Source of the DNA: an uncultured Microbacterium sp. | GTDB lineage: Bacteria; Actinomycetota; Actinomycetes; Actinomycetales; Microbacteriaceae | DNA length: 64,000 nt | Reading direction: 5' to 3' | NCBI GenBank assembly: GCA_913774845.1 | Contig: CAJYJO010000002.1 | Coordinates: forward strand, 32,345-96,344 | Shown here: positions 1 through 64,000 of the stretch, piece by piece | Numbering within the stretch: position 1 is the stretch's first letter | Layout: the number at the start of each line of letters is the position of its first letter | Notes under the pieces: generated by a model | Told to the model about the DNA's origin: nothing | Databases searched by the model: none | The model's input: only the letters and a program-made list of their open reading frames with translations | Position numbers and translations under genes: made by a program

Positions 1-18
1 CGGCCTAGGCTCCTTCCG

Positions 19-780
19 ATGAGAACCATCGGAGTCGACCTCGCCGCCGGCGCGCCCGGCACGGCGCTCGCCGAGATCGTCTGGGCCGACGGCGGGGCAC
101 GCCTGACGCGGCTCGACGTGGGTGTGCAGGATGCCGACATCGTGGCATCCGTCACCTCCGGCGACGCGTGGCTCGGGGTCGACTGTCCGCTCGGCTGGCC
201 CGACGCGTTCGTCGATTTCGTGGGGGCTCACCATGCGGAGCGCGAGCCCGCGCTCGGACCCGTCGAGGGGCATGCCGACTGGCGGCGGTCGCTCGTCTAC
301 CGCGTCACCGACCACGTCGTGAAGGAGCGGATCGGGCGCTGGCCGCTGAGCGTGTCGACCGACCGCCTCGGGGTGACGGCGTTGCGCGGTGCGGGCCTGC
401 TCCGACGTCTCGTCGCCGCGGGGTTCCCCCTCGACCGCGCCGCGACGGAACGGCTGTTCGAGGTGTATCCCGGCGGCTCATTGCGGCTCTGGGGATTCGA
501 CACCACGGGGTATCGCGTGGATGCCACCCGCCGGGCGCTCCTGCTAGACGAGCTCTGCTCACGGGTGCCGTGGCTCGACCTCGGCGACTTCTCCGCCCGC
601 GCCATCGCGAAGGCCGACGCCTTCGACGCGGTGATCGCGGCGCTGTCGACGCGGGCCGGGGCGCTCGGGCGGTTCGAGCGGCCCGGTGCCGACGCGATCG
701 AGGTCGCGCGCCGGGAGGGATGGGTCGTCCTCCCGGAGGGGACGGTGGAGGGCCTCGCGGTGGAGGCCGCGGCGCTTTAG
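19..780 (+). CDS. DUF429 domain protein (predicted RNase H-like nuclease)
   Basis: A 253-aa soluble protein beginning MRTIGVDLAAG, the acidic first-strand motif of the DUF429 family, whose fold is related to RNase H. A second acidic block, LGVDCPLGWPD, lies near residue 53, and KADAFDAVIAAL near residue 200 is the usual C-terminal DAxxAA segment. Length is normal for the family. Substrate and role are unknown; the nuclease assignment rests on fold similarity only. The ATG follows a CTCCTTCCG stretch without a good Shine-Dalgarno. Its stop codon overlaps the stop of the convergent small gene on the other strand. Confidence 0.85.
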   Translation: MRTIGVDLAAGAPGTALAEIVWADGGARLTRLDVGVQDADIVASVTSGDAWLGVDCPLGWPDAFVDFVGAHHAEREPALGPVEGHADWRRSLVYRVTDHVVKERIGRWPLSVSTDRLGVTALRGAGLLRRLVAAGFPLDRAATERLFEVYPGGSLRLWGFDTTGYRVDATRRALLLDELCSRVPWLDLGDFSARAIAKADAFDAVIAALSTRAGALGRFERPGADAIEVARREGWVVLPEGTVEGLAVEAAAL

Positions 781-950
781 GCCCGGATCGAGATCTCGCG
801 GGTGTCGAAGAGCCCGCGTCGCGCGCGCACCATCGTGAACCCCTCGCGACGCAACTCTGCCGCGGCATCCGCGGTCAGTCGGCGGCGGGGGACCTTCCGC
901 CAGCCGCCGTCGAGTCGGTAGGCGTGGGTCACAGTGCGTTCGCTGGCCAT
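777..950 (-). CDS. small basic hypothetical protein, 57 aa
   Basis: The reading frame continues upstream, but a GGAGGA Shine-Dalgarno 11 nt before the ATG at 950 favours this start, giving MASERTVTHAYRLDGG. The protein is short, Arg/Lys-rich, without membrane segment or signal peptide, and ends REISIRA. No family was recognised. It converges on the DUF429 gene, the two stops overlapping. Codon use (G/C at third positions) fits real coding. It could be a small nucleic-acid-binding protein, but that is only a guess from charge. Confidence 0.55.
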   Translation of the reverse strand: MASERTVTHAYRLDGGWRKVPRRRLTADAAAELRREGFTMVRARRGLFDTREISIRA

Positions 951-1428
951 ACTGATGCTGTTCCTCCGGTGACGCGGGCGAGTCGAGGGGGATCCGGGGG
1001 TGGTGACCTGCGAAGCGGCCCCTGCCCGGGTGCCGCTTCGCACGAGCAGGATATTGCTGATTCGCCGCGCGCGCGACCTCCGCGGTTCTCGCGCCTCGCG
1101 ACACACCCGCGGGCTCGAGGTGCAGGGCCCGGCTGGCCGCTTACCGCAGGCATGACATAGCGTAGATGGGCGGTTCGGGCAGTCGGCGGTTCCGTGGACG
1201 GCTTGCCTGCTTTCGAGCGGCGCCGCCTCGCCCCCGGATCGCAGCCGACGGCGACCTCCGCAAGGGGAGGTCGCCGTCGGTCTTCTCGGCGGATCGGCGC
1301 GCGCGGGATGTCGCGCGGGTCAGGCCGGGCGCATCTTCAGCGATTCGCGCGTTCTCAGCCCGAATCAGTGGATGCCGACGGAGCTTGTGCGGATCGCTGA
1401 GGTTGTGCGGCGGCGCGAGCCGGCGCGC
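951..1428. other. gene-free interval
   Basis: No convincing gene was found in this 478-bp stretch. It holds a strong hairpin (1245-1280) and the probable promoter region of the 57-aa gene. The plus-strand open frames are Arg/Ser-rich and lack start signals, so they were treated as chance frames of GC-rich DNA. Confidence 0.6.
1245..1280 (-). terminator. strong hairpin downstream of sufSU
   Basis: A perfect 15-bp stem (1245-1259 with 1266-1280; left arm CCGACGGCGACCTCC) closes a 6-nt loop. It lies about 150 bp past the sufU stop and is the likely terminator of the suf operon. A T-rich TCTTCT follows only on the plus side, so orientation is uncertain; actinobacterial terminators often lack a U tract. 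Confidence 0.6.
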
Positions 1429-3218
<1,790 letters not shown>

Positions 3219-3335
3219 CTACGCGGCGCGGCTGCGGGGCGGCCTCGCGAGTGAACAGTGAGGAAGCGGCGCGCGCCCGTTCGTGAACCGTGAGGGCCGC
3301 CGCCGTCTCGTGTCCGGGAGCGTAGACCGGATGCC

Positions 3336-3812
3336 ATGACCCTCACGGCCCTCCTCCCCACCCTCCGCTCCAGCATCCCGGCGCCTTTCGACGCGACGGC
3401 CTGGCCGGCCGGTTCCGCGCCCACCGTCGACGACGTCACCGTGCGGGCGATGTCGGTCGGCCGCTTCGCCGAGATCTGCGGCACGCCCTGCGTCTGCACG
3501 GGTCCGGCGGTGATCCCGGCGTCGGGTGGGGTGGCATCCACGACCCTGTCGACCACCGTGGTGGTGGCCACGGTGACGGATGCCGGCCCCGACACGCTGC
3601 GCCTCGACGCCTGCGTCGCGGGGCTCGCGGCCGTGTGGCGGGAGGCGCGGCTCATCGGCCGGGTGTCCCACGCCTACGACGAACCCTTCGCGGTCGTCGA
3701 CGCGCACGGCGAGGAACCGTGCGGCACGGTCGTGCTGCCCGGGGACGTGCGCGTCGGCGATCGCATCGCGTTCCCCTGCCCCGGATGCCGCACCGTCGGC
3801 GAGGTCCGCTGA
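3336..3812 (+). CDS. cysteine-containing hypothetical protein, 158 aa
   Basis: No family was recognised. The protein begins MTLTALLPTLRSS and has a mixed alpha/beta composition without membrane segment. It carries several cysteines: CGTPCVC near residue 48, a lone cysteine near 93 in LDACVAG, one in EEPCGTV and CPGC near the C terminus. The paired CxxxCxC and CxxC motifs suggest metal binding, but no known zinc-ribbon family fits. It is divergent from sufS, so a link to Fe-S biogenesis is possible but unsupported. Its TGA overlaps the ATG of the next 39-aa frame (TGATG). Confidence 0.75.
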   Translation: MTLTALLPTLRSSIPAPFDATAWPAGSAPTVDDVTVRAMSVGRFAEICGTPCVCTGPAVIPASGGVASTTLSTTVVVATVTDAGPDTLRLDACVAGLAAVWREARLIGRVSHAYDEPFAVVDAHGEEPCGTVVLPGDVRVGDRIAFPCPGCRTVGEVR

Positions 3813-3931
3813 TGCTGCTGCACTCGATCGTCTACGCCTGCCGTTGCGCCCGGGTGCAGGCGGAGTTCGAGGCGTTGGAGGCTGAGGGCTTGGAGGCCGA
3901 GGGCGCGGGGGCGGGGTCGCCGAACTCCTGA
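3812..3931 (+). CDS. tiny coupled ORF, 39 aa
   Basis: Starts in a TGATG overlap with the preceding gene and begins MLLHSIVYACRCARVQ, with a CxC motif, then runs into a Glu/Ala/Gly tail whose end (at 3917-3931) is part of an inverted repeat. The coupling and CxC motif resembling its neighbour argue for translation; the short repeat-derived tail argues against a conserved function. No homolog is known to me. Confidence 0.35.
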   Translation: MLLHSIVYACRCARVQAEFEALEAEGLEAEGAGAGSPNS

Positions 3932-4389
3932 GTGCAGGGCAACCGGGGCGGCGGGCGGCTGCGCGGCGGGCGATTGGGTGGTGCCGAATTCCGGTGCTTC
4001 GGGCCGTGCGCGCGGGGCGGCCGGGCGCCACGGGGATGGCCGGTTTGGGCGGTGCCGAACTCCGGAGATGTGCGGCTGTTAGGGGCTTCAGGGGCGCTGT
4101 GTCGCCCGAAGGCAGCGGTTTCTCCGGAGTTCGGCGAGCCGCGGCGGAGGCGGGTCGCCGCACGCGGGGCGCAGAAGCAGCGGGGCGGGGCAGCAGCACT
4201 CAGGAGTTTCGGCGAGCGGCGTCGCCGGCCGAGCGCGGCGGGGCGTCCCGCGCTCCGGTGATCTCGGCGTTCCAGCGGAGCACCAGCAGGTCGACGAGAC
4301 CCCGGCGTGCGTGTTCTCCGGAGCCCGGCACACGCGGTGAGCTCAGCCCGGCTGCGGCGGCGGTACCCGGGAGAGCGGCAGCCCCCGGC
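3932..4389. other. gene-free interval with nested inverted repeats
   Basis: No credible gene in 458 bp. An outer inverted repeat pairs 3917-3935 (TCGCCGAACTCCTGAGTGC) with 4197-4216, and an inner 86-bp element lies at 4052-4137. A further half-copy GTGCCGAATTCCGG starts at 3981. The interval separates the 3' end of kdpE from the convergent small ORF, so some hairpins may act as terminators. Confidence 0.65.
4052..4137. repeat. 86-bp palindromic element, copy 1
   Basis: Left end GTGCCGAACTCCGGA and right end TCCGGAGTTCGGCGA are inverted repeats around a divergent 56-bp core. The total length, 86 bp, is identical to the copies at 12914, 28594, 37186 and 42816. The last two bases of this right end differ from the GGCAC of the other copies. 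Confidence 0.8.
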
Positions 4390-5061
4390 TCACACCACCA
4401 GCCGATACCCCATCCCCTGCTCGGTCAGCAGGTGCACCGGGTTCGACGGGTCGGCCTCGAGCTTTTTGCGCAGCTGCGACATGTAGAGCCGCAGGTATCC
4501 GCTGTCGGCGACCTGCTCGCTCGCCCAGATCTCCTTGAGGAGGGTCTGCCGCGTCACCAACGAGCCGGGATTGCGGGCGAGGAACTCGAGCATCCGCCAC
4601 TCCGTCGGGGTGAGGTGCACACGGGCACCGCCGCGCAGCACGGCCTTGGCCGACAGGTCGACCTCGACGTCTCCGAAGCGCACCACCGCGTCGCCCGAGG
4701 CGGGGACCGACCGCCGCGCGTGCACACGCAGACGCGCGAGCAGCTCGTCGATCTGGAACGGCTTGGTGACGTAGTCGTCGGCGCCGGCGTCGAGGGCCTC
4801 GACCTTGTCGCCCGAGCCCGTGCGGCCCGAGACGACGATGATCGGAGCCGTCGTCCACCCGCGCAGGGCGTGGATCACCTGTACGCCGTCGAGGTGCGGC
4901 ATACCGAGATCCAGCAGCACGATGTCGGGATGCGCCTGAGCGGCGAGCGTGATCGCCGCGGCGCCGTCGGCCGCCGCCACCACGTCGTAGCCGTGGGCTG
5001 CGAGCGTGATGCGCAGCGCCCGCACCAACTGCGGGTCGTCGTCGGCGATGAGCACCTTCAC
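4390..5061 (-). CDS. kdpE: KdpE response regulator
   Basis: A 223-aa OmpR/PhoB-type regulator that, when phosphorylated by KdpD, activates kdp transcription under potassium limitation or osmotic stress. The receiver domain has the acidic pocket IADDD at residues 5-9, phospho-acceptor D51 in LLDLGMP, and the lysine in TKPFQ. The C-terminal half is a winged-helix DNA-binding domain ending MGYRLVV. The start overlaps the kdpD stop by 4 nt (ATGA), so the pair is co-translated. It is the last gene of the kdp operon. Confidence 0.95.
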   Translation of the reverse strand: MKVLIADDDPQLVRALRITLAAHGYDVVAAADGAAAITLAAQAHPDIVLLDLGMPHLDGVQVIHALRGWTTAPIIVVSGRTGSGDKVEALDAGADDYVTKPFQIDELLARLRVHARRSVPASGDAVVRFGDVEVDLSAKAVLRGGARVHLTPTEWRMLEFLARNPGSLVTRQTLLKEIWASEQVADSGYLRLYMSQLRKKLEADPSNPVHLLTEQGMGYRLVV

Positions 5062-7580
5062 GGCGTCCTCCTCGAGATTCCGGATGCCACGGCCCCCGCT
5101 TCAGCGACCGGCAGTGCCACCACCATGGTGAGGCCGCCGCCCGGGGTGTCCTCGGGGGTGAGGGTGCCGCCCATGCCCTCGGCGAAGCCGCGCGAGAGGG
5201 CGAGGCCCAGCCCGAGGCCGGCGGTGTTGTCGGTGTCGCCGAGGCGCTGGAAGGGCGAGAACATGTCCTCGCGGCGGTCGGCGGCGATGCCCGGGCCGTG
5301 GTCGATCACGCGGATCTCGGCGGTGCCGCCGAGGCGGCTCGTCGCGACGCGGACGCGCTCGCCGTCGGGCGAGTAGCGCTGGGCGTTGGCGAGGACGTTG
5401 ACGAGGATGCGCTGCAGCAGCACCGGGTCGGCACTCACCATCGGCAGGTCGGGGTCGAGGGCGAGTTCGACGTCGTCGGGGCCGAGATCGAGTTCGTCGA
5501 GGGCGGAGAGCACGACGCCCGCGGCATCGGTCGCCGCGAGCGACACGGCGAGCACCCCCGCCTGCACGCGGCTCACATCGAGCAGGTCGGTGACCAGCAC
5601 GGAGAGGGTCGCGAGGCTCTCGTCGGCGGTCTCGAGCAGTACCCGACGATCGTCGTCGGAGAGCTGATCGCCGGCGGCGCGCAGGCCCCCGAGCGAGGCG
5701 ACGGCGGCGGCGAGCGGGCGGCGCAGGTCGTGGCTGACCGCCGAGAGCAGGGCGGTGCGCACCTGGTCGGTCTCGGCCAGGGCGCCCGCCTCGGCGGCGG
5801 TCTCGGCGAGGTCGGTGCGCTCGAGGGCGGCGGCGAGCTGCGCGACGACCACGTCGAGCAGGCGGCGCTCCGAGGCGTCGAGGTCGCCGCCGTGCAGTTC
5901 GAGGGTGGCGCGTCCGTCGCCGACGGGCAGCGCCACCCGGCGGTCGTCGCGCACGGGTTCCCCGTCGGTGGCGAGCACCGCGCCGTCGGCGGCGACGAGA
6001 CGCACCCCGGCGAGCCCGAACGCCTCGCGGGCGCGACTGACGAGAGCGGGGACCGCGGTCTCGCCGCGCAGCACACTGCCCGCGACGGTCGCGAGCATCT
6101 CGGCCTCGGCGGCGGCGCGGCGCGCGGCCCGGGCGCGCCGGGCGGCCTGGTCGACGACGATGCTCACGAGCATCGCGATGACGACGTACAGCACGAGCGC
6201 GATCGCGTGGACGGGGTCGCTGATCGTGACGGTGTACAGCGGGGCGATGAAGAGGAAGTCGAGGGTGACCCCCGACAGGACGGCCGCGAACACGGCGGGC
6301 CAGATGCCGCCGATCAGCGCGACGACGACGACGAGCAACTGGTAGGCCAGCACGTCGGTCGTGATCGATTCGTCGGACCCGGTCGACAGCAGGAGCAGCG
6401 ACACCAGCGGCCCGCCGAGGAGGGCCGTGACGAAGCCGAGGATCCGCCTCTTCGCGCTCAGCGCGGGACCGGTGAGCCGGGGGAGGGCGAAACGGCCGCC
6501 CGCGCGGGCGTGGTTGACGATGTGCACGTCGATGTCGCCGGAGGCGCGGATCACGGTCGCGCCGATGCCCGGGCCGGTCAGGGCGGCCCCGAGACGCCCG
6601 CGCCGGCTCACCCCGATCACGAGCTGCGAGGCGTTGACCGAGCGCGCGAACTCGACCAGGGCGGTGGCCACGTCGTCGCCGACGACCTGGTGGTAGGTGC
6701 CGCCCAGGGTCTCGACGAGGGCGCGCTGTTCGGCGAGGGCGCCGGGGGCGCTCGCGCGCAGACCGTCCTGCGTCGACACGTGCACCGCGAGCAGCTCGCC
6801 GCCGGCCGAGCGTGCCGCGATGCGCGCGCCGCGCCGCAGCAGGGTCTCGCCCTCGGAACCGCCGGTGAGGGCCACGACGACGCGTTCGCGCGCCTGCCAC
6901 GAGCCCTCGATCCCGTGCTCGGTGCGGTAGCGCTGCAGCGCGGAGTCGACCTCGTCGGCGAGCCACAGCAACGCCAGTTCGCGCAGCGCCGTGAGGTTGC
7001 CGAGGCGGAAGTAGTTCGACAGGGCGGCGTCGATGCGCTCCGCGGGGTACACCGACCCGGCCGCCAGACGGTCGCGCAGGGACTGCGGTGCCAGGTCGAC
7101 GACCTCGATCTGGTCGGCCGCGCGGACCACGGCATCCGGGACCGTCTCACGCTGCACGACGCCGGTGATCTTCTCGACCACGTCGTTGAGCGATTCGATG
7201 TGCTGCACGTTCACGGTCGTGATCACGTCGACGCCTGCCTCGAGCAGCTCCTCGACGTCCATCCAGCGCTTGTCGTTGCGCGAGCCGGGGACGTTGGTGT
7301 GCGCCAACTCGTCGACCAGGGCGATCCTCGGATGCCGTTGCCGCACGGCATCCAGATCCATCTCGTCGAGCGCGACCCCGCGGTGCGCCACGGCCCGCCG
7401 CGGGACCACCTCGAGGCCCTCGGCCTGCGCCGCGGTGGCGGCGCGCCCGTGCGTCTCGACGATCGCGATGACCACGTCGTGGCCCTCGTCGCGGAGCCGG
7501 CGGCCCTCCTCGAGCATCTCGTACGTCTTGCCCACGCCGGGGGCCATGCCCAGCAGCACGCGCAGCCGCCCGCGCTTCAT
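5058..7580 (-). CDS. kdpD: KdpD osmosensitive potassium sensor histidine kinase
   Basis: An 840-aa membrane sensor kinase. In order: N-terminal KdpD domain with Walker A GMAPGVGKT (residues 11-19) and LVDELAHTNVPGSRN; a universal-stress-type domain (about 250-370); four closely spaced membrane segments (about 390-500); a GAF-like region; the dimerisation/phosphorylation box AVSHDLRRPL with H617; and the ATPase domain with NVLANAQRYSP, DHGPGIA and GLGLGLALSRG. Length is normal for KdpD. It senses potassium/osmotic state and phosphorylates KdpE. A small repeat-bearing frame lies between kdpC and this gene, overlapping its start by 4 nt. Confidence 0.97.
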   Translation of the reverse strand: MKRGRLRVLLGMAPGVGKTYEMLEEGRRLRDEGHDVVIAIVETHGRAATAAQAEGLEVVPRRAVAHRGVALDEMDLDAVRQRHPRIALVDELAHTNVPGSRNDKRWMDVEELLEAGVDVITTVNVQHIESLNDVVEKITGVVQRETVPDAVVRAADQIEVVDLAPQSLRDRLAAGSVYPAERIDAALSNYFRLGNLTALRELALLWLADEVDSALQRYRTEHGIEGSWQARERVVVALTGGSEGETLLRRGARIAARSAGGELLAVHVSTQDGLRASAPGALAEQRALVETLGGTYHQVVGDDVATALVEFARSVNASQLVIGVSRRGRLGAALTGPGIGATVIRASGDIDVHIVNHARAGGRFALPRLTGPALSAKRRILGFVTALLGGPLVSLLLLSTGSDESITTDVLAYQLLVVVVALIGGIWPAVFAAVLSGVTLDFLFIAPLYTVTISDPVHAIALVLYVVIAMLVSIVVDQAARRARAARRAAAEAEMLATVAGSVLRGETAVPALVSRAREAFGLAGVRLVAADGAVLATDGEPVRDDRRVALPVGDGRATLELHGGDLDASERRLLDVVVAQLAAALERTDLAETAAEAGALAETDQVRTALLSAVSHDLRRPLAAAVASLGGLRAAGDQLSDDDRRVLLETADESLATLSVLVTDLLDVSRVQAGVLAVSLAATDAAGVVLSALDELDLGPDDVELALDPDLPMVSADPVLLQRILVNVLANAQRYSPDGERVRVATSRLGGTAEIRVIDHGPGIAADRREDMFSPFQRLGDTDNTAGLGLGLALSRGFAEGMGGTLTPEDTPGGGLTMVVALPVAEAGAVASGISRRTP

Positions 7581-7783
7581 TGCGCGCCCCCCGCACTCGT
7601 ACGGCGGGAGGTCCCTGAGCCCGTCGAAGGGACCGGTGCCGAGGGGGTTCCCGTGGCTTCGACGGGCTCAGCCACCTCGCTTGTGGGCTCAGCCACGTGG
7701 CTCGCGGGCTCTGCCGCCGGTTCCGGCACACAGCGCCGCCGCCGCACGGAGGGTGCGACGGCGGCGGGGGGCGACAGGGTCAT
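7577..7783 (-). CDS. questionable 68-aa frame between kdpC and kdpD
   Basis: Begins MTLSPPAAVAPSVRRRR 18 nt after kdpC and overlaps the kdpD start as ATGA, so it could be translated within the operon. Most of it is made of the in-frame translation of the paired hairpin repeats ([19 protein letters not shown]). No domain is visible. It may be spacer DNA colonised by repeats whose translation keeps ribosomes coupled into kdpD, rather than a functional protein. Confidence 0.3.
   Translation of the reverse strand: MTLSPPAAVAPSVRRRRCVPEPAAEPASHVAEPTSEVAEPVEATGTPSAPVPSTGSGTSRRTSAGGAQ
7611..7675. repeat. paired REP/BIME-like hairpins between kdpC and kdpD
   Basis: Hairpin 7611-7633 has arms GTCCCT and AGGGAC around an 11-nt loop. 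Hairpin 7653-7675 has arms GTGGCT and AGCCAC in the opposite orientation. This paired arrangement recurs at 9164-9327, 39683-39835 and 57477-57540. Confidence 0.85.
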
Positions 7784-7801
7784 GACAGTGATTCTCGCCT
7801 C

Positions 7802-8386
7802 TCAGCGGGCGTCGAGCGCGCGGTTGAGCTCCACGACGTTCACGCGCGGGTCGCCGAGGTATCCGAGATCGCGGGGGAGCGTGTGCTCGGCGACGAGGGC
7901 CGAGACCTCCGACGAGGGGATGCCGCGGACCTCCGCGACCCGCTCGACCTGGCGCTCGGCGTTCGCCACGGAGATGTCGGGGTCGAGGCCCGAGCCCGAG
8001 GAGGTGACGGCGTCGGCCGGGACCGAGCCCGAGCCGTTCAGCGACTCGAACGCGGTCCGACCCTCCTCGATCGAGGCGACGAGATCGCTGTTCTCGGGGC
8101 CCAGGTTCGATCCCGTCGAGGCCGAGGAGTCGTAGCCCGCGGCGGACGGACGCGACTGGAAGTACTGCGGGAGCGCCTGGCCGTCGGCATCCTGGAACGA
8201 CTGGCCGATGAGCTCGGAGCCGGACACGGTCCCGTCGGCGGTCGTGATCAGCGATCCGTTCGCCTGGAACGGGAGGGCGACCTGTCCGATCGCGGTGATG
8301 AGCAGCATGTAGCCGACGCCGAGGACGGCGGTGAAGACGAGCATCGCGCGGACGGCGACGCCGGTGGTACGCAGGGTGGTGCGCAT
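7802..8386 (-). CDS. kdpC: KdpC potassium-transporting ATPase subunit C
   Basis: A 194-aa subunit with one N-terminal membrane anchor (about residues 10-32) and an extracytoplasmic domain that stabilises the KdpFABC complex. Family motifs are visible: GSELIGQSF, YFQSRPSAAGY, TSSGSGLDPDIS and DPRVNVVELN at the C terminus. It follows kdpB by about 10 nt in the operon. Length is ordinary, and no internal repeats are present, in contrast to kdpB. Confidence 0.95.
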   Translation of the reverse strand: MRTTLRTTGVAVRAMLVFTAVLGVGYMLLITAIGQVALPFQANGSLITTADGTVSGSELIGQSFQDADGQALPQYFQSRPSAAGYDSSASTGSNLGPENSDLVASIEEGRTAFESLNGSGSVPADAVTSSGSGLDPDISVANAERQVERVAEVRGIPSSEVSALVAEHTLPRDLGYLGDPRVNVVELNRALDAR

Positions 8387-8397
8387 GTCAGGGCCTT

Positions 8398-10848
8398 TCA
8401 GAAACCCGGGAGCAGGCTCACGACGAGGTCGATGAGCTTGATGCCGATGAAGGGGACGAGGACGCCGCCGAGCCCGTAGACGAGCAGGTTGCGGCTGAGG
8501 ATGCTCGACGCGCTCGCCGCGCGGTACTTCACACCGCGCAGGGCGAGGGGGATGAGCACGATGATCACGATCGCGTTGAAGATGATCGCGCTGAGCACGG
8601 CGGATGCCGGCGACGACAGCTGCATGACGTTCAGCACCGCGAGCCCCGGGAACACCCCCATGAACATCGCCGGGATGATCGCGAAGTACTTCGCGATGTC
8701 GTTGGCGAGCGAGAACGTCGTGAGCGCGCCGCGCGTGATGAGCAGCTGCTTGCCGATGCGCACGATGTCGATGAGCTTGGTCGGGTCGGAATCGAGGTCG
8801 ACCATGTTGCCGGCCTCTTTCGCGGCCGAGGTGCCCGTGTTCATCGCCACGCCGACGTCGGCCTGGGCCAGGGCGGGGGCGTCGTTCGTGCCGTCGCCGG
8901 TCATGGCGACGAGGTTGCCGCCCTCCTGCTCGCGCTGGATGAGGGCGAGCTTGTCTTCGGGCGTGGCCTCGGCGAGGTAGTCGTCGACGCCGGCCTCGGC
9001 CGCGATGGCCTTCGCCGTGAGGGGGTTGTCGCCCGTGATCATCACGGTGCGGATGCCCATCGCCCGCAGCTCGCCGAAGCGCTCGCGCAGGCCGTCCTTC
9101 ACGACGTCCTTCAGGTGGATGACGCCGAGCAGGCGGCCGACGCCGGCGGGGGTTGCGGCGGAGGTGGCTGAGCCTGTCGAAGCCACCGCGGGCTGCGGGG
9201 CGCCGGTCCCTTCGACAGGCTCAGGGACCTCGGTTGCGCGCTGAGCGACCTCGGTTGCGGAGGTGGCTGAGCCTGTCGAAGCTACCGGGGGCTGCGGGGT
9301 GCCGGTCCCTTCGACAGGCTCAGGGACCTCGGTTGCAGGCTCGGGGACCTCGGTTGCGCGCTCGGGGACCACGGTTGCGGCGGAGGTGGCTGAGCCTGTC
9401 GAAGCCACCGGGAGCCCCGCGGGCGTCCACGTCGCCACGACCAGGGGCGTGCCGCCGGACTGGGAGATGGCATCCGTCTCGCCCTGCAGCTGCGCGCGAA
9501 GCGCCTCGGGAACGGGCGAACCGGATGCCGCGAGCCAGGCCACGACGGCCGACGCGGCGCCCTTGCGCACCTGCGTGCCGTCGGCGAGGTCGAGCCCCGA
9601 CATGCGGGTCTGGGCCGTGAAGGGCACGGGCTCCGCACCCCGGGGCATCTCGGCGACGATGCCCTGGGACGCTGCCAGCTCGACCACCGAGACGCCCTCG
9701 GGCGTGGGGTCGGCCTGCGACGACAGCGACGCGTACTCGGCCACGAGCGGCGCCCCGACACCGGACATCGGGACGAATGCCGACGCCCGCCGGTTGCCGT
9801 AGGTGATGGTGCCGGTCTTATCCAGCAGCAGGGTCGTGACGTCTCCCGCGGCCTCGACCGCGCGCCCCGACATGGCGAGGACGTTGCGCTGCACGAGCCG
9901 GTCCATGCCGGCGATGCCGATCGCGCTCAGCAGAGCGCCGATGGTGGTCGGGATGAGGCACACGAGCAGCGCCACGAGCACGGGGATCGAGACGGGGGAC
10001 CCTTCGACAGGCTCAGGGACCACCGCGGATGCGATCGGGTTCAGCACCAGCACGACCACGACGAAGACGATCGACAGGCTCGCGAGCAGGATGTTCAGCG
10101 CGATCTCGTTGGGCGTGCGCTGGCGCGATGCTCCCTCGACGAGGGCGATCATGCGGTCGACGAAGGTCTCGCCGGGCTTCGACGTGATCTTCACGACGAT
10201 CCGGTCGCTGAGCACGCGGGTACCGCCGGTGACGGCGCTGCGGTCGCCGCCCGACTCGCGCACGACCGGGGCGGACTCGCCCGTGATCGCCGACTCGTCG
10301 ACGGTCGCGATGCCGTGCACGATGTCGCCGTCGCCCGGGATCAGCTCGCCCGTCTCGACGAGCACGATGTCACCGACGAGCAGGTCGCCCGAGGGGATGG
10401 CCTCGACCGCGACGTTCGAGGCGGCGGGGTCGTCGGGCGAGTACGCGACCACGCGACGGGCCGAGGTCGTCGTGCGGGTCTTGCGCAGGGTCGCGGCCTG
10501 CGCCTTGCCGCGGCCCTCGGCCACCGACTCGGCGATGTTCGCGAAGAACACCGTGAGCCACAGCCAGACGGCGATGCCGGCGGTGAAGCCGAAGGGGAGG
10601 CCCGCGTCGCCGCCGTCGAGGAACGGCTCGGCGACCGCGATCAGCGTCGTCAGGGCCGCCCCGACCCAGACGAGGAACATCACGGGGTTGCGCCACTGGG
10701 CGGCGGGGTTGAGCTTCTTCGCGGCACCCGGAAGGGCGGCGACGATCTGCGCGGCGCTGAAGGCGCGGCGCGGGGCACTGCTCGGGGCACCGGACCCGTC
10801 GACAGGCTTAGGGGCCGGCTGATGGGAAGCGTGGGTGAGCGTGGACAT
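8398..10848 (-). CDS. kdpB: KdpB P-type ATPase subunit with in-frame repeat insertions
   Basis: Catalytic subunit of the high-affinity potassium pump, 816 aa against roughly 680-700 in the family. Seen: TGES in the actuator domain, the phosphorylated aspartate D343 in DKTGT, the nucleotide-binding domain, and [10 protein letters not shown]. The excess length comes from translated hairpin repeats: about residues 481-562, with copies of VPEPVEGTG and VASTGSATS, placed between LVVATW and [10 protein letters not shown] at the end of the N domain; a short one at about residues 276-284 in the loop between two membrane segments; and a trace near the N terminus (KPVDGSGAP). All catalytic motifs are intact and every insertion keeps frame. 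The start overlaps the kdpA stop (TGATG). Confidence 0.97.
9164..9408. repeat. five hairpin repeats inside kdpB
   Basis: Hairpins at 9164-9186, 9206-9228, 9263-9285, 9305-9327 and 9386-9408 alternate between the GTGGCT/AGCCAC and GTCCCT/AGGGAC arm types in opposite orientation. A sixth, slightly degenerate copy lies at 9998-10020. All are read through in frame by kdpB. Confidence 0.9.
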
Positions 10849-12533
10849 CAGAGCGCAAGTCCTTCGGCGAGGGGTCCGAGGGTGAGGACCGGGAAGTAGG
10901 TGAGGGCCGTCACGATCACGACGACGCCGGCGAGCAGGCCCGCGAACTGCGGACGGTGCGTCGGCAGGGTTCCGGCCGTCGAGGGCACGGCATCCTGGGC
11001 CGCGAGCGACCCGGCCAGGGCCAGCACGAACACGATCGGCAGGAACCGGCCGAGCAGCATCGCCGCACCCAGCGCCGTGTTGAACCACGGGGTATTCGCG
11101 GTGAGCCCGGCGAAGGCGGAACCGTTGTTGTTCGCGGCGGAGGTGAAGGCGTAAAGCACCTCGCTCAGGCCGTGGACGCCCGGGTTGAGGATCGAGGTGC
11201 TCTCCACGTCGTCCCGGATGCCGGGAACCCCGAAGCTCAGGGCGGTTCCGGCCAGCACGAGCGTGGGCGTGACGAGGATGTACAGGCTCGCGAGCTTGAT
11301 CTCCTTCGGCCCGATCTTCTTGCCGAGGTACTCGGGCGTGCGGCCGATGAGGAGCCCACCGACGAACACCGCGATCACCGCTAGGACGAGCATGCCGTAC
11401 AGGCCCGAGCCGACACCGCCGGGGGCGATCTCGCCGAGCATCATGTTGAGCATCGGCATCCCGCCGCCCAGCGCCGTGTAGCTGTCGTGCATCGAGTTGA
11501 CCGCACCGGTCGAGGTGAGTGTGCTCGTGGAGCCGAAGAGCGTCGAGCCGAAGATGCCGAAGCGCACCTCCTTGCCCTCCATGGCGCCGCCGGCGAGCTG
11601 AGGAGCGGTGCCGGACCCGGCCATCTCCGCCCAGGTCAGAAGGGCGGTGGATGCCACGAAGATCACGCCCATGACGCTGACGATCGCGTAGCCCTGGCGG
11701 TCGTCGCCGACGATCCGACCGAAGGCGCGGGGGAGCGAGAACGGGATCACCAGCATGAGGAAGATCTCGAAGAGGTTCGTCCAGGGTGTCGGGTTCTCGA
11801 ACGGGTGCGCGGAGTTCGTGTTGAAGATGCCGCCCCCGTTGGTGCCGAGGAGCTTGATCGCCTCCTGCGAGGCCACCGGTCCACCGGGGATGGACTGGGC
11901 GGCGCCGGCCACCGTCGTGGCATCCGTGAAGCCCGAGAGGTTCTGGATGACGCCGCCCGCGAGCAGGACGACCGCCGCGACGATCGAGAACGGCAGCAGC
12001 AGGCGGTAGGTGCCACGCACGAGATCGACCCAGAAGTTGCCGATCACGCCGCTGCGGCGGTACGCGAAGCCGCGCACGAGGGCGACGGCCACGGCGATGC
12101 CGACGGCGGCGCTGACGAAGTTCTGCACGGTGAGGGCCGCGAACTGCACGGTGTAGCCCAGGGTGGTCTCTCCGCCGTAGGACTGCCAGTTCGTGTTGGT
12201 GACGAACGAGACCGCGGTGTTGAACGACAGCGCCTCGCTGGGGGCGCCGAAGCCGAGCGAGAGCGGCAGCACCGCCTGCAGGCGCATGATCGCGTAGACG
12301 AACACCACCCCGACGAACGAGAACAGCAGCACCGAGCGCAGGTAGGCCTGCCACGTCTGCGCGCTGCGGGGGTCGACGCCGATCAGGCGGTAGGTGCCGC
12401 GTTCGACGGCGAGATCGCGCTCGCCGGTGTAGATGCGGGCGATGTAGTCACCGAGGGGGCGGTAGGTCAGGCCCAGGGCGACGAGAAGGGTGAGGCTGGT
12501 CAGGACGATCGACCAGATGGTTCCGCTGTCCAT
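10848..12533 (-). CDS. kdpA: KdpA potassium-channel-like subunit
   Basis: A 561-aa integral membrane protein of the SKT superfamily that forms the potassium-selective pathway of KdpFABC. Ten or so hydrophobic segments are visible, with family motifs [33 protein letters not shown], and [13 protein letters not shown] near the selectivity filters. Start [17 protein letters not shown] is 3 nt after the kdpF stop. The stop overlaps the kdpB start. Length and motifs are normal. Confidence 0.97.
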
Positions 12534-12536
12534 GGG

Positions 12537-12626
12537 TCAGAACTTCTCCGGTCGGACGAGCGCGACCACGAGGTACACGACGGCGGCGACCGCGAGGACC
12601 GCGGCGAGGATCGAGAAGAAGATCAC
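12537..12626 (-). CDS. kdpF: KdpF small membrane subunit, 29 aa
   Basis: Translating the minus strand gives a GTG-initiated peptide beginning MIFFSILAAVLAVAAVVYL and ending VALVRPEKF: one membrane helix followed by RPEKF, the hallmark end of KdpF. GAGGGGG lies about 9 nt upstream. KdpF stabilises the Kdp complex. Its GTG overlaps the stop of the upstream membrane ORF (GTGA) and its stop lies 3 nt before kdpA. Confidence 0.85.
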   Translation of the reverse strand: MIFFSILAAVLAVAAVVYLVVALVRPEKF

Positions 12627-12763
12627 GGGCGCTCGCCCCCTCGTCCGGTGGTGCGGGAGGGGGTGGGCCGGGCCTCCGGGCCCAGCTTCTCGACCCCCTT
12701 CGCGACGAGGGCGACCAGCGCGAAGAGCGCGACGGTCGCGACGAGGTAGACGGCATCCAGCAC
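12623..12763 (-). CDS. small single-helix membrane protein at the head of the kdp operon, 46 aa
   Basis: The GTG at 12763 is preceded by CTGGAG at suitable spacing. The peptide begins MLDAVYLVATVALFALVALV, one clear membrane helix, then KGVEKLGPEARP and a basic tail. The stop overlaps the kdpF GTG. It is not KdpF itself, which follows. No named family is known to me. Position and coupling suggest an accessory Kdp component or translational leader; its ~20-residue helix and short basic tail would allow helix packing against KdpA/KdpF. Function is inferred only from context. Confidence 0.6.
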   Translation of the reverse strand: MLDAVYLVATVALFALVALVAKGVEKLGPEARPTPSRTTGRGGERP

Positions 12764-12913
12764 GACGACTCCAGGTTCGGGACGAGTCCGCGGCGGACCG
12801 CGGGCGCCGCGGGGCGGCACGTGTGTCGATACAACTCCGCCGGGTGCCGGCATCCGGGCGTCCTCACGTTTTCCCTACGGGTCGCCGACGGACGCATACG
12901 GGGTGCTTACGGG

Positions 12914-12999
12914 GTGCCGGGCTCCGGAGCGCTCGGCCTCCTTCGCGCGAAGGAGAGCCCGTTCGCGCGTTGCGGCGCGTTCCGTCCGGAGCGCGGCAC
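12914..12999. repeat. 86-bp palindromic element, copy 2
   Basis: Ends GTGCCGGGCTCCGGA and TCCGGAGCGCGGCAC are inverted repeats. The element lies in the 269-bp divergent interval between the kdp operon and arfB, so it separates two outward promoters rather than acting as a 3' terminator. Confidence 0.85.
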
Positions 13000-13032
13000 G
13001 CCACCGCCCGCCCGCAGACGCATGATGGAGTC

Positions 13033-13470
13033 ATGCGCGCAACCGCCGGCCCCGACGTCCGGGTCACGGCCGCGCTCGTGATCCCGGCGGCGGAGCTGTC
13101 GTGGCGGTTCTCGCGCTCCTCGGGCCCGGGCGGTCAGGGCGTGAACACCGCCGACTCCCGCGTGGAGCTGATGTGGGATGCCGCGGCCTCGACCGCTCTG
13201 TCACGGGTGCAACGCGAACGCGTGCTCGAGCGGCTGGGCGACCGTCTGGTCGACGGGGTGCTGACGATCGCGGCATCCGAGCACCGCGCGCAGCTGCGCA
13301 ACCGCGACGCCGCACGGGCTCGTCTCGCCGCGCTGGTGGCCGAGGCCGTGCGCCCGCCCGCCACGCCGCGCCGCGCGACCAAGCCGACCCGGGGGTCGAC
13401 CGAGCGTCGCCTGCAGGCCAAGCAGCGCCGCACCGACGTGAAGAAGATGCGTCGACGCCCGACCGACTGA
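13033..13470 (+). CDS. arfB: ArfB-like peptidyl-tRNA hydrolase (ribosome rescue)
   Basis: A 145-aa protein with the release-factor catalytic motif GGQ in SSGPGGQGVN near residue 30 and a basic C-terminal tail (RRLQAKQRRTDVKKMRRR) that in this family enters the mRNA channel of stalled ribosomes. It lacks codon-recognition domains, as expected for ArfB/YaeJ, which frees nascent peptides from non-stop ribosomes. The ATG at 13033 has GGAG only 2 nt away, so the exact start is uncertain by a few codons. A perfect hairpin follows the stop. Confidence 0.87.
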   Translation: MRATAGPDVRVTAALVIPAAELSWRFSRSSGPGGQGVNTADSRVELMWDAAASTALSRVQRERVLERLGDRLVDGVLTIAASEHRAQLRNRDAARARLAALVAEAVRPPATPRRATKPTRGSTERRLQAKQRRTDVKKMRRRPTD

Positions 13471-13484
13471 GCGCCCCCCCGGGG

Positions 13485-13543
13485 TCGAGTGTCCAGAACA
13501 CCCGGACCCTTCCGGAAAACGTCCGGGTGTTCTGGACACTCAA
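13485..13543. repeat. palindromic repeat A, copy 1; likely bidirectional terminator
   Basis: A perfect 21-bp stem (13487-13507 with 13521-13541; GAGTGTCCAGAACACCCGGA begins the left arm) closes a 13-nt loop. It sits exactly between two convergent genes. Relatives lie at 20732, 41075, 54123 and 54253. Confidence 0.85.
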
Positions 13544-13635
13544 CAGCTCCGGCAACGAGCACGGCCGGGGCGGGGGCGGGCCTCTGCGGGAGACGCCGAC
13601 GCCCCCACCACGAGGGCGGGGGCGTCGGGCGCGAC

Positions 13636-15735
13636 TCAGGATGCCGAGGGCGGCGTCTTCTTCTGTTTCTGCGCCGGGATCTCGGCCACCGGCCGGCCGC
13701 TGCGCGACTGTCCGGGCAGCGGTCGGGAGCGGCGACCGTAGATGAGCTCGGACGAATCGAGCAGCCACGGGACGAGGGTGATCGAGACGCCGTGCACGAG
13801 CATGAGCTGCTGCGCGAGACGACGCGAGCGGCGGTTGTGCAGGATCGACTCCCACCAGTGGCCCACGATGAACTGCGGCAGGTAGACGGTCACCACGGCG
13901 GAGCCGTTGTTCTCGCGGTACTTCTTGATGAACGTCGACACCGGCGAGCTGTACGTGCGGTACGGAGAGTCGATGATGACCAGGGGGAGCGGCATGTCGT
14001 GCTCCGCCCACTCCCGCTGTAGTTTCGCGGCGTCCTCGTCGGTGATGGCGACGTGCACCGCGAGGGTCTTGTCGTGGTTGGCGGCGAGGGCGTAGTCGAT
14101 GGCCTTCATCACGGGCTTCTGCAGGCGGTTCACCAGCACGATCGCCACGTCTCCCGAGGAGCCGAAGTGCACGTCGTCGTCCATGCGGATCTCGTGCTCG
14201 ACGTCGCGGTAGTAGCGGTTCACGCCGATCATCAGCACCGCCAGGATCGGGATGGCGATGAAGACCAGCCAGGCGCCGTGCGTGAACTTCGTGATCGTCA
14301 CGATGACGAGCACGAGCACGGTCATGCCGGCGCCGATCGAGTTGATCCACAGGCCCGAGATCGCCGAGCGGCGCTCGATCGCCGCGGACTGCTGCTTCGC
14401 GGCCTCGGGGGGCAGGTCTTTCAGGCCGCTCAGCACGCGACGCCAGTGCTTGACCATGCCGATCTGGCCGAGCGAGAACGACACGAAGACGCCGATGATG
14501 TAGAGCTGGATCAGCGTGGTGAGGTTGGCCTGGTACACGATCAGCACGCCGATGGCGACGATGCCGAGGATGATCATGCCGTTGGAGTACACCAGGCGGT
14601 CACCGCGGGTGTTGAGCGCCTTGGGGGCATAGCCGTCGCGAGCGAGCACCGAGCCCAGCAGCGGGAAGCCGTTGAACGCCGTGTTCGCGGCGAGCAGGAG
14701 GACGCACGCCGTGGCCGCCTGGATCACGAAGAAGAAGACGCTGCCCGAGCCGAACGTCGCCGCCGCGACCTGGGCCATCAGGCTCGGTTGCGGATTGTTG
14801 ACGCAGTCGAAGCCGATCAGGTGACAGGGGTTCTCGGCGTAGTGCACGTTCGCGATGAGAGCCAGCACGGTCAGACCGGCGAACAGCGCGATGGCGATGC
14901 CGCCCATCATCGTCAGCGTCGTCTGGGCGTTGCGGATCTTCGGCATCCGGAACGCGGGCACGCCGTTCGACACGGCCTCGACGCCCGTGAGGGCGGAGCA
15001 CCCGCTCGAGAACGCGCGCAGGATGAGCAGGATGAGCGCGGCCTGCGTCAGCGTTTCGGCCTGAACGGCGTAGTCGGCGCTCGCGGCACGGGGGGCATCG
15101 CCCAGGAACGTGCGGGCGAGGCCGACGACGATCATCAGCGCGACCGAGCCGATGAAGACGTAGGTCGGGATCGCGAAGACGCTCGACGCCTCGCGCACGC
15201 CGCGCAGGTTGACGATGACGATGAGGATCACGAACCCGACGGCGATCTCGACCCGGAACGGGTTCAGCTCCGGCAGCGCCGAGATGATGTTGTCGACCCC
15301 GGATGCCACCGACACGGCGACCGTGAGCACGTAGTCGACGAGAAGGGCCGCCGCCACCACGACACCGGGCACCTCGCCGAGGTTCTTGCTGGCGACCTCG
15401 TAGTCGCCGCCGCCCGAGGGGTAGGCCTTGATGAGCTGGCGGTAGCTCAGCACCACGACGACCAGCAACACGACGACGGCCACCGCGACCCACGGGCTGA
15501 GCGTCAGCAGGGCCGTTCCGCCGATGAGCAGGATCATCAGCAACTCCTGCGGCGCGTATGCCACGGAGGACAGCGCGTCGGAGGCGAAGATCGGCAACGC
15601 CATCTTCTTCGGGAGGAGCTGCTCGTCGAGTTTCTCCGACGTGAGGGGCTCGCCGATCAGGATGCGTTTCGCGATCGGCGTCTCTTCGCCGTCAACGCGA
15701 CTTTCGTCAGTCACGGCGCGCGACATTACGCGCAC
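13636..15735 (-). CDS. APC-superfamily transporter, KimA-like potassium importer
   Basis: A 699-aa membrane protein with about twelve transmembrane segments in the first ~480 residues and a ~200-residue cytoplasmic C-terminal domain. The N terminus carries KKMALPIFASDALSSVAYAP, typical of the KimA/YdaO-type APC family, followed by SYRQLIKAYPSGGGDYEVA. KimA of Bacillus imports potassium and is controlled by c-di-AMP; transfer of that function here is inference, strengthened by the kdp operon next door. Start may be GTG 15735 or ATG 15726; neither has a clear Shine-Dalgarno. The leader can fold into a three-way junction. Confidence 0.85.
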   Translation of the reverse strand: MRVMSRAVTDESRVDGEETPIAKRILIGEPLTSEKLDEQLLPKKMALPIFASDALSSVAYAPQELLMILLIGGTALLTLSPWVAVAVVVLLVVVVLSYRQLIKAYPSGGGDYEVASKNLGEVPGVVVAAALLVDYVLTVAVSVASGVDNIISALPELNPFRVEIAVGFVILIVIVNLRGVREASSVFAIPTYVFIGSVALMIVVGLARTFLGDAPRAASADYAVQAETLTQAALILLILRAFSSGCSALTGVEAVSNGVPAFRMPKIRNAQTTLTMMGGIAIALFAGLTVLALIANVHYAENPCHLIGFDCVNNPQPSLMAQVAAATFGSGSVFFFVIQAATACVLLLAANTAFNGFPLLGSVLARDGYAPKALNTRGDRLVYSNGMIILGIVAIGVLIVYQANLTTLIQLYIIGVFVSFSLGQIGMVKHWRRVLSGLKDLPPEAAKQQSAAIERRSAISGLWINSIGAGMTVLVLVIVTITKFTHGAWLVFIAIPILAVLMIGVNRYYRDVEHEIRMDDDVHFGSSGDVAIVLVNRLQKPVMKAIDYALAANHDKTLAVHVAITDEDAAKLQREWAEHDMPLPLVIIDSPYRTYSSPVSTFIKKYRENNGSAVVTVYLPQFIVGHWWESILHNRRSRRLAQQLMLVHGVSITLVPWLLDSSELIYGRRSRPLPGQSRSGRPVAEIPAQKQKKTPPSAS

Positions 15736-15797
15736 TGGACGCCGCGCGCAATCCGACGCGCACGCTGTTCAACGCATGGTCGCCGGACCGTGATCCG

Positions 15798-15874
15798 GCC
15801 GTGCCCTGCTGCAGAGCAGGAAACGCTCCTTCCGCGGCGATATTCCCGCCCCTTCCCCCGCAGCAGGGCACGGC
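15798..15874 (-). ncRNA. candidate structured RNA leader of the KimA-like gene
   Basis: A 15-bp perfect outer stem (15798-15812 with 15860-15874; GCCGTGCCCTGCTGC) encloses 47 nt that can form two small hairpins on the minus strand: GGCG/CGCC around GGAATAT, and GAGC/GCTC. A further hairpin, GCCGGA/TCCGGC, follows before the gene. The shape is a three-way junction upstream of a potassium transporter. The sequence does not match the ydaO c-di-AMP consensus as I know it. Could simply be a repeat-derived hairpin. Confidence 0.35.
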
Positions 15875-16013
15875 TGGCGACGGCGAGTAGCGACCACGGT
15901 GCCGCGAGCGCCGCGAGGATCGTTTACGTTCCGGCCCCGATCTGCCTCGACGGCGGAGCACCCGTCGCGGTGGTTGCCACCGGCGCCGCCTAGGCTGGTC
16001 GGGGAGGAGCCGG

Positions 16014-16604
16014 ATGTCGTCGAGAGCAGGGCGCGCGCAGCGGGCGGGGCGCGGCGTGGCCGCAGCCGCGGTCGCGACGTTCGCGGCGACCCTCTCGCAC
16101 TCCGCGGTCTCGGCCGAGCGCCCGCCGCTCGTCAACATCGTGCTGGCGCTGTGCCTCGCCGCTCCCGTGTGCGTGCTGCTCGCGGGCCGCGCCATGTCGT
16201 GGACCCGGCTCTCGCTCGCGGTGGTGCTCAGCCAGGCGCTCTTCCACGCGCTGCTCGTGCTCGATCTGCAGGGCGGCCTCCTGCCGGTCGGTCACCACGC
16301 GACCACGGCGCTCTTCAGCCCCACGGGTGCACACAGCGCGTCGGCTCACGCGGCGGAGTCCCCGTGGATGTGGGCGGCGCACGCTCTGGCCGCACTCGTG
16401 ACGATCGTCGCCCTCGGCCGGGGCGAGCGCGCGGTGCAGGCGATCGTGCACTTCTTCGTCGCCGCGTTCCGCGCGCTGCGACCTCTCACGGGACTGCCTC
16501 CGCGGACGGATGCCGCTCCCGCGGCGCCCGAGGCTCTGCTTCTGACCAGGGCGATGACGGTGTTGTCGCCGATGAGGCACCGGGGTCCGCCGCGCGCGGC
16601 GTGA
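16014..16604 (+). CDS. membrane protein linked to YcnI/CopC, 196 aa
   Basis: Four to five hydrophobic segments (about residues 13-32, 40-58, 65-85, 118-136) with a His-containing loop PVGHHATTALFSPTGAHSASAH between them. The strong GGAGG six nt before the ATG supports the start. It directly precedes YcnI and CopC on the same strand. In actinobacteria such uncharacterised membrane proteins accompany copper-handling genes. A role in copper uptake or delivery is inferred from context and the histidines, not from a recognised family. Confidence 0.65.
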   Translation: MSSRAGRAQRAGRGVAAAAVATFAATLSHSAVSAERPPLVNIVLALCLAAPVCVLLAGRAMSWTRLSLAVVLSQALFHALLVLDLQGGLLPVGHHATTALFSPTGAHSASAHAAESPWMWAAHALAALVTIVALGRGERAVQAIVHFFVAAFRALRPLTGLPPRTDAAPAAPEALLLTRAMTVLSPMRHRGPPRAA

Positions 16605-16667
16605 CTCCTCTTCCTCCCATCGCGCATGAGCGCCGTCTTGGCGTGCGCCTGTTCAGAAAGCTCATCT

Positions 16668-17414
16668 ATGTCTCGAAACACCCTTCTCCGTCGTGCCCTC
16701 GTCGGTCTCGCCGCCGGCGCGGCCCTGGCCATCGCCGTCCCCCTCGCCGCGTCGGCCCACGTCACCGTGAACCCCAACACCGCCACACCCGGCAGCTACG
16801 CGACCGTCAACTTCCGCGTCCCGACCGAGTCCGAGACGGCCTCGACCGTCAAGCTCGAGGTCAGCCTGCCCACCGACACCCCGCTGAGTGCCGTGCTCGT
16901 GCAGCCCGTTCCGGGGTGGACCGCCACGGTCGAGAAGGGCGCGCTGCCCGCACCGGTCGAGGTGGAGGGCAACACCATCAGCGAGGCCCCGCTGAAGATC
17001 GTCTGGCAGGCCGACCCGGGCGTGGGCATCGGTCAGGACCAGTTCCAGATCTTCTCGGCCGTGCTCGGTCCCGTGCCCGACACCGGACACCTCGTGCTGC
17101 CGGCCGCCCAGTCCTACTCCGACGGCTCGGTGGTCGACTGGGCCGCCACTCCTGACGAGGTCGCCGCGGACGACACGCTCGAGCCCGCGCCGGTGCTCTA
17201 CATCAACGACACCCCGCCCTCGGGGGAGCACAGCCACAGCCACGGCTCGGCCACGGCCGCTCCGGCGGAGGAGGATCACTCGGCCATGGCCGCGAGCTCC
17301 ACGTCGGACTCCTCGGGAGTCGCGCTCGGTCTGAGCATCGCCGCGCTCGTGGTCGCCGCAGCGGGTGCCGTTCTCGGTGCCCTCGCCTTCGCTCGTCGCC
17401 CGAAGCGCGGCTGA
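16668..17414 (+). CDS. YcnI-family (DUF1775) exported copper-binding protein
   Basis: A 248-aa secreted, membrane-anchored protein. A signal peptide ends LAASA, leaving mature HVTVNPN: the N-terminal histidine is the copper ligand of the YcnI family. The cupredoxin-like domain carries YATVNFRVPTE and GWTATVEKG. A His-rich stretch (EHSHSHGS, then EEDHSAMA) precedes a C-terminal helix and RRPKRG, giving a surface anchor. The ATG at 16668 is chosen because the signal peptide begins there. CopC follows after one nucleotide. Role: extracytoplasmic copper binding. Confidence 0.9.
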   Translation: MSRNTLLRRALVGLAAGAALAIAVPLAASAHVTVNPNTATPGSYATVNFRVPTESETASTVKLEVSLPTDTPLSAVLVQPVPGWTATVEKGALPAPVEVEGNTISEAPLKIVWQADPGVGIGQDQFQIFSAVLGPVPDTGHLVLPAAQSYSDGSVVDWAATPDEVAADDTLEPAPVLYINDTPPSGEHSHSHGSATAAPAEEDHSAMAASSTSDSSGVALGLSIAALVVAAAGAVLGALAFARRPKRG

Positions 17415-17415
17415 C

Positions 17416-18003
17416 ATGCGCACCCCGTCCGTACGGACCAGGGTCCTGGCCGCGGCGGCGTTCCTCGTCGCCGCGGCCGGGGCCGCCCTGGGTGGCGCTC
17501 AGGCCGCCTCGGCGCACGACAGCCTCGTCTCGTCGTCACCCGCTTCGGGGGACAGCGTCTCCTCGCTGTCCGAGGTGACGCTGGACTTCAGCGCGAACCT
17601 GCTCGGCTACGACGGCGGCAACATCGTGATCGTCCTCGGGCCCGACGGGCGGCACTACGAGACGGAGTGCGTCGCCCTGGCCGGTCCGACCCTGACGCTC
17701 CCGGTCGCCCTCGGGCAGCCCGGGGAGTACTCGGTCGAGTGGCGTGCCGTCTCGTCCGACGGCCACCCCGTCTCCGGTGTCATCCCGTTCACGTACACCG
17801 GAGCGAGCACCTCGGAGGGCGCGAGCACCTCTCCCTGCGCCGCGGCCGTCGGAGCCGACGAGGCAGCGTCGACGACCGACGATTCGCCGGAGTCCGGCGG
17901 GCTCTCGGGCCTGACACTCGGCCTGCTCGTGGGCGGTGGAGCGGTGGTCGTGGTCGGCATCCTGGTGGTCGTCATCCTCCGCACCCGCTCGCGGGAGGAC
18001 TGA
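17416..18003 (+). CDS. CopC-domain copper-resistance protein
   Basis: A 195-aa secreted protein with signal peptide ending AASA and mature N terminus HDSLVSSSPASGD, the CopC copper-site histidine followed by the family's Pro/Gly turn. A second motif, SSDGHPVSGVIPFTY, supplies DxH ligands. A short Ser/Thr-rich linker leads to a C-terminal membrane helix and RTRSRED anchor. Start is 1 nt after the YcnI stop, so they form one operon. Unlike many actinobacterial homologs it has no CopD membrane domain fused. Confidence 0.92.
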   Translation: MRTPSVRTRVLAAAAFLVAAAGAALGGAQAASAHDSLVSSSPASGDSVSSLSEVTLDFSANLLGYDGGNIVIVLGPDGRHYETECVALAGPTLTLPVALGQPGEYSVEWRAVSSDGHPVSGVIPFTYTGASTSEGASTSPCAAAVGADEAASTTDDSPESGGLSGLTLGLLVGGGAVVVVGILVVVILRTRSRED

Positions 18004-18086
18004 GCGGCGCGGCCGGGGAGGTCGCTCGCCGGTCGCGCGACCGCTGCCCCGTCCGTGCCCGGTGCGCCGTCGGGGCCGGATGCCGC

Positions 18087-18166
18087 GGATGCGGACCGGC
18101 GCGCCGGATGCGGACGTGCCGGGTCTTGGCATCCGCATCCGTGGTCCGGGTCCGAATTCGCTGCAG
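18087..18166. repeat. 80-bp repeat D, copy 1
   Basis: Starts GGATGCGGACCGG and ends CTGCAG; contains an internal inverted repeat GGATGCGGA / TCCGCATCC. Copy 2 begins 128 bp downstream with about ten differences and the same length. Confidence 0.85.
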
Positions 18167-18214
18167 TCGTTGCGCCCGGCGGTACCGCGCGGGCAGTCGC
18201 CGCGTCCGCGCCAT

Positions 18215-18294
18215 GGATGCGGACCGGTGCACCGGATGCGGATGTGCCGGGTCGCGGCATCCGCATCCGTTGTGCGGGCCCGAATCCGTCGCAG
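18215..18294. repeat. 80-bp repeat D, copy 2
   Basis: Direct repeat of 18087-18166 with conserved ends (GGATGCGGACCGG, CGCAG) and conserved internal arms GGATGCGGA / TCCGCATCC. Confidence 0.85.
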
Positions 18295-18318
18295 CCCGCG
18301 CCGTCCGCGGGCCCCGCG

Positions 18319-19194
18319 CTACAGCTGCGAGCCCGACACCGCGAAGGTGTCGCAGGCGTTCACGCCACCGTCGCGCCCGGCGTCGAACCACCGCTGACGC
18401 TGCTCGCTCGAGCCGTGCGTGAAGCTCTCGGGATTGACGACCCCGCCCGACTCGGCCTGGATGTGGTCGTCGCCGACGGCCGCGGCCGCGGCCAGCGCGT
18501 CGCTGATCTGCGTCTGCGTGGGCGGCTGCAGGTACGGCGTGCCGTTCTCGTCGACCTGTTCGCCGGCGGCGGCGACCCACGCCCCGGCGTAGCAGTCTGC
18601 CTGCAGCTCGGTGCGCACGCCGTTGCTGTCGGGTCCGGTGCCGTTGTTCGGGTACTCCTGCATCACACCGGTGAGGTTCTGCACGTGGTGGCCGTACTCG
18701 TGCGCGAGCACGTAGAGCTGCGCGAGGGGTCCCGCGGTCGTGTCGAACTGCTCGCGGAGGATCGAGAAGAAGGTCGGATCGACGTACACCGTCTCGTCGG
18801 GCGGGCAGTAGAACGGCCCCGTCGCGTTCGAGGCGGTGCCGCACGAGCTCGACGTCGCCTGGTCCACGATGATGAGCTGCGGGGCGCGATACCCGTCGAG
18901 CCGCTCGGCCCAGAACTGATCGATGCTCAACGACGCGGCCGCCAGGCGGCAGGAGTCGTCGGTGTTGGCATCCTGACCGGTCTCGCAGTTCGCGATCTCC
19001 TCGCCGCCGCTCTGCGGACCGACCGGTGCCGCCCCGCCGCCGAGCAGCGGCGTCAGGTCGGTGCCGGTGAAGGCCGAGAACAGCAGCACGATGATCGCGC
19101 CGAGACCGACCGTGCCGCCGCCGATGGCCGCCACGGTGCCGCCGCGACGTTTGGCGGTGTTCCCGCCGACGCGGGCGTTGTCGTTGAAAGTCAC
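18319..19194 (-). CDS. YpfJ-family neutral zinc metallopeptidase
   Basis: A 291-aa membrane-anchored protein. After a basic cytoplasmic start (DNARVGGNTAKRRGG) a single membrane helix (about residues 22-43) leads to an extracytoplasmic domain with the zinc motif HEYGHH and a downstream glutamate in RTELQADCYAG, both characteristic of the family. Four cysteines (DSC, SSSC, FYC, ADC) may form disulfides. The GTG start has GGAGGAG 13 nt upstream, rather far. Substrate unknown; family proteins are putative proteases. Confidence 0.9.
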   Translation of the reverse strand: MTFNDNARVGGNTAKRRGGTVAAIGGGTVGLGAIIVLLFSAFTGTDLTPLLGGGAAPVGPQSGGEEIANCETGQDANTDDSCRLAAASLSIDQFWAERLDGYRAPQLIIVDQATSSSCGTASNATGPFYCPPDETVYVDPTFFSILREQFDTTAGPLAQLYVLAHEYGHHVQNLTGVMQEYPNNGTGPDSNGVRTELQADCYAGAWVAAAGEQVDENGTPYLQPPTQTQISDALAAAAAVGDDHIQAESGGVVNPESFTHGSSEQRQRWFDAGRDGGVNACDTFAVSGSQL

Positions 19195-19366
19195 GGCCGT
19201 GACGGTACTCCTCCGTCCTCCCGGTGTTGAGGGGGTGGATTTCTCGCTGCGATCGGGTCGCGGTTTCACGGTTGCCCCGCCCGTGCAAGCCCTCGCTTCG
19301 GCGACGGTCCTCGCATAGCTTCGCGGCCGAGAAGCAACGCGGCCCCGGGCCCATCGGGGGTCGCCG

Positions 19367-19424
19367 GTTGTGTCGAGGGGCTCAGCCACCTCGGATCGGA
19401 GGTCCCTGAGCCTGTCGAAGGGAC
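19367..19424. repeat. paired hairpin repeats between metallopeptidase and M20 genes
   Basis: A degenerate copy (19367-19389, right arm AGCCAC) and an intact hairpin 19402-19424 with arms GTCCCT and AGGGAC. It lies between the metallopeptidase start and the M20 gene stop, both on the minus strand. Confidence 0.8.
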
Positions 19425-19449
19425 CGGAACCATCCCGCGCCCGGCAGCC

Positions 19450-20664
19450 TCAGCCGAGGAACTCCCGCGCCGCCACGACGAGGTTCTCGACACCGCGATC
19501 GATCGTCGGCTGCATCACGGGCGCGAAATACGGCGAGTGGTTCGTCGGGATGTCGCGTTCGATCGTTCCGCCGGCGAGGGCGTCGGCGAAGATCTGCGGG
19601 TCGACGCCGCCCCAGAACCAGAAGACCAGCGGGGCGCCCGACTCCCGCGCGAACCACGACACGTCCTCGCTGCCGGTGAACATGCCGGGGTCGACGACCG
19701 ACGTCTCGCCGAACGCGCCGCGGAAGGCGGCGGTGAGGCGGGCCGTGGCATCCGGGTCGTTGATCGTCGGCGGCAGCGAGTGATCGGTGGTGATGGTGGG
19801 CGTCTGCTCGGCGCCCGACGCCTCGGCCTCGGCACGGACGATGCGCTCGACCTTGTTCATCACGCGCTCGCGTGCGACGTCGTCGGGGTAGCGCAGGCTC
19901 AGCTCGAGCTTCGCCTCGGCGGGGATGATGTTGTTCTTCAGGCCCGCGTGGATCGAGCCGACCGTGACGACGGCGACATCGCGCGGGTCGACCTCGCGCG
20001 AGACGACGGTCTGCAGGCGCATGACGGTGGCGGCCGCCATCACGACCGGGTCGATCGTGGAGTGCGGGCGCGAGCCGTGACCGCCGCGACCGTGCAGCAC
20101 GACGGTGAGCCCGTCGGATGCCGCCATCTGCGTGCCCGGGCGCACCCCGATCATCCCGGCGGGCAGGGGCGTGACGTGCTGGCCCAGCACGACGTCGGGC
20201 TTCGGGTACCGGTCGAGGACGCCGTCGGCGATCATCGCCTGCGAGCCGGCGCCGTACTCCTCGGCCGGCTGGAACACGGCGACGACCGTGCCCGACCACT
20301 CCTCGCGCGTGGCGGCGAGACGCTCGAGCGCGCCGATGAGGGCGGTGACGTGCATGTCGTGCCCGCAGGCGTGCATGACGGGCACGGCGTTCCCGGCCGG
20401 GTCGGTGCCGCGCGCGGTGCTGGCGTAGGCCAGGCCGGTCTGCTCCTCGACCGGGAGGCCGTCCATGTCGGCGCGCAACCACACCACCGGCCCGTCGCCG
20501 TTGCGGATGGTCGTGACCACGCCCGTGCGGCCGACGCCCTCCTCGACCTCGAGCCCGAGATCGGCGAGGTGGCGGGCGATGACGCCCGCCGTCCGCGTCT
20601 CCTGGAACGACAGTTCGGGGTGGGAGTGCAGGTCGGTGTAGAGGCTTTCGAGGTCGACGCTCAT
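19450..20664 (-). CDS. M20-family amidohydrolase (N-acyl amino acid / IAA-amino acid hydrolase type)
   Basis: A 404-aa cytosolic zinc amidohydrolase. Motifs: LRADMDGLPV, HACGHDMHV with the metal cysteine and histidines, FQPAEEYGAG, GRGGHGSRPH and KNNIIPAEA in the dimerisation domain. These match the amidohydrolase branch of M20 that removes acyl groups from amino acids or peptidoglycan-derived amides. The ATG at 20664 is preceded by CGGAGGC. Exact substrate cannot be read from sequence. Confidence 0.92.
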   Translation of the reverse strand: MSVDLESLYTDLHSHPELSFQETRTAGVIARHLADLGLEVEEGVGRTGVVTTIRNGDGPVVWLRADMDGLPVEEQTGLAYASTARGTDPAGNAVPVMHACGHDMHVTALIGALERLAATREEWSGTVVAVFQPAEEYGAGSQAMIADGVLDRYPKPDVVLGQHVTPLPAGMIGVRPGTQMAASDGLTVVLHGRGGHGSRPHSTIDPVVMAAATVMRLQTVVSREVDPRDVAVVTVGSIHAGLKNNIIPAEAKLELSLRYPDDVARERVMNKVERIVRAEAEASGAEQTPTITTDHSLPPTINDPDATARLTAAFRGAFGETSVVDPGMFTGSEDVSWFARESGAPLVFWFWGGVDPQIFADALAGGTIERDIPTNHSPYFAPVMQPTIDRGVENLVVAAREFLG

Positions 20665-20731
20665 GCCTCCGAGCCTAGTTCGCCGCGCCGCCCGGCGGTC
20701 GGGGTGCCTCCGCGGCATCCGCTGCACGTCC

Positions 20732-20793
20732 GTCGAGTGTCCAGAACACCCGGACGCCTCGGAGCCTCGTCCCGGGTGTCGTGGACACTCGAC
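20732..20793. repeat. palindromic repeat A, copy 2
   Basis: Arms GTCGAGTGTCCAGAACACCC and GGGTGTCGTGGACACTCGAC flank a 20-bp centre. Placed in the divergent interval between the M20 gene and the FAD reductase, so it is not a simple 3' terminator here. Confidence 0.85.
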
Positions 20794-20886
20794 GAGAGGC
20801 GACGACGCGGCCACGGGCGGTACCGGATGCCGAGCACCCGCGCAACCCATCCGTTCCGGTCAGGTCGGGCGACCACGCTTCTGCGC

Positions 20887-22080
20887 ATGACCACGACACA
20901 CTTCGACTACCTCATCGTCGGCGGCGGGATGGTCGCCGACACCGCCGCGCGCGGCATCCGCGAGATCGACTCGGACGGGTCGATCGGCATCCTGAGCGAC
21001 GACGTCGACGAGCCCTACACGCGTCCGGCCCTGAGCAAGAAGCTGTGGACCGACGAGGAGTTCACGTGGGAGAAGGTGCCGCTCGGCACCGCCGAGGACA
21101 CCGGCGCCGACGTGCGCCTGCGCACCCGTGCGACGGCCATCCGTCCCGACGAGAAGGAAGTGGATGCCGGCGACGAGACGTTCTCGTTCGGCAAGCTCCT
21201 CCTCGCGACCGGCGGAAAGCCCGTCGCCCTGCCGATCGAGGACCACTCCGACGGAGAGCGGGCGCTGTCGTTCCGCACCGCCGAGGACTACCGGCGCCTG
21301 CGCGCCCTCGCGAAGGACGTCGACCGCATCGCCGTCGTGGGCGGCGGGTACATCGGCTCCGAGCTCGCCGCCGCGCTCGTGCAGAACGGTGTCGACACGG
21401 TGCTGATCCACACCGGTGCCGTCCTGGGCGACGCCGTCTTCCCCGCGGCTCTCGCCGAGCGGTTCGAGAAGCTGTTCCGCGACGCGGGCGTCGAGATCGT
21501 CGCTGGTTCGAAGGTCGCGGGCGGTCGGGCGGATGCCGAGGGCGTCCGGCTCGAACTCGAGAACGGCGACGAGGTGCGCGCCGACGCGGTCGTCAGCGGC
21601 CTCGGCATCGACGTCGCGACCGACCTCGCCGAGCAGGCCGGTCTGACCGTCGAGGACGGCGTCGTGGTCGACGCGCAGCTGCGGACCTCGTCCGATCGCG
21701 TCTGGGCCGCCGGCGACGTCGCGAACTACCCCGACCGGCTGCTCGGGCGCCGCCGGGTGGAGCACGTCGACAACGCCAACGAGCAGGGCAAGGCCGCGGG
21801 CCGCAACCTCGCGGGCGCCGCCGAGGCGTACACGCACACGCCTTACTACTACTCCGCCGTCTTCGGCATCCGGTACGAGGCCGTCGGCACGCTCGACTCC
21901 TCGCTAGAGACCGTGGAGGACTGGATCGACGCCGAGCGCGGCGTCGTCTACTACCTCGACGACGGCCGCGTGGTGGGTGTGCTGCTGTGGAACGTCGAAG
22001 ATGCCCGCGACGCCGCTCGCGCGGTCCTCGCGGACGCCGACACCCTCACGCGCGACGACCTCGCGGGGCGCATCCGCTGA
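20887..22080 (+). CDS. FAD-dependent pyridine nucleotide-disulfide type oxidoreductase
   Basis: A 397-aa flavoprotein with an N-terminal FAD-binding loop YLIVGGGMVADTAA, the NAD(P)H loop AVVGGGYIGSELAAAL near residue 155, and the second FAD motif VWAAGDVANY. The C-terminal ~90 residues form the family's capping domain. It resembles ferredoxin/rubredoxin reductases and AIFM3-like enzymes. No ferredoxin or oxygenase gene adjoins, so the electron acceptor is unknown. Stands alone between two repeats-rich intervals. Confidence 0.9.
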   Translation: MTTTHFDYLIVGGGMVADTAARGIREIDSDGSIGILSDDVDEPYTRPALSKKLWTDEEFTWEKVPLGTAEDTGADVRLRTRATAIRPDEKEVDAGDETFSFGKLLLATGGKPVALPIEDHSDGERALSFRTAEDYRRLRALAKDVDRIAVVGGGYIGSELAAALVQNGVDTVLIHTGAVLGDAVFPAALAERFEKLFRDAGVEIVAGSKVAGGRADAEGVRLELENGDEVRADAVVSGLGIDVATDLAEQAGLTVEDGVVVDAQLRTSSDRVWAAGDVANYPDRLLGRRRVEHVDNANEQGKAAGRNLAGAAEAYTHTPYYYSAVFGIRYEAVGTLDSSLETVEDWIDAERGVVYYLDDGRVVGVLLWNVEDARDAARAVLADADTLTRDDLAGRIR

Positions 22081-22154
22081 CGACGGGCTCTTGACGTGCG
22101 GGCTACCCTGGATCGAAACCGCGAGTGTCGTGGTGTGTGAACACAGGAGCTCGC

Positions 22155-23303
22155 ATGGCATCGGCTGAACTGCGTCTGGCCCTACCCGTCGACCCGGCGC
22201 GCGACGCCGTCGCGGCGGCGCTGGCGGACCAGGGATTCGAGACGCGGGCGACGGACAGCGGTTCGCTCGAGGTGACCCGCGGTGCGGCCGACGACGAGAC
22301 GGGCTCTCCCGGGAGCCCGGCGCGGTTCGACGTGCACGTCTCGGAGGTCTCGGAGGGCACGCTCGTCGTCTTCGAGAACGCCGAGCCGGTCGCCCCGGTC
22401 CCGGGGGTCGCGGGCGGTGACGACGTCCGGGAGGCCGCGCGCCTGGCCGGCGCGCGGCTGGCGCAGCAGGGCCTCCTCGCCGTGGCCGAACCCGTGGTCG
22501 GGGCTATCGCCCCGATCCCGCCGGCTCCGATGTACACGGGTCTGGCGGCCTCCGCCGCCCCGGGATACCCGGGCTCCGCGCCCGGCCCCGTCGCGCCTCC
22601 TTACGGCGCGCCCGCGTACGGCACTGCGCCCGCCGGTGCGGTGACGCCCGGCTCCGAGCGCACGAACCCGCTGTCGATCGTGGCGATCATCACCGGCTTC
22701 CTCTTCCCGGTGGCCGGGATCATCACGGGCGCGGTCGCGCTCGCGCAGATCAAGCGTTCCGGTGAGAAGGGCCGCGGTCTCGCGCTCGGCGGCCTCATCG
22801 CCGGCAGCGTGCTCACCGCTCTCACGTTCATCGGGTCGCTCGTCTTCGTCATCGCCGTCTTCATCGGCGTCGCCCAGGGCGAGACCGCCGACCCCTACGG
22901 TCAGCAGGAGGGCGGGGTCACCGTCGCTCCCGACGAGCAGGCCCCGGTCGACCCCTCGGCGATCGCGCTCGGCGCCTGTCTCGACAGCCTGCCGGGCGGT
23001 GTCATCGGCACCGACAACGTCGTCGACTGCGCCCAGCCGCACGCCTACGAGATCTTCCACACCTTCGACGTCGCCGACGCGGCCTTCCCGGGCGACGAGG
23101 GGATCGTGGATGCCGCGTACACCGGCTGCGAGGCGGCGTTCCCCGCTTTCGTCGGGGTCGAGTACCAGGACTCGACGCTCGACTACTACTTCGTCGGTCC
23201 GACCGAGCAGACGTGGGCCGGGGGAGACCGCGAGATCGCCTGCCTGCTGTACGACCCGTCGACCGAGGAGAGCGTCGGCTCGCTGCAGGGCTCCGGCCTC
23301 TGA
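22155..23303 (+). CDS. DUF4190 / septum-formation-like membrane protein
   Basis: A 382-aa protein. Residues 1-110 form a soluble N-terminal part of unknown fold; 120-170 are Pro/Ala/Gly/Tyr-rich; then a DUF4190 two-helix membrane hairpin (NPLSIVAIITGFLFPVAG, then GLALGGLIAGSVL); then an extracytoplasmic domain with cysteines at DCAQPH and GCEAAF, typical of the septum-formation (Septum_form) family. AGGAG seven nt before ATG 22155 fixes the start. Probably an envelope protein; precise function unknown. Confidence 0.85.
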   Translation: MASAELRLALPVDPARDAVAAALADQGFETRATDSGSLEVTRGAADDETGSPGSPARFDVHVSEVSEGTLVVFENAEPVAPVPGVAGGDDVREAARLAGARLAQQGLLAVAEPVVGAIAPIPPAPMYTGLAASAAPGYPGSAPGPVAPPYGAPAYGTAPAGAVTPGSERTNPLSIVAIITGFLFPVAGIITGAVALAQIKRSGEKGRGLALGGLIAGSVLTALTFIGSLVFVIAVFIGVAQGETADPYGQQEGGVTVAPDEQAPVDPSAIALGACLDSLPGGVIGTDNVVDCAQPHAYEIFHTFDVADAAFPGDEGIVDAAYTGCEAAFPAFVGVEYQDSTLDYYFVGPTEQTWAGGDREIACLLYDPSTEESVGSLQGSGL

Positions 23304-23376
23304 GCCGCTGAGCGCGCGGCCTCCGGACGACCGGGCGCGGGGTGCCCGGCTTCCGGGCCACCCGGTGCGGGGTGCG

Positions 23377-24375
23377 TCAGCGTGGGGGCGCCGTCGACCC
23401 GCGATCGACCAGCTCGAACGGCAGCGTCCCGCGTCCGTGGGCGGGCTCTGCTCCATCGAGCTCGCTGAGCACCGCGGCGGCCGCGCGCTCACCCTGACCG
23501 CGCGCGAACTGATCGACGGTCGTCAGCCCGAACCAGCGGCCCAGCTCGTGCCCGTCGACACCGATGACCGACACGTCCTCGGGCACCCGCAGCCCCAGCT
23601 CGCGTGCCGCGAGGATCGCGCCGATGGCCATCTCGTCGGAGGCGGCGAAAAGGGCGGTCGGCGCCTCCCGGTCGCGCAGCAGGCGGGTCGCCGCGAGCGA
23701 TCCGCCCTCGATGGTGAAGTCGGCGGGTTCGACGCGCGCTTCGGCCACGCCCACCTCGGCGAGGCTGCCGACGAAGCCGCGGCGACGCAGCCCCGGCACG
23801 GTCGACGCGGCGCCGGTGGTGGCATCCGCTCCGATGTGGGCGATCCGCCGATGCCCGAGCCGCAGCAGGTGCTCGGTGGCGAGGCGGCCGACCGCGAGGT
23901 CGTCGACGGTCAGCGTCGTCAGCAGCGGGTTGGGTCCGGCGATCGCCACGATCGGCACGCCGAGTCCTCGCAGCGACGTCGACTCCTCGGCATCCAGTTC
24001 GAGGGCGATGGTGATGACACCGTCGATGCGGCGGCGCCGCAGGTGATCGTCGAAGACGCGGCGGCGCTCGCCGGGGTCGGAGCTGACGCTGTAGAGCGTG
24101 ATGTCGAAGCCGCGGCGCACCAGCTCGTCGGAGATCCCCGCGAGGACGGTGCTGAAGAACCACCGGTCGAGGAACGGCACGACCACGCCGACCGCGCGCG
24201 TCCGCCCCGTCGCGAGGCTCGACGCGGCCGCCGAGACGACGTAGCCGAGCCGGTCCGCTGCGGCGAGTACGCGGTCGCGCGTCGCGGTCGACACCGGCCC
24301 GCGACCGCTCAGCGCCCGCGAGACCGTGGCCGTCGACACTCCCGCCGCGCGCGCGACGTCGTCGATACCGGCCAC
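23377..24375 (-). CDS. LacI-family transcriptional regulator
   Basis: A 332-aa repressor. GTG start at 24375 gives MAGIDDVARAAGVSTATVSR, the LacI helix-turn-helix beginning at residue 3, followed by hinge and the periplasmic-binding-like effector domain (VGVVVPFLDRWFFS, ending ELVDRGSTAPPR). It lies 30 nt downstream of the alpha-glucosidase on the same strand. The palindrome TGCAAGCGCTTGCA upstream of that gene is the expected LacI operator type, so it probably represses this two-gene operon in response to an oligosaccharide. Confidence 0.92.
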   Translation of the reverse strand: MAGIDDVARAAGVSTATVSRALSGRGPVSTATRDRVLAAADRLGYVVSAAASSLATGRTRAVGVVVPFLDRWFFSTVLAGISDELVRRGFDITLYSVSSDPGERRRVFDDHLRRRRIDGVITIALELDAEESTSLRGLGVPIVAIAGPNPLLTTLTVDDLAVGRLATEHLLRLGHRRIAHIGADATTGAASTVPGLRRRGFVGSLAEVGVAEARVEPADFTIEGGSLAATRLLRDREAPTALFAASDEMAIGAILAARELGLRVPEDVSVIGVDGHELGRWFGLTTVDQFARGQGERAAAAVLSELDGAEPAHGRGTLPFELVDRGSTAPPR

Positions 24376-24404
24376 GGTCTCGTCCGGACGAGGGATGCCG
24401 CGGC

Positions 24405-26084
24405 TCAGGCCGCCGCGATCCAGACGGTCGTGTCGGTCGGCAGGCGCTCGCCGTCGAGGGGGCCGCTCGCGACGAGCACCTCCCCGGCGGGGAGCTCGAC
24501 GGCGTCGTCGCCGAGGTTGGTCACGACCAGCAGGGAGCCGTTGCGGAACGCCACCACCTCGTCGCCGTACTGATCGAGCCACTCGAGGTGGCCCGCGCCG
24601 AGGGTGCGGGCACGGCGCTCGGCGAGCAGCGAGCGATAGAGGGTGAGCGTCGACGAGGGATCGTCGACCTGCACGTCGTGGGCGAGCTCGGCCCACTCCG
24701 CGGGCTGGGGCAGCCACGACTCGCCCGTGTCGTTGAACCCGTAGGCGGGGCCGTCGGCGGTCCACGGGAGCGGCACGCGGCAGCCGTCGCGGCCGTAGCG
24801 CTCGCCGTTCGTGCGGAACCACGTGGGGTCCTGGCGGGCGTCGTCGGGCAGGTCGATGACCTCGGGCAGACCGAGCTCCTCGCCCTGGTAGAGGTACGAC
24901 GAGCCGGGCAGGGCGAGCATCATCGACGTCGCCGCGCGAGCCCGTCGCAGACCCTTCACGGGGTCGGGCTTGCCGGGCGACCGGGGGCCGATGCCGGCGC
25001 CCTGCGGGTTCTCGGCCGTGAGCGCGAGACGCGAGGCGTGCCGCACCACGTCGTGGTTCGACAGGACCCACGTGCTGGGAGCGCCGACCTCGCCGTACGC
25101 GCGCAGCGACTCGGTGATCACGTCACGGAGGGCCGTGGCATCCCACTCGGTCTCGAGGTAGTGGAAGTTGAACGCCTGGTGCATCTCGTCGGGGCGCACC
25201 CAGAGCGCCGTCTGAGCGACCGTCGGCAGCCACGCCTCGGCGCACAGCGCGCGGTCACCGTCGTACTCGGCGAGCACCTGGTGCCACTCGCGCCACACGT
25301 CGTGCACGCCGGGCTGGCCCCAGTACGGCACCTCTTCGGCGTCGCCGCCCATCGAGCCGCCGTCGGGGTCGGGCGTGAAGTCGGGGAGACCCTCGGCCTT
25401 GACGAGGCCGTGCGCCACGTCGACGCGGAAGCCGTCGACGCCCCGGTCGAGCCAGAAGCGCAGGATGTCGCGGAACTCCGCGCGCACCTCGGGGTTGGTC
25501 CAGTCGAAGTCGGGCTGGCTCTCGTCGAAGATGTGCAGGTACCACTGGCCGGGCGTGCCGTCGGCCTCGGTCACGCGCTTCCACATGCCGCCGCCGAAGA
25601 CGCTCTCCCAGTTGTTGGGGGGCAGTTCGCCGTTCTCGCCCTTGCCGTCGCGGAAGATGTAGCGCGCGCGCTCCGGGCTGCCGGGCGCGGCCTTCAGCGC
25701 CTCTTGGAACCACATGTGCTGATCGCTGGAGTGGTTCGGGACGAGGTCGACGATGACCCGGATGCCGCGCTTGTGCGCATCCGCGAGCATCGCGTCGAAG
25801 TCGGCGAGGGTGCCGAAGATCGGGTCGACGTCGCGGTAGTCGGCGACGTCGTAGCCGGCGTCCTTCTGCGGTGAGGTCTGGAAGGGGCTGAGCCAGATGG
25901 CATCCACCCCCAGCTGCTGCAGGTCGTCGAGGTGCGCGGTGACGCCGGGGAGGTCGCCCAGCCCGTCGCCCGAGGCGTCGGCGAAGGAGCGCGGGTAGAT
26001 CTGGTAGATGACGGCGGTGCGCCACCACTCGGAGCCGGGAGCGGCGACGAGATCGGCGCGCGCGTCTTCCTGCGTGAAAGCCAT
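24405..26084 (-). CDS. GH13 alpha-glucosidase (oligo-1,6-glucosidase type)
   Basis: A 559-aa cytosolic glycoside hydrolase. GH13 regions seen: DLVPNHSS (region I), GFRVDVAHGL with the aspartate nucleophile (II), LCAEAWL with the acid/base glutamate (III) and VLSNHDVVRH with the third acidic residue (IV). The N terminus WWRTAVIYQIYPRSFAD is typical of alpha-glucosidases acting on maltose, isomaltose or related oligosaccharides. The ATG at 26084 is chosen over upstream in-frame codons because the conserved start region begins there and the operator lies just before it. Confidence 0.93.
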   Translation of the reverse strand: MAFTQEDARADLVAAPGSEWWRTAVIYQIYPRSFADASGDGLGDLPGVTAHLDDLQQLGVDAIWLSPFQTSPQKDAGYDVADYRDVDPIFGTLADFDAMLADAHKRGIRVIVDLVPNHSSDQHMWFQEALKAAPGSPERARYIFRDGKGENGELPPNNWESVFGGGMWKRVTEADGTPGQWYLHIFDESQPDFDWTNPEVRAEFRDILRFWLDRGVDGFRVDVAHGLVKAEGLPDFTPDPDGGSMGGDAEEVPYWGQPGVHDVWREWHQVLAEYDGDRALCAEAWLPTVAQTALWVRPDEMHQAFNFHYLETEWDATALRDVITESLRAYGEVGAPSTWVLSNHDVVRHASRLALTAENPQGAGIGPRSPGKPDPVKGLRRARAATSMMLALPGSSYLYQGEELGLPEVIDLPDDARQDPTWFRTNGERYGRDGCRVPLPWTADGPAYGFNDTGESWLPQPAEWAELAHDVQVDDPSSTLTLYRSLLAERRARTLGAGHLEWLDQYGDEVVAFRNGSLLVVTNLGDDAVELPAGEVLVASGPLDGERLPTDTTVWIAAA

Positions 26085-26098
26085 GCCGTCCACGTTAG

Positions 26099-26112
26099 TG
26101 CAAGCGCTTGCA
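26099..26112. promoter_or_regulatory. LacI-type operator
   Basis: Perfect 14-bp palindrome TGCAAGCGCTTGCA centred 21 bp upstream of the glucosidase ATG and about 40 bp upstream of apt. The central CG step and AAGCG/CGCTT halves match LacI-family operators. The likely binder is the LacI protein encoded in the same operon. Confidence 0.85.
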
Positions 26113-26147
26113 GTGGGGCGCCGGGAGCGCGCGATTAGGCTGGGGCG

Positions 26148-26672
26148 GTGCTCGACGCCTCCGCCCTCTCTCGCGCTGAATCGCTCATCACCAGCATCCC
26201 CGACTACCCCCAGCCGGGGATCGTCTTCCGCGACATCACGCCCCTCCTGATGGATGCCGCGGCCCTGCGCACCGTCGTCGAGGCGCTCATCGAGCCCTTC
26301 GCGGGCCGTTTCGACGCCGTCGCGGGAGTCGAGGCGCGCGGGTTCCTGCTGGCCGGGGCCGTGTCGATCGCCGCGAACGTGGGACTCATGCCGATCCGCA
26401 AGGCGGGCAAGCTGCCCCGCCCCGCCGCGACCGTCTCGTACGACCTCGAGTACGGGTCGGCGCAGATCGAGATGCACGACGACGACGCCGCCGGAGCGCG
26501 GGTGCTGCTGCTCGACGACGTGCTCGCCACGGGTGGCACGCTGGCCGCCGGTCGTGAGCTCCTGCAGACGGTCGGCAGCGAGGTCGTGGGCATCGCGACG
26601 CTGCTCGAGATCGACGGTCTCGGCGGTCGCGAGGTGCTCGGCGGCGACGTGCACTCGGTGTTCCACGTCTGA
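26148..26672 (+). CDS. apt: adenine phosphoribosyltransferase
   Basis: A 174-aa purine-salvage enzyme making AMP from adenine and PRPP. Visible: YPQPGIVFRDITPLL, VEARGFLLAGAV, RKAGKLP, and the PRPP-binding loop VLLLDDVLATGGTL. GTG start at 26148 with weak GGGGCG upstream. Divergent from the glucosidase gene, sharing its operator-bearing interval, although co-regulation is not implied. Length is normal. Confidence 0.95.
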   Translation: MLDASALSRAESLITSIPDYPQPGIVFRDITPLLMDAAALRTVVEALIEPFAGRFDAVAGVEARGFLLAGAVSIAANVGLMPIRKAGKLPRPAATVSYDLEYGSAQIEMHDDDAAGARVLLLDDVLATGGTLAAGRELLQTVGSEVVGIATLLEIDGLGGREVLGGDVHSVFHV

Positions 26673-26829
26673 CCCCGCTGATTCTCGGGGCATCCGCCGG
26701 GCCCTCTCCGCGTGCCGCCGACGGGGACGCCCCGGCCGCGGAGGGCGAGCGTCGCTGCGCTCGTCGAAATCGGGCCGCGAGGCGAGTGACCCGCAGCCCC
26801 GAGCGACCCGCGTCGGGAAGAATCATCCC

Positions 26830-27687
26830 GTGACCCCGCTCCCCGGCATCCTGCACCTGCTCGCCTTCGCCGCGGAGCCGGGAGGCGGCAATCCCGCGGG
26901 TGTGGTCCTGGATGCCGACGGCCTCGACGACGCGCTGATGCAAGAGATCGCGGCGGACCTCGCCTACCCCGAGACCGCCTTCGTCACGGGGCGCGAGGGG
27001 CGTCGCCTCGCGGTGCGCTACTTCTCGCCCGGCGCGGAGGTGCCCTTCTGCGGGCACGCGACCATCGCCACCGCCGTCGCGCTCGCCGAGGCGGAGGGGC
27101 CGGGCGACTTCGTCTTCGACACCGCCGCGGGCGAGATCGCCCTCGAGACCACCCGCGACGCGCAGGGCCGTATGACCGCGGGCTTCACCAGCGTCGACCC
27201 CGTGCAGAGCGACCTCGAGCCCGAGGTGGGGCGGCGGCTGCTCGGCATCCTGGGTCTGTCCGAGAGCGACCTCGACGACCGGCTCCCGCTCGCGCAGTCG
27301 TTCGCAGGCAATACGCACCCGGTCGTGGCGGTGGCCTCGAGAGAGCGCTTCGACGCGTTCTCCTTCGACCCGGAGGCGTTGCGCGCGCTCATGGACGCGT
27401 GCGGCTGGGCGGGCACCGTGATCGTCCTGCACGCGGAGAGCCCGGATGCCGACGTCTTCGAGGCCCGCAATCTCTTCCCCGTGGGTGACATCACCGAGGA
27501 TCCCGCGACGGGCTCGGCAGCGGCGTCGCTCGGGGCGTACCTGCGCGACCGCGTGGGACGAGCGGCACCCTTCTCGTTCACCGTCCACCAGGGACGGCAC
27601 GTGGGGCGGCCGAGCGCGCTGCGCGTCGACGTCCCGGTGAGCGGTGGCGTGCGGGTCAGCGGGACGGCGACGACGCTCGAGCGCTGA
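26830..27687 (+). CDS. PhzF-family isomerase/epimerase
   Basis: A 285-aa protein of the diaminopimelate-epimerase-like PhzF family. Motifs: GGGNPAGVVL near the N terminus, YPETAFV with the conserved catalytic glutamate, PFCGHAT, and DPATGSAAASLGAYL in the second half. GTG start with GGAAGAA nine nt upstream. PhzF proteins catalyse isomerisations of diverse small acids; the substrate here is unknown and it is not in a phenazine cluster. The gene converges with the GNAT gene through an inverted repeat (GGCGAACGCC / GGCGTTCGC). Confidence 0.9.
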   Translation: MTPLPGILHLLAFAAEPGGGNPAGVVLDADGLDDALMQEIAADLAYPETAFVTGREGRRLAVRYFSPGAEVPFCGHATIATAVALAEAEGPGDFVFDTAAGEIALETTRDAQGRMTAGFTSVDPVQSDLEPEVGRRLLGILGLSESDLDDRLPLAQSFAGNTHPVVAVASRERFDAFSFDPEALRALMDACGWAGTVIVLHAESPDADVFEARNLFPVGDITEDPATGSAAASLGAYLRDRVGRAAPFSFTVHQGRHVGRPSALRVDVPVSGGVRVSGTATTLER

Positions 27688-27733
27688 ACCGCGATCCGGC
27701 GAACGCCCCCGGGGATGCCCGTGCGGACGGGGC

Positions 27734-28456
27734 TCAGGCCGGCGTTCGCACCGCGGCGAACCTGTTCCGGCGACGCAGTGCGAAGCCGAGGCGCTCGTAC
27801 GCGGCGATCGCGCCGGTGTTGGTGGCGGCGGCGTGCATCATCGCGCGGTCTCCGCGCTGCTGGATGTGGAAGGCCACGTCGAGCACGAGCCGCGAGGCGA
27901 GGCCCTGGCGTCGGTGGTCGGCGTCGACGGCGACCGCGCTGATCTCGGTCCAGCCGGTGGGGTGCAGGCGCTCTCCGGCCATCGCGACGAGCCGCCCCTG
28001 ACGACGGATGCCGATGTACCGGCCGAGCTCGTACGTGCGGGGCCGGAACGGGCCGGGCTGGTTGCGCGCGACGATGTCGATCATCTCGGCCGCGTCATCG
28101 GCGCCCAGCTCGATCGCCTCATCGTCGGGCCGGGTCCGCAGGGCGTCGGTCTCGACGAGCTGCACGCCCTCTCCGCCGCCGACGAACTCCCAGCCCGCGG
28201 GCACGGAACCCTCGTACCCCGACAGCCCGACATCGGCCCCGGGGCCCACCAGCTCGCGGAGTGCGTCCCATACGGCGGGGTCGTCCCAGGTGCGCACCGC
28301 GACGAAGGGCGCGACGTCCTCGGGATAGCGCGTGACCAGGTCACCGCCGATCGCGAAGCGCGCGTGCGGTCCGGCGAGGGAATGCCAGGCCGCGTTGTCG
28401 AGCACGGTGGCGTCCGCGTGCGGTGCGGGCAGGGACAGGGCGGCGGTGGGGGTCAT
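27734..28456 (-). CDS. GNAT-family N-acetyltransferase
   Basis: A 240-aa protein with an acetyl-CoA binding motif in the C-terminal GNAT domain: EISAVAVDADHRRQGLASRL (the R/QxxGxG/A loop) and NTGAIAAYERLGF. The N-terminal ~100 residues are a separate FeeM/FR47-like half with WDDPAVWDALREL. The ATG at 28456 lacks a good Shine-Dalgarno; an in-frame ATG at 28510 is possible. Substrate unknown. Confidence 0.85.
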   Translation of the reverse strand: MTPTAALSLPAPHADATVLDNAAWHSLAGPHARFAIGGDLVTRYPEDVAPFVAVRTWDDPAVWDALRELVGPGADVGLSGYEGSVPAGWEFVGGGEGVQLVETDALRTRPDDEAIELGADDAAEMIDIVARNQPGPFRPRTYELGRYIGIRRQGRLVAMAGERLHPTGWTEISAVAVDADHRRQGLASRLVLDVAFHIQQRGDRAMMHAAATNTGAIAAYERLGFALRRRNRFAAVRTPA

Positions 28457-28765
28457 GGCATCCGTTCTGGGGGAGGTGCAGGAAGGACAACAGCGTCGGC
28501 CGTCGGGCATTCCGCGGATAGCCGACGTGTTGCGGAGCCGGGCGCCGGTGTGTCGCCGATCTCTGGAGATCCGGGCACGCGCACCGCGGCCGTGTGCCGA
28601 ACTCCGGAAAAACCTCCGGCGCAGGCGGCGCGGGGGCCCGTTCGCGGCCTTCTGCCCCGGTTTCTCCGGAGCGCGGCACGCCCGTCCGGTCCGCGCGGGG
28701 ACCGAGCCACCGGACCGACGTGCCCGACAGGTCGGTGAGCCCGGCGGAGCGACCGGAACTCGCGA
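28457..28765. other. gene-free interval with an 86-bp element
   Basis: About 310 bp between the M20 peptidase stop and the GNAT start, both on the minus strand. It contains the 86-bp palindromic element at 28594-28679 and weaker related GC-rich half repeats around 28530-28575. No gene is supported. Confidence 0.65.
28594..28679. repeat. 86-bp palindromic element, copy 3
   Basis: Ends GTGCCGAACTCCGGA and TCCGGAGCGCGGCAC; the core shares fragments such as GCCCGTTCGCG with copy 2 and a final GGTTTC with copy 1. Confidence 0.87.
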
Positions 28766-30091
28766 CTACGCGTCCCGCAGGATCCGCGCCGTCACCCTCG
28801 TGCCGAAGAACAGCGCCTCCACCGGCACGCACTCGTCGGCCGTGTGGAACTGCCCGAACACGTCGAAGTCGGCGGGGACGCGCAGCGGCACGAAGCCGTA
28901 GCCCCGGATGCCGAGCCGGGCCAGGTGCTTGTTGTCGGTGCTGGCGGGCAGCAGGTACGGCACGACGGTGCCGTCGGGGTCCTCGGCGGTCACGGCATCC
29001 TGGAGCACGTCCACCAACCTCCCCTCGGCGGGGGCCTCGATCGCCGGGATCTCCCGCGCCCAGGCGACCTCGACATCGTCGCCGACCACGGCTGCCAGTT
29101 GCTCTCGCAGCGCATCGGCCTGCCCCGGCACGACGCGCACGTCGAGCGTCGCGCTCGCCGAGGCGGGGATGACGTTGATCTTGCCGCCGGCGGACAAGAC
29201 GGTCGGTGAGGCGGTATTGCGGCTTCCCGCGTCGATGAGGGATGCCGAGAACCCCAGGTCGTCGATATCGCCGCCGGCTCGCGCGTACACGTCGAGGAAC
29301 CGCTCGAGGGCGGCCGTGCGCACGACGGGGAATTCGTGGGCGCCGACCGCGGCGACCGCCTGCGCGAGGCGGACGACCGCGTTGTCGGCGGTGGGCCGCG
29401 AGCCGTGCGCCGCGGATCCGCGCGCGGTGAGCGTCGCGACCGTCACGCCCTTCTCGGCCGTCGCCACGAGGTAGGCGCGGCGGTCCTCCGGGAGCGGGAT
29501 GGAGAAGCCGCCGACCTCGCTCAGCGCTTCGGTCGCGCCGGCGAAGAGTTCCGGGCGGTTCTCGACCATCCACCGCGCGCCCCACACGCCCCCGGCCTCT
29601 TCGTCGGCGAAGAACGCGAAGATGAGGTCGCGCCGCGGCACGACGCCCTCGCGTCGGAACGCCCGCGCGATCGCGAGCAGCATCCCGGCGAAGTCCTTCA
29701 TGTCGACCGCGCCGCGCCCGTACAGGATGCCGTCGTGGATCTCCGCCCCGAAGGGCGGGTGGGTCCAGTCCTCGGCGTCGACCGGCACGACGTCGAGGTG
29801 GGCATGGGCGACGAGGGCGCCGGCATCCGGATCCGAACCGGTCAGACGCGCGACGACGCTCGCGCGTCCTGCACGGGGTTCGACCACGACCGTGTCGTAG
29901 CCGACCTCGTCGAGCCGCTCCTTGACGTAGAGCGCGGCGCGCGTCTCGCCGTCGCCGATCGTCGCGGGATCACCCGTGTTGACGCTGTCGATGCGGATGA
30001 GGGCTCGGATGTGCTCGAGCGCCTCGGCCTCGAGCGAGCCCGGCTCCGGCGCGTCGGGGCCTTCGGGCAGGGGCGAGGGCGCGTCGGTCAT
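28766..30091 (-). CDS. M20 family peptidase/deacylase
   Basis: A 441-aa zinc hydrolase of the ArgE/DapE/ACY1/CPG2 branch. Motifs: AHLDVVPVD, YGRGAVDMKDFAG, FADEEAGGVWG, SAAHGSRPTADN and FGQFHTADECV supplying the last metal ligand. The N-terminal Pro-rich 20 residues are unstructured. It is 4 nt downstream of the AhpD-like gene on the same strand. Likely acts on dipeptides or N-acyl amino acids; substrate unproven. Confidence 0.92.
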   Translation of the reverse strand: MTDAPSPLPEGPDAPEPGSLEAEALEHIRALIRIDSVNTGDPATIGDGETRAALYVKERLDEVGYDTVVVEPRAGRASVVARLTGSDPDAGALVAHAHLDVVPVDAEDWTHPPFGAEIHDGILYGRGAVDMKDFAGMLLAIARAFRREGVVPRRDLIFAFFADEEAGGVWGARWMVENRPELFAGATEALSEVGGFSIPLPEDRRAYLVATAEKGVTVATLTARGSAAHGSRPTADNAVVRLAQAVAAVGAHEFPVVRTAALERFLDVYARAGGDIDDLGFSASLIDAGSRNTASPTVLSAGGKINVIPASASATLDVRVVPGQADALREQLAAVVGDDVEVAWAREIPAIEAPAEGRLVDVLQDAVTAEDPDGTVVPYLLPASTDNKHLARLGIRGYGFVPLRVPADFDVFGQFHTADECVPVEALFFGTRVTARILRDA

Positions 30092-30095
30092 GGGG

Positions 30096-30446
30096 TCAGT
30101 GCTGGTGGGGGCGGGCGTCGTCGGCCAGCTTGAAGGCGAGGCGTCCGTGGGCGTAGCCCCCGCCCGCGCGGATCGCGGTGGCGACCCACGCGGCCTCGGC
30201 GAGCTCGGCCTCGGTCGCGCCGGCCTTGACCGCGTTCTGCGAGTGGCCGTCGATGCAGTACACGCACTGCGTCGTGATGCCCACGGCCAGGGCGATGAGC
30301 TCGCGGTACTTCAGCGGGATCGCGCGACCCTCGGGGGCGAACACGGCCTGATCGAACGCGGCGAACGCGGCGAGGATGTCGGGCGTCTCGGCCTTGTAGA
30401 CCTTCGTGTAGGTCTTGTCGGCGGTGCGGTCGAAGTACTCGGACAT
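30096..30446 (-). CDS. carboxymuconolactone decarboxylase / AhpD-like peroxidase protein
   Basis: A 116-aa all-helical protein with the AhpD-type redox motif CVYCIDGH (CxxC followed by His), a proton relay glutamate in KYRELIALAVG and a C-terminal helix. These features suggest alkylhydroperoxidase-like thiol chemistry rather than lactone decarboxylation. The first gene of a two-gene operon with the M20 peptidase (4-nt gap). Length normal. Confidence 0.92.
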   Translation of the reverse strand: MSEYFDRTADKTYTKVYKAETPDILAAFAAFDQAVFAPEGRAIPLKYRELIALAVGITTQCVYCIDGHSQNAVKAGATEAELAEAAWVATAIRAGGGYAHGRLAFKLADDARPHQH

Positions 30447-30773
30447 GGTGCCTCCCGGCGGCGTGGATGTGTCCGTCCCACGGTGTCACGGGCGACCGGA
30501 GGGGCCGGCCGGTCCGCGTCACGCGAGGTCACACGCCCGGCCCTGCCGGCGCGCCCGCATCTCCGTTCGCGCAGACCATGTCCCACTTTGTGCAGGCCCT
30601 GTCCCACTTTGTGCAGGCCCTGTCCCACATTGTGCGGGCTGGCACCCGCGGGACCAGCCAGAAGTGGGACACGGCGCATCGCGGCGCCGCCCAAGGCCAA
30701 CCAGAAGTGGGACAAGGGTGCAGCGCCGCTCGCGCAGGTGGCCTGAAGCGGGACGAGGTTGGAAGCGCCGCCC
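30447..30773. other. gene-free interval with 21-bp tandem repeats
   Basis: This 327-bp stretch between the hpxO stop and the AhpD-like start (same strand) carries three 21-bp tandem units and two opposed half units. No open frame there looks real. Confidence 0.7.
30579..30713. repeat. 21-bp tandem repeat with inverted half units
   Basis: Units TGTCCCACTTTGTGCAGGCC start at 30579, 30600 and 30621 (third is slightly changed). Opposed CAGAAGTGGGAC segments lie at 30659-30670 and 30702-30713. The motif pairs GTCCCACTT with AAGTGGGAC, so hairpins or paired protein sites are possible. Confidence 0.85.
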
Positions 30774-31958
30774 TCAGCGCAGCACGCTCGCCCCCAGCTC
30801 GACCGGGCTCCCCTCGATGTTGCCGACGATGCCGCGGATCACGCCCGTGCCGTCCTCGCGGCGGAGGCCCTCGTACCAGGCCTGGGTCGCGGCGACGTCG
30901 AAGGCATGCGTCTCGTGGGCGCGCTTGCGGGCGCGCAGCACGAGGTCGCCCGCCCGCTCGGTGCGGATGCGCTCGTAGCGCTTCAGGGAGTCCTCGACGC
31001 CGAGGGTCGAGGTGGCGAAGACGATGCCGAGCGCGAAGCTGTCCTCGAGCGCCGAGCAGGCGCCCTGACCGATGTCGGGGGCGGTGTTGTGCGCGGCATC
31101 CCCGAGGATCGCGACGCGCCCTCGCACCCAGGTGTCGAAGGGGTCGATGTCCCAGATCTCGACCCGGTTGAGCGACTCGTCGGGGTCGATGCCGTCGAGC
31201 AGCGCCCGCACTCCGGGTGCGCCCCACGATCCGAAGGCGTGCTCGAGGGCGGCCATGCGATCCTCGACCACGCCGGACGGCCCGGGCACGTCGACGAAGA
31301 AGTAGAAGCGGTCGCCCGCGACGGGCATGACGGCGCAGCGCTTGCCGTCGCCGACGTAGGTGGTCCACTGATCGAGCGGCCCGATGCGCTCGTCGGCGGC
31401 GACGAGACCGTTGTAGTTGACGTATCCCGAGTAGGAACGTTCGGGGCGGATGCCGGTCGGCTCGGTGACGTAGTCCCGCACGAGCGACCGCGCCCCGTCG
31501 GCGCCGATCAGGAGATCGGCGCTGTCGGTGGACCCATCGGCGAAGGTCGCGGTGACGACGCCGTCGGCCTCGGAGACACCGGTCAGCTGCGTGCCGAGGT
31601 GGATGCTCGCCGGGCCGACGGCATCCATCATCAGCTGCTGCAGGTCGGCGCGGGCGACGGGGTAGGGCCGCTGACCGGTCTGCGCGGTGACGGGGGCGAG
31701 GCTGAAGCGGCACAGCTCGTCGCCGGTGTGGCCGTCGTAGTAGGCCATGTCGTCCATGCGGCCGCCGAGGGCGGCGACCTCGGGTCCGAGTCCCAGCCAG
31801 TTGAGCACCTTGACCCCGTTCGACCACAGCGACAGGGCCGCGCCGACCGGACGGTTCTCGCGCATGCGGTCGTAGACGACCACCTCGTGCCCGAGCTTCT
31901 GCAGGGCGAGGGCCGCGGAGGTTCCGCCGACGCCGGCGCCGATGACGATGACCTTCAT
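30774..31958 (-). CDS. hpxO: HpxO-type FAD-dependent urate hydroxylase
   Basis: A 394-aa flavoprotein monooxygenase that oxidises urate to 5-hydroxyisourate with NADH and oxygen. FAD motifs: VIGAGVGGTSAALAL at the N terminus, LLIGADGARSLVRDY in the middle and ILGDAAHNTAPDIGQGAC near residue 290. The following HIU hydrolase and OHCU decarboxylase complete the route to S-allantoin, which strongly supports this assignment over other aromatic hydroxylases. Third gene of the uraD-uraH-hpxO operon. Confidence 0.93.
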   Translation of the reverse strand: MKVIVIGAGVGGTSAALALQKLGHEVVVYDRMRENRPVGAALSLWSNGVKVLNWLGLGPEVAALGGRMDDMAYYDGHTGDELCRFSLAPVTAQTGQRPYPVARADLQQLMMDAVGPASIHLGTQLTGVSEADGVVTATFADGSTDSADLLIGADGARSLVRDYVTEPTGIRPERSYSGYVNYNGLVAADERIGPLDQWTTYVGDGKRCAVMPVAGDRFYFFVDVPGPSGVVEDRMAALEHAFGSWGAPGVRALLDGIDPDESLNRVEIWDIDPFDTWVRGRVAILGDAAHNTAPDIGQGACSALEDSFALGIVFATSTLGVEDSLKRYERIRTERAGDLVLRARKRAHETHAFDVAATQAWYEGLRREDGTGVIRGIVGNIEGSPVELGASVLR

Positions 31959-31966
31959 GACGCTCC

Positions 31967-32287
31967 TCAGCTGCCGCGGTAGGTCGAATAGGCGAAGGGG
32001 CTCAGCAGTAGCGGCACGTGCAGGTGCGCCTCTCCGTCGACGGTGAACGCGATCGTCGCGACGGGGTGGAACGACGCGACGCCGCGCCCGCGGAAGTAGG
32101 CGCCGATCGCGAAGGTCAGGGCGTAGTCGCCGTCATCGAGTCGGTCGGGACCGAGGGCGAGGCGACCGTCGGCGTCGGTCGTGCCCGCGGCGACGGCGGT
32201 GCCGTCGAGTCGGGCCAGCGCGACGGTGACGCCGGTCGCGGGCGTGCCCGCGGTGGCATCCAGGACGTGGGTGGTGAGGTGGGTCAT
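31967..32287 (-). CDS. uraH: 5-hydroxyisourate hydrolase (transthyretin-like)
   Basis: A 106-aa transthyretin-fold enzyme hydrolysing 5-hydroxyisourate to OHCU. It has the N-terminal HVLDATAGTPA motif, a central FHPVATIAF strand and the diagnostic C-terminal YRGS tetrapeptide. It forms homotetramers in the cytosol in the family. Start overlaps the uraD stop by 4 nt (ATGA) and its stop is 8 nt from hpxO. Confidence 0.95.
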   Translation of the reverse strand: MTHLTTHVLDATAGTPATGVTVALARLDGTAVAAGTTDADGRLALGPDRLDDGDYALTFAIGAYFRGRGVASFHPVATIAFTVDGEAHLHVPLLLSPFAYSTYRGS

Positions 32288-32811
32288 TCCGCAGCCTCGG
32301 GCTCGTCGGGGGCATCGTCGGCGAAGGTGGTGCGCAGGCGCAGCAGCGCGATCTCGGCGAGCTGGCGGGTGGCTTCGATGGTCTCGGCGTCGGGATCGTT
32401 GCCGAGGCGCCGTTCGAGCTCGGCTCGCATCTCGCCGGGGGTGCGGCCGGCGGCGCGGATGAGGAAGACGCGTCCGAAGCGCTCCTCGTAGGCGGCGTTG
32501 CCGGCGGCGATCGCGGCGACGTCGTCGTCGGCGGCGTCGGCCATCGAGCCCTGTTCGCGACGGGATGCCGCGGCTTCGGCGCCGTCACCCGACACCCTCG
32601 CGCCGATGCGCGGGTGCGCGTGCAGCGCCGCCTCGAGGTCCTGCGGTGACCAGGCGGAGGCGAGGTCTGCGGCGTAGGAGGCGAGGGCGCCCACGCTCGC
32701 GTAGGGGCGGCCCGCGACGACGGCGTCGACCCATCCCGGGACGTCGGCCCAGACGCGGGCGACGGCCGTGGCATCCGCGTCGTCGGCGACGTTGAAGTCG
32801 GTGAGGTGCAT
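32284..32811 (-). CDS. uraD: OHCU decarboxylase
   Basis: A 175-aa helical enzyme converting 2-oxo-4-hydroxy-4-carboxy-5-ureidoimidazoline to S-allantoin. The catalytic histidine lies in HAHPRIGAR, and AEEAAAS-like helix (here GAEAAASRREQG) plus NAAYEERFGRVFLIRAAG are family signatures. First gene of the operon. A GlnR-like box lies 45-60 nt upstream. Length matches the family. Confidence 0.94.
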   Translation of the reverse strand: MHLTDFNVADDADATAVARVWADVPGWVDAVVAGRPYASVGALASYAADLASAWSPQDLEAALHAHPRIGARVSGDGAEAAASRREQGSMADAADDDVAAIAAGNAAYEERFGRVFLIRAAGRTPGEMRAELERRLGNDPDAETIEATRQLAEIALLRLRTTFADDAPDEPEAAE

Positions 32812-32855
32812 GCCGGTCAGGCTAGGGGCGCCGCGTTACGGGGCTGTGGCGGGAT

Positions 32856-32871
32856 GTGTCGGCGATGTTGC
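32856..32871 (-). promoter_or_regulatory. GlnR-like box upstream of uraD
   Basis: On the minus strand GCAAC, six bases ATCGCC, then GACAC. It is close to the actinobacterial GlnR consensus GTNAC-N6-GAAAC and shares thirteen bases (GCAACATCGCCGA) with the site before the PNPOx/xdh operon. Confidence 0.5.
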
Positions 32872-32911
32872 TGTGGGGAACATTTCGGGATCGGTCACAA
32901 CAATGCGGGCG

Positions 32912-33730
32912 TCACAGCTGCGGTGTGTCGAGTCCATTGGCGAATGCGGCCGCAACTTCTGCCCGCAGCCTCCTGTCATGGGGGAGGCCGATCAGGCGCG
33001 GGGCAAGATCGGGGAGGCCGGTGCGGGTGATCAGTGTTTTCAGCGTTTCGACCTCTTCATCCGACAGATGCTGACGAATGTTCGCGCCGAGAACGTGCGC
33101 GCTGGCAACGGTCTCGTTGAAACCATTCTCCTCGAGAACCGCCAGATCGTCGTAGAGCTGGTCACGGACGGGAACCGACTCCGCGTACCAATGCAATGCG
33201 AGCGCGAGATCATCAGCGTCCCCCGTCGAGCGGCGGTCTAACCATGCTCGGAGCTTGAGGAGCGCGTATCCAGCCGGTTGCGGCAGCTTGATGACGTGAC
33301 CAGAGGGGAGAACGAGAGGAATCGCGTCGTCGAAGACTCGTTCGAAGCCGAAGACGATGATGCCGTCTCGCCGTGTGGCCGGCCGCACGACGCCGGGCGG
33401 GCTCTCGATGAGGTGGCCGAATGGCACGATGTCGACGGGTACACCCGCTATGCGGTACCCGATCCCGTTCGATGATGCAGGGGGGAATGTGGCCGCGAGC
33501 CGGTCGAAGTCTTGCCAGCTCGCGAGGGCAATTGCGAGGTCGAGGTCTCGAGTCGCGCGCGTCTGTATGGTGTGGCCGAGTGCAGAGTGAAGAACGTCTC
33601 GGCATTGTGCCCCCACGAGGAGCAGGCCAGTCGGGTCGACCCCTGCTACGTCCACAACTGCTTGTACGACCTCGTCGACATCGTCGAGCAGACCTGGGTC
33701 AGCGCGCGTGGAGTCGAACATTGTCGGCAC
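32912..33730 (-). CDS. AbiEii-like nucleotidyltransferase toxin
   Basis: A 272-aa protein with a nucleotidyltransferase-type core: GAQCRDVLHSALG near residue 40 and TRDLDLAIAL with the D-x-D metal residues, then DDLALALHWY further on. This matches the AbiEii side of type IV toxin-antitoxin/abortive-infection systems. AbiEii-type toxins inhibit growth by modifying nucleic acid or tRNA. The gene begins inside the upstream antitoxin gene (32-nt overlap), so expression is coupled. GC content is visibly lower than the neighbouring purine genes, suggesting horizontal transfer. Confidence 0.85.
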   Translation of the reverse strand: MPTMFDSTRADPGLLDDVDEVVQAVVDVAGVDPTGLLLVGAQCRDVLHSALGHTIQTRATRDLDLAIALASWQDFDRLAATFPPASSNGIGYRIAGVPVDIVPFGHLIESPPGVVRPATRRDGIIVFGFERVFDDAIPLVLPSGHVIKLPQPAGYALLKLRAWLDRRSTGDADDLALALHWYAESVPVRDQLYDDLAVLEENGFNETVASAHVLGANIRQHLSDEEVETLKTLITRTGLPDLAPRLIGLPHDRRLRAEVAAAFANGLDTPQL

Positions 33731-34712
33731 GGTAGTGCTCGGCCGCTTCTCGCTCGCGGGAATCTCCCGAAAGCAGGAGATCTGCGTACACGAGGAGCGG
33801 AGGCGCGGTCCTCACTCGCCCTTCCTCGGACGTGGCGCTTTCGCCGGGCTCCCGCCAGAAACGCGAACGGACGAAGATGTTCGGCTCTGCCGATGCGCTC
33901 GACCATCGACCGGCGCGGATGGCATCTCGCGGGAGATCGTCGACGTACATCGTCCATGTCGGGTTGCGACGGATCCAGGGCGCGACTGCCTCACCGCTGA
34001 GGTAGAGGACTGGACCGTCGTCATCGAGCGCGGCCGGTGTGAACTCGCCGCGGAATGCGCGCGTCTTGCTCGGAGCACCCAAGCCGGAGGGGAACGCGGC
34101 GGCCCACCCGTCGATGAGGCGATCCACGTCGGTGAGGGCTCTGGCGGTGCGCGCCGTTCCGTACCGTTCGAGGTGCTTTGTGCCCTCGAGAAGGATGAGG
34201 GTCTTCTGGACGAAGCCCACCGACACTCCGGACGCCGTCGCGAGGTCTTGCAGCCGGCCCTCGAGCAATTCGGGCCAGCTGACGATGGCGAAAATCACCT
34301 GTGAGCGTTTGTCGGTGAAGAGCGTGGAGCCCGCTGGCGGCTGATACGACGTGGCAACCGAATTGCCGGTGCGTCCCCGCGCATCGATCAGCGTGTCGGC
34401 GAATCGAATGTATGCGTTTCCATTCGCGTCGAGAAAGTTGAGACCCGCTGCCCGCAAGCGGTCAGCATTGCGAGGCGTCACCCTCGGCCCGATCATGAGA
34501 AGGGGGCCGCCCGGCTCGATCCGGGGTACGTCGCCAAGGTCCATGACGTCCATGCGCGGGAGGAAAAGAGCGAGAACCTGCTGGTGCTGTTCTCCCCGCC
34601 GAAGCGTGAGGGTCTCGAGCGGATCCTGACTCGTCGGCAGTGCTTCACCGACGAGCTCGATGCCGTACTCCGCGGCCCTCGCTCGGATCTCCCTTGCCAC
34701 ATCGTCATCCAT
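33699..34712 (-). CDS. AbiEi-like antitoxin / transcriptional regulator
   Basis: A 337-aa protein upstream of the nucleotidyltransferase. The central part (about residues 135-190) holds a winged-helix-type segment, QVIFAIVSWPELLEGRLQ then LATASGVSVGFVQKTLILLE, and the C-terminal half is the AbiEi-type region. AbiEi proteins neutralise AbiEii and repress their own promoter. AGGAGG four nt before the ATG at 34712 is an excellent Shine-Dalgarno. An AT-rich repeat-bearing promoter lies directly upstream. The longer N terminus (LTLRRGEQHQQVLALFLP) has no assignment. Confidence 0.82.
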   Translation of the reverse strand: MDDDVAREIRARAAEYGIELVGEALPTSQDPLETLTLRRGEQHQQVLALFLPRMDVMDLGDVPRIEPGGPLLMIGPRVTPRNADRLRAAGLNFLDANGNAYIRFADTLIDARGRTGNSVATSYQPPAGSTLFTDKRSQVIFAIVSWPELLEGRLQDLATASGVSVGFVQKTLILLEGTKHLERYGTARTARALTDVDRLIDGWAAAFPSGLGAPSKTRAFRGEFTPAALDDDGPVLYLSGEAVAPWIRRNPTWTMYVDDLPRDAIRAGRWSSASAEPNIFVRSRFWREPGESATSEEGRVRTAPPLLVYADLLLSGDSREREAAEHYRADNVRLHAR

Positions 34713-34765
34713 TTTTCCTCCTGTGAGAATTATCGCATGAGGAAAAAAATCTTTCGAGGAAAAAC
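34711..34765 (-). promoter_or_regulatory. AT-rich promoter/operator of the AbiE pair
   Basis: On the minus strand two direct TTTTTCCTC copies are followed by GATAAT (a good -10) with TCGAAA 17 bp upstream (4 of 6 to -35), then AGGAGGAAAAATG. The inverted AGGAGGAAAAA overlaps the ribosome site. The TTTCCTC / GAGGAAA repeats are likely AbiEi operators. Confidence 0.55.
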
Positions 34766-34768
34766 CCG

Positions 34769-35395
34769 TCAGGCGTGCACGATCAGCCAGTGCGCCACGG
34801 CATCCGTCTCGCCGGTGTTGTGCAGACGGTGGGGGACCGAGCAGGGGTAGCTGATGGCATCCCCCGCCCGGAGGATCACGCGCTCGGTCTCGAAGTCGAT
34901 GGTGAGCTCGCCCGCGACGACGGTGCCGACCTCGTAGCCCTCGTGGTGGAACAGCCCGTCGGCGCCGTGGGCGGAGGCCCCGGGCGGGTAGATCGACTCG
35001 AAGTAGTCGACGCCGGGGGAGGAGCCGGGGGTCAGGCGGCGGAACGAGACGCCGCTGTCGAGCACGATGTCGGGCGACTGACCGGCGCGCTGCAGCGTGA
35101 AACCCGAGGATCCCGCGGGTTCGACGGGGCGATCGGATGCCGGGTCGAAGGCCGCCACGAGGGGAACGCCCAGGGCGTCGGTGATCGCGATGAGCCGCGA
35201 GACGCTCGGCTGCATCACCCCGCGCTCGATCTGCGAGACGGCGCTGGGGGAGATGCCGAGGGTCTTCGCGAGGGCTCGGGCCGAGATGCCACGGGCCTGG
35301 CGGAGGTCGCGGATGCGGGCGCCGACGGATGCCGACGGCTCGGGCGTCGCGGCCGAGTCGCGCTCGACGGCGTCGGCGAGGGGCGGCTGCGGCAT
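34769..35395 (-). CDS. XRE-cupin transcriptional regulator
   Basis: A 208-aa regulator with an N-terminal Cro/C1 helix-turn-helix (about residues 28-80; ISARALAKTLGISPSAVSQIE) and a C-terminal cupin (FHHEGYEVGTVVAGELTI, then PCSVPHRLHNTGE) that probably senses a small ligand. It is divergent from the NCS1 transporter, with two identical palindromes between them. Such HTH-cupin proteins often control adjacent transport and catabolic genes, so a purine or allantoin intermediate is a plausible ligand. ATG 35395 is preferred over an upstream in-frame codon for its fit to the family start. Confidence 0.88.
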   Translation of the reverse strand: MPQPPLADAVERDSAATPEPSASVGARIRDLRQARGISARALAKTLGISPSAVSQIERGVMQPSVSRLIAITDALGVPLVAAFDPASDRPVEPAGSSGFTLQRAGQSPDIVLDSGVSFRRLTPGSSPGVDYFESIYPPGASAHGADGLFHHEGYEVGTVVAGELTIDFETERVILRAGDAISYPCSVPHRLHNTGETDAVAHWLIVHA

Positions 35396-35421
35396 GACCC
35401 CGAGTCTAAGGAGCCGCGAGG

Positions 35422-35441
35422 TGTGAATGACCGACTTCACA
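35422..35441. promoter_or_regulatory. operator palindrome 1 of the XRE-cupin/NCS1 interval
   Basis: TGTGAA, eight bases, TTCACA, extended to GTGTGAA ... TTCACAT. An identical site lies 52 bp away at 35474-35493 (about five helical turns), suited to cooperative binding. Confidence 0.8.
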
Positions 35442-35473
35442 TGCCTGTTACAGGAGCGAAACCGATCGGGTCG

Positions 35474-35493
35474 TGTGAACCCATAACTTCACA
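35474..35493. promoter_or_regulatory. operator palindrome 2 of the XRE-cupin/NCS1 interval
   Basis: Second TGTGAA, eight bases, TTCACA site with the same flanking G and T as copy 1 but a different spacer (CCCATAAC), so the symmetry, not a shared background, is conserved. It lies 64 nt before the transporter start. Confidence 0.8.
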
Positions 35494-35556
35494 TCAATGC
35501 TCCACTCCGGCCGCGGACTCCACGTCGTGGCATCCATCGCCCTGAGAGGAAATCCC

Positions 35557-37323
35557 ATGACGTCCACTCCGCTCACCGGCCCCCACGATCTCGTGGAGGC
35601 CGCCGGCCACCCCCACGGGGGCGGCAACATGAAGCCCCACTACGACGACCGTCTCGCCAACGAAGACCTCGCACCGCTGCGGAAGCAGAAGTGGTCGAGC
35701 TACAACATCTTCGCGTTCTGGATGAGCGACGTGCACTCGGTCGGCGGCTACGTCACCGCGGGTTCGCTCTTCGCCCTCGGCCTGCAGTCGTGGCAGGTGC
35801 TCGTGGCGCTGATCGCGGGCATCGTGATCGTGCAGGTCTTCGCGAACATGGTCGCCAAGCCCAGCCAGAAGACGGGTGTCCCCTACCCGGTGATCAACCG
35901 CGTCGTCTTCGGCATCCGGGGCGCGAACATCCCCGCGATCATCCGCGGCCTCATCGCGATCGCCTGGTACGGCGTGCAGACGTTCCTCGCCGCCGAGTCG
36001 CTGAACATCGTCTTCCTGAAGTTCATCCCGGGGTCGGCCGCCCTGCTCGACGTGTCATTCGCGGGGCTGTCGGCGCTCGGCTGGATCTCGTACGCGATCC
36101 TGTGGACCGCGCAGTTCCTGCTGTTCTGGAACGGCATGGAGGTCATCCGCCGCTTCATCGACTGGGCGGGCCCCGCGGTGTACCTCGTCATGATCGTGCT
36201 CGCGGTGTACCTGGTGTCTCAGGCCGGCATCCAGAACATCTCGTTCACCCTGTCGACGACCCAGCTCGACTTCTGGGCGTCGATCCCCGTGATGTTCGGC
36301 GCGATCGCGCTGGTCGTGTCGTACTTCTCGGGCCCGATGCTGAACTTCGGCGACTTCGCCCGCTACGGCAAGAGCTTCGCCGCGGTGAAGAAGGGCAACT
36401 TCTGGGGACTTCCGATCAACTTCCTCTTCTTCTCGCTCCTCACGGTCATCACCGCGTCGGCCACCGTGCCGGTGTTCGGCTCGCTCATCACCGACCCGAT
36501 CAAGACGGTCGAGCAGATCGACACACCTTTCGCGATCCTGCTCGGCGGCCTGACCTTCGTCACGGCCACGGTCGGCATCAACATCGTCGCGAACTTCATC
36601 TCGCCCGCGTTCGACTTCTCCAACGTCGCGCCGAAGAAGATCTCGTGGCGCGCGGGCGGAATGATCGCCGCGGTCGGCTCCACGTTCCTCATGCCGTGGA
36701 ACTGGTACTCCAACAGCGATGCGATCCACTACTCGCTCGGCGTGCTCGGTGCGCTGATCGGGCCCCTCTTCGGCATCCTGATCGCGGGCTACTACATCTC
36801 GGCCCGCCAGCGCGTGAAGGTCGACGCGATGTTCACGATGGATGCCAAGGGCCCCTACTGGTACCGCAACGGCTTCAACCCGAACGCGGTCAAGGCCGTC
36901 ATCGTGGCCGGGGTCCCGACGGTGGCGATCGCCGTCTTCCCGAAGCTGTTCGCCGATCTGGGACTCTTCAACGTCTCGTGGATCAGCGACTACAGCTGGT
37001 TCATCGGCTGCGGTCTCGGCTACGTCCTGTTCCTCCTCTTCGAGCGTCTCGACCCCCGCGTCCCGACCTTCGACGGTGAGACCGAGGGCATCTCCGACGG
37101 CACGGTGGATGCCGTGGAGACCCGCGCCGAGACCGAGGCCGAGGCGCTGGTGCTGGCGCAGACGGCTCAGGATGCCGGGGGTGCGGTCCCGGGCTCCGGA
37201 ACCTCGGCGCAGGTTCCTGCCGAGGCGCTCGCGCGGGCAGCGCAGGATGCCGTTGTTCCGGAGCGCGGGACAGCGATGCCTGGGCGCCCGACCGTCGCCG
37301 GCCCGCGCGAGGCGCTCGCGTGA
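35557..37323 (+). CDS. NCS1-family nucleobase/allantoin transporter
   Basis: A 588-aa membrane protein with about twelve helices, NCS1 fold. Signature segments: WSSYNIFAFWMSDVHSVGGY, GVPYPVINRVVFGIRGAN, and DFARYGKS. NCS1 porters take up allantoin, uracil, hydantoin or purines with protons or sodium; the neighbours make allantoin or another purine intermediate most likely. GAGAGGA seven nt upstream fixes ATG 35557. The last ~75 residues are an Ala/Glu-rich cytoplasmic tail that contains a translated 86-bp palindromic element (37186-37271). Confidence 0.9.
   Translation: MTSTPLTGPHDLVEAAGHPHGGGNMKPHYDDRLANEDLAPLRKQKWSSYNIFAFWMSDVHSVGGYVTAGSLFALGLQSWQVLVALIAGIVIVQVFANMVAKPSQKTGVPYPVINRVVFGIRGANIPAIIRGLIAIAWYGVQTFLAAESLNIVFLKFIPGSAALLDVSFAGLSALGWISYAILWTAQFLLFWNGMEVIRRFIDWAGPAVYLVMIVLAVYLVSQAGIQNISFTLSTTQLDFWASIPVMFGAIALVVSYFSGPMLNFGDFARYGKSFAAVKKGNFWGLPINFLFFSLLTVITASATVPVFGSLITDPIKTVEQIDTPFAILLGGLTFVTATVGINIVANFISPAFDFSNVAPKKISWRAGGMIAAVGSTFLMPWNWYSNSDAIHYSLGVLGALIGPLFGILIAGYYISARQRVKVDAMFTMDAKGPYWYRNGFNPNAVKAVIVAGVPTVAIAVFPKLFADLGLFNVSWISDYSWFIGCGLGYVLFLLFERLDPRVPTFDGETEGISDGTVDAVETRAETEAEALVLAQTAQDAGGAVPGSGTSAQVPAEALARAAQDAVVPERGTAMPGRPTVAGPREALA
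37186..37271. repeat. 86-bp palindromic element, copy 5, inside the NCS1 gene
   Basis: Ends GTCCCGGGCTCCGGA and TCCGGAGCGCGGGAC. Both arms are changed together relative to the others (GTGCC/GGCAC becomes GTCCC/GGGAC), a compensatory difference. It is read through in frame, giving VPGSGTSAQVPAEAL ... VVPERGT. Confidence 0.85.
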
Positions 37324-38231
37324 GGATCCTGCTCGTCAACCCCAACACCTCCCGGGCGATGACCGCGAAGATCGCGGACGCCGCCCGGGGGGTGGCGGGG
37401 CGCGACGTCGAGATCGACGCCGTGTGCCCCGCGACCGGCGCCGCCGCGATCGAGAGCCACACCGACGAGATCGCCGCGGCGGCGGCGGTGGTCGAGTTGA
37501 TCGCGGCGGACCGCGACGGCGCCGACCCTGCCGACGCCTACGTGATCGCGTGCTTCGGCGACCCGGGGCTCGACGCGGCGCGCGAGCTGGTCAATGCGCC
37601 GGTCGTCGGCATCGCCGAGGCGGCGATGCACCTGGCATCGGTGTCGGGGCGTCACTTCGGCGTCGTCACGACGCTCAGCCGCACGCTCGGCCGCGCGCGT
37701 GACCTGGTCGCCCGCTATGGCATGGAACGGGCGTGCGTGTCGCTCGCCGCGACGGGGATCCCGGTGCTCGACCTCGAGGACACGGCGTCCGAGTCGGTGG
37801 CGACGATCGAGCGGCTCAGCGCCGAGGCCGCGGCGGGCGGGGCCGACGTGATCGTGCTCGGCTGCGCCGGCATGGCCGACCTGTGCGCCGAGCTGACGGC
37901 ACGCGTCGGCGTCCCCGTCGTGGACGGGGTCGCGGCGGCCGTGGGCACGGCATCCGCGATGGTGCGCATGGGGCTCGGCACGAGCAAGCGCGACGAGTAC
38001 GCGCTGCCCCCGCGGGCGTTCGGTGGGGCCTCGGCGGCCGGGGCGGTGCCGGGCGCCGGGGTGGTGCCGGGCGCCGCGGCGGTTTCGGCAGAGCGGGGCG
38101 CGGTGCGTGCAGTGGGGCGGTCGGCGGACGCCCCGGTGCACGCAGCAGGCCCCGGTGGTGAGCCCCACGGACCGGCGGCGCCGGCCACGACCCTTCCTCC
38201 CCAGGCGGCCGATGTCGAGGTGTTTGCATGA
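37320..38231 (+). CDS. Asp/Glu/hydantoin racemase family (allantoin racemase candidate)
   Basis: A 303-aa protein of the aspartate/glutamate racemase superfamily. MRILLVNPNTSRAMTAKI opens it, and the two catalytic cysteines appear in IACFGDPGL (about residue 79) and LGCAGMADL (about 181). In purine pathways such enzymes racemise allantoin so that enantioselective allantoinase can use both forms. GTG start overlaps the transporter stop (GTGA). The family domain ends near residue 225; the remaining ~75 residues are an Ala/Gly/Pro-rich tail of no recognised fold. Confidence 0.88.
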   Translation: MRILLVNPNTSRAMTAKIADAARGVAGRDVEIDAVCPATGAAAIESHTDEIAAAAAVVELIAADRDGADPADAYVIACFGDPGLDAARELVNAPVVGIAEAAMHLASVSGRHFGVVTTLSRTLGRARDLVARYGMERACVSLAATGIPVLDLEDTASESVATIERLSAEAAAGGADVIVLGCAGMADLCAELTARVGVPVVDGVAAAVGTASAMVRMGLGTSKRDEYALPPRAFGGASAAGAVPGAGVVPGAAAVSAERGAVRAVGRSADAPVHAAGPGGEPHGPAAPATTLPPQAADVEVFA

Positions 38232-38243
38232 ATGTTGATGACG

Positions 38244-38259
38244 GTTACATTCGCGAAAC
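38244..38259 (+). promoter_or_regulatory. GlnR-type box upstream of allB
   Basis: GTTAC, six bases ATTCGC, GAAAC: an exact match to the GTNAC-N6-GAAAC consensus. It ends 23 nt before the allB ATG. GlnR is the global nitrogen regulator of many actinobacteria; use of GlnR in this organism is assumed, not shown. Confidence 0.6.
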
Positions 38260-38282
38260 GCGCGGCGCTTAGCGTGAACGGC

Positions 38283-39617
38283 ATGAGCACACGGATCGCC
38301 GCCCGGAAGGTCTACCTCGACGGCGCTTTCAGCCCCGCCACGGTCGTCATCGACGACGGCGTCATCGCATCGCTCGACGCGTTCGACGTCTCCGCCGACA
38401 CGGTGCTGCCCGCCGACGCCGTGCTCCTGCCCGGTCTCGTGGACTCCCACGTGCACCTCGACGAACCCGGCCGCACCGAGTGGGAGGGCTTCGCCACGGG
38501 CACCGCCGCCGCGGCCGCGGGCGGTGTCACGACGGTCGTCGACATGCCGCTGAACAGCCTCCCCGTCACCACCACGCCCGAGGCTCTGGATGCCAAGCGC
38601 GCGGCCGCCGTGGGAAAGCTCGCCGTCGACGTGGCGTACTGGGGAGGCGCGGTCCCCGAGAATCTCGGATCGCTGCGCGCCCTCGCCGACGCCGGCGTCG
38701 TGGGGTTCAAGTGCTTCCTCTCGCCGAGCGGGATCGACGAGTTCGGTCACCTCGACGCCGAGCAGCTCGAGTGGTGCCTCGCCGAGCTCGCTGAGTTCGA
38801 CGGACTGCTCATCGTCCACGCCGAGGACCCGGCGCACCTGCACGCCGACGGCGCGCTCGGCCCGCGCTATCGCGACTTCGAGGCGAGCCGCCCTCCGCTC
38901 AGCGAGCGCGCGGCGATCCTCCGCGTCATCGACGCCGCCCGGCGCACCGGGGCGCGGGCGCACATCGTGCACGTGTCCGACGGGGGAGCGCTCGACGCCG
39001 TCCGTGCTGCGAAGGCCGAGGGCGTCCGTCTCACCGTCGAGACCTGCCCGCACTACCTGACCCTCGACGCGGCGACCGTCCCGGACGGCGCCGGGGCGTT
39101 CAAGTGCTGTCCGCCCATCCGCGGCGGCGACAACCGCGACCTCCTGTGGGCGGGCGTCGTCGACGGGACGATCGACGCGATCGTCAGCGATCACTCGCCC
39201 GCGACCGTCGAGCTCAAGGGCGACCCCGACTTCGGCCTGGCGTGGGGCGGCATCGCGGGACTGCAGACGGGGCTCTCGGCGGTGCACACGACGGCTCGCG
39301 AGCGCGGGTTGTCGTTCGAGTCGCTGCTGCCGCTGTTCACGACCGGGCCCGCCCGCATCGCGGGTCTCGAGGGGCTCGGGGTCATCGCTCCCGGGGCTCC
39401 CGCGCACCTGGTGGCGTTCGCGCCCGACGAGCGGTTCACGGTGGATGCCGAGGCCCTCGAGTACCGCAACCCCGTCTCGCCGTGGCACGGCCAGACCCTC
39501 ACCGGGGTGGTCCGCGAGACCTGGCTGCGCGGAGAACCCGCCTATCGGCGCGGGGCTGCGGTGACCGAGCGCGAGGGGCGCGAGATCCTGCACGCGACCG
39601 CGGTGGTGCAGGCATGA
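38283..39617 (+). CDS. allB: allantoinase
   Basis: A 444-aa amidohydrolase-fold metalloenzyme opening allantoin to allantoate. Seen: DSHVHLDEPGRTEWEGF (first metal ligands), the carbamylated lysine in VGFKCFLSPSG, HIVHVSDG, ETCPHYL, and the catalytic aspartate in SDHSPAT. ATG 38283 begins MSTRIAARKVYLDG; the GlnR-type box just upstream would otherwise fall inside the gene. The stop overlaps the acetamidase start (ATGA). Confidence 0.94.
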   Translation: MSTRIAARKVYLDGAFSPATVVIDDGVIASLDAFDVSADTVLPADAVLLPGLVDSHVHLDEPGRTEWEGFATGTAAAAAGGVTTVVDMPLNSLPVTTTPEALDAKRAAAVGKLAVDVAYWGGAVPENLGSLRALADAGVVGFKCFLSPSGIDEFGHLDAEQLEWCLAELAEFDGLLIVHAEDPAHLHADGALGPRYRDFEASRPPLSERAAILRVIDAARRTGARAHIVHVSDGGALDAVRAAKAEGVRLTVETCPHYLTLDAATVPDGAGAFKCCPPIRGGDNRDLLWAGVVDGTIDAIVSDHSPATVELKGDPDFGLAWGGIAGLQTGLSAVHTTARERGLSFESLLPLFTTGPARIAGLEGLGVIAPGAPAHLVAFAPDERFTVDAEALEYRNPVSPWHGQTLTGVVRETWLRGEPAYRRGAAVTEREGREILHATAVVQA

Positions 39618-40990
39618 GCGCGGCGACGGCACCCCGGTCCGGCGTCCCCACAGAGAGCGACCCCGTTTCGGCAGCGACGGAGGTCCCTGAGCCTGTCGAA
39701 GGGACCGGGTCGCGCGTCTCGGGGGGTGGCCTAGACGGGCTCAGCGACCGTGGGTCGGCTGCGGCAGAGGTCCCTGAGCCTGTCGAAGGGACCGGGATCC
39801 GCGTCTCCGGGGGTGGCTTCGACGAGCTCAGCCACCGTGGTTCGGCCGCACTCGAGGTCCCCGTCCCGATCCTGCAGCCGGGGGTCGGTCCGATCCCCGC
39901 CGCCCACTACCTGCCCGCCACCCCCGACACGGTGCTCTGGGGCCGCCTGCCCTGCGCGACGGACGCCCCCGTCCTCGAGATCTCCTCGGGCGAGAGCGTC
40001 ACGATCGACACGGTCAGTCACGAGGGCATCCTCGACGACCAGGGCAAAGACCCCCGCGCCTTCTTCGCGGCCCACGGGGTGCCGCGCGAGCAGGTGCTCG
40101 ACGACGCGATCGAGATCGCGGCATCCGTCTCCCGGGACCCCTTCGCCGACGGGCCGCACGTCGTGGTGGGTCCGGTGCACGTGAAGGGTGCGCAGCCCGG
40201 CGATCTGCTCAAGATCACGGTCGAGTCCCTCGTCCCGCGAGTGCCGTACGGAGTCATCTCGAACCGGCACGGCAAGGGCGCCCTCGTCGGCGAGCTGCCG
40301 CGCGGGGAGCACAACGTCAGCGTGTTCGCCGCGGTCGTCGAGCGCGACGGCATCCTGCACGGCACGCTTCCTCTCGTCGAGGGCGGCGATCCCACGGTGT
40401 CGTTCCCGCTCGCGCCGTTCCTCGGCACGATGGGGGTCGCGGTGGCCGGGGGCGAGCGTCCGCACTCCGTCCCGCCCGGAGCCCACGGCGGCAACATCGA
40501 CATCAATCTGCTCGTCGAGGGCACGACGCTGTTCCTCCCCGTCCAGGTCGAGGGGGCGCTCGCCTACATCGGCGATCCGCACTTCGCGCAGGGCGACGGC
40601 GAGGTCGCTCTCACCGCCCTCGAGGCGTCGTTGCGGGCGACGCTGCGTTTCGAGGTGATCCCCGCCGATGCCGCCCAGGCCGCCTTCGGCGAGGTCACCG
40701 GTCCCCTGGTGCGCACGCCCGAGTACCTCGTGCCCACCGGGATGGACCCCGACCTCGACGCCGCGATGCGCGCGTGCGTGCGCTCGGCGCTGTCGCTGCT
40801 GGGTGCTCGCTGGGGCATGGACGAGCACCTCGCCTACGCCTACCTGTCGGCGGCGACCGACTTCGACATCTCGCAGGTCGTCGACATCGTCTCGGGGGTG
40901 CACGCGCGCATCCGCGAGGCCGACTTCGCGGGTGTCCTGGCCGTGGAGCCCGAGGCCGTGGCATCCGGTCCCGAAGGAGACGCCGCATGA
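39614..40990 (+). CDS. acetamidase/formamidase-family amidase with repeat-derived N terminus
   Basis: A 458-aa protein of the FmdA/AmdA family, a metal-dependent hydrolase of short amides. Family segments: SRDPFADGPHVVVGPVHVKGAQPGDLL, GGNIDINLLVEGTTLFLPV, HFAQGDGEVALTA. The first ~75 residues are not part of the fold: they encode two tandem repeats ([17 protein letters not shown] and [17 protein letters not shown]) derived from paired hairpins. Position among allantoin genes suggests it cleaves an amide released downstream of allantoate, such as oxamate or formamide; this is inference. Confidence 0.87.
   Translation: MSAATAPRSGVPTESDPVSAATEVPEPVEGTGSRVSGGGLDGLSDRGSAAAEVPEPVEGTGIRVSGGGFDELSHRGSAALEVPVPILQPGVGPIPAAHYLPATPDTVLWGRLPCATDAPVLEISSGESVTIDTVSHEGILDDQGKDPRAFFAAHGVPREQVLDDAIEIAASVSRDPFADGPHVVVGPVHVKGAQPGDLLKITVESLVPRVPYGVISNRHGKGALVGELPRGEHNVSVFAAVVERDGILHGTLPLVEGGDPTVSFPLAPFLGTMGVAVAGGERPHSVPPGAHGGNIDINLLVEGTTLFLPVQVEGALAYIGDPHFAQGDGEVALTALEASLRATLRFEVIPADAAQAAFGEVTGPLVRTPEYLVPTGMDPDLDAAMRACVRSALSLLGARWGMDEHLAYAYLSAATDFDISQVVDIVSGVHARIREADFAGVLAVEPEAVASGPEGDAA
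39683..39835. repeat. two BIME-like hairpin pairs in the acetamidase gene
   Basis: Hairpins at 39683-39705 and 39770-39792 (GTCCCT/AGGGAC arms) are each followed, after about 20 nt, by an oppositely oriented hairpin (39726-39748 and 39813-39835; GTGGCT/AGCCAC type, the first slightly degenerate). The pair is tandemly duplicated with an 87-bp period. Confidence 0.88.
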
Positions 40991-41163
40991 GTCCCGTTCT
41001 CGCCGCCGCCCTGGCCCGGGCCGAGGCCGCGGGCCCGCCGTTGAGGCTTGGCGCCCCTGAGCTGGCTCCTTCCCGTCGAGTGTCCACAACACGCGGACAA
41101 TTCCTTCGGCTCTCCGGGTTTCTTGGACACTCGACGCAGCGCAGAGGCGGGCGACGCTCGTGA
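40987..41163 (+). CDS. 58-aa coupled ORF in the HpxX/AtzG position
   Basis: Overlaps the acetamidase stop (ATGA) and the next amidase start (GTGA). The first ~28 residues (MSPVLAAALARAEAAGPPLR...) form an amphipathic-looking Ala-rich helix; the rest is the translation of palindromic repeat A copy 3. In Klebsiella the corresponding slot holds HpxX, a ~60-aa partner of the amidase HpxY. Homology is not demonstrable by eye. It may be a degraded partner gene, a spacer, or a small subunit. Confidence 0.35.
   Translation: MSPVLAAALARAEAAGPPLRLGAPELAPSRRVSTTRGQFLRLSGFLGHSTQRRGGRRS
41075..41135. repeat. palindromic repeat A, copy 3
   Basis: Arms GTCGAGTGTCCACAACACGC and CCGGGTTTCTTGGACACTCG. Unlike copies 1 and 2 it lies within an operon, inside the short coupled ORF. 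Confidence 0.82.
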
Positions 41164-42803
41164 CGGATGCCATGACCCCGCCGACCGCGACCTCCGGGCC
41201 GGTGGCCGCCGATGCAGGCCCCACGGCGGCCGCACCCGCGCCGATCCCCGCCGACCTCCGCGCCGCGTTCGACGCCTACGAGCGGGCCATCGTCGCGAAC
41301 GACCTCGACGCCCTCGACGCGTTCTTCGCGCCGGGCCCCGACACCCTGCGCGGTGACCCGGCGGGTCTGCTCGTCGGACACGACGCCATCAGCGGCTTCC
41401 GCTCGCTGCGCGGCGGCGTCGCGGCGCGCGAGATCGTCGAGGTGCAGTACCGCCCCCTCGGGCCCGACACCGCCCTGCTCATGTCGGTCTCGCGCTTCCA
41501 CGGCGGCGGGCGCGGCCTGCAGACGCAGGTGTGGCAGCGGCTCGACGGGCGGTGGCTCATCACGGCCGCCCACGTCGCTCCGCGCACGCCCCCGCTCGAC
41601 CGGTCCATCTGGCGCAGCGTCGGCGACCCGTTCCTGCAGGGCGCGTGGGAGGGGGCGCTCGCCGGCCTGACCGTCGCCGTCAAAGACGTCTTCGCGATCG
41701 CCGGTTTCCGCATCGGCGCGGGCAATCCGACCTACCTCGAGCAGGCCCGGCCCGAGAAGGCCACGGCACCCGCCGTCGCCGACCTGCTGCGTGCGGGGGC
41801 TTCGCTGCGTGGCATCGCCCGCACCGACGAGTTCGCGTACTCGATCGCCGGAGACAACGTGCACTACGGCACTCCTCCGAACGGTGCGGTGGTCGGGGCG
41901 CTCCCCGGCGGGTCGTCGAGCGGTCCGGCTTCGGCCGTCGCCCTCGGCCACGCCGACATCGGGCTCGCGACCGACACCGCCGGTTCCATCCGCGTGCCCG
42001 CGTCGTACCAGGGCCTGTGGGGACTGCGCACGACCCACGACCTCGTGCCGCGGCAGGGCATGCTGCCGCTCGCGCAGTCCTTCGACACGATCGGCTGGCT
42101 CACCCGCGACGGCGAGACCCTGCAGCGCGTCGCCGACTGGTGCCTGAGCTACGACGGCTCCGCCTCGACCGAGAACGTCTACGGCGCATCCGGCGACGAG
42201 CTGCCCTGGCGGTTCCTCGTGCCGGAGGAGATCCTCGACTGCGTCGAGCCGGCGACCCGCGCGGCGTTCTCCCGGCTCCTCGCCGGCCTCGCGGCATCCG
42301 ACGACCCGCCGCCCTTCCGCGCCGTGCACACGGGAGACCTGGATGCCGCCTTCGCGGCGTTCCGCACGGTGCAGGGCGCAGAGGCCTGGCGCAACAACGG
42401 GGAGTGGCTGCGCGCGCATCCCGGGGCCGTGGGTCCCGCGGTGGCCGAGCGCTTCGCCGTCGCTTCGCGGCTCACGCCCGCCGACGAAGCCTCCGCGCGA
42501 AAGGGGCTCGAGAGCATCGCCGCGCACCTCGCCGACCTGGTCGACGATGCGGTGCTGCTCTTCCCCACCGTGCCGGGCCCCGCCCCCCAGCGCACCGCCG
42601 ACGTCGACGCCGTGCGCGCCGCGACCCTGCGCATGACCGCGCCCGCCGCGATCGCGGGGTTGCCCGCGGTATCGGTGCCGTTGCTCCGCGTCGACGGCGC
42701 CCCCGTCGGTGTGTGTCTCGTCTCGCGCGCCGGTACCGACATCGCCCTCGTGCGTCTGGCCCGTCGTCTCGCCGAGCTGGCCGGTGCGGGGGTCGGCCGA
42801 TGA
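41160..42803 (+). CDS. AtzH/HpxZ-like domain fused to amidase (HpxY/AtzE-like)
   Basis: A 547-aa fusion. Residues about 20-145 form a DUF3225/AtzH-like NTF2-fold domain (FDAYERAIVANDLDALDAFF, ending ITAAHV). Residues about 160-545 form an amidase-signature hydrolase: catalytic lysine in VAVKDVF, GGSSSGPASAVALG with the cis-serine and DTAGSIRVPA with the nucleophile. In Klebsiella purine degradation HpxZ and HpxY are separate proteins encoded together, and AtzH/AtzE are their counterparts in cyanurate breakdown. Placement between allantoinase and PucG suggests action on oxalurate or a related carbamoyl compound. GTG start overlaps the preceding frame. Confidence 0.88.
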   Translation: MTDAMTPPTATSGPVAADAGPTAAAPAPIPADLRAAFDAYERAIVANDLDALDAFFAPGPDTLRGDPAGLLVGHDAISGFRSLRGGVAAREIVEVQYRPLGPDTALLMSVSRFHGGGRGLQTQVWQRLDGRWLITAAHVAPRTPPLDRSIWRSVGDPFLQGAWEGALAGLTVAVKDVFAIAGFRIGAGNPTYLEQARPEKATAPAVADLLRAGASLRGIARTDEFAYSIAGDNVHYGTPPNGAVVGALPGGSSSGPASAVALGHADIGLATDTAGSIRVPASYQGLWGLRTTHDLVPRQGMLPLAQSFDTIGWLTRDGETLQRVADWCLSYDGSASTENVYGASGDELPWRFLVPEEILDCVEPATRAAFSRLLAGLAASDDPPPFRAVHTGDLDAAFAAFRTVQGAEAWRNNGEWLRAHPGAVGPAVAERFAVASRLTPADEASARKGLESIAAHLADLVDDAVLLFPTVPGPAPQRTADVDAVRAATLRMTAPAAIAGLPAVSVPLLRVDGAPVGVCLVSRAGTDIALVRLARRLAELAGAGVGR

Positions 42804-42815
42804 CCCTCGCGGTGT

Positions 42816-42901
42816 GTGCCGCACTCCGGAGAGAGCGCCGCCACCCGCGGATTTTCGCCGCTCGACAGACGCGAAGTGCCCGGAACTCCGGAGCCCGGCA
42901 C
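42816..42901. repeat. 86-bp palindromic element, copy 4
   Basis: Ends GTGCCGCACTCCGGA and TCCGGAGCCCGGCAC. It sits between the amidase and pucG genes in an otherwise tightly packed operon, with 48 nt left before the pucG start. Confidence 0.86.
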
Positions 42902-42948
42902 GCCAGCACCCGTATCCCCGCCGCCCGCCCCCACCCCACGGAGTCCTG

Positions 42949-44181
42949 ATGTCTCACCTCCCCGGCCCGATCGACCCGCCCGCCCGCCTGCTCATGGGCC
43001 CCGGCCCGATCTCGGCGTACCCGAGCGTCCTCCGTGCCATGGGGGCGCCGCTCGTCGGGCAGTACGACCCGTTCATGACCGCCACCATGACCGAGACGCA
43101 GGAGCTGTACCGCCGGGTCTGGGGTACGTCGAACGACGCGACGCTCCTCATCGACGGCACGAGCCGCGCGGGAATCGAGGCGGCGATGATCTCGCTCATC
43201 CGGCCGGGCGACCGCGTTCTCGTGCCCGTGTTCGGCCGCTTCGGGCACCTGCTCGCCGAGATCGCCGAGCGGGCTCTCGCCGAGGTCCACACGATCGAGG
43301 TGCCCTGGGGACAGGTCTTCCCGGTGTCCACGATCCGCGAGGCGATCGAGCGGGTGAAGCCGCACCTCGTCGCGTGCGTGCAGGGCGACACCTCGACCAC
43401 CATGCTGCAGCCGCTCGACGAGATCGGCGAGATCTGCCACGCGCACGGTGCTCTCTTCTACACCGACGCGACGGCCTCGCTCGGGGGGAACCCCTTCGAG
43501 ATGGACGCCTGGGGACTGGATGCCGCGACCGCGGGCCTGCAGAAGTGCCTCGGCGGACCCTCCGGCTCGGCGCCGATCAGCCTGTCCGACCGTGCGGTGG
43601 AGGTGGTGCGCTCGCGCGCCCGGGTCGAGGCGGGGATCCGGGAGGAGGGCGATGCCGTGGCATCCGACTTCATCCGCTCGAACTACTTCGACCTCGCGAT
43701 GATCCTCGACTACTGGGGTCCGCGGCGCCTCAACCACCACACCGAGGCGACCACGATGCTCTATGGCGCTCGCGAGTGCGCGCGGGTGCTGCTCCTCGAA
43801 GGGCGCGACGACGTGATCGCACGCCACCGGTTGCACGGCGACGCGATGCTCGCGGGCGTTCAGGGTCTCGGACTCAGCGTCTTCGGCGACGTCGCGCACA
43901 AGATGACGAATGTCGTCGCGGTCGAGATCCCCGACGCCGTCGTGGGCGACGCCGTACGCAGCGAGCTGCTCAGCGATTTCGGGATCGAGATCGGCACCTC
44001 GTTCGGTCCGCTCCACGGCCGCGTCTGGCGGATCGGCACGATGGGCTACAACGCTCGCACGGACGCCGTGCTCACCACCCTCGCCGCCCTGGAGGCGGTG
44101 CTGCGGCGACACGGTGCCGCGGTGCCCGCCGGCGGCGGCGTCGAGGCGGCTCAGGGCGTCTACGCGGCGGCGCGGTCGTGA
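42949..44181 (+). CDS. pucG: (S)-ureidoglycine-glyoxylate aminotransferase
   Basis: A 410-aa class-V aminotransferase. N-terminal RLLMGPGPISAYPSVLRAM, the substrate loop GTSRAGIEAAMIS, DATASLGGNPFEMDAW and the PLP lysine in GLQKCLGGPSGSAP are seen. PucG transfers the amine of ureidoglycine (from allantoate amidohydrolase) to glyoxylate, giving glycine and oxalurate; neighbours on both sides support this over serine- or alanine-glyoxylate transaminases. GGAG precedes ATG 42949 at six nt. Confidence 0.93.
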   Translation: MSHLPGPIDPPARLLMGPGPISAYPSVLRAMGAPLVGQYDPFMTATMTETQELYRRVWGTSNDATLLIDGTSRAGIEAAMISLIRPGDRVLVPVFGRFGHLLAEIAERALAEVHTIEVPWGQVFPVSTIREAIERVKPHLVACVQGDTSTTMLQPLDEIGEICHAHGALFYTDATASLGGNPFEMDAWGLDAATAGLQKCLGGPSGSAPISLSDRAVEVVRSRARVEAGIREEGDAVASDFIRSNYFDLAMILDYWGPRRLNHHTEATTMLYGARECARVLLLEGRDDVIARHRLHGDAMLAGVQGLGLSVFGDVAHKMTNVVAVEIPDAVVGDAVRSELLSDFGIEIGTSFGPLHGRVWRIGTMGYNARTDAVLTTLAALEAVLRRHGAAVPAGGGVEAAQGVYAAARS

Positions 44182-44300
44182 TGCTCCTCGCCACCCCCGC
44201 GCCCGCCGACGCGCGCCTTGTGTGCGCCGGGCACCGCTCGCCGGGTGCATTCGCCGCGCGCCACGGCCGGCGTGGACGCGCGGGATGGCGGCGCCGATGA
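44181..44300 (+). CDS. 39-aa coupled frame between pucG and allC
   Basis: Begins in a TGATG overlap with pucG and ends in an ATGA overlap with allC. The product, starting MLLATPAPADARLVC, is basic and lacks features. It probably only keeps translation coupled, though a real micro-peptide cannot be excluded. Confidence 0.25.
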   Translation: MLLATPAPADARLVCAGHRSPGAFAARHGRRGRAGWRRR

Positions 44301-45580
44301 CCACCGCCACCCGCCTGCAGGTCGCGCCCGAGCTGATCGCGTCGGCCGCGCGCCGCGTGATGGGCCGCTGTGAGGAGCTCGCCCGCGTCACCTCGACGCC
44401 CGGGAGCATCACGCGCGTCTACCTCTCTCCCGAGCACGCCCGCGTGAACCGCCTCGCTGCGGAGTGGATGCGCGAGCTCGGCATGACCACGCGGCAAGAC
44501 GCCGCCGGCAACCAGGTCGGGCGTCTCGCCCCCAGGGGAGTCCCGGACGCCCCGGCGCTGCTGATGGGCTCGCACCTGGATACCGTCCCGGACGCCGGAC
44601 GCTTCGACGGCATCGTCGGGGTGCTGATGGCGCTGGAGGTCGTGCGGCTCCTCCGTCGCGTCGACGCCGAGGGCTCGGCATCCAGTCCCTTCCCCTTCGC
44701 CCTCGAGGTGATCGCCTTCAGCGACGAAGAGGGCACGCGGTTCGGCAAGGCGCTGCTGGGGTCGTCGGCCGTGGCCGGGCAATGGGACGACACATGGTGG
44801 GAGCTGACGGATGCCGACGGCTCGACGCTGCGCGAGGCCTTCCGCGAGTTCGGGCTCGACCCCGGCCGCGTGGGCGAGGCCGCGCGGCGACCGGACGAGC
44901 TGGTCGGCTACCTGGAGGCGCACATCGAGCAGGGGCCGGAGCTGCACCGGAGCGGCCAGGCGCTCGCCGCGGTGTCGTCGATCGCGTCGGCGCGGCGGTT
45001 CCAGCTGGTCGTCGAGGGCGAGGCGCGGCATGCCGGCGGCACGCCCTACGACATGCGCCGCGACGCCCTGCTCGGTGCGAGCGAGGCCGCTCTCGCGGTC
45101 GAGCGCATCTGCCGCGGTGAGCACCACATCGTGGGGACCGTCGGTCAGCTCGAGGCCTTCCCGGGGGCGGTGAACGTCGTGCCGGGCGAGGCGCACTTCT
45201 CGCTCGACCTGCGCGGAGAGTTCGATGACTCCCGCGACCACGCCTGGGAGGAGCTCTCGCTGGAGCTCGACGCGATCATGGGTCGCCGCGGCCTGCGCTG
45301 GAACGCGCGGGAGGTCCACAGCGCCCCCGCGGTGTTCTGCGCTCCGCTGCTGCAGGACGTCGTACGCGCCGGAATCGGGGGCGAGGCCCCCACCCTCTTC
45401 AGCCGCGCCGGGCACGACGCGATGTCGATCGGCGCGATCACCGACGTCGGGATGCTGTTCCTCCGCAACCCCGACGGCATCAGCCACCACCCCGACGAGG
45501 CGGTGGCGGGGGCCGACGTGGCCGCGGGGATCCGCGCGCTCGCCGAGGCCGTGCTGCACCTGGGGGCCGAGCCGCGCTGA
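44297..45580 (+). CDS. allC: allantoate amidohydrolase
   Basis: A 427-aa M20-fold metalloenzyme (hydantoinase/carbamoylase family) converting allantoate to S-ureidoglycine, carbon dioxide and ammonia. Metal ligands: GSHLDTVPDAGRFDG, FSDEEGTRFG, YLEAHIEQGP, and HHPDEAV near the C terminus. Immediately after pucG, whose substrate it produces. ATG 44297 overlaps the short preceding frame; an in-frame ATG at 44285 is an alternative. Confidence 0.93.
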   Translation: MTTATRLQVAPELIASAARRVMGRCEELARVTSTPGSITRVYLSPEHARVNRLAAEWMRELGMTTRQDAAGNQVGRLAPRGVPDAPALLMGSHLDTVPDAGRFDGIVGVLMALEVVRLLRRVDAEGSASSPFPFALEVIAFSDEEGTRFGKALLGSSAVAGQWDDTWWELTDADGSTLREAFREFGLDPGRVGEAARRPDELVGYLEAHIEQGPELHRSGQALAAVSSIASARRFQLVVEGEARHAGGTPYDMRRDALLGASEAALAVERICRGEHHIVGTVGQLEAFPGAVNVVPGEAHFSLDLRGEFDDSRDHAWEELSLELDAIMGRRGLRWNAREVHSAPAVFCAPLLQDVVRAGIGGEAPTLFSRAGHDAMSIGAITDVGMLFLRNPDGISHHPDEAVAGADVAAGIRALAEAVLHLGAEPR

Positions 45581-45834
45581 GCCGGCCCGGCGGCGGCGCC
45601 GGGTTCTGAGGGGCGCTGCGGGTGGCCCCGGGGCGTCGTATGTGGCCCCGGGGCCATCTACGAGCGCGGGTGCCGGGGTCGGTCGCGCGGCGATGCGTCC
45701 GGTCCGCCCCCCGCGAGCGCGAGTGCCGGTGCGGATCGCGCGGTGTGCATCTGGTGGGGCGCTGCGGGTGGCCCCGGGGCGTCGTATGTGGCCCCGGGGC
45801 CACCTGCGAGCGCGACGGGTCCGCGCACCCCACC
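45581..45834. other. intergenic stretch between convergent allC and xdh genes
   Basis: It contains two 47-bp identical repeats (45610-45656 and 45756-45802) and, between them, two related stretches with GAGCGCG and GATCGCGCGG-like motifs. No gene. Confidence 0.7.
45610..45802. repeat. two identical 47-bp direct repeats
   Basis: 45610-45656 and 45756-45802 are the same 47 bp, starting GGGGCGCTGCGGGTGGCCCC; each contains two GTGGCCCCGGGGC palindromes 21 bp apart. Identity points to recent duplication or ongoing conversion. Confidence 0.9.
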
Positions 45835-48657
45835 TCACTCCCCGCCCGCCAACCTCCACACCCGGTCGCGCGAGAACGGCAGCTCGTACCCGCGGCGCCC
45901 GAGCGCGCGCGACACGGCGTTGCCGATCGCCGCGCCCACCGGGTTGTACGGCGACTCGCTCATCGACTTCGCCCCGAACGGGCCGAGGGTGTCGTCGGTC
46001 TCGGCGAAGTACACCTCGGTGTCGGGAACGTCGGCGAACTGCGGTACGCGGTACGTGCGGAACACCGGGTTCTGCACGACGCCGTCCTCGAGGTACACCT
46101 CCTCGTACAACGCGCCGCCGAGGGCCTGGGCCGCGCCGCCCTCGATCTGTCCGCGGCACTGGGCGGGGTTGATGACGACCCCGGCATCCGCCGACTGGAT
46201 CGACTGCAGCACCTTCACGGTCCCCGTCTCGGGGTCGACGGCCACGCGGACCGCGTGCACGTTGAACGCGAGCGAACGGACCTCGCCGAACTCCGCGCCG
46301 TCCGCGGTGAGCTCGTCCGCGCCGCCGGCCTCGACGACGCGGGCCCACGACACGACCTCACCTCCGCAACGGATTCCGGATGCCACGACCTCGGCCGCCG
46401 CGGCATCCGTCCCCGTGAGGTCGGCGGCGAGGGCGAGCATCCGCCGCTTCAGCGCGAGGCACGCGCCGTACAGCGCCTTGCCGGCGACCACCGTCCCCGC
46501 GGAGGCGAAGGCCCCGGTGTCGTGGCGCACCGCGTCGGTGTCGGCGGTCCACAGCTCGAGGCGATCGGGGGCGGCGTCGAGGACGGTCGCCGCGATCTGC
46601 CGGTGCACGGTCGAGGTGCCGTTGCCGAACTCCGCCGTGCCGACCCGCAGCAGGTAGGTGCCGTCGGGGCGCAGCGTCGCGCTCGTGTGGGCGATGTGCC
46701 CGCGCGGAGCCATCGTCGCGATCATCGCGGCGGCCATGCCCTCCCCGACGAGCCAGCCCGGCGGAGCCTCGACGCCGTTGCCCCGTCCCAGGGCGTCCTG
46801 CGCGAGATCGAGGCACTGGTCCAGGCCGTAGCTGCCCCAGATCAGATCCTCCTCGTGGGGTTCCTCGCCGGTGTCCGGGTGGAGGGAGTCGCCCTCACGC
46901 ACGGCGTTGAGGCGCCGCAGGTCGAAGGGGTCGATGTCGAGCTCCTGCGCGAGGGCGTCCATCGCCGACTCGACGGCGAAGACCACCTGGCCGAGCCCGT
47001 ACCCGCGGAACGCGCCCGAGGGCGGGTTGTTCGTGTAGACCGCCTCGGCGTCGATCCACTTCGTCGGCACGCGGTACAGCGTCGTCGACTCCGCGCAGGA
47101 GTGGAAGAGCACGCCGATCGCGTGATTGCCGTACGCGCCGGTGTCGCTCAGCACGTCGATCTTCATCGCGGCGAGGGTGCCGTCGGCATCCGATCCGAGG
47201 GTGACGCGGACCCGCATCGGATGCCGGAGCGAGGCGCGCACGAACTGATCGGTGCGGGAGAACTCGTACGCGACGGGCCGCCCGAGCTTGCGCACGGCGA
47301 GAGCGGTGAGGTCCTCGGTGAAGAGCTCCTGCTTTCCGCCGAAGCCCCCGCCCACGCGCGTCGCGTACACGCGGACGTCGTCCTGCGCGAGGTCGAAGAC
47401 GTGTGCGAGCTCGTCGCGCACGAGGAACGGCACCTGGGTCGAGGAGCGGATGACCAGGCGTCCGTCGTCGTCGAGCCACCCGACCGCTCCGTGCGTCTCG
47501 AGGGCCGCGTGCGTGACGCGCGAGGAGCGCCACTCACCGGTCACGGTCGTGTGACTGGCGGCGAGGGCGGCGTCGATGTCACCGCCGTGACCCAGGTGGA
47601 ACCCGGCGACGACGTTGCGCCCCGCCTCCATCACGCGCTCCTCGGGGGTGCGGTCGGGATGCAGCAGCGGCGCCCCGGGACGCCGGGCGGCCTCGGGATC
47701 GAACACCGCGGGCAGCACCTCGTACTCGACGCGGACCGCTCGGCATCCGGCATCCGCGGCCTCCGCCGTGTCGGCCACGACCGCGACCACCCGCTGACCC
47801 ACGTGGCGCACGACGTCGTCGAGCATGCGCGTGTCGTCGGGGTCGTCGGTGCGGTGCTCGTGGCGGCCGGTCGAGTAGCGCACGTCGGGGACGTCCTCGT
47901 GCGTGAAGACGGCGACCACGCCCGGCACGGCGAGCGCGGCGGATGTGTCGATCGAGACCACCCGGGCGTGCGCGTGAGGCGAGGTCACGACGCGCAGCAC
48001 GAGCGGGGTGCCGCCCGGCACCGGCTCATCGAAGGTGAACGGCTCGCGTCCCTGGACGATGCGGCGCGCGGCCTCGGGGACGGTCGAGCTGCCGATGCGT
48101 CCGGCCACGGATGCCGCTGCCCCGGTTTCCCGCTCATCCGAGGGAATCGTCTCGTGCCCCGGGCACGTGCCGGCGCAGCCGGCGGGCGCCTGGGCGGGCG
48201 ACGCGGCCCCGGTCTCGCGCACCGGACCGAGCACCGAGGCCCGGATCGCCTCGCGGATCGGCCGGTATCCCGTGCACCGGCACAGATTGCCCTTCATGCG
48301 CCGGTCGAGGTCGCCGAGGTCGTCGGCGGTGAGAGTGGATGCCGTCACGCTCATGCCGGGGGTGCAGAAGCCGCACTGGAAACCGAAGCCGGATGCCAAG
48401 GCCTCCTGCACGGGATGGAGCTCGTCGCCCGGGGCGAGTCCGGCGGCGGTCGTCACTGCCCGGCCGTCCAGACGGATCGCCGGAACGATGCACGAGTGGG
48501 TCGGCGTCCCGTCGATGAGGACCGAGCACGCGCCGCAGTCGCCCGCGTCGCAGCCCTTCTTGACCTCGACGTGGCCGGTCTCGCGCAGCAGCGTGCGCGC
48601 GCACTGGCCGGGGCGGGGGTCGGCCTCGACCGCGGTCCCGTTGACGTGGAACTTCAC
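45835..48657 (-). CDS. xanthine dehydrogenase, fused 2Fe-2S and molybdopterin subunits
   Basis: A 940-aa fusion that should oxidise hypoxanthine and xanthine to urate. N-terminal ~160 residues: ferredoxin-type 2Fe-2S domain (GCDAGDCGACSVL) and helical second cluster (QCGFCTPGM, CRCTGYRPI). Then a ~40-residue linker and the molybdopterin-binding domain with RVGGGFGGKQ, SGAFRGYG and FGAKSMSESP holding the catalytic glutamate. In many bacteria these are separate proteins; here the FAD subunit remains separate upstream. GTG start overlaps the FAD subunit stop (GTGA). Xanthine as substrate is inferred from context. Confidence 0.92.
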   Translation of the reverse strand: MKFHVNGTAVEADPRPGQCARTLLRETGHVEVKKGCDAGDCGACSVLIDGTPTHSCIVPAIRLDGRAVTTAAGLAPGDELHPVQEALASGFGFQCGFCTPGMSVTASTLTADDLGDLDRRMKGNLCRCTGYRPIREAIRASVLGPVRETGAASPAQAPAGCAGTCPGHETIPSDERETGAAASVAGRIGSSTVPEAARRIVQGREPFTFDEPVPGGTPLVLRVVTSPHAHARVVSIDTSAALAVPGVVAVFTHEDVPDVRYSTGRHEHRTDDPDDTRMLDDVVRHVGQRVVAVVADTAEAADAGCRAVRVEYEVLPAVFDPEAARRPGAPLLHPDRTPEERVMEAGRNVVAGFHLGHGGDIDAALAASHTTVTGEWRSSRVTHAALETHGAVGWLDDDGRLVIRSSTQVPFLVRDELAHVFDLAQDDVRVYATRVGGGFGGKQELFTEDLTALAVRKLGRPVAYEFSRTDQFVRASLRHPMRVRVTLGSDADGTLAAMKIDVLSDTGAYGNHAIGVLFHSCAESTTLYRVPTKWIDAEAVYTNNPPSGAFRGYGLGQVVFAVESAMDALAQELDIDPFDLRRLNAVREGDSLHPDTGEEPHEEDLIWGSYGLDQCLDLAQDALGRGNGVEAPPGWLVGEGMAAAMIATMAPRGHIAHTSATLRPDGTYLLRVGTAEFGNGTSTVHRQIAATVLDAAPDRLELWTADTDAVRHDTGAFASAGTVVAGKALYGACLALKRRMLALAADLTGTDAAAAEVVASGIRCGGEVVSWARVVEAGGADELTADGAEFGEVRSLAFNVHAVRVAVDPETGTVKVLQSIQSADAGVVINPAQCRGQIEGGAAQALGGALYEEVYLEDGVVQNPVFRTYRVPQFADVPDTEVYFAETDDTLGPFGAKSMSESPYNPVGAAIGNAVSRALGRRGYELPFSRDRVWRLAGGE

Positions 48658-49487
48658 GCGGTGCCCTCCCGGGCCTCGCGCAGGAAGCCCTGGCGCAGCC
48701 GCTCGGCGAGCACGACGCTGACGCCGCGTCGCCAGTCGGCGCTGCCGAGCGGGTCGGTGTAGAAGTCGGTCGCCCGGGCGACGGCATCCCGCAGCTCGCC
48801 GGCACCCGGCATCCGCGAGAAGCGCAGCACGCGAGGGCGGCGCACCGCGGCCGTCACGACGAAGACCGCCGCGCCGTCGGCATCGAGTCGGGCGGTGACC
48901 ACGGCGCCCGAGCGGCCGAGCTCCGCCAGGGCGATCTTCTGCAGACCCACGCGCGAGGACAGGGCATGGGTGGGGATGTCGAGGGCGCGCAGCACCTCGC
49001 CCGGGGCGAGCGAGGTCTCCTGGTTGTCGACCACGAGATCCGCCACGGCGATCCGGCGCTCGCCGCCGTCGGGCGTCCACACCAGGGCCACGGCATCCAG
49101 GGTCGAGAGCATCGCGATCATCGCCCCGGCGGCGAAGGCCTGGCAGACGTTCCCGCCGACGGTGGCGGTGTTCCAGATCTTGAACGACGCCAGCAGGGCG
49201 TCGGCGGCGGGACGGGCGAGGGCGAGCGAGGTCCACGGCGCGGGGGCGTCGTTCTCGGCCCACTCCAGCAGTCGGGCGATGGTGCAGGTCGCCCCGATAC
49301 GCAGCCCCTGCGGGGTGACCTCGAGGTCGGGCCAGTCCAGGGTCGTGAGGTCGACGAAGCCCGTCGTCGCCGGTTGCGGCTCGCTCATGAGCCAGGTGCC
49401 GCCGGCGATCACGACCTCGCCGGGGGTCAGGGCGAGGTCGGCGCGGGTGCGCGCCGCGCGATACGAGGTGACGGTGGTGATGTCCAC
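48654..49487 (-). CDS. xanthine dehydrogenase FAD-binding subunit
   Basis: A 277-aa FAD subunit of the molybdenum hydroxylase family. It shows AGGTWLM near residue 30, the FAD contact ATVGGNVCQA, and the CO-dehydrogenase-flavoprotein-type C-terminal domain. It passes electrons from the Fe-S centres of the downstream subunit to NAD or another acceptor. Third partner is the fused subunit, with which it overlaps; 3 nt separate it from the PNPOx-like gene. Confidence 0.92.
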   Translation of the reverse strand: MDITTVTSYRAARTRADLALTPGEVVIAGGTWLMSEPQPATTGFVDLTTLDWPDLEVTPQGLRIGATCTIARLLEWAENDAPAPWTSLALARPAADALLASFKIWNTATVGGNVCQAFAAGAMIAMLSTLDAVALVWTPDGGERRIAVADLVVDNQETSLAPGEVLRALDIPTHALSSRVGLQKIALAELGRSGAVVTARLDADGAAVFVVTAAVRRPRVLRFSRMPGAGELRDAVARATDFYTDPLGSADWRRGVSVVLAERLRQGFLREAREGTA

Positions 49488-49490
49488 GGT

Positions 49491-50105
49491 TCAGCCCGCG
49501 AGCTTCCGACCCGACCAGCGACCGTCGGTGAGCGTGTAGTGCTGGCGGGAACTGGGCCCCTGCGCGTCGCCGCGCCAGAAGGTGAGCGTGAGCGGGCGCA
49601 GACGGAAGCCGACCCAGCGGTCGGGCGGATCGAGCGTCGGGTGCGTCTCGTCGAACTCGGCCCAGAGGTGCCGCCGGGCGCCCTCGGGCAGCTGCGCCGT
49701 CTCGTCCGTGTTGACCCACGCCAGGGTCTGCAGATACCGGGAACGTTCGGCGTACACGGCGGCGGCCTCGGCCGCGGAGGTCCGCTCGACGATTCCGCGC
49801 GCCACCACCTGGCGGCCCACCTCCGGCCACGCCACCGACATCGCCGCCACGGGGGACGCGGCCAGTTCGGCGACCTTCGCGCTCGCCGCGTCGGTGTGGA
49901 AGGTGAGGCCGGTGGCATCCCCGGAGCTGACGAGTACGTGCCGGAGCGAGGGGAGACCGTCGCGACCGACCGTCGCCAGCGCCGCGAGGGGACGGAGCTC
50001 GCTGTCGTGCGGCGGGAGCCAGCGCGCGAGGAGGGCGAGCGGGTCGGCGACGAGCGCGTCGATGTCGTCGACGTCGGAACCGAACGTGGTGCCGGCGGTG
50101 ATCAT
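49491..50105 (-). CDS. pyridoxamine 5'-phosphate oxidase-family flavoprotein
   Basis: A 204-aa split-barrel protein resembling PdxH: RPLAALATVGRDGLPSLRHV at the N terminus, the FMN-contact FHTDAASAKVAEL, and a C-terminal domain with WVGFRLRPLTLTFW. It might make pyridoxal phosphate (the PucG cofactor) or be a flavin-dependent enzyme of another kind. First gene of the xdh operon. GGAGG five nt before ATG 50105; a G15 tract lies right next to that site. Confidence 0.85.
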   Translation of the reverse strand: MITAGTTFGSDVDDIDALVADPLALLARWLPPHDSELRPLAALATVGRDGLPSLRHVLVSSGDATGLTFHTDAASAKVAELAASPVAAMSVAWPEVGRQVVARGIVERTSAAEAAAVYAERSRYLQTLAWVNTDETAQLPEGARRHLWAEFDETHPTLDPPDRWVGFRLRPLTLTFWRGDAQGPSSRQHYTLTDGRWSGRKLAG

Positions 50106-50115
50106 GGCGACCTCC

Positions 50116-50130
50116 GGGGGGGGGGGGGGG
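50116..50130. other. homopolymer run of 15 G
   Basis: Uninterrupted G15 on the plus strand (C15 upstream of the Shine-Dalgarno of the minus-strand PNPOx-like gene). Runs of this length are prone to length change in vivo and to sequencing error. Confidence 0.95.
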
Positions 50131-50165
50131 TGAGCTGCGGGTACCGCCGAGGGTAGGAGTCGCGC

Positions 50166-50181
50166 GTTTCGGCGATGTTGC
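50166..50181 (-). promoter_or_regulatory. GlnR-like box upstream of the PNPOx/xdh operon
   Basis: On the minus strand GCAAC, ATCGCC, GAAAC: 9 of the 10 conserved positions of GTNAC-N6-GAAAC allowing N. It lies 61-76 nt upstream of the operon start. Confidence 0.5.
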
Positions 50182-50265
50182 CGTCGTGAACAACCGGCGA
50201 AACACGGGCCCGCCTTCGACGGTCCTGGGCGCCCCGCAACCCCGCAAACAGCCCGCTACCCGCCC

Positions 50266-50294
50266 GGAACACCGCGGAAACACGCCATTGTTAC
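50266..50294 (+). promoter_or_regulatory. GlnR-like boxes upstream of the 8-oxoguanine deaminase-like gene
   Basis: GGAAC, six bases, GAAAC (50266-50281), then GTTAC at 50290-50294, the latter 10 nt before the ATG. A doubled arrangement is common at GlnR-controlled promoters. Confidence 0.45.
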
Positions 50295-50304
50295 CGTCAT
50301 CAAC

Positions 50305-51681
50305 ATGTCGCTCCTCGTCACGAACGCACGTCTCATCACCGTCCCCGCGGGCACCGACGACCCCGGCTACATCGAGCGCGGATACATGCTCGTCCGCGAC
50401 GGCCGCATCGCGGCGATCGGCGCCGGCGACCCCGACCCGGGCCTCACCGCCGACGAGATCCTCGACGTCGACGGCAAGTTCGTCGCCCCCGGTTTCGTCT
50501 CGAGCCACAGCCACCTCTTCACGAGCGGCTCGCGCGGGCTCGGCGTCGACCAGACGCTCTACGGCTGGTGCACGTCGATGTTCAGCGTGCTCACCAACGG
50601 ATCGCCCGACCACATCTACTGGGCGACCCTGCACGGCTCGCTCGACTTCCTCGCCAACGGCGTGACGACGGCGTACAACTTCACCGACCCGCTCCTGCCC
50701 TGGGAGCCGATGGTCGACGGCAAGCGCGCCGACGGCGGCGGCATCCTGCGCGATCACGCCTGGCACACGCGCCAGAGCGACGGATGCCACGACGCCGGCC
50801 TCCGCTTCGTCGACTCGATCGCGCTGGACGCCACCGTCGGCACCGACGAGGAGATCTTCGCCCGCTTCGAGGCGTCCCTCGACCACGTGCTCGCGATGGA
50901 CCCCGACATCGCCCTCGGCGCCTCGATCATGGGGCAGGTGCAGTGGTCGACCCGCCCCGACGCCGCCGAGATCGAGGTGGCCGTGATGGACCGCTTCGGC
51001 GTCACCAACCAGGCGCATTTCCTCGAGACGTTCGAGGCGATCGAGCACCAGCAGACGAAGTTCCAGCTCTACAAGAACGCCGGAGCCCTGCGCCCCGGCA
51101 TGATGTTCGGCCACTTCATCCAGACGACGCCGCAGATCATCCAGGATGCCGCTGCCGGCGGCGCCAGCATGTCGTGGCAGCCCGCATCGAACGGGCGCCT
51201 GGCGTCGGGCATCGCCCACGTCCCCGAGATGCTGGACGCCGGGATGAAGGTCGGCATGGGTCTCGACGACCAGGCCTGCACCGACGTCGCCGACCCGTGG
51301 CAGAACATGCGCATGGGCATGTTCATGCAGCGCGCCCGCACCCACGATCCGCTGTCGATGATGCCCGAGCGGGTGCTGCGCCTGCACACCCTCGGCGGAG
51401 CCGAGATCATGGGCGTCGACGACCGCGTCGGCAGCCTCGAGGTGGGTAAGTTCGCCGACTTCGTCGTCGTCGACCCGCGCACGCCCGACATCGGTCCGCT
51501 CTGGAACCCCGTGCGCAGCTACGTGCTCGCCTGCGGCCTGCGCAACCTGCAGCGGGTCTACGTCGGCGGGAAGCTCGTGAACGAGAACGGCGTCTCGACC
51601 AACCCCCTGGCCGAGGAGGCCTCGCGCAAGCTCCACGAGGAGCTGCCGGCGCTCGCCGAGGAGTACGGCGTCATTCTCTGA
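50305..51681 (+). CDS. amidohydrolase, guanine/8-oxoguanine deaminase-like
   Basis: A 458-aa metal-dependent deaminase of the AtzA/TrzA/SsnA group. Seen: FVSSHSHLFTSG with the HxH metal site, NQAHFLETFE (H and E of the third motif), FGHFIQTTPQ with the second histidine, and GLDDQACTD with the catalytic aspartate. Purine context suggests deamination of guanine or 8-oxoguanine, giving xanthine or urate for the enzymes nearby. Chlorinated-triazine hydrolases share the fold, so substrate is uncertain. Short Ala-rich 5' region carries GlnR-like boxes. Confidence 0.87.
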   Translation: MSLLVTNARLITVPAGTDDPGYIERGYMLVRDGRIAAIGAGDPDPGLTADEILDVDGKFVAPGFVSSHSHLFTSGSRGLGVDQTLYGWCTSMFSVLTNGSPDHIYWATLHGSLDFLANGVTTAYNFTDPLLPWEPMVDGKRADGGGILRDHAWHTRQSDGCHDAGLRFVDSIALDATVGTDEEIFARFEASLDHVLAMDPDIALGASIMGQVQWSTRPDAAEIEVAVMDRFGVTNQAHFLETFEAIEHQQTKFQLYKNAGALRPGMMFGHFIQTTPQIIQDAAAGGASMSWQPASNGRLASGIAHVPEMLDAGMKVGMGLDDQACTDVADPWQNMRMGMFMQRARTHDPLSMMPERVLRLHTLGGAEIMGVDDRVGSLEVGKFADFVVVDPRTPDIGPLWNPVRSYVLACGLRNLQRVYVGGKLVNENGVSTNPLAEEASRKLHEELPALAEEYGVIL

Positions 51682-51703
51682 GGGGCAGCTGATCCGGAAC
51701 GCG

Positions 51704-51988
51704 TCAGGCCCAGAGGCGCGCGGCGGCCGTCTCGGCGGCGCGGAACGCCTGTCCTGCTCGCGTGGCCCCCTCCGTCGCGTGTTCCAGAGCACTGCGCAGT
51801 CGCGTCATGCTCTCGGTCCACTCCCGTTGCGCGAGGTCGTAGGCGTCACGGGCCCGGCCGCTCCATTCCGCGCGGCCCGCCGCGACGGCGCTGTCGAGAT
51901 CGTCGAGGTGATCCTGGATGCGGTTCGTCGCGGTGCGCAGGGCCTCGACGAAGGCGTCGTGCCGGTCGCTGTCGAAGCTGATCGTCAT
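51704..51988 (-). CDS. WXG100-family protein, 94 aa
   Basis: A helical hairpin protein with WSG between two helices (AAGRAEWSGRARDAYDLA), the WXG100 signature of type VII secretion substrates. Its ATG overlaps the immunity gene stop (ATGA). Such proteins form dimers and accompany larger toxins to the secretion apparatus. No ESX core genes are in the window. Confidence 0.85.
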   Translation of the reverse strand: MTISFDSDRHDAFVEALRTATNRIQDHLDDLDSAVAAGRAEWSGRARDAYDLAQREWTESMTRLRSALEHATEGATRAGQAFRAAETAAARLWA

Positions 51989-52464
51989 GACGCCGGCTGG
52001 GGCCAGGTGAGGTCGTACCAGCGGAGGCGGTAGCGGTCGGGGACCTCGCCCGTCTCGTAATAGTGGAAGAAGATGTCCGTCGCCTCGTCGAGGGCGAACA
52101 CCTCGTCGGGGTAGACCGTCGCGCTCGCCGTGCCCTCGAAGTACGGGATCGTGACCGTGGGCGGGTCCGAGTGGTCGCCCCCGCGGCCCACGATGTAGTG
52201 GCGGTCCTGTCCATCGTCGTCTACCTTGTGGCACTCGATCGTCATCGCGTCACTCGTGCCGGCGCACTGGAGGTAAACAGGGCTGCCGCCCTCGTAGACG
52301 TACGCGACGAAATTCACGTCGTCTGGCATCGGGCCGAAGATGAACGTCGACCGCTGTCCCTGCTGGAGGAGGCTCAGAAGATGGGCAAGGTGTTCGCGAG
52401 GCGGACGGTAATCCGACCCGAACTCCATGGAGTTGCCGTCCAGCGAGTAGTAATGACGACTCAT
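51985..52464 (-). CDS. Imm1-like immunity protein
   Basis: A 159-aa protein directly after the toxin gene, 1 nt apart. The C-terminal segment DEATDIFFHYYETGEVPDRY matches the characteristic end of Imm1 proteins, which bind and neutralise secreted nuclease or deaminase toxins. No signal peptide, consistent with a cytosolic inhibitor. Lower GC content than its surroundings suits a gene exchanged together with the toxin tip. Confidence 0.75.
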   Translation of the reverse strand: MSRHYYSLDGNSMEFGSDYRPPREHLAHLLSLLQQGQRSTFIFGPMPDDVNFVAYVYEGGSPVYLQCAGTSDAMTIECHKVDDDGQDRHYIVGRGGDHSDPPTVTIPYFEGTASATVYPDEVFALDEATDIFFHYYETGEVPDRYRLRWYDLTWPQPAS

Positions 52465-52465
52465 G

Positions 52466-53731
52466 TCAGGGCATCACTTTCAGAATGACTTTGGTAATGG
52501 ATATCTGTTCGCCCCTCAGAATCGCGGTTGCGGGGTTCTCGGGAGTGATCGCCTCGTCGAAGCCCAGTTGGTTCTTCTCGTTGCGAAGATATTTATCGAT
52601 TGCGGTCCCGCTCTTCACTTCCACAGCGGAGTACGTGCCATCGGGTCGTTGGATGAAGCCGTCGAAGTACCGGTGCTGGGTCGATCCGCTCAGGGCGGAC
52701 CGAACCTGATCCCGGATGACCGTCACGCTCTCCTCTTCCTCGACCTCGTCCAGCCCACGCTTCTCCTTATCGACCCACGGCTTTGATTCCTGCCCGTATG
52801 CGAAGTGCCCGGCGTTGTCGCGCGAGTCGCCCCGGTCGACCCCATGATCCTTCTCGATCAGCATGACACCGGACCCGCTGAGAGCCGCGGCGATCTTCGA
52901 CGCCCCCGCTCCCGCCAGGGCGGCTCCGGATCCGGCGAGGGCTGCTCCGCCGGCAACCGCGGGAATCCCGGGGGCCGCTCCCGGGCCGGTGAGCGAGAGC
53001 GCGCCCCCGCCGAGGGCGAGCCCGCCGCCGGCCATCGCCATCGTGCCTCCGCCCAGCAGGGCGAGGAGCGCATCGGGGTTCTGCAGCAGGGCATTCCCGA
53101 ACGAGGCGGTGCCGTTGACGATGTCGACGAAGCTGTTCCACTGCAGCAGTGCCACCATCTCGGCGGAGACGAGCGCCGCCGAGCCGATGTCGCCCCACGT
53201 GATGGCACGCGGTGGTTCGAGCGCCCTGAGCGCGGATGCGGCGGTATCGCCGGCATCCTTAACCTCCGACCGGGCGTAGGCGAGCAGGCTTCGTGCGTCG
53301 CTGCGGGCGCCGGCGCCTTCGTCGACGTACAGGGGCAGGATCCCCGTCGGGCCCGCTCGTCGCTCGGCGGCGCGGTAGCGGTCGATGCCGGCGGCGGTCT
53401 GCTCCATCGCCGTCTCCCAGATCGCGATGGCGTCGCCGGCCTTCTGCTGGGCCCAACCGAGGATGTTCGCGTAGGTCTCGAGCGCGTCGGCGCAGGCCGA
53501 GAGCAGACGCTGGGTGTCGTCCCACGCGGCGGCGACGCCCTCGCAGCGCGCGGCGAAGGCGTCGGCGGCATCGCCCTCCCACCCTTCGGGGGTGGTGGTC
53601 GTGCGGATGCTCGTGGCGGTGTCCGTCGCCGCCCGCGCCCGCTCGCGCCACGCGTCGAGGAGCGCGAAGAGGGCCTCGACGTCTCCGGGAACCAGCGCGG
53701 CCGGATCCGTGGTCTCGCCCAGCTCGGCCAT
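52466..53731 (-). CDS. WXG-domain polymorphic toxin with PD-(D/E)XK-like nuclease tip
   Basis: A 421-aa putative type VII effector. The N-terminal helical domain (residues 1-110) contains EGWEGDAADAF near 50 with its WxG-type turn. A Gly/Ala-rich hydrophobic middle region (about 215-275) is followed by a C-terminal catalytic part: HRYFDGFIQRPDGT then SAVEVKSGTAIDKYLRN (about residues 352-385), where D and ExK fit a PD-(D/E)XK nuclease. GC drops in this tip, as in swapped polymorphic toxin ends. Immunity gene follows at once. Enzyme class is proposed from the motif only. Confidence 0.8.
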   Translation of the reverse strand: MAELGETTDPAALVPGDVEALFALLDAWRERARAATDTATSIRTTTTPEGWEGDAADAFAARCEGVAAAWDDTQRLLSACADALETYANILGWAQQKAGDAIAIWETAMEQTAAGIDRYRAAERRAGPTGILPLYVDEGAGARSDARSLLAYARSEVKDAGDTAASALRALEPPRAITWGDIGSAALVSAEMVALLQWNSFVDIVNGTASFGNALLQNPDALLALLGGGTMAMAGGGLALGGGALSLTGPGAAPGIPAVAGGAALAGSGAALAGAGASKIAAALSGSGVMLIEKDHGVDRGDSRDNAGHFAYGQESKPWVDKEKRGLDEVEEEESVTVIRDQVRSALSGSTQHRYFDGFIQRPDGTYSAVEVKSGTAIDKYLRNEKNQLGFDEAITPENPATAILRGEQISITKVILKVMP

Positions 53732-54003
53732 CAGAAGACCTCCCCCGGGGAGATGCTCCGGTCGACCGCTTCGTACAGCTCCGCTCCGCTGCGCAGCCGG
53801 GTGGCGAGCTGATCGAGGTCGTCGAGTCCCCGTGTCCACGCGTCGCCGACCATGCCGCTGATCTCCGTCAATGACGACGCCATGTCGGCGTGACCCGCAT
53901 CCGTCGGGGAGATCGTGGTGAGGCACCCCGCGTCCGCACTGATCGCCTCGAGCTTGGCGGCCACCGCGCGCAGGGCCTCGGGGTCCGCCCTGAACCGTGC
54001 CAT
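53731..54003 (-). CDS. small WXG100-like protein, 90 aa, at head of toxin operon
   Basis: A helical protein with WTRG between helices (VGDAWTRGLDDLDQLATRL). GGAGG six nt before ATG 54003 is a strong ribosome site. Its stop overlaps the toxin start (TGATG). Likely the co-secreted partner needed for export of the toxin, as in other type VII LXG/WXG operons. Confidence 0.8.
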   Translation of the reverse strand: MARFRADPEALRAVAAKLEAISADAGCLTTISPTDAGHADMASSLTEISGMVGDAWTRGLDDLDQLATRLRSGAELYEAVDRSISPGEVF

Positions 54004-54122
54004 CTTCCACCTCCGCACAGGGACACTACGGCGGAACGACGTCGAGATCGAATGTTTACATGTCGTACGTTCAGCGACGCGAGGCATCGGCCGGCGCCGG
54101 ACCCCCCACCGCGAACCCCACC

Positions 54123-54184
54123 GGCGAGTGTTCACAACACGCCGCATGGCGCGGTCCTCGCTCGGCGTGTTCTGGACACTCAAC
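54123..54184. repeat. palindromic repeat A, copy 4
   Basis: GGCGAGTGTTCACAACACGC with GGCGTGTTCTGGACACTCAA; arms differ from copy 1 at several positions, keeping the 62-bp unit length. Confidence 0.8.
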
Positions 54185-54252
54185 GCCCTCGGGCGGGGCG
54201 TCGTGCGCCGACCCCGCATGGCGGGCGCGCCCTCCGCGCCCGCCGGATCCCC

Positions 54253-54314
54253 GTCGAGTGTCCAGAACACCCGGAGGGGATGCCGCTTGCGCCCGGGTTT
54301 CCTGGACACTCGAC
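54253..54314. repeat. palindromic repeat A, copy 5
   Basis: GTCGAGTGTCCAGAACACCC with CCGGGTTTCCTGGACACTCG. Copies 4 and 5 lie only 68 bp apart. Confidence 0.83.
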
Positions 54315-54462
54315 ATTCTGCGAGCCGCGCGCACCCCGCCCGGCGCCGGGGCCGCGCGCACCTCTCGCCCGCCCGCCCGCATGACGGGCGCCTCCGCGCC
54401 GCCCGCCCGCATGACGCGCCCGCCCCTCGCGCGCGCCCGCCCGCCCGTGCGAGCCTGGGCGT

Positions 54463-55257
54463 ATGCGCAGGCTCATCGCGGGACTCGAAGTCCACACCTC
54501 GCACGACGACGTCGCCGGGCGCCACGCGCTCCTGTGGCACCATGGCTCGCCGCAGACCGGGGCGATCCTCCCGCCGGTACGAGCCGCAGCCGACGCGCAC
54601 GGGCTCGCCGTCGTCTCGGTGGCGCGTCCCGGGTATGCGGCGTCGACCCGGGTCCCCGGGCGGACCGTGGCCGACGTCGCCGCGGGGCTCGTCCCGGTGC
54701 TCGACGCGCTGGGGGTGGCATCCGTCGTCTCGGTCGGCGCGTCCGGCGGGGGTCCGCACGCCCTCGCGTGCGCCGCGGTGATGCCCGCCCTCGTCCGCGC
54801 GGTCGTGACGTTCGCGAGCCCCGCGCCGTTCTCCGGCGACGACGCCTGGTTCGCCGGCATGCGGGCTCCGGGGGGCCTGCGGGCCGCGACCGAGGGCGCG
54901 GCGGCACGGCGCCTCTTCGCCGAGACCGACGAGTTCGATCCGACGCAGTTCGTGGATGCCGACGTCGCCGCGCTCGAGGGGGAGTGGGCGTCGCTCGGAG
55001 CCGACGCCGGCGCCGCCGAAGCCGACGGTGTCGACGGGCTCATCGACGACGACCTCGCCTTCGTCCGACCCTGGGGGATCGAGCTCGCGGAGGTCGCGGC
55101 ATCCGTGCTTCTCGTTCAGGGGGAGAGCGACCGCGTCATCCCTCCCGCTCACGCGCGCCTGCTCGAGGCGGCCCTCCCGCACGCGCGCCTCGAGCTGTCG
55201 CCCGACGACGGCCACGTCTCGGTGCTGCGGCGTCTCGGCGCCGCACTCTCCCGGTGA
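54463..55257 (+). CDS. alpha/beta hydrolase
   Basis: A 264-aa hydrolase: oxyanion region HHGSPQTG near residue 26, the nucleophile elbow VGASGGGPH, the acid in GESDRVIPP and the histidine in DDGHVSVL. Fold and motif order match esterase/lipase-like alpha/beta hydrolases. The substrate is unknown, and it is not obviously part of either flanking operon. Confidence 0.88.
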   Translation: MRRLIAGLEVHTSHDDVAGRHALLWHHGSPQTGAILPPVRAAADAHGLAVVSVARPGYAASTRVPGRTVADVAAGLVPVLDALGVASVVSVGASGGGPHALACAAVMPALVRAVVTFASPAPFSGDDAWFAGMRAPGGLRAATEGAAARRLFAETDEFDPTQFVDADVAALEGEWASLGADAGAAEADGVDGLIDDDLAFVRPWGIELAEVAASVLLVQGESDRVIPPAHARLLEAALPHARLELSPDDGHVSVLRRLGAALSR

Positions 55258-55318
55258 GCGGGCGCGGACGCACGGCTCCTGCTTCGCGGGAGCCCGGCAC
55301 CGGAGCCGCGCGCAGACC

Positions 55319-56098
55319 TCAGGCGGTGTAGTCGAAGCGGCTGATCTCCTCGAGCGCTTCGACGACGAACGAGACGCTCTCCTCGAACATGCGCGCCCCG
55401 GCCTCGGCGTTCGCACCGGTCGGGTCGCCGAGCACTCCCGTGGGGCCGAAGTCGTTCGACAGCCAGCCGAAGGTCACGGGCTTGGAGTTGAACCCGATGT
55501 GCCGGAAGTCGCCGATGTGCGCGGGCACGGTGGCCGCGAATGTCGTCGGGTCGACCAGTTCGGGCCGCAGGTGCATGATCATGCTCGTCTCGCCGTGCCC
55601 GGCGTGGATACCGGTGCCGTGCTCGTCCGGGCCGCCGTCGGTGCCGTCGAACGAGGGCACGCGCGCGGCGGGCATGAAGAACGTGCGCAGGCCGAACCGG
55701 CGCCGGAGCTCCCGGTTCGCGACGTTGAGCAGTGCGACGTTGCCGCCGTGCCCGTTGAGGAACACGAGGGTGCGGGCACGGGTGGTGAGGATCGACCGGC
55801 CGATGTCGACGATGGTCCGCAGCATCGTCTCGGGGGTGAGCCACAGCGTTCCCGGCGCCCACGAGTGCTCGTCCGACTTGGTCACCGACAGCGTCGGCAG
55901 CTGCCAGACGTCCAGCCCCATCGCGGCGGCGCGCGCGACGGCGGCGGTGGCTGACGCCTCGGCGACGATGGCATCCGTCGCCAGGGGCAGGTGGGGGCCG
56001 TGGTGCTCGATGGCGCCGGTGGGGAGCACGAGGATCGAGTCCTCGGTGAGGGCTTCCGCGGCGGTGGGGCCGCTGAGCTCGGCGAGCAGACGGCTCAT
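55319..56098 (-). CDS. creatininase-family amidohydrolase
   Basis: A 259-aa zinc enzyme of the creatinine amidohydrolase/FAPy deformylase family. Metal motifs: GAIEHHGPHLPLATDA, FLNGHGGNVALLN, and GIHAGHGETSM with a conserved glutamate. Family members open small amide rings such as creatinine or hydrolyse formamido groups. ATG 56098 overlaps the FAD oxidoreductase stop (ATGA). The ABC and amidohydrolase genes lie upstream on the same strand. Confidence 0.9.
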   Translation of the reverse strand: MSRLLAELSGPTAAEALTEDSILVLPTGAIEHHGPHLPLATDAIVAEASATAAVARAAAMGLDVWQLPTLSVTKSDEHSWAPGTLWLTPETMLRTIVDIGRSILTTRARTLVFLNGHGGNVALLNVANRELRRRFGLRTFFMPAARVPSFDGTDGGPDEHGTGIHAGHGETSMIMHLRPELVDPTTFAATVPAHIGDFRHIGFNSKPVTFGWLSNDFGPTGVLGDPTGANAEAGARMFEESVSFVVEALEEISRFDYTA

Positions 56099-57423
56099 CG
56101 GATGGCTCCCTTGCGCGCGCCGGTGTACTCGGGGTCGAGCTTGCCGGGGTTCAGCAGTCCGTTCGGGTCGGTGATCGCGGCGAGCTCGGCGGTCTGCTCG
56201 ACGTTGAAGTCGACGTTCCACTGGTGCGGGTTGTGCACGCCCACGCCGATCGCGTTCAGATCGGCGATGCCGCGGTACACGTCCTCCTCGCTGACGTACG
56301 GGGCGGCGAGCATCCCGATCGGATGCTGCTTGGTCGACTCGATGTGCAGTTTGCCGCCGGGGAACACGGCCTCGACGGCCTCGACGTTCTCGCTCAGCGG
56401 CATCCCGGCCACCTCGAGGTGGAAGACCTCGTGCGGCTGGCTCTTCTGGTACCACTCGATGGGGTGGTTGTAGCTCAGCATCGACAGGCGGATGCTGGCC
56501 TGCGGCCCCTCGCGCACGGCTTCGACGCGGCCGCCGGCGCCCTCGACGATGGCGGTGACCTGCTCGATCAGCGACGCGTCGATGATCGCCCGCAGGCTGG
56601 ATCGTCCGTGCGGGATCGCGTGGTCGGCGGGGAGGGATGCCGAGATCTCGACGCCGTCGCCCGACACCAGGCGCGGAGCGGGCTCGAGGTTGCCGATGGT
56701 CTGCAGCACCGACAGGGTGCCGGCGTAGTCGGGGAAGCTCGCCCAGAGGCCGCGCCAGTCGCGCAGCGGTTCGAGGCGGACGGTCGCGCGGACGATCACG
56801 CCCGCCGTGCCGTAGTTGTGCACGTACTTCTGGGCCTCGTCGCCCTCGACGTGGTGGATCTGGGCGCTGCCGTCGGCGTGCACGACGTCGAGGGCGACGA
56901 CGAAGCCGCGGTCGTTCGAGCCGTGCTCGATCGAGCCGGTGCCCCCGGAGCCGCCGGAGAGGAACCCGCCGATGGTCGACTGCGCGGTCGAGGGGTACAT
57001 CCACAGCGCCTGGCCCGCGGCCCACGCGGCCTGCTCGAGCAGCACCATCGGGGTGCCGGCCTCGGCGGTGAGGAAGCCGTCGCCCACCTCGACGATCGCC
57101 TTGGCGCGCGTGGTGTCGATCACGAGGCCGCCCTGCAGGGGGATGCCCTGGCCGTAGTTTCCGGTGCCCTTGCCGCGCACGGTGATCGGAACCCCGTGGC
57201 GCGCGGCCGCGGCGACCGCGATCGCGATCTGCTCGGCGTCGGCGGCGAACACGACAAGGTCCGCGAGACCGAGGGGGAGCTTCGCCGCGATGATCGGCGA
57301 CATCGGCGAACCGTCGACGCTGGCGCGTTCGCGCACGCGCGGTTCGGTGCTGACGGCCGCCGGGCCGAGGAGGTCGAGCAGCTCGTCCTCGAGGGAGAGG
57401 ACGCGGGTGGCGGTATCGCTCAT
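56095..57423 (-). CDS. FAD-linked oxidoreductase (FAD_binding_4)
   Basis: A 442-aa vanillyl-alcohol-oxidase-type flavoprotein. N-terminal FAD-binding part: PITVRGKGTGNYGQGIPLQGGLV, then TAEAGTPMVLLEQ and STIGGFLSGGSGGTGSIEHG; the C terminus ends DPNGLLNPGKLDPEY, the usual family close. It would oxidise a small alcohol, acid or ring compound with oxygen or another acceptor. Pairing with creatininase suggests a ring-opening pathway. Exact substrate unknown. Confidence 0.9.
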   Translation of the reverse strand: MSDTATRVLSLEDELLDLLGPAAVSTEPRVRERASVDGSPMSPIIAAKLPLGLADLVVFAADAEQIAIAVAAAARHGVPITVRGKGTGNYGQGIPLQGGLVIDTTRAKAIVEVGDGFLTAEAGTPMVLLEQAAWAAGQALWMYPSTAQSTIGGFLSGGSGGTGSIEHGSNDRGFVVALDVVHADGSAQIHHVEGDEAQKYVHNYGTAGVIVRATVRLEPLRDWRGLWASFPDYAGTLSVLQTIGNLEPAPRLVSGDGVEISASLPADHAIPHGRSSLRAIIDASLIEQVTAIVEGAGGRVEAVREGPQASIRLSMLSYNHPIEWYQKSQPHEVFHLEVAGMPLSENVEAVEAVFPGGKLHIESTKQHPIGMLAAPYVSEEDVYRGIADLNAIGVGVHNPHQWNVDFNVEQTAELAAITDPNGLLNPGKLDPEYTGARKGAIR

Positions 57424-57730
57424 GGGGTGTCTCCGGATGGAACGGGTGGGGGCGGATGCCGCCGTCGGGGGCGGAGGTGGCTGAGCCTGTCGAAGCCACC
57501 GGGGGTGGGTGGTTCCGGTCCTTTCGACGGGCTCAGGGACCTCGGCTCGGGCTCAGGGACCTCGGTTCGGGCTCAGGAACCTGGGTTCGGGCTCGGGAAC
57601 CTCGGGCTCGGGCTCGGGGGCCTGGGCTTGGGCTCGGGGTGGGAGGGAGGTGGCTGAGCCTGTCGAAGCCACCGGGGGTGGACCGGGCGGGGAGCGGCCC
57701 GGCCCGCGCGCGGCGGGCCGGGCCGGTCGG
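57424..57730. other. gene-free interval with REP-like hairpins and degenerate half repeats
   Basis: 307 bp between the substrate-binding protein stop and the FAD oxidase start (same strand). Apart from the repeats nothing gene-like is visible. The hairpins could lower read-through between the two halves of the operon. Confidence 0.7.
57477..57672. repeat. REP-like hairpins plus degenerate tandem half copies
   Basis: Intact hairpins 57477-57499 and 57650-57672 (GTGGCT/AGCCAC) and 57518-57540 (GTCCTT/AGGGAC with one G-T wobble). Between them the half motif GGCTCGGG is repeated about eight times with decay, suggesting slippage or gradual erosion of repeats. Confidence 0.85.
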
Positions 57731-58906
57731 TCAGAACGAGATCGACGTGTCGATGAACTGGTTCGTGTACAGGTCGGCGGGCGTGTATCCCGACGCGGGC
57801 GGGGTGCCCAGGTCGGTGTACACCTTGCTCGCCTTGTCGAAGAAGTCCGCGAAGCGGTCGCCGTCGAAGTTGCCGTAGGTGGAGTCGGGGCCGTCGCCGA
57901 CCAGGCCCAGGTCGACCTGCGCCTTGACCGAGTAGTCGGCCACGCCCTGCGTGTAGGTCCAGCCGGTCGCGTACTCGTCGACGAGCTTCAAGATGAGGTC
58001 GTTCGCCGCCGTCGGGTCCTTGTAGTACGCGACACCGGCCTTCTGCAGGACGGGGACGAGCTTCTCCAGGCACGGCGACAGCTCGTCGAAGGTGTCGGCC
58101 TTCACCGACACCGACGAGGCGTAGGTCTGCCACCCCGCGTCGTGGATGAGGGCGAAGTCGACCGGCTTACCCCACGCCGAGACCTCGTTCTCGTACACGT
58201 AGGGTTCGGCCGAGGCGAAGCCCTGCTGCATGTCCTTGCCGCCGGCCGCGACGAAGTTGGAGGGCGTGCCGTCGTACGACCCGTCGAGGATCGACGGCTC
58301 CGCCAGTCCCTCGCTCTTGAGGTACTCGATGTAGGCGGCGCCGTCGAAGTAGCGCCAGACGCCGCCCTTCGCTGCGAGGGCGTCCTTGACGTCGGCGACG
58401 CTGTGCACGTCGGGGTAGGTGGCGGGGTCCCACATCACCATGAAGGGGCTGATGTCGAGGGGAGCGAAGACCGCCTTGGTCGGGGTCGTGCCCGACAGCT
58501 GCACGGCCTCGTCGGTACCGACGTAGCCGAGGGTGATCGCGTCGTCCTGGTACATCTGCGCCGACACCGTCTGGAAGCCGATGGCCGGGCCGCCCGCGCG
58601 GATCTCGAGGTTCACGCCGGTGTACTCGCCGTTCGACATGAGCGGACCCGTGACGGTCTTGGCGTTGGCGTCGACGGTGTAGTCGTCCTTGATCATCTCG
58701 TAGAGGTGCCCGTGCTCGGCCTCGGGGTTCCAGTCGGTCTGCACGACCACGGTCGAGGGGCAGTCCGCGGAGAGGTCGACGGAGCCGATCTGCTTGTCGG
58801 TGGCCGGGGCGCTCTCCGCGGCGCTGCCGGCGCAGGAGGTCAGGGTGAGGGCGATCGCGACGGCGCCGGTGACGGCGGTGCCGCGGAGGAGGGTGGAGCG
58901 CTGCAT
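57731..58906 (-). CDS. ABC transporter substrate-binding lipoprotein (NMT1/SsuA-like)
   Basis: A 391-aa lipoprotein: signal peptide with lipobox LTSC, cleaved before C24. The mature protein is of the NMT1/THI5/TauA-like binding-protein class (TDWNPEAEHGHLYEMI, a common start). It presents a ligand to the adjacent permease/ATPase. Members bind sulfonates, nitrate, thiamine precursors or pyrimidines; nearby amidohydrolase suggests a nitrogen-heterocycle. ATG 58906. Confidence 0.92.
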   Translation of the reverse strand: MQRSTLLRGTAVTGAVAIALTLTSCAGSAAESAPATDKQIGSVDLSADCPSTVVVQTDWNPEAEHGHLYEMIKDDYTVDANAKTVTGPLMSNGEYTGVNLEIRAGGPAIGFQTVSAQMYQDDAITLGYVGTDEAVQLSGTTPTKAVFAPLDISPFMVMWDPATYPDVHSVADVKDALAAKGGVWRYFDGAAYIEYLKSEGLAEPSILDGSYDGTPSNFVAAGGKDMQQGFASAEPYVYENEVSAWGKPVDFALIHDAGWQTYASSVSVKADTFDELSPCLEKLVPVLQKAGVAYYKDPTAANDLILKLVDEYATGWTYTQGVADYSVKAQVDLGLVGDGPDSTYGNFDGDRFADFFDKASKVYTDLGTPPASGYTPADLYTNQFIDTSISF

Positions 58907-59017
58907 GCTGGTTCGCTTTCTGTGACGGGGTGGAGCTCTCGGGTGCAGGTTTCGGGTACGCCGGACACCGCTTCCCGCGGCGCGGGAGCGTGGCATCCGG
59001 GATTCAGGAGGGGCGGG

Positions 59018-59908
59018 TCAGAGGGTGCTGTCGTACCAGCGGCCCACGGCCACCTTCGACAGCCAGCCGAAGAGGGCGAAGATGGCCACGCCGAGCAGGC
59101 ACGCGGCCAGGATCGCGGCGAACAGCTCGGCGCTCTGCAGGCGCGACTGGTAGTTGGCGATGAGCGAGCCGATGCCCGGTTCGCCGCGTCGGAAGAAGTA
59201 GTCGCCGACGATCGCGCCGATCACCGAGAGGCCGGCGGAGGTGCGCATGCCCACGAAGATCGAGGGGAGGGCGGCCGGGAGGGTGAGCTTGGTCAGCACC
59301 GTCCAGCGGTCCGCCTTCTGCAGGCGGAACAGCTCGCGCTGCGACCGATCCACCGACTGCAGGCCGAACAGGGTGTTCGACACCATCGGGAACAGCGCGA
59401 TCAGCACGCAGACGATGACGCGGGCGAGGAACTCGTAGCCGAACCAGAAGCCGACCAGCGGCACGAGCGCGAGAATCGGGATGCACTGCAGAACCACCGC
59501 GTAGGCGTACGTGGAGCGCTCGACCCATCGGGCCATCGACATCGCGATCGCCCAGCCGATGCCGAGGACCATCGCGACCCCGAGGCCGGTGAGGGCGACG
59601 CCCGTCGTGCGGAAAAGGGCGACCCAGATGTCGGCGCCGACCTGCGGGTCGAAGAACCCGAGGGTGAAGATCTCGTGCGGCATCGGCAGGAGGAAGCCCT
59701 TGCCCGAGGTCTCCAGGGCGATCGAGACGCCGTACCAGGCGCCGACGAGCACGACGAGCACCCCGAGCGGCGGACCGACGAGCACGGCCCGGGCTCCGAA
59801 GCCACGGCGGCGTGCGGCCGTCCGGGGCGCGGGTGGTTCGACGGGCGGGGTGGATGCCGACGGCTCCGCCGCCGAGACGGCGATGGGCTCTGCAGAGGTG
59901 GTGCTCAT
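59018..59908 (-). CDS. ABC transporter permease
   Basis: A 296-aa membrane protein with about six helices and the BPD-transport loop LFRLQKADRWTVLTKLTLPAALPSIF (EAA-type coupling motif). The first ~35 residues are Pro/Ala/Ser-rich and cytosolic. It forms the channel with the ATPase and serves the NMT1-type binding protein. Overlaps the ATPase stop (ATGA), 111 nt upstream of the binding protein gene. Confidence 0.93.
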   Translation of the reverse strand: MSTTSAEPIAVSAAEPSASTPPVEPPAPRTAARRRGFGARAVLVGPPLGVLVVLVGAWYGVSIALETSGKGFLLPMPHEIFTLGFFDPQVGADIWVALFRTTGVALTGLGVAMVLGIGWAIAMSMARWVERSTYAYAVVLQCIPILALVPLVGFWFGYEFLARVIVCVLIALFPMVSNTLFGLQSVDRSQRELFRLQKADRWTVLTKLTLPAALPSIFVGMRTSAGLSVIGAIVGDYFFRRGEPGIGSLIANYQSRLQSAELFAAILAACLLGVAIFALFGWLSKVAVGRWYDSTL

Positions 59909-60681
59909 GAGTGTCCTTCCCGGAGGGCGTGGGAGACCTCGCCGACGAGCTTCGCGAACTCTCCGGTGTAGCGGATCTCGGGATCGCGAGGCATGTCGAA
60001 GGGGACCTCGAAGGTGTCGACGAGGTGACCGGGACGACCCGACATCACGACGACCTTGGTGGAGAGGTAGACGGCCTCGGAGACCGAGTGGGTGATGAAC
60101 AGACCGCCGAACTGCTGGGCGACGAAGATCTTCAGGAGCTCGTCGTTCAGCCGTTCGCGGGTGATCTCGTCGAGGGCGCCGAACGGCTCGTCGAAGAGGA
60201 ACAGTTCGGGGTCGAGGGTCAGCGACCGCGCGAGCGAGGTGCGCATCTTCATGCCGCCCGACATCTGCTTCGGGAGGTGCTTCTCGAAGCCGTTCAGGCC
60301 GACGAGGTCGATGGCCCACTGGGCTTTCGGACCGCGCACCCGCTTGGGCTGCCAGTTGAGTTCGGCGAGCAGCTCGACGTTCGAGCGCACGTCGCGCCAG
60401 GGCAGGAGGGTCGCGTCCTGGAAGACGTAGCCGATGCGATCGGTGTTGACGGTGGCGACGCCCTCGCTGGCCTGCTCGAGGCCCGAGGCGATGCGCAGGA
60501 GCGTCGACTTGCCGCAGCCGGAGGGGCCGACGACGCTCACGAACTCGCCACGGCCGACGACGAGGTCGACGCCCGAGAGAGCGGTGGTGCCGTTGGGGAA
60601 CGTCATGGCGACGTTGCGGAAGTCCAGCAGCGGCGCGGTGGGATCCGCGACGTCGGCCGGAGCGGGGGAGGCGAGGGTCAC
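59905..60681 (-). CDS. ABC transporter ATP-binding protein
   Basis: A 258-aa ATPase of the SsuB/TauB/ThiZ type: Walker A GPSGCGKST, Q-loop FQDATLLPW, signature MSGGMKMR (slightly altered from LSGGQ), Walker B LFLFDEPFGALD and switch histidine ITHSVSEA. Powers uptake through the adjacent permease. GTG start at 60681, 8 nt past the amidohydrolase stop. Confidence 0.95.
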   Translation of the reverse strand: MTLASPAPADVADPTAPLLDFRNVAMTFPNGTTALSGVDLVVGRGEFVSVVGPSGCGKSTLLRIASGLEQASEGVATVNTDRIGYVFQDATLLPWRDVRSNVELLAELNWQPKRVRGPKAQWAIDLVGLNGFEKHLPKQMSGGMKMRTSLARSLTLDPELFLFDEPFGALDEITRERLNDELLKIFVAQQFGGLFITHSVSEAVYLSTKVVVMSGRPGHLVDTFEVPFDMPRDPEIRYTGEFAKLVGEVSHALREGHS

Positions 60682-60688
60682 GTGGCGC

Positions 60689-61942
60689 TCACTTTCCGAT
60701 CGGGACGGGGGACGGCGCCGTCGCGGGTGCGGCGGTGCGGGTGGACACGCTCGTGCGGCTCACGAGACGGCCCCGGTGGAGCACGACGCGGTCGGCGCTG
60801 GCGAAGGCGACGACCTCGCCGAGTGAGTCGCCGCGGACGGCGACGAGGTCGGCGCGCGCACCGGCGACGGGTCCCGCGACGGGCAGCCCCATGACATCGC
60901 GCGCGCCGACGGTCACGGCATCCATCGCCTCTTCGGGGGCCAGGTGCCCCGCGCTGACGAGGAGCGAGGCGGTCTCGAGGTGATCGCACCGGCCGACGGG
61001 GTTGAACGGGTCGCGCACGTTGTCGGCTCCGGCGGCGACGCGCACGCCGGCGGCCTTGAGGCGTCCGATCGGCGCGATCCCACGCGGCACGGCGTGCTCG
61101 GCATCCCATCCCTGCAGGTACAGGTTGGTGAGGGGCAGGGCGATCACACCGATGTCGGCGGTGCGGATGCCGTCGGCGAGGGCGATCAGGTCGGCTGCGG
61201 GCATCATGCTGAGGCGGACGCAGTGCCCCGCCGTGCGCGGACGGTGCCAGCCGGTCACCAGTCGCGCGTAGGCGGCGAGCGTGTCGGCGCCGGCGAGGCT
61301 CTCGTCGGTGTGCAGGTCGAGGCCCACGTCGTGACGGCGGGCGAGGGCCACGAGCCGTTCGAGATCGGCGATCGGATCGTCGGCGAGGTGCGGGGCGCCG
61401 CCGACCAGGTCGACACCGGCATCGAGAGCGGCCTCGAAGACCGCGTCGGGCACGGTGGGGCCGCCGAGCGCGACGAGCTCGACGTCCATGATCCCCTCGA
61501 GCTCCGCGCGGAGGCGGACGAGCGCCCGCACGCCGGTGAGCGCGTCGTCGCCGCGCAGCAGATCGACGTGCGTACGCACCGAGGTGATCCCGGATGCCAG
61601 CATCCGCAGCGCCGTCGAACGGGCGCGGTCGAGGGTGTCGTCCTCGTCGAGGGTCAGGGCGTAGGCGTGCCAACTCTCGATCGCGCGCTCGAGGTCGCCG
61701 AACGGGGGCCGGATGGCATCCCAGGACTGCGACTTGTCGAGGTGCGCGTGCGGTTCGGCGCCGGCCGCGGTGACGACGTAGCCGGTGAGGTCGAGCGTCT
61801 CGCCCTCGGTGTCGGGCAGGGGGCTCCCCGCCGGCACCACCGCGAGCACCTCGTCGCCGTCGATCGCGATGTCGACGAGCGCGCCCGAGGCGAGGCGTGC
61901 GCCGCGCAGAGCGGCGATGGTGACGGGTGGAGCGGCAGACAC
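60689..61942 (-). CDS. cytosine deaminase-like amidohydrolase
   Basis: A 417-aa metal-dependent hydrolase of the CodA-type branch. It has EPHAHLDKS (metal-binding, in place of the HxH site), RTHVDLL, GLDLHTDESL, AGHCVRLSM and GADNVRDPF with the catalytic aspartate. CodA-like enzymes deaminate cytosine, creatinine or isocytosine derivatives. As first gene of a transporter-linked operon with creatininase, it likely acts on an imported heterocycle. GTG start with GGAGG five nt upstream. Confidence 0.88.
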   Translation of the reverse strand: MSAAPPVTIAALRGARLASGALVDIAIDGDEVLAVVPAGSPLPDTEGETLDLTGYVVTAAGAEPHAHLDKSQSWDAIRPPFGDLERAIESWHAYALTLDEDDTLDRARSTALRMLASGITSVRTHVDLLRGDDALTGVRALVRLRAELEGIMDVELVALGGPTVPDAVFEAALDAGVDLVGGAPHLADDPIADLERLVALARRHDVGLDLHTDESLAGADTLAAYARLVTGWHRPRTAGHCVRLSMMPAADLIALADGIRTADIGVIALPLTNLYLQGWDAEHAVPRGIAPIGRLKAAGVRVAAGADNVRDPFNPVGRCDHLETASLLVSAGHLAPEEAMDAVTVGARDVMGLPVAGPVAGARADLVAVRGDSLGEVVAFASADRVVLHRGRLVSRTSVSTRTAAPATAPSPVPIGK

Positions 61943-62340
61943 GAGGGCCTCCGGAGAGTCGAGAAGACAGGCGTCGAGACGGAGCCACAGCAGCGGGGCG
62001 AGCCGCTCGAGGCGGCGGCGTCAGTGTTGGTGTGACCAACATCCGGCGATGTTCCGATGCTAGGAATCGCGCGTTTCCGCCGTATTTCCCCCGCGTGACC
62101 CTCGTGACAAAGATGTCGGGGGCCCGGGTGCTCACGGTCAGATCGTGGGTGATCGGTGCGGTGTTGCCGAGGGTCGTGGCGCAGCGCGCGTTCGGGCGGC
62201 GCGGCGCTCCGCCCGCGCCGGCGCCGGGATGGCGGCATCCCTCTGTCGGCGGATGCCGTTCGGCGACGGGACGTGCGGATGGGAGGATCGTGCGGGCGCC
62301 CGTCGATCGCGGCAGCCCCGTCCCGTCTCGAAAGTTGTCC
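61943..62340. other. divergent regulatory interval
   Basis: About 400 bp between the deaminase-like gene and the MFS gene. It holds a GlnR-like motif (62040-62055) and a GTTGGT/ACCAAC palindrome near 62024-62038. Upstream in-frame codons could lengthen the MFS protein to start as early as 62113, but that stretch has low-complexity coding with no hydrophobic segment. Confidence 0.6.
62040..62055 (-). promoter_or_regulatory. GlnR-like motif upstream of the deaminase-like operon
   Basis: On the minus strand GGAAC, ATCGCC, GGATG. The AACATCGCCG core is shared with the sites before uraD and the xdh operon, but the second half departs from GAAAC. It lies about 98-113 nt upstream of the GTG start. 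Confidence 0.35.
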
Positions 62341-63591
62341 GTGTCCTCGACGCCTGCCCCGGCCGCACGTGCGGCTCGCACCCCGGTGCTGCTCGGCACG
62401 CAGATGCTCTTCAACATCGGCTTCTTCGCCGTCGTGCCGTTCCTCGCGCTGGTGCTCACCGACGACTTCGGTCTGACCGCGCTCGCCGTGGGGCTGGTGC
62501 TGGGCGTGCGGACCTTCGCTCAGCAGGGGATGTTCCTGATCGGAGGCGTGCTCGCCGACCGCTTCGGCGCGCGCCGGACGATCCTGACCGGGTGCGCCGT
62601 GCGTGTGCTCGGCTTCGCGACCCTCGCACTGTCGCTGCTCCTCCCGAGCCCGCAGCTCGCGCTGTTCATCGCGGGGACGGTGCTCACGGGGCTCGGCGGC
62701 GCGCTGTTCTCCCCGGGGATCAACGTCCTCGTCTCGGATGCCGAGCAGCGACGCGCCCCGGCCGGTGCGCGATCCCGCGCCTCGCTGTTCGCGTGGTTGA
62801 GCGTCGCGGGTGAGTTGGGGGCGGTGATCGGGCCGCTCGTCGGCGCGGTGCTGCTGGGCTGGGGCTTCGTCGTCGTCGCGCTCGGAGGCGCGGCGCTGTT
62901 CGTGCTGATCGGCGTCTTCCTCGCCGTCGCCCTGCCGCGGCGGACCGGGTCGACGGGGCAGCAGGGGATCCGCGGGCGTTGGTGGTCGCTGCGCGATCGC
63001 CGGTTCGTCGCGTTCTCGACGCTGCACGCCGCGGATCTGCTCGCCTTCAACCAGCTGTACCTCGCCCTCCCGCTCCAGCTCACCCGGGCCGGCGCCGGTC
63101 CCGACGTGATCGCGCTGATGTTCGCGTGGGTGTCGGCGCTCACGCTCCTGTTGCAGCTGCCGGTCTCGCGCTGGTGCCATCGGGTCGGGGCGGCGCGCGC
63201 CCTGCGCCTCGGCTACGTCCTCTCCGCCGCGGGGTTCGTCTCCGTCGCCGCCGGTGCCGTCGCTCCGCTCGACCCCACGGGGCGCATCGTCTCGGTCTTC
63301 GCCGCCGCCGGTCTCGTGATCGTCGGACACCTCACGACCAACCCCACCGCGCAGGGCCTGGTACCGCGATTCGCCGGGACCCTGCCGACCGGCTCGTTCT
63401 TCGGTCTGCTGTCGACGTGCGGAGGCGTCGCCGTCCTCCTCGGCAACGCCGCTGTCGGCGCGCTCCTCGGGTGGGCGGCGGCTCCCGCCCTCGCCTGGGT
63501 CTTCCTGGCTGTGCCGCTCGCGGCGGCGGCGGTGTGGGTGCCGCGGTTGGTGGGGTCGCTGGGGTCGGTGGGGTCGCGCGAAATGTTTTGA
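62341..63591 (+). CDS. MFS transporter
   Basis: A 416-aa membrane protein with about twelve helices. GTG 62341 gives MSSTPAPAARAARTPVLLGT just before helix 1; the MFS motif A loop ADRFGARRTI is between helices 2 and 3, and DRRFVAFSTLH after the central loop. Resembles drug or metabolite exporters. Substrate unknown. Several alternative upstream starts exist, but the sequence between them does not look conserved. Confidence 0.88.
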   Translation: MSSTPAPAARAARTPVLLGTQMLFNIGFFAVVPFLALVLTDDFGLTALAVGLVLGVRTFAQQGMFLIGGVLADRFGARRTILTGCAVRVLGFATLALSLLLPSPQLALFIAGTVLTGLGGALFSPGINVLVSDAEQRRAPAGARSRASLFAWLSVAGELGAVIGPLVGAVLLGWGFVVVALGGAALFVLIGVFLAVALPRRTGSTGQQGIRGRWWSLRDRRFVAFSTLHAADLLAFNQLYLALPLQLTRAGAGPDVIALMFAWVSALTLLLQLPVSRWCHRVGAARALRLGYVLSAAGFVSVAAGAVAPLDPTGRIVSVFAAAGLVIVGHLTTNPTAQGLVPRFAGTLPTGSFFGLLSTCGGVAVLLGNAAVGALLGWAAAPALAWVFLAVPLAAAAVWVPRLVGSLGSVGSREMF

Positions 63592-63741
63592 AGCGGCCGA
63601 AAGGCCATGCATCCGCCGGCGGGTTCTCTCCGTCGAGAAGCAAGGTATGGCCCCTTCTCCCCAGGCTCTGATCTGCCTGATCTATCCACAAAAAGTCCCG
63701 ATCAGGTATTGAATGTCGGAGGTGCGGGCTAGCGTGCCTGC

Positions 63742-64000
63742 ATGAGCTTTCCACCCCCATCTCCAGACGGGCTCGACCCCCTCGCGGTCGTGCTCGACGA
63801 GGTCCTCGACGCGGATGCCGCCCTCGCGGCCGCCGAAGCCCGCAGAACCCGTGCGCTGGCCCGGGCGGGGCGTCTGGCCCTCGACGCCCTGGCGGGGCAG
63901 CGGGCATCGTCGCGGGCGGCGGAGATGGCGCTTCGCGAGGTCGCGTCCGAGATCGCGGCCGCGGAGTGCCTGTCGGATCGGTCGGTGCAGGCGCAGATCG
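63742..64000 (+). CDS. DUF222/HNH endonuclease family protein, 5' part
   Basis: Only the first 86 codons are in the window; the frame stays open to the end. It begins MSFPPPSPDGLDPLAVVL and then has DEVLDADAALAAAEARRTR, RALARAGRL and SSRAAEMALREVASEIAA, the N-terminal region of the DUF222 (13E12-like) HNH endonuclease family, which is amplified in Micrococcales genomes. The HNH domain would lie beyond the edge. GGAGGTGCG lies about 20 nt upstream. Confidence 0.75.
   Translation, partial: MSFPPPSPDGLDPLAVVLDEVLDADAALAAAEARRTRALARAGRLALDALAGQRASSRAAEMALREVASEIAAAECLSDRSVQAQI

Follow-up and report, generated by a model that had tools for sequence, protein, structure and literature searches.

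The 86-bp element at positions 28594-28679 of the window (the whole stretch of 64,000 nucleotides analysed here, from an uncultured Microbacterium sp.) belongs to a family in which two inverted boxes are separated by distances quantised to the helical turn, around a core whose sequence is not conserved. Judged on its sequence, such an element is probably, though by no means surely, a bipartite docking site, at which a sequence-specific DNA-binding protein would occupy both boxes and bend the DNA between them. The two boxes would lie on the same face of the helix, about five, six or seven turns apart, where one protein complex could grip both simultaneously. This protein would bend, loop or wrap the intervening DNA, and would have co-evolved with the lineage-specific variants of the boxes. 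Because the protein holds the two boxes and bends the core, the element would keep its length but not its core sequence; in the best-sampled sets it would also keep the phase of the A+T-rich steps. The combination of quantised spacing, phased A+T and unconserved core is accounted for neither by a hairpin nor by a recent MITE. No description of these elements was found in the literature, and no paper was found that contains both CTCCGGAG and Microbacterium. A quantised spacing combined with a phased core can be read from sequence alone, and offers a testable signature of a complex between protein and DNA.

Paired boxes at quantised distances

The original prediction had placed five elements of exactly 86 bp in the window, and all five were confirmed when their ends were read again. 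At 28594-28679, between two minus-strand genes, the left arm GTGCCGAACTCCGGA (28594-28608, plus strand) and the right arm (28665-28679, GTGCCGCGCTCCGGA on the minus strand) both fit the motif with 0 mismatches and enclose an unconserved core of 56 bp (28609-28664); the elements and this core are assigned no strand. The copy at 4052-4137, whose right end has 2 mismatches, shares a convergent intergenic gap with a sixth element, of 87 bp, at 4245-4331, which starts 193 bp past the start of its neighbor and has 2 mismatches in its left end. The third copy (12914-12999) lies in a divergent gap, upstream of an ArfB-like gene (13033-13470), and that at 42816-42901 has an amidase gene on one side and an aminotransferase gene on the other. 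The remaining one (37186-37271) is located within the 3' coding end of an NCS1-type permease ORF (35557-37323). Genes were called with a simple codon model made for this analysis. A single box is no commoner in the window than chance predicts (79 matches with at most 3 mismatches, for 85 expected), and no parS site was detected there at up to 2 mismatches.

Two side observations concern the same loci. The C-terminal tail of the permease (window 37000-37323) is made of degenerate repeats, in places AQDA..PVPGSG, and the element sits inside this repeat-made tail in several species (also loci L079, L308 and L310). The amidase gene (41160-42803) is preceded, at 41072-41138, by paired inverted GAGTGTCCAAGACAC-like boxes that are present as well at several orthologous loci and are probably an operator of a purine/allantoin-type operon.

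The source genome assembly (3.37 Mb in 55 contigs) contains 21 CTCCGGA...TCCGGAG pairs when 55-85 bp are allowed: 16 of 70 bp, one each of 69, 71 and 81 bp, and two of 82 bp. The reversed pattern, used as a control over the same range, gave 0 pairs. With the full motif at exact spacing and up to 3 mismatches, 17 places were found, against 0 for the control. A random spacing of end pairs had been named beforehand as the result that would speak against a unit; the pairs lie instead at fixed spacing, and the controls are empty. The same regularity is found in relatives. In the three cleanest genomes (the source, G071 and G090), all 74 listed pairs measure 69-71 bp (64 pairs) or 80-82 bp (10 pairs), and in seven further genomes, searched over 67-84 bp, 61 of 62 pairs fall into these classes, the exception being a 73-bp pair in G095; both sets of lengths were counted by hand.

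Other boxes obey the same rule. Elements of the type AACTCCKGC...GCMGGAGTT, found in relatives (G053, G009 and G055), measure 61-65 bp from AACTCC to GGAGTT, with a mode at 63, and thus form a class one helical turn shorter. A third box type, AACTCCTGAG, is spaced at 73-74 bp in G092, and the source-genome type measures 74 bp on this AACTCC-to-GGAGTT scale; the source genome has 7 matches per strand to AACTCCTG...GGAGTT. Among the matches listed for other box types, which come from four of seven genomes, all measure 61-65 or 73-75 bp, within a searched range of 52-82 bp. The resulting distances between box centers, about 51, 62 and 73-74 bp, are near 5, 6 and 7 helical turns, with steps of 11-12 bp, a little above 10.5. 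Low-copy genomes also contain pairs of other lengths (55-78 bp), which probably arise by chance. Nine 62-bp matches in G001 come from a minisatellite, an 18-bp tandem repeat containing CTCCGGAG (contig C5, 3243501-3243724), and were left out of the counts. At locus L036 (4066-4163), an element of 98 bp corresponds to 86 bp in two relatives (L055 1391 and L127 243) with matching flanks, in an alignment not clean enough to prove a change of one turn.

The boxes themselves are roughly 16-20 bp long, with a core, CTCCGGAG, that is palindromic in itself, and their sequences differ among lineages. Their consensus contains neither a GTAG- nor a CGTC-type REP-foot tag, the tag types given in the available part of PMC3733652. 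Several neighboring motifs were noted. An inverted pair, ACAACGAAGGAAATC...GATTTCCTTCGTTGTG, of 90 bp adjoins an AACTCCKGC element in G055 (locus L138, 1319-1408) and is perhaps another box type. In G124, which belongs to another genus, a third CTCCGGA-type box is found near the middle of the elements together with a conserved CGGCGTGTCG (loci L293-L298), and the GACACGCC word of G239 resembles this CGGCGTGTCG.

Arms, core and A+T rhythm

It had also been claimed, from the copy with ends GTCCC/GGGAC, that the two ends change together. This is true of that copy (37186-37271) and does not extend to a general rule, since at motif position 3, where the joint change was noticed, the arms match in a proportion of 0.72, for 0.72 expected. 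Covariation clearly exceeds expectation only at positions 7-8 (NN) and, in the 86-mers, at position 13: the match at position 8 is 0.80 for 0.49 expected in the 86-mers and 0.71 for 0.57 in the 87-mers, and that at position 13 is 0.97 for 0.87. The covariation at positions 7-8 and 13 in the M. testaceum group is evidence against a full independence of the arms, and at positions 7-8 it could also stem from a hairpin or from concerted change. In G071 the outer arm bases are GTTC or GCAC; of 21 elements, 7 carry GTTC in both arms, 8 combine one GTTC with one GCAC, and 6 show other combinations. The arms of this genome match at the two TT/CA positions in a proportion of 0.43, for 0.50-0.51 expected with arms varying alone.

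These observations bear on the reading of the inverted ends as an RNA hairpin, acting as a terminator or as a stabilizer of 3' ends. The ends do pair in predicted folds, and many elements are located in convergent or co-directional gaps, as such a hairpin would be. Against it speak the outer arm bases of G071, which vary independently, and the core, whose complementarity across the dyad is not above expectation (0.337 for 0.342 expected, and 0.325 for 0.341). At gathering scores, Rfam covariance models had no match anywhere in the window. Furthermore, the loop of a hairpin requires neither a quantised length nor a phasing of A+T. An RNA hairpin is therefore very improbable, the least probable of the explanations considered.

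The core, from position 21 to the center, is low in information in 71 elements of 86 bp and 48 elements of 87 bp. What it does contain is an oscillation of its A+T content, with a period of 10.3 bp and an amplitude of 0.069 in the 86-bp set (shuffle maximum 0.023), and a period of 10.5 bp and an amplitude of 0.062 in the 87-bp set (shuffle maximum 0.024). This rhythm is in register with the boxes and runs through the center of the element, the AT dinucleotide step peaking around positions 7, 17-18, 28 and 38 and at their mirror images. After a stricter trimming, the 86-bp set, the 87-bp set and G071 all beat 1000 of 1000 shuffles; in the 15 elements of G071 the trimmed amplitude is 0.133, for a shuffle maximum of 0.053. 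The trimmed rhythm of the other sets was reached by 17 (G053), 58 (G009/G055) and 53 (G092) of 1000 shuffles and is nominal only. It was reached by 0 of 1000 in G124, where the cores share a conserved sequence, so that this genome is not a clean replicate. An earlier result, in which the rhythm exceeded all 300 shuffles in five other sets, did not survive the trimming of the AT-rich bases adjacent to the boxes, and confidence in the docking-site explanation was lowered because a rhythm in all sets failed in this way. The A+T rhythm is firm in two lineages, the M. testaceum-group set and G071, and elsewhere weak, no more than suggestive. The phases of 238 half-cores, in which orthologues and tandem copies were not thinned, agree with a resultant of 0.53. 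Outside the ends, a clear bump is observed at 13-15 bp and the rhythm of the first 40 bp reaches 0.017, for 0.013 in shuffles; from 16 bp outward it is not significant (0.008, shuffle maximum 0.012).

A rhythm of this kind could also be produced by strong sites for DNA gyrase, comparable to BIME-2, in which the phased A+T would mark DNA wrapped by gyrase near the 3' ends of genes. The rhythm extends over the whole 86 bp and at least about 15 bp into either flank, and convergent gaps are preferred to divergent ones, as would be expected of such sites. Gyrase is conserved between lineages, whereas the boxes vary by lineage, and it is not known to need boxes this specific. In the part of PMC6379681 available to us, the E. 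coli gyrase motif is described as symmetric, 130 bp long, with a GC periodicity of 10.75 bp in two flanking regions, and gyrase is reported to cleave within BIME-2. According to the same text, this motif is periodic only beside a central part of 36 bp, whereas the present rhythm crosses the center. Gyrase sites are a very improbable explanation.

Orthologous sites, mobility and genomic location

The genus Microbacterium contains at least one pair of 55-85 bp in 68 of 99 genomes, from 0 to 38 per genome, some of them by chance. A scan of named genomes with the exact box pattern gave 81 stretches (80 of them used), from genomes labelled Microbacterium (M. testaceum, M. enclense and M. hydrothermale among them) or, in the case of one MAG, labelled only Actinomycetota. 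Under a stricter pair pattern, 7 of 150 family genomes, from 6 of 85 genera, gave matches: 13 pairs in the source genome, 27 in G124, 6 in G239, 3 in G127, and one each in G112, G194 and G204. A search for viral carriage returned 0 exact matches for two patterns.

The proposal that the elements are moved or maintained as a unit has to be divided. Maintenance is borne out by the fixed length, the conserved ends and the orthologous copies of several species. In flank-matched pairs, core similarity ranges from near identity to background while the arms are almost constant: 18 ortholog pairs show 9 mismatches over 468 arm positions and 257 over 796 core positions, a contrast that overstates the constraint on the arms, as the pairs were picked by hand, several at one site, from loci found by the box pattern. 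A flank search at the 37186 site found both boxes in the source genome and in 3 of the 20 relatives reached. At the 42816 site, the 30 best-matching loci (the source included, some of them unplaceable) hold boxes of the source type, the AACTCCTGAG type or the AACTCCKGC type, other inverted pairs, or none. Box types at both sites were assigned by eye. Because orthologous gaps hold varied box types or none, and because flank-matched cores diverge, the family is, as far as these sequences tell, an old one, patchily gained or lost in lineage-specific variants. An invertible core was also considered and rejected, as flank-matched cores align better in the orientation of their flanks, except for five pairs near background both ways.

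Movement, in the manner of a MITE or a REP, did not find the same support. Core identity averages 0.335 over the same-length pairs among 126 elements. Core identities of at least 0.62 within one genome are limited to tandem neighbors, so that no dispersed copies with a shared core were found within any genome; the remaining pairs at this level link different genomes, with flanks that match in most cases though not in every one. Target duplications, which had been proposed as a mark of insertion, were sought as direct repeats of at least 4 bp immediately adjacent to the ends, a test which takes the 86-bp ends to be the real ones. They were seen in 0 of 25 source-genome elements and in 1 of 122 in all, for 1.9 expected from swapped flanks, and repeats of 2-3 bp are at expectation. 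No RAYT-type Y1 transposase (Y1_Tnp, PF01797) was detected in the source genome, and only one of 99 genus genomes (G041) has one. A scan for a MITE partner with the same ends showed unpaired arms in the examined stretches of the source genome. A recent MITE-like spread is not supported by these results; a mobile origin, slow or ancient, is possible.

The main rival belongs here, as a transposase synapsing its own short ends would also fit the geometry. The elements would then be slow replicative elements of the REPIN kind, served by a transposase other than RAYT, with the boxes as their ends; the short core would bend for the synapsis of the ends in cis, which would quantise its length too, and copies would persist vertically while their cores drift. 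In form they are similar to the GI REPIN of P. fluorescens SBW25, as depicted in the available part of PMC3116915. Their copy number varies within the genus, and the 42816 gap of the source genome, once the element is removed (59 bp), is similar to the gap of 55 bp in G070. The lack of a Y1 transposase, of dispersed copies sharing a core, of target duplications and of a hairpin beyond chance in the core all count against this explanation, which we regard as unlikely, albeit a serious competitor.

The position of the elements on the chromosome bears on the docking-site explanation. Gaps with elements comprise 30 convergent, 9 divergent and 40 co-directional ones, against 46, 83 and 126 for gaps without them, which amounts to a depletion in divergent gaps (convergent versus divergent, p = 7e-6). 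The half of the chromosome around the origin, defined relative to dnaA, holds 63 of 84 loci in eight genomes (p = 5e-6). This bias is strong in G071 and G001, nominal in G095 and G008 (4 loci each) and not significant in G007, G090, G070 and G069, four genomes which rule it out as a universal rule. Thirteen genomes have dnaA, and eight of these were used, one contig of each being treated as a circle (C5 for G001; the stated completeness of G090 is 68 percent). Loci less than 20 kb apart were counted as one. Of 26 G001 matches 22 were listed, and the nine 62-bp minisatellite matches and the 73-bp match of G095 were dropped. The idea of a regulon was rejected, as 33 scanned proteins, some of them not direct neighbors, have no common function; GDPD, SseB-like and class V aminotransferase proteins recur, twice each. 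Because divergent gaps are depleted and the tested neighboring genes lack a common function, a role in genome architecture (nucleoid organization, segregation or local supercoiling) seems likelier than promoter control, speculative as this is. More tentatively still, Microbacteriaceae might possess an undescribed class of dispersed docking sites, quantised by helical turns and with lineage-specific boxes, served by a co-evolving looping or wrapping protein that organizes the nucleoid; we regard this wider proposal as possible, short of probable. Identification of the protein would reveal a further architectural DNA-binding system in a group of Actinobacteria.

Comparison with known systems

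The closest formal parallel is with REPINs. In the available part of PMC3116915, the GI REPIN of P. fluorescens SBW25 is an inverted pair of 16-mers with 71 bp between their first residues and a total length of 87 bp; the distances are perfectly conserved and the spacer is less so. REPINs thus share with the present elements conserved inverted ends at an exact distance, a variable spacer, a mostly intergenic location, tandem clusters and, for the GI type, a length of about 87 bp. The present elements differ by the absence of a RAYT in the source genome, a core without hairpin, a phased A+T content in the best-sampled sets and length steps of about one turn. This comparison raises the question of whether REPIN spacers are phased elsewhere, and whether some repeats described as hairpins are bent, double-stranded docking sites.

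The BIME-2 gyrase sites of E. coli are likewise intergenic and, as far as the available part of PMC6379681 describes the gyrase motif, have a similar AT/GC rhythm; specific boxes varying by lineage and a rhythm across the center set the present elements apart. With MITEs they share a short length and inverted ends, and differ by the lack of common cores and of target duplications; no partner transposase was found in a limited search. The sites of SlmA, Noc and MatP are dispersed structural sites, palindromic and present in tens of copies. The present elements resemble them in both properties and, in some species, in a bias toward the origin; this bias is not universal here, and the present boxes, unlike those sites, are paired at a fixed phase.
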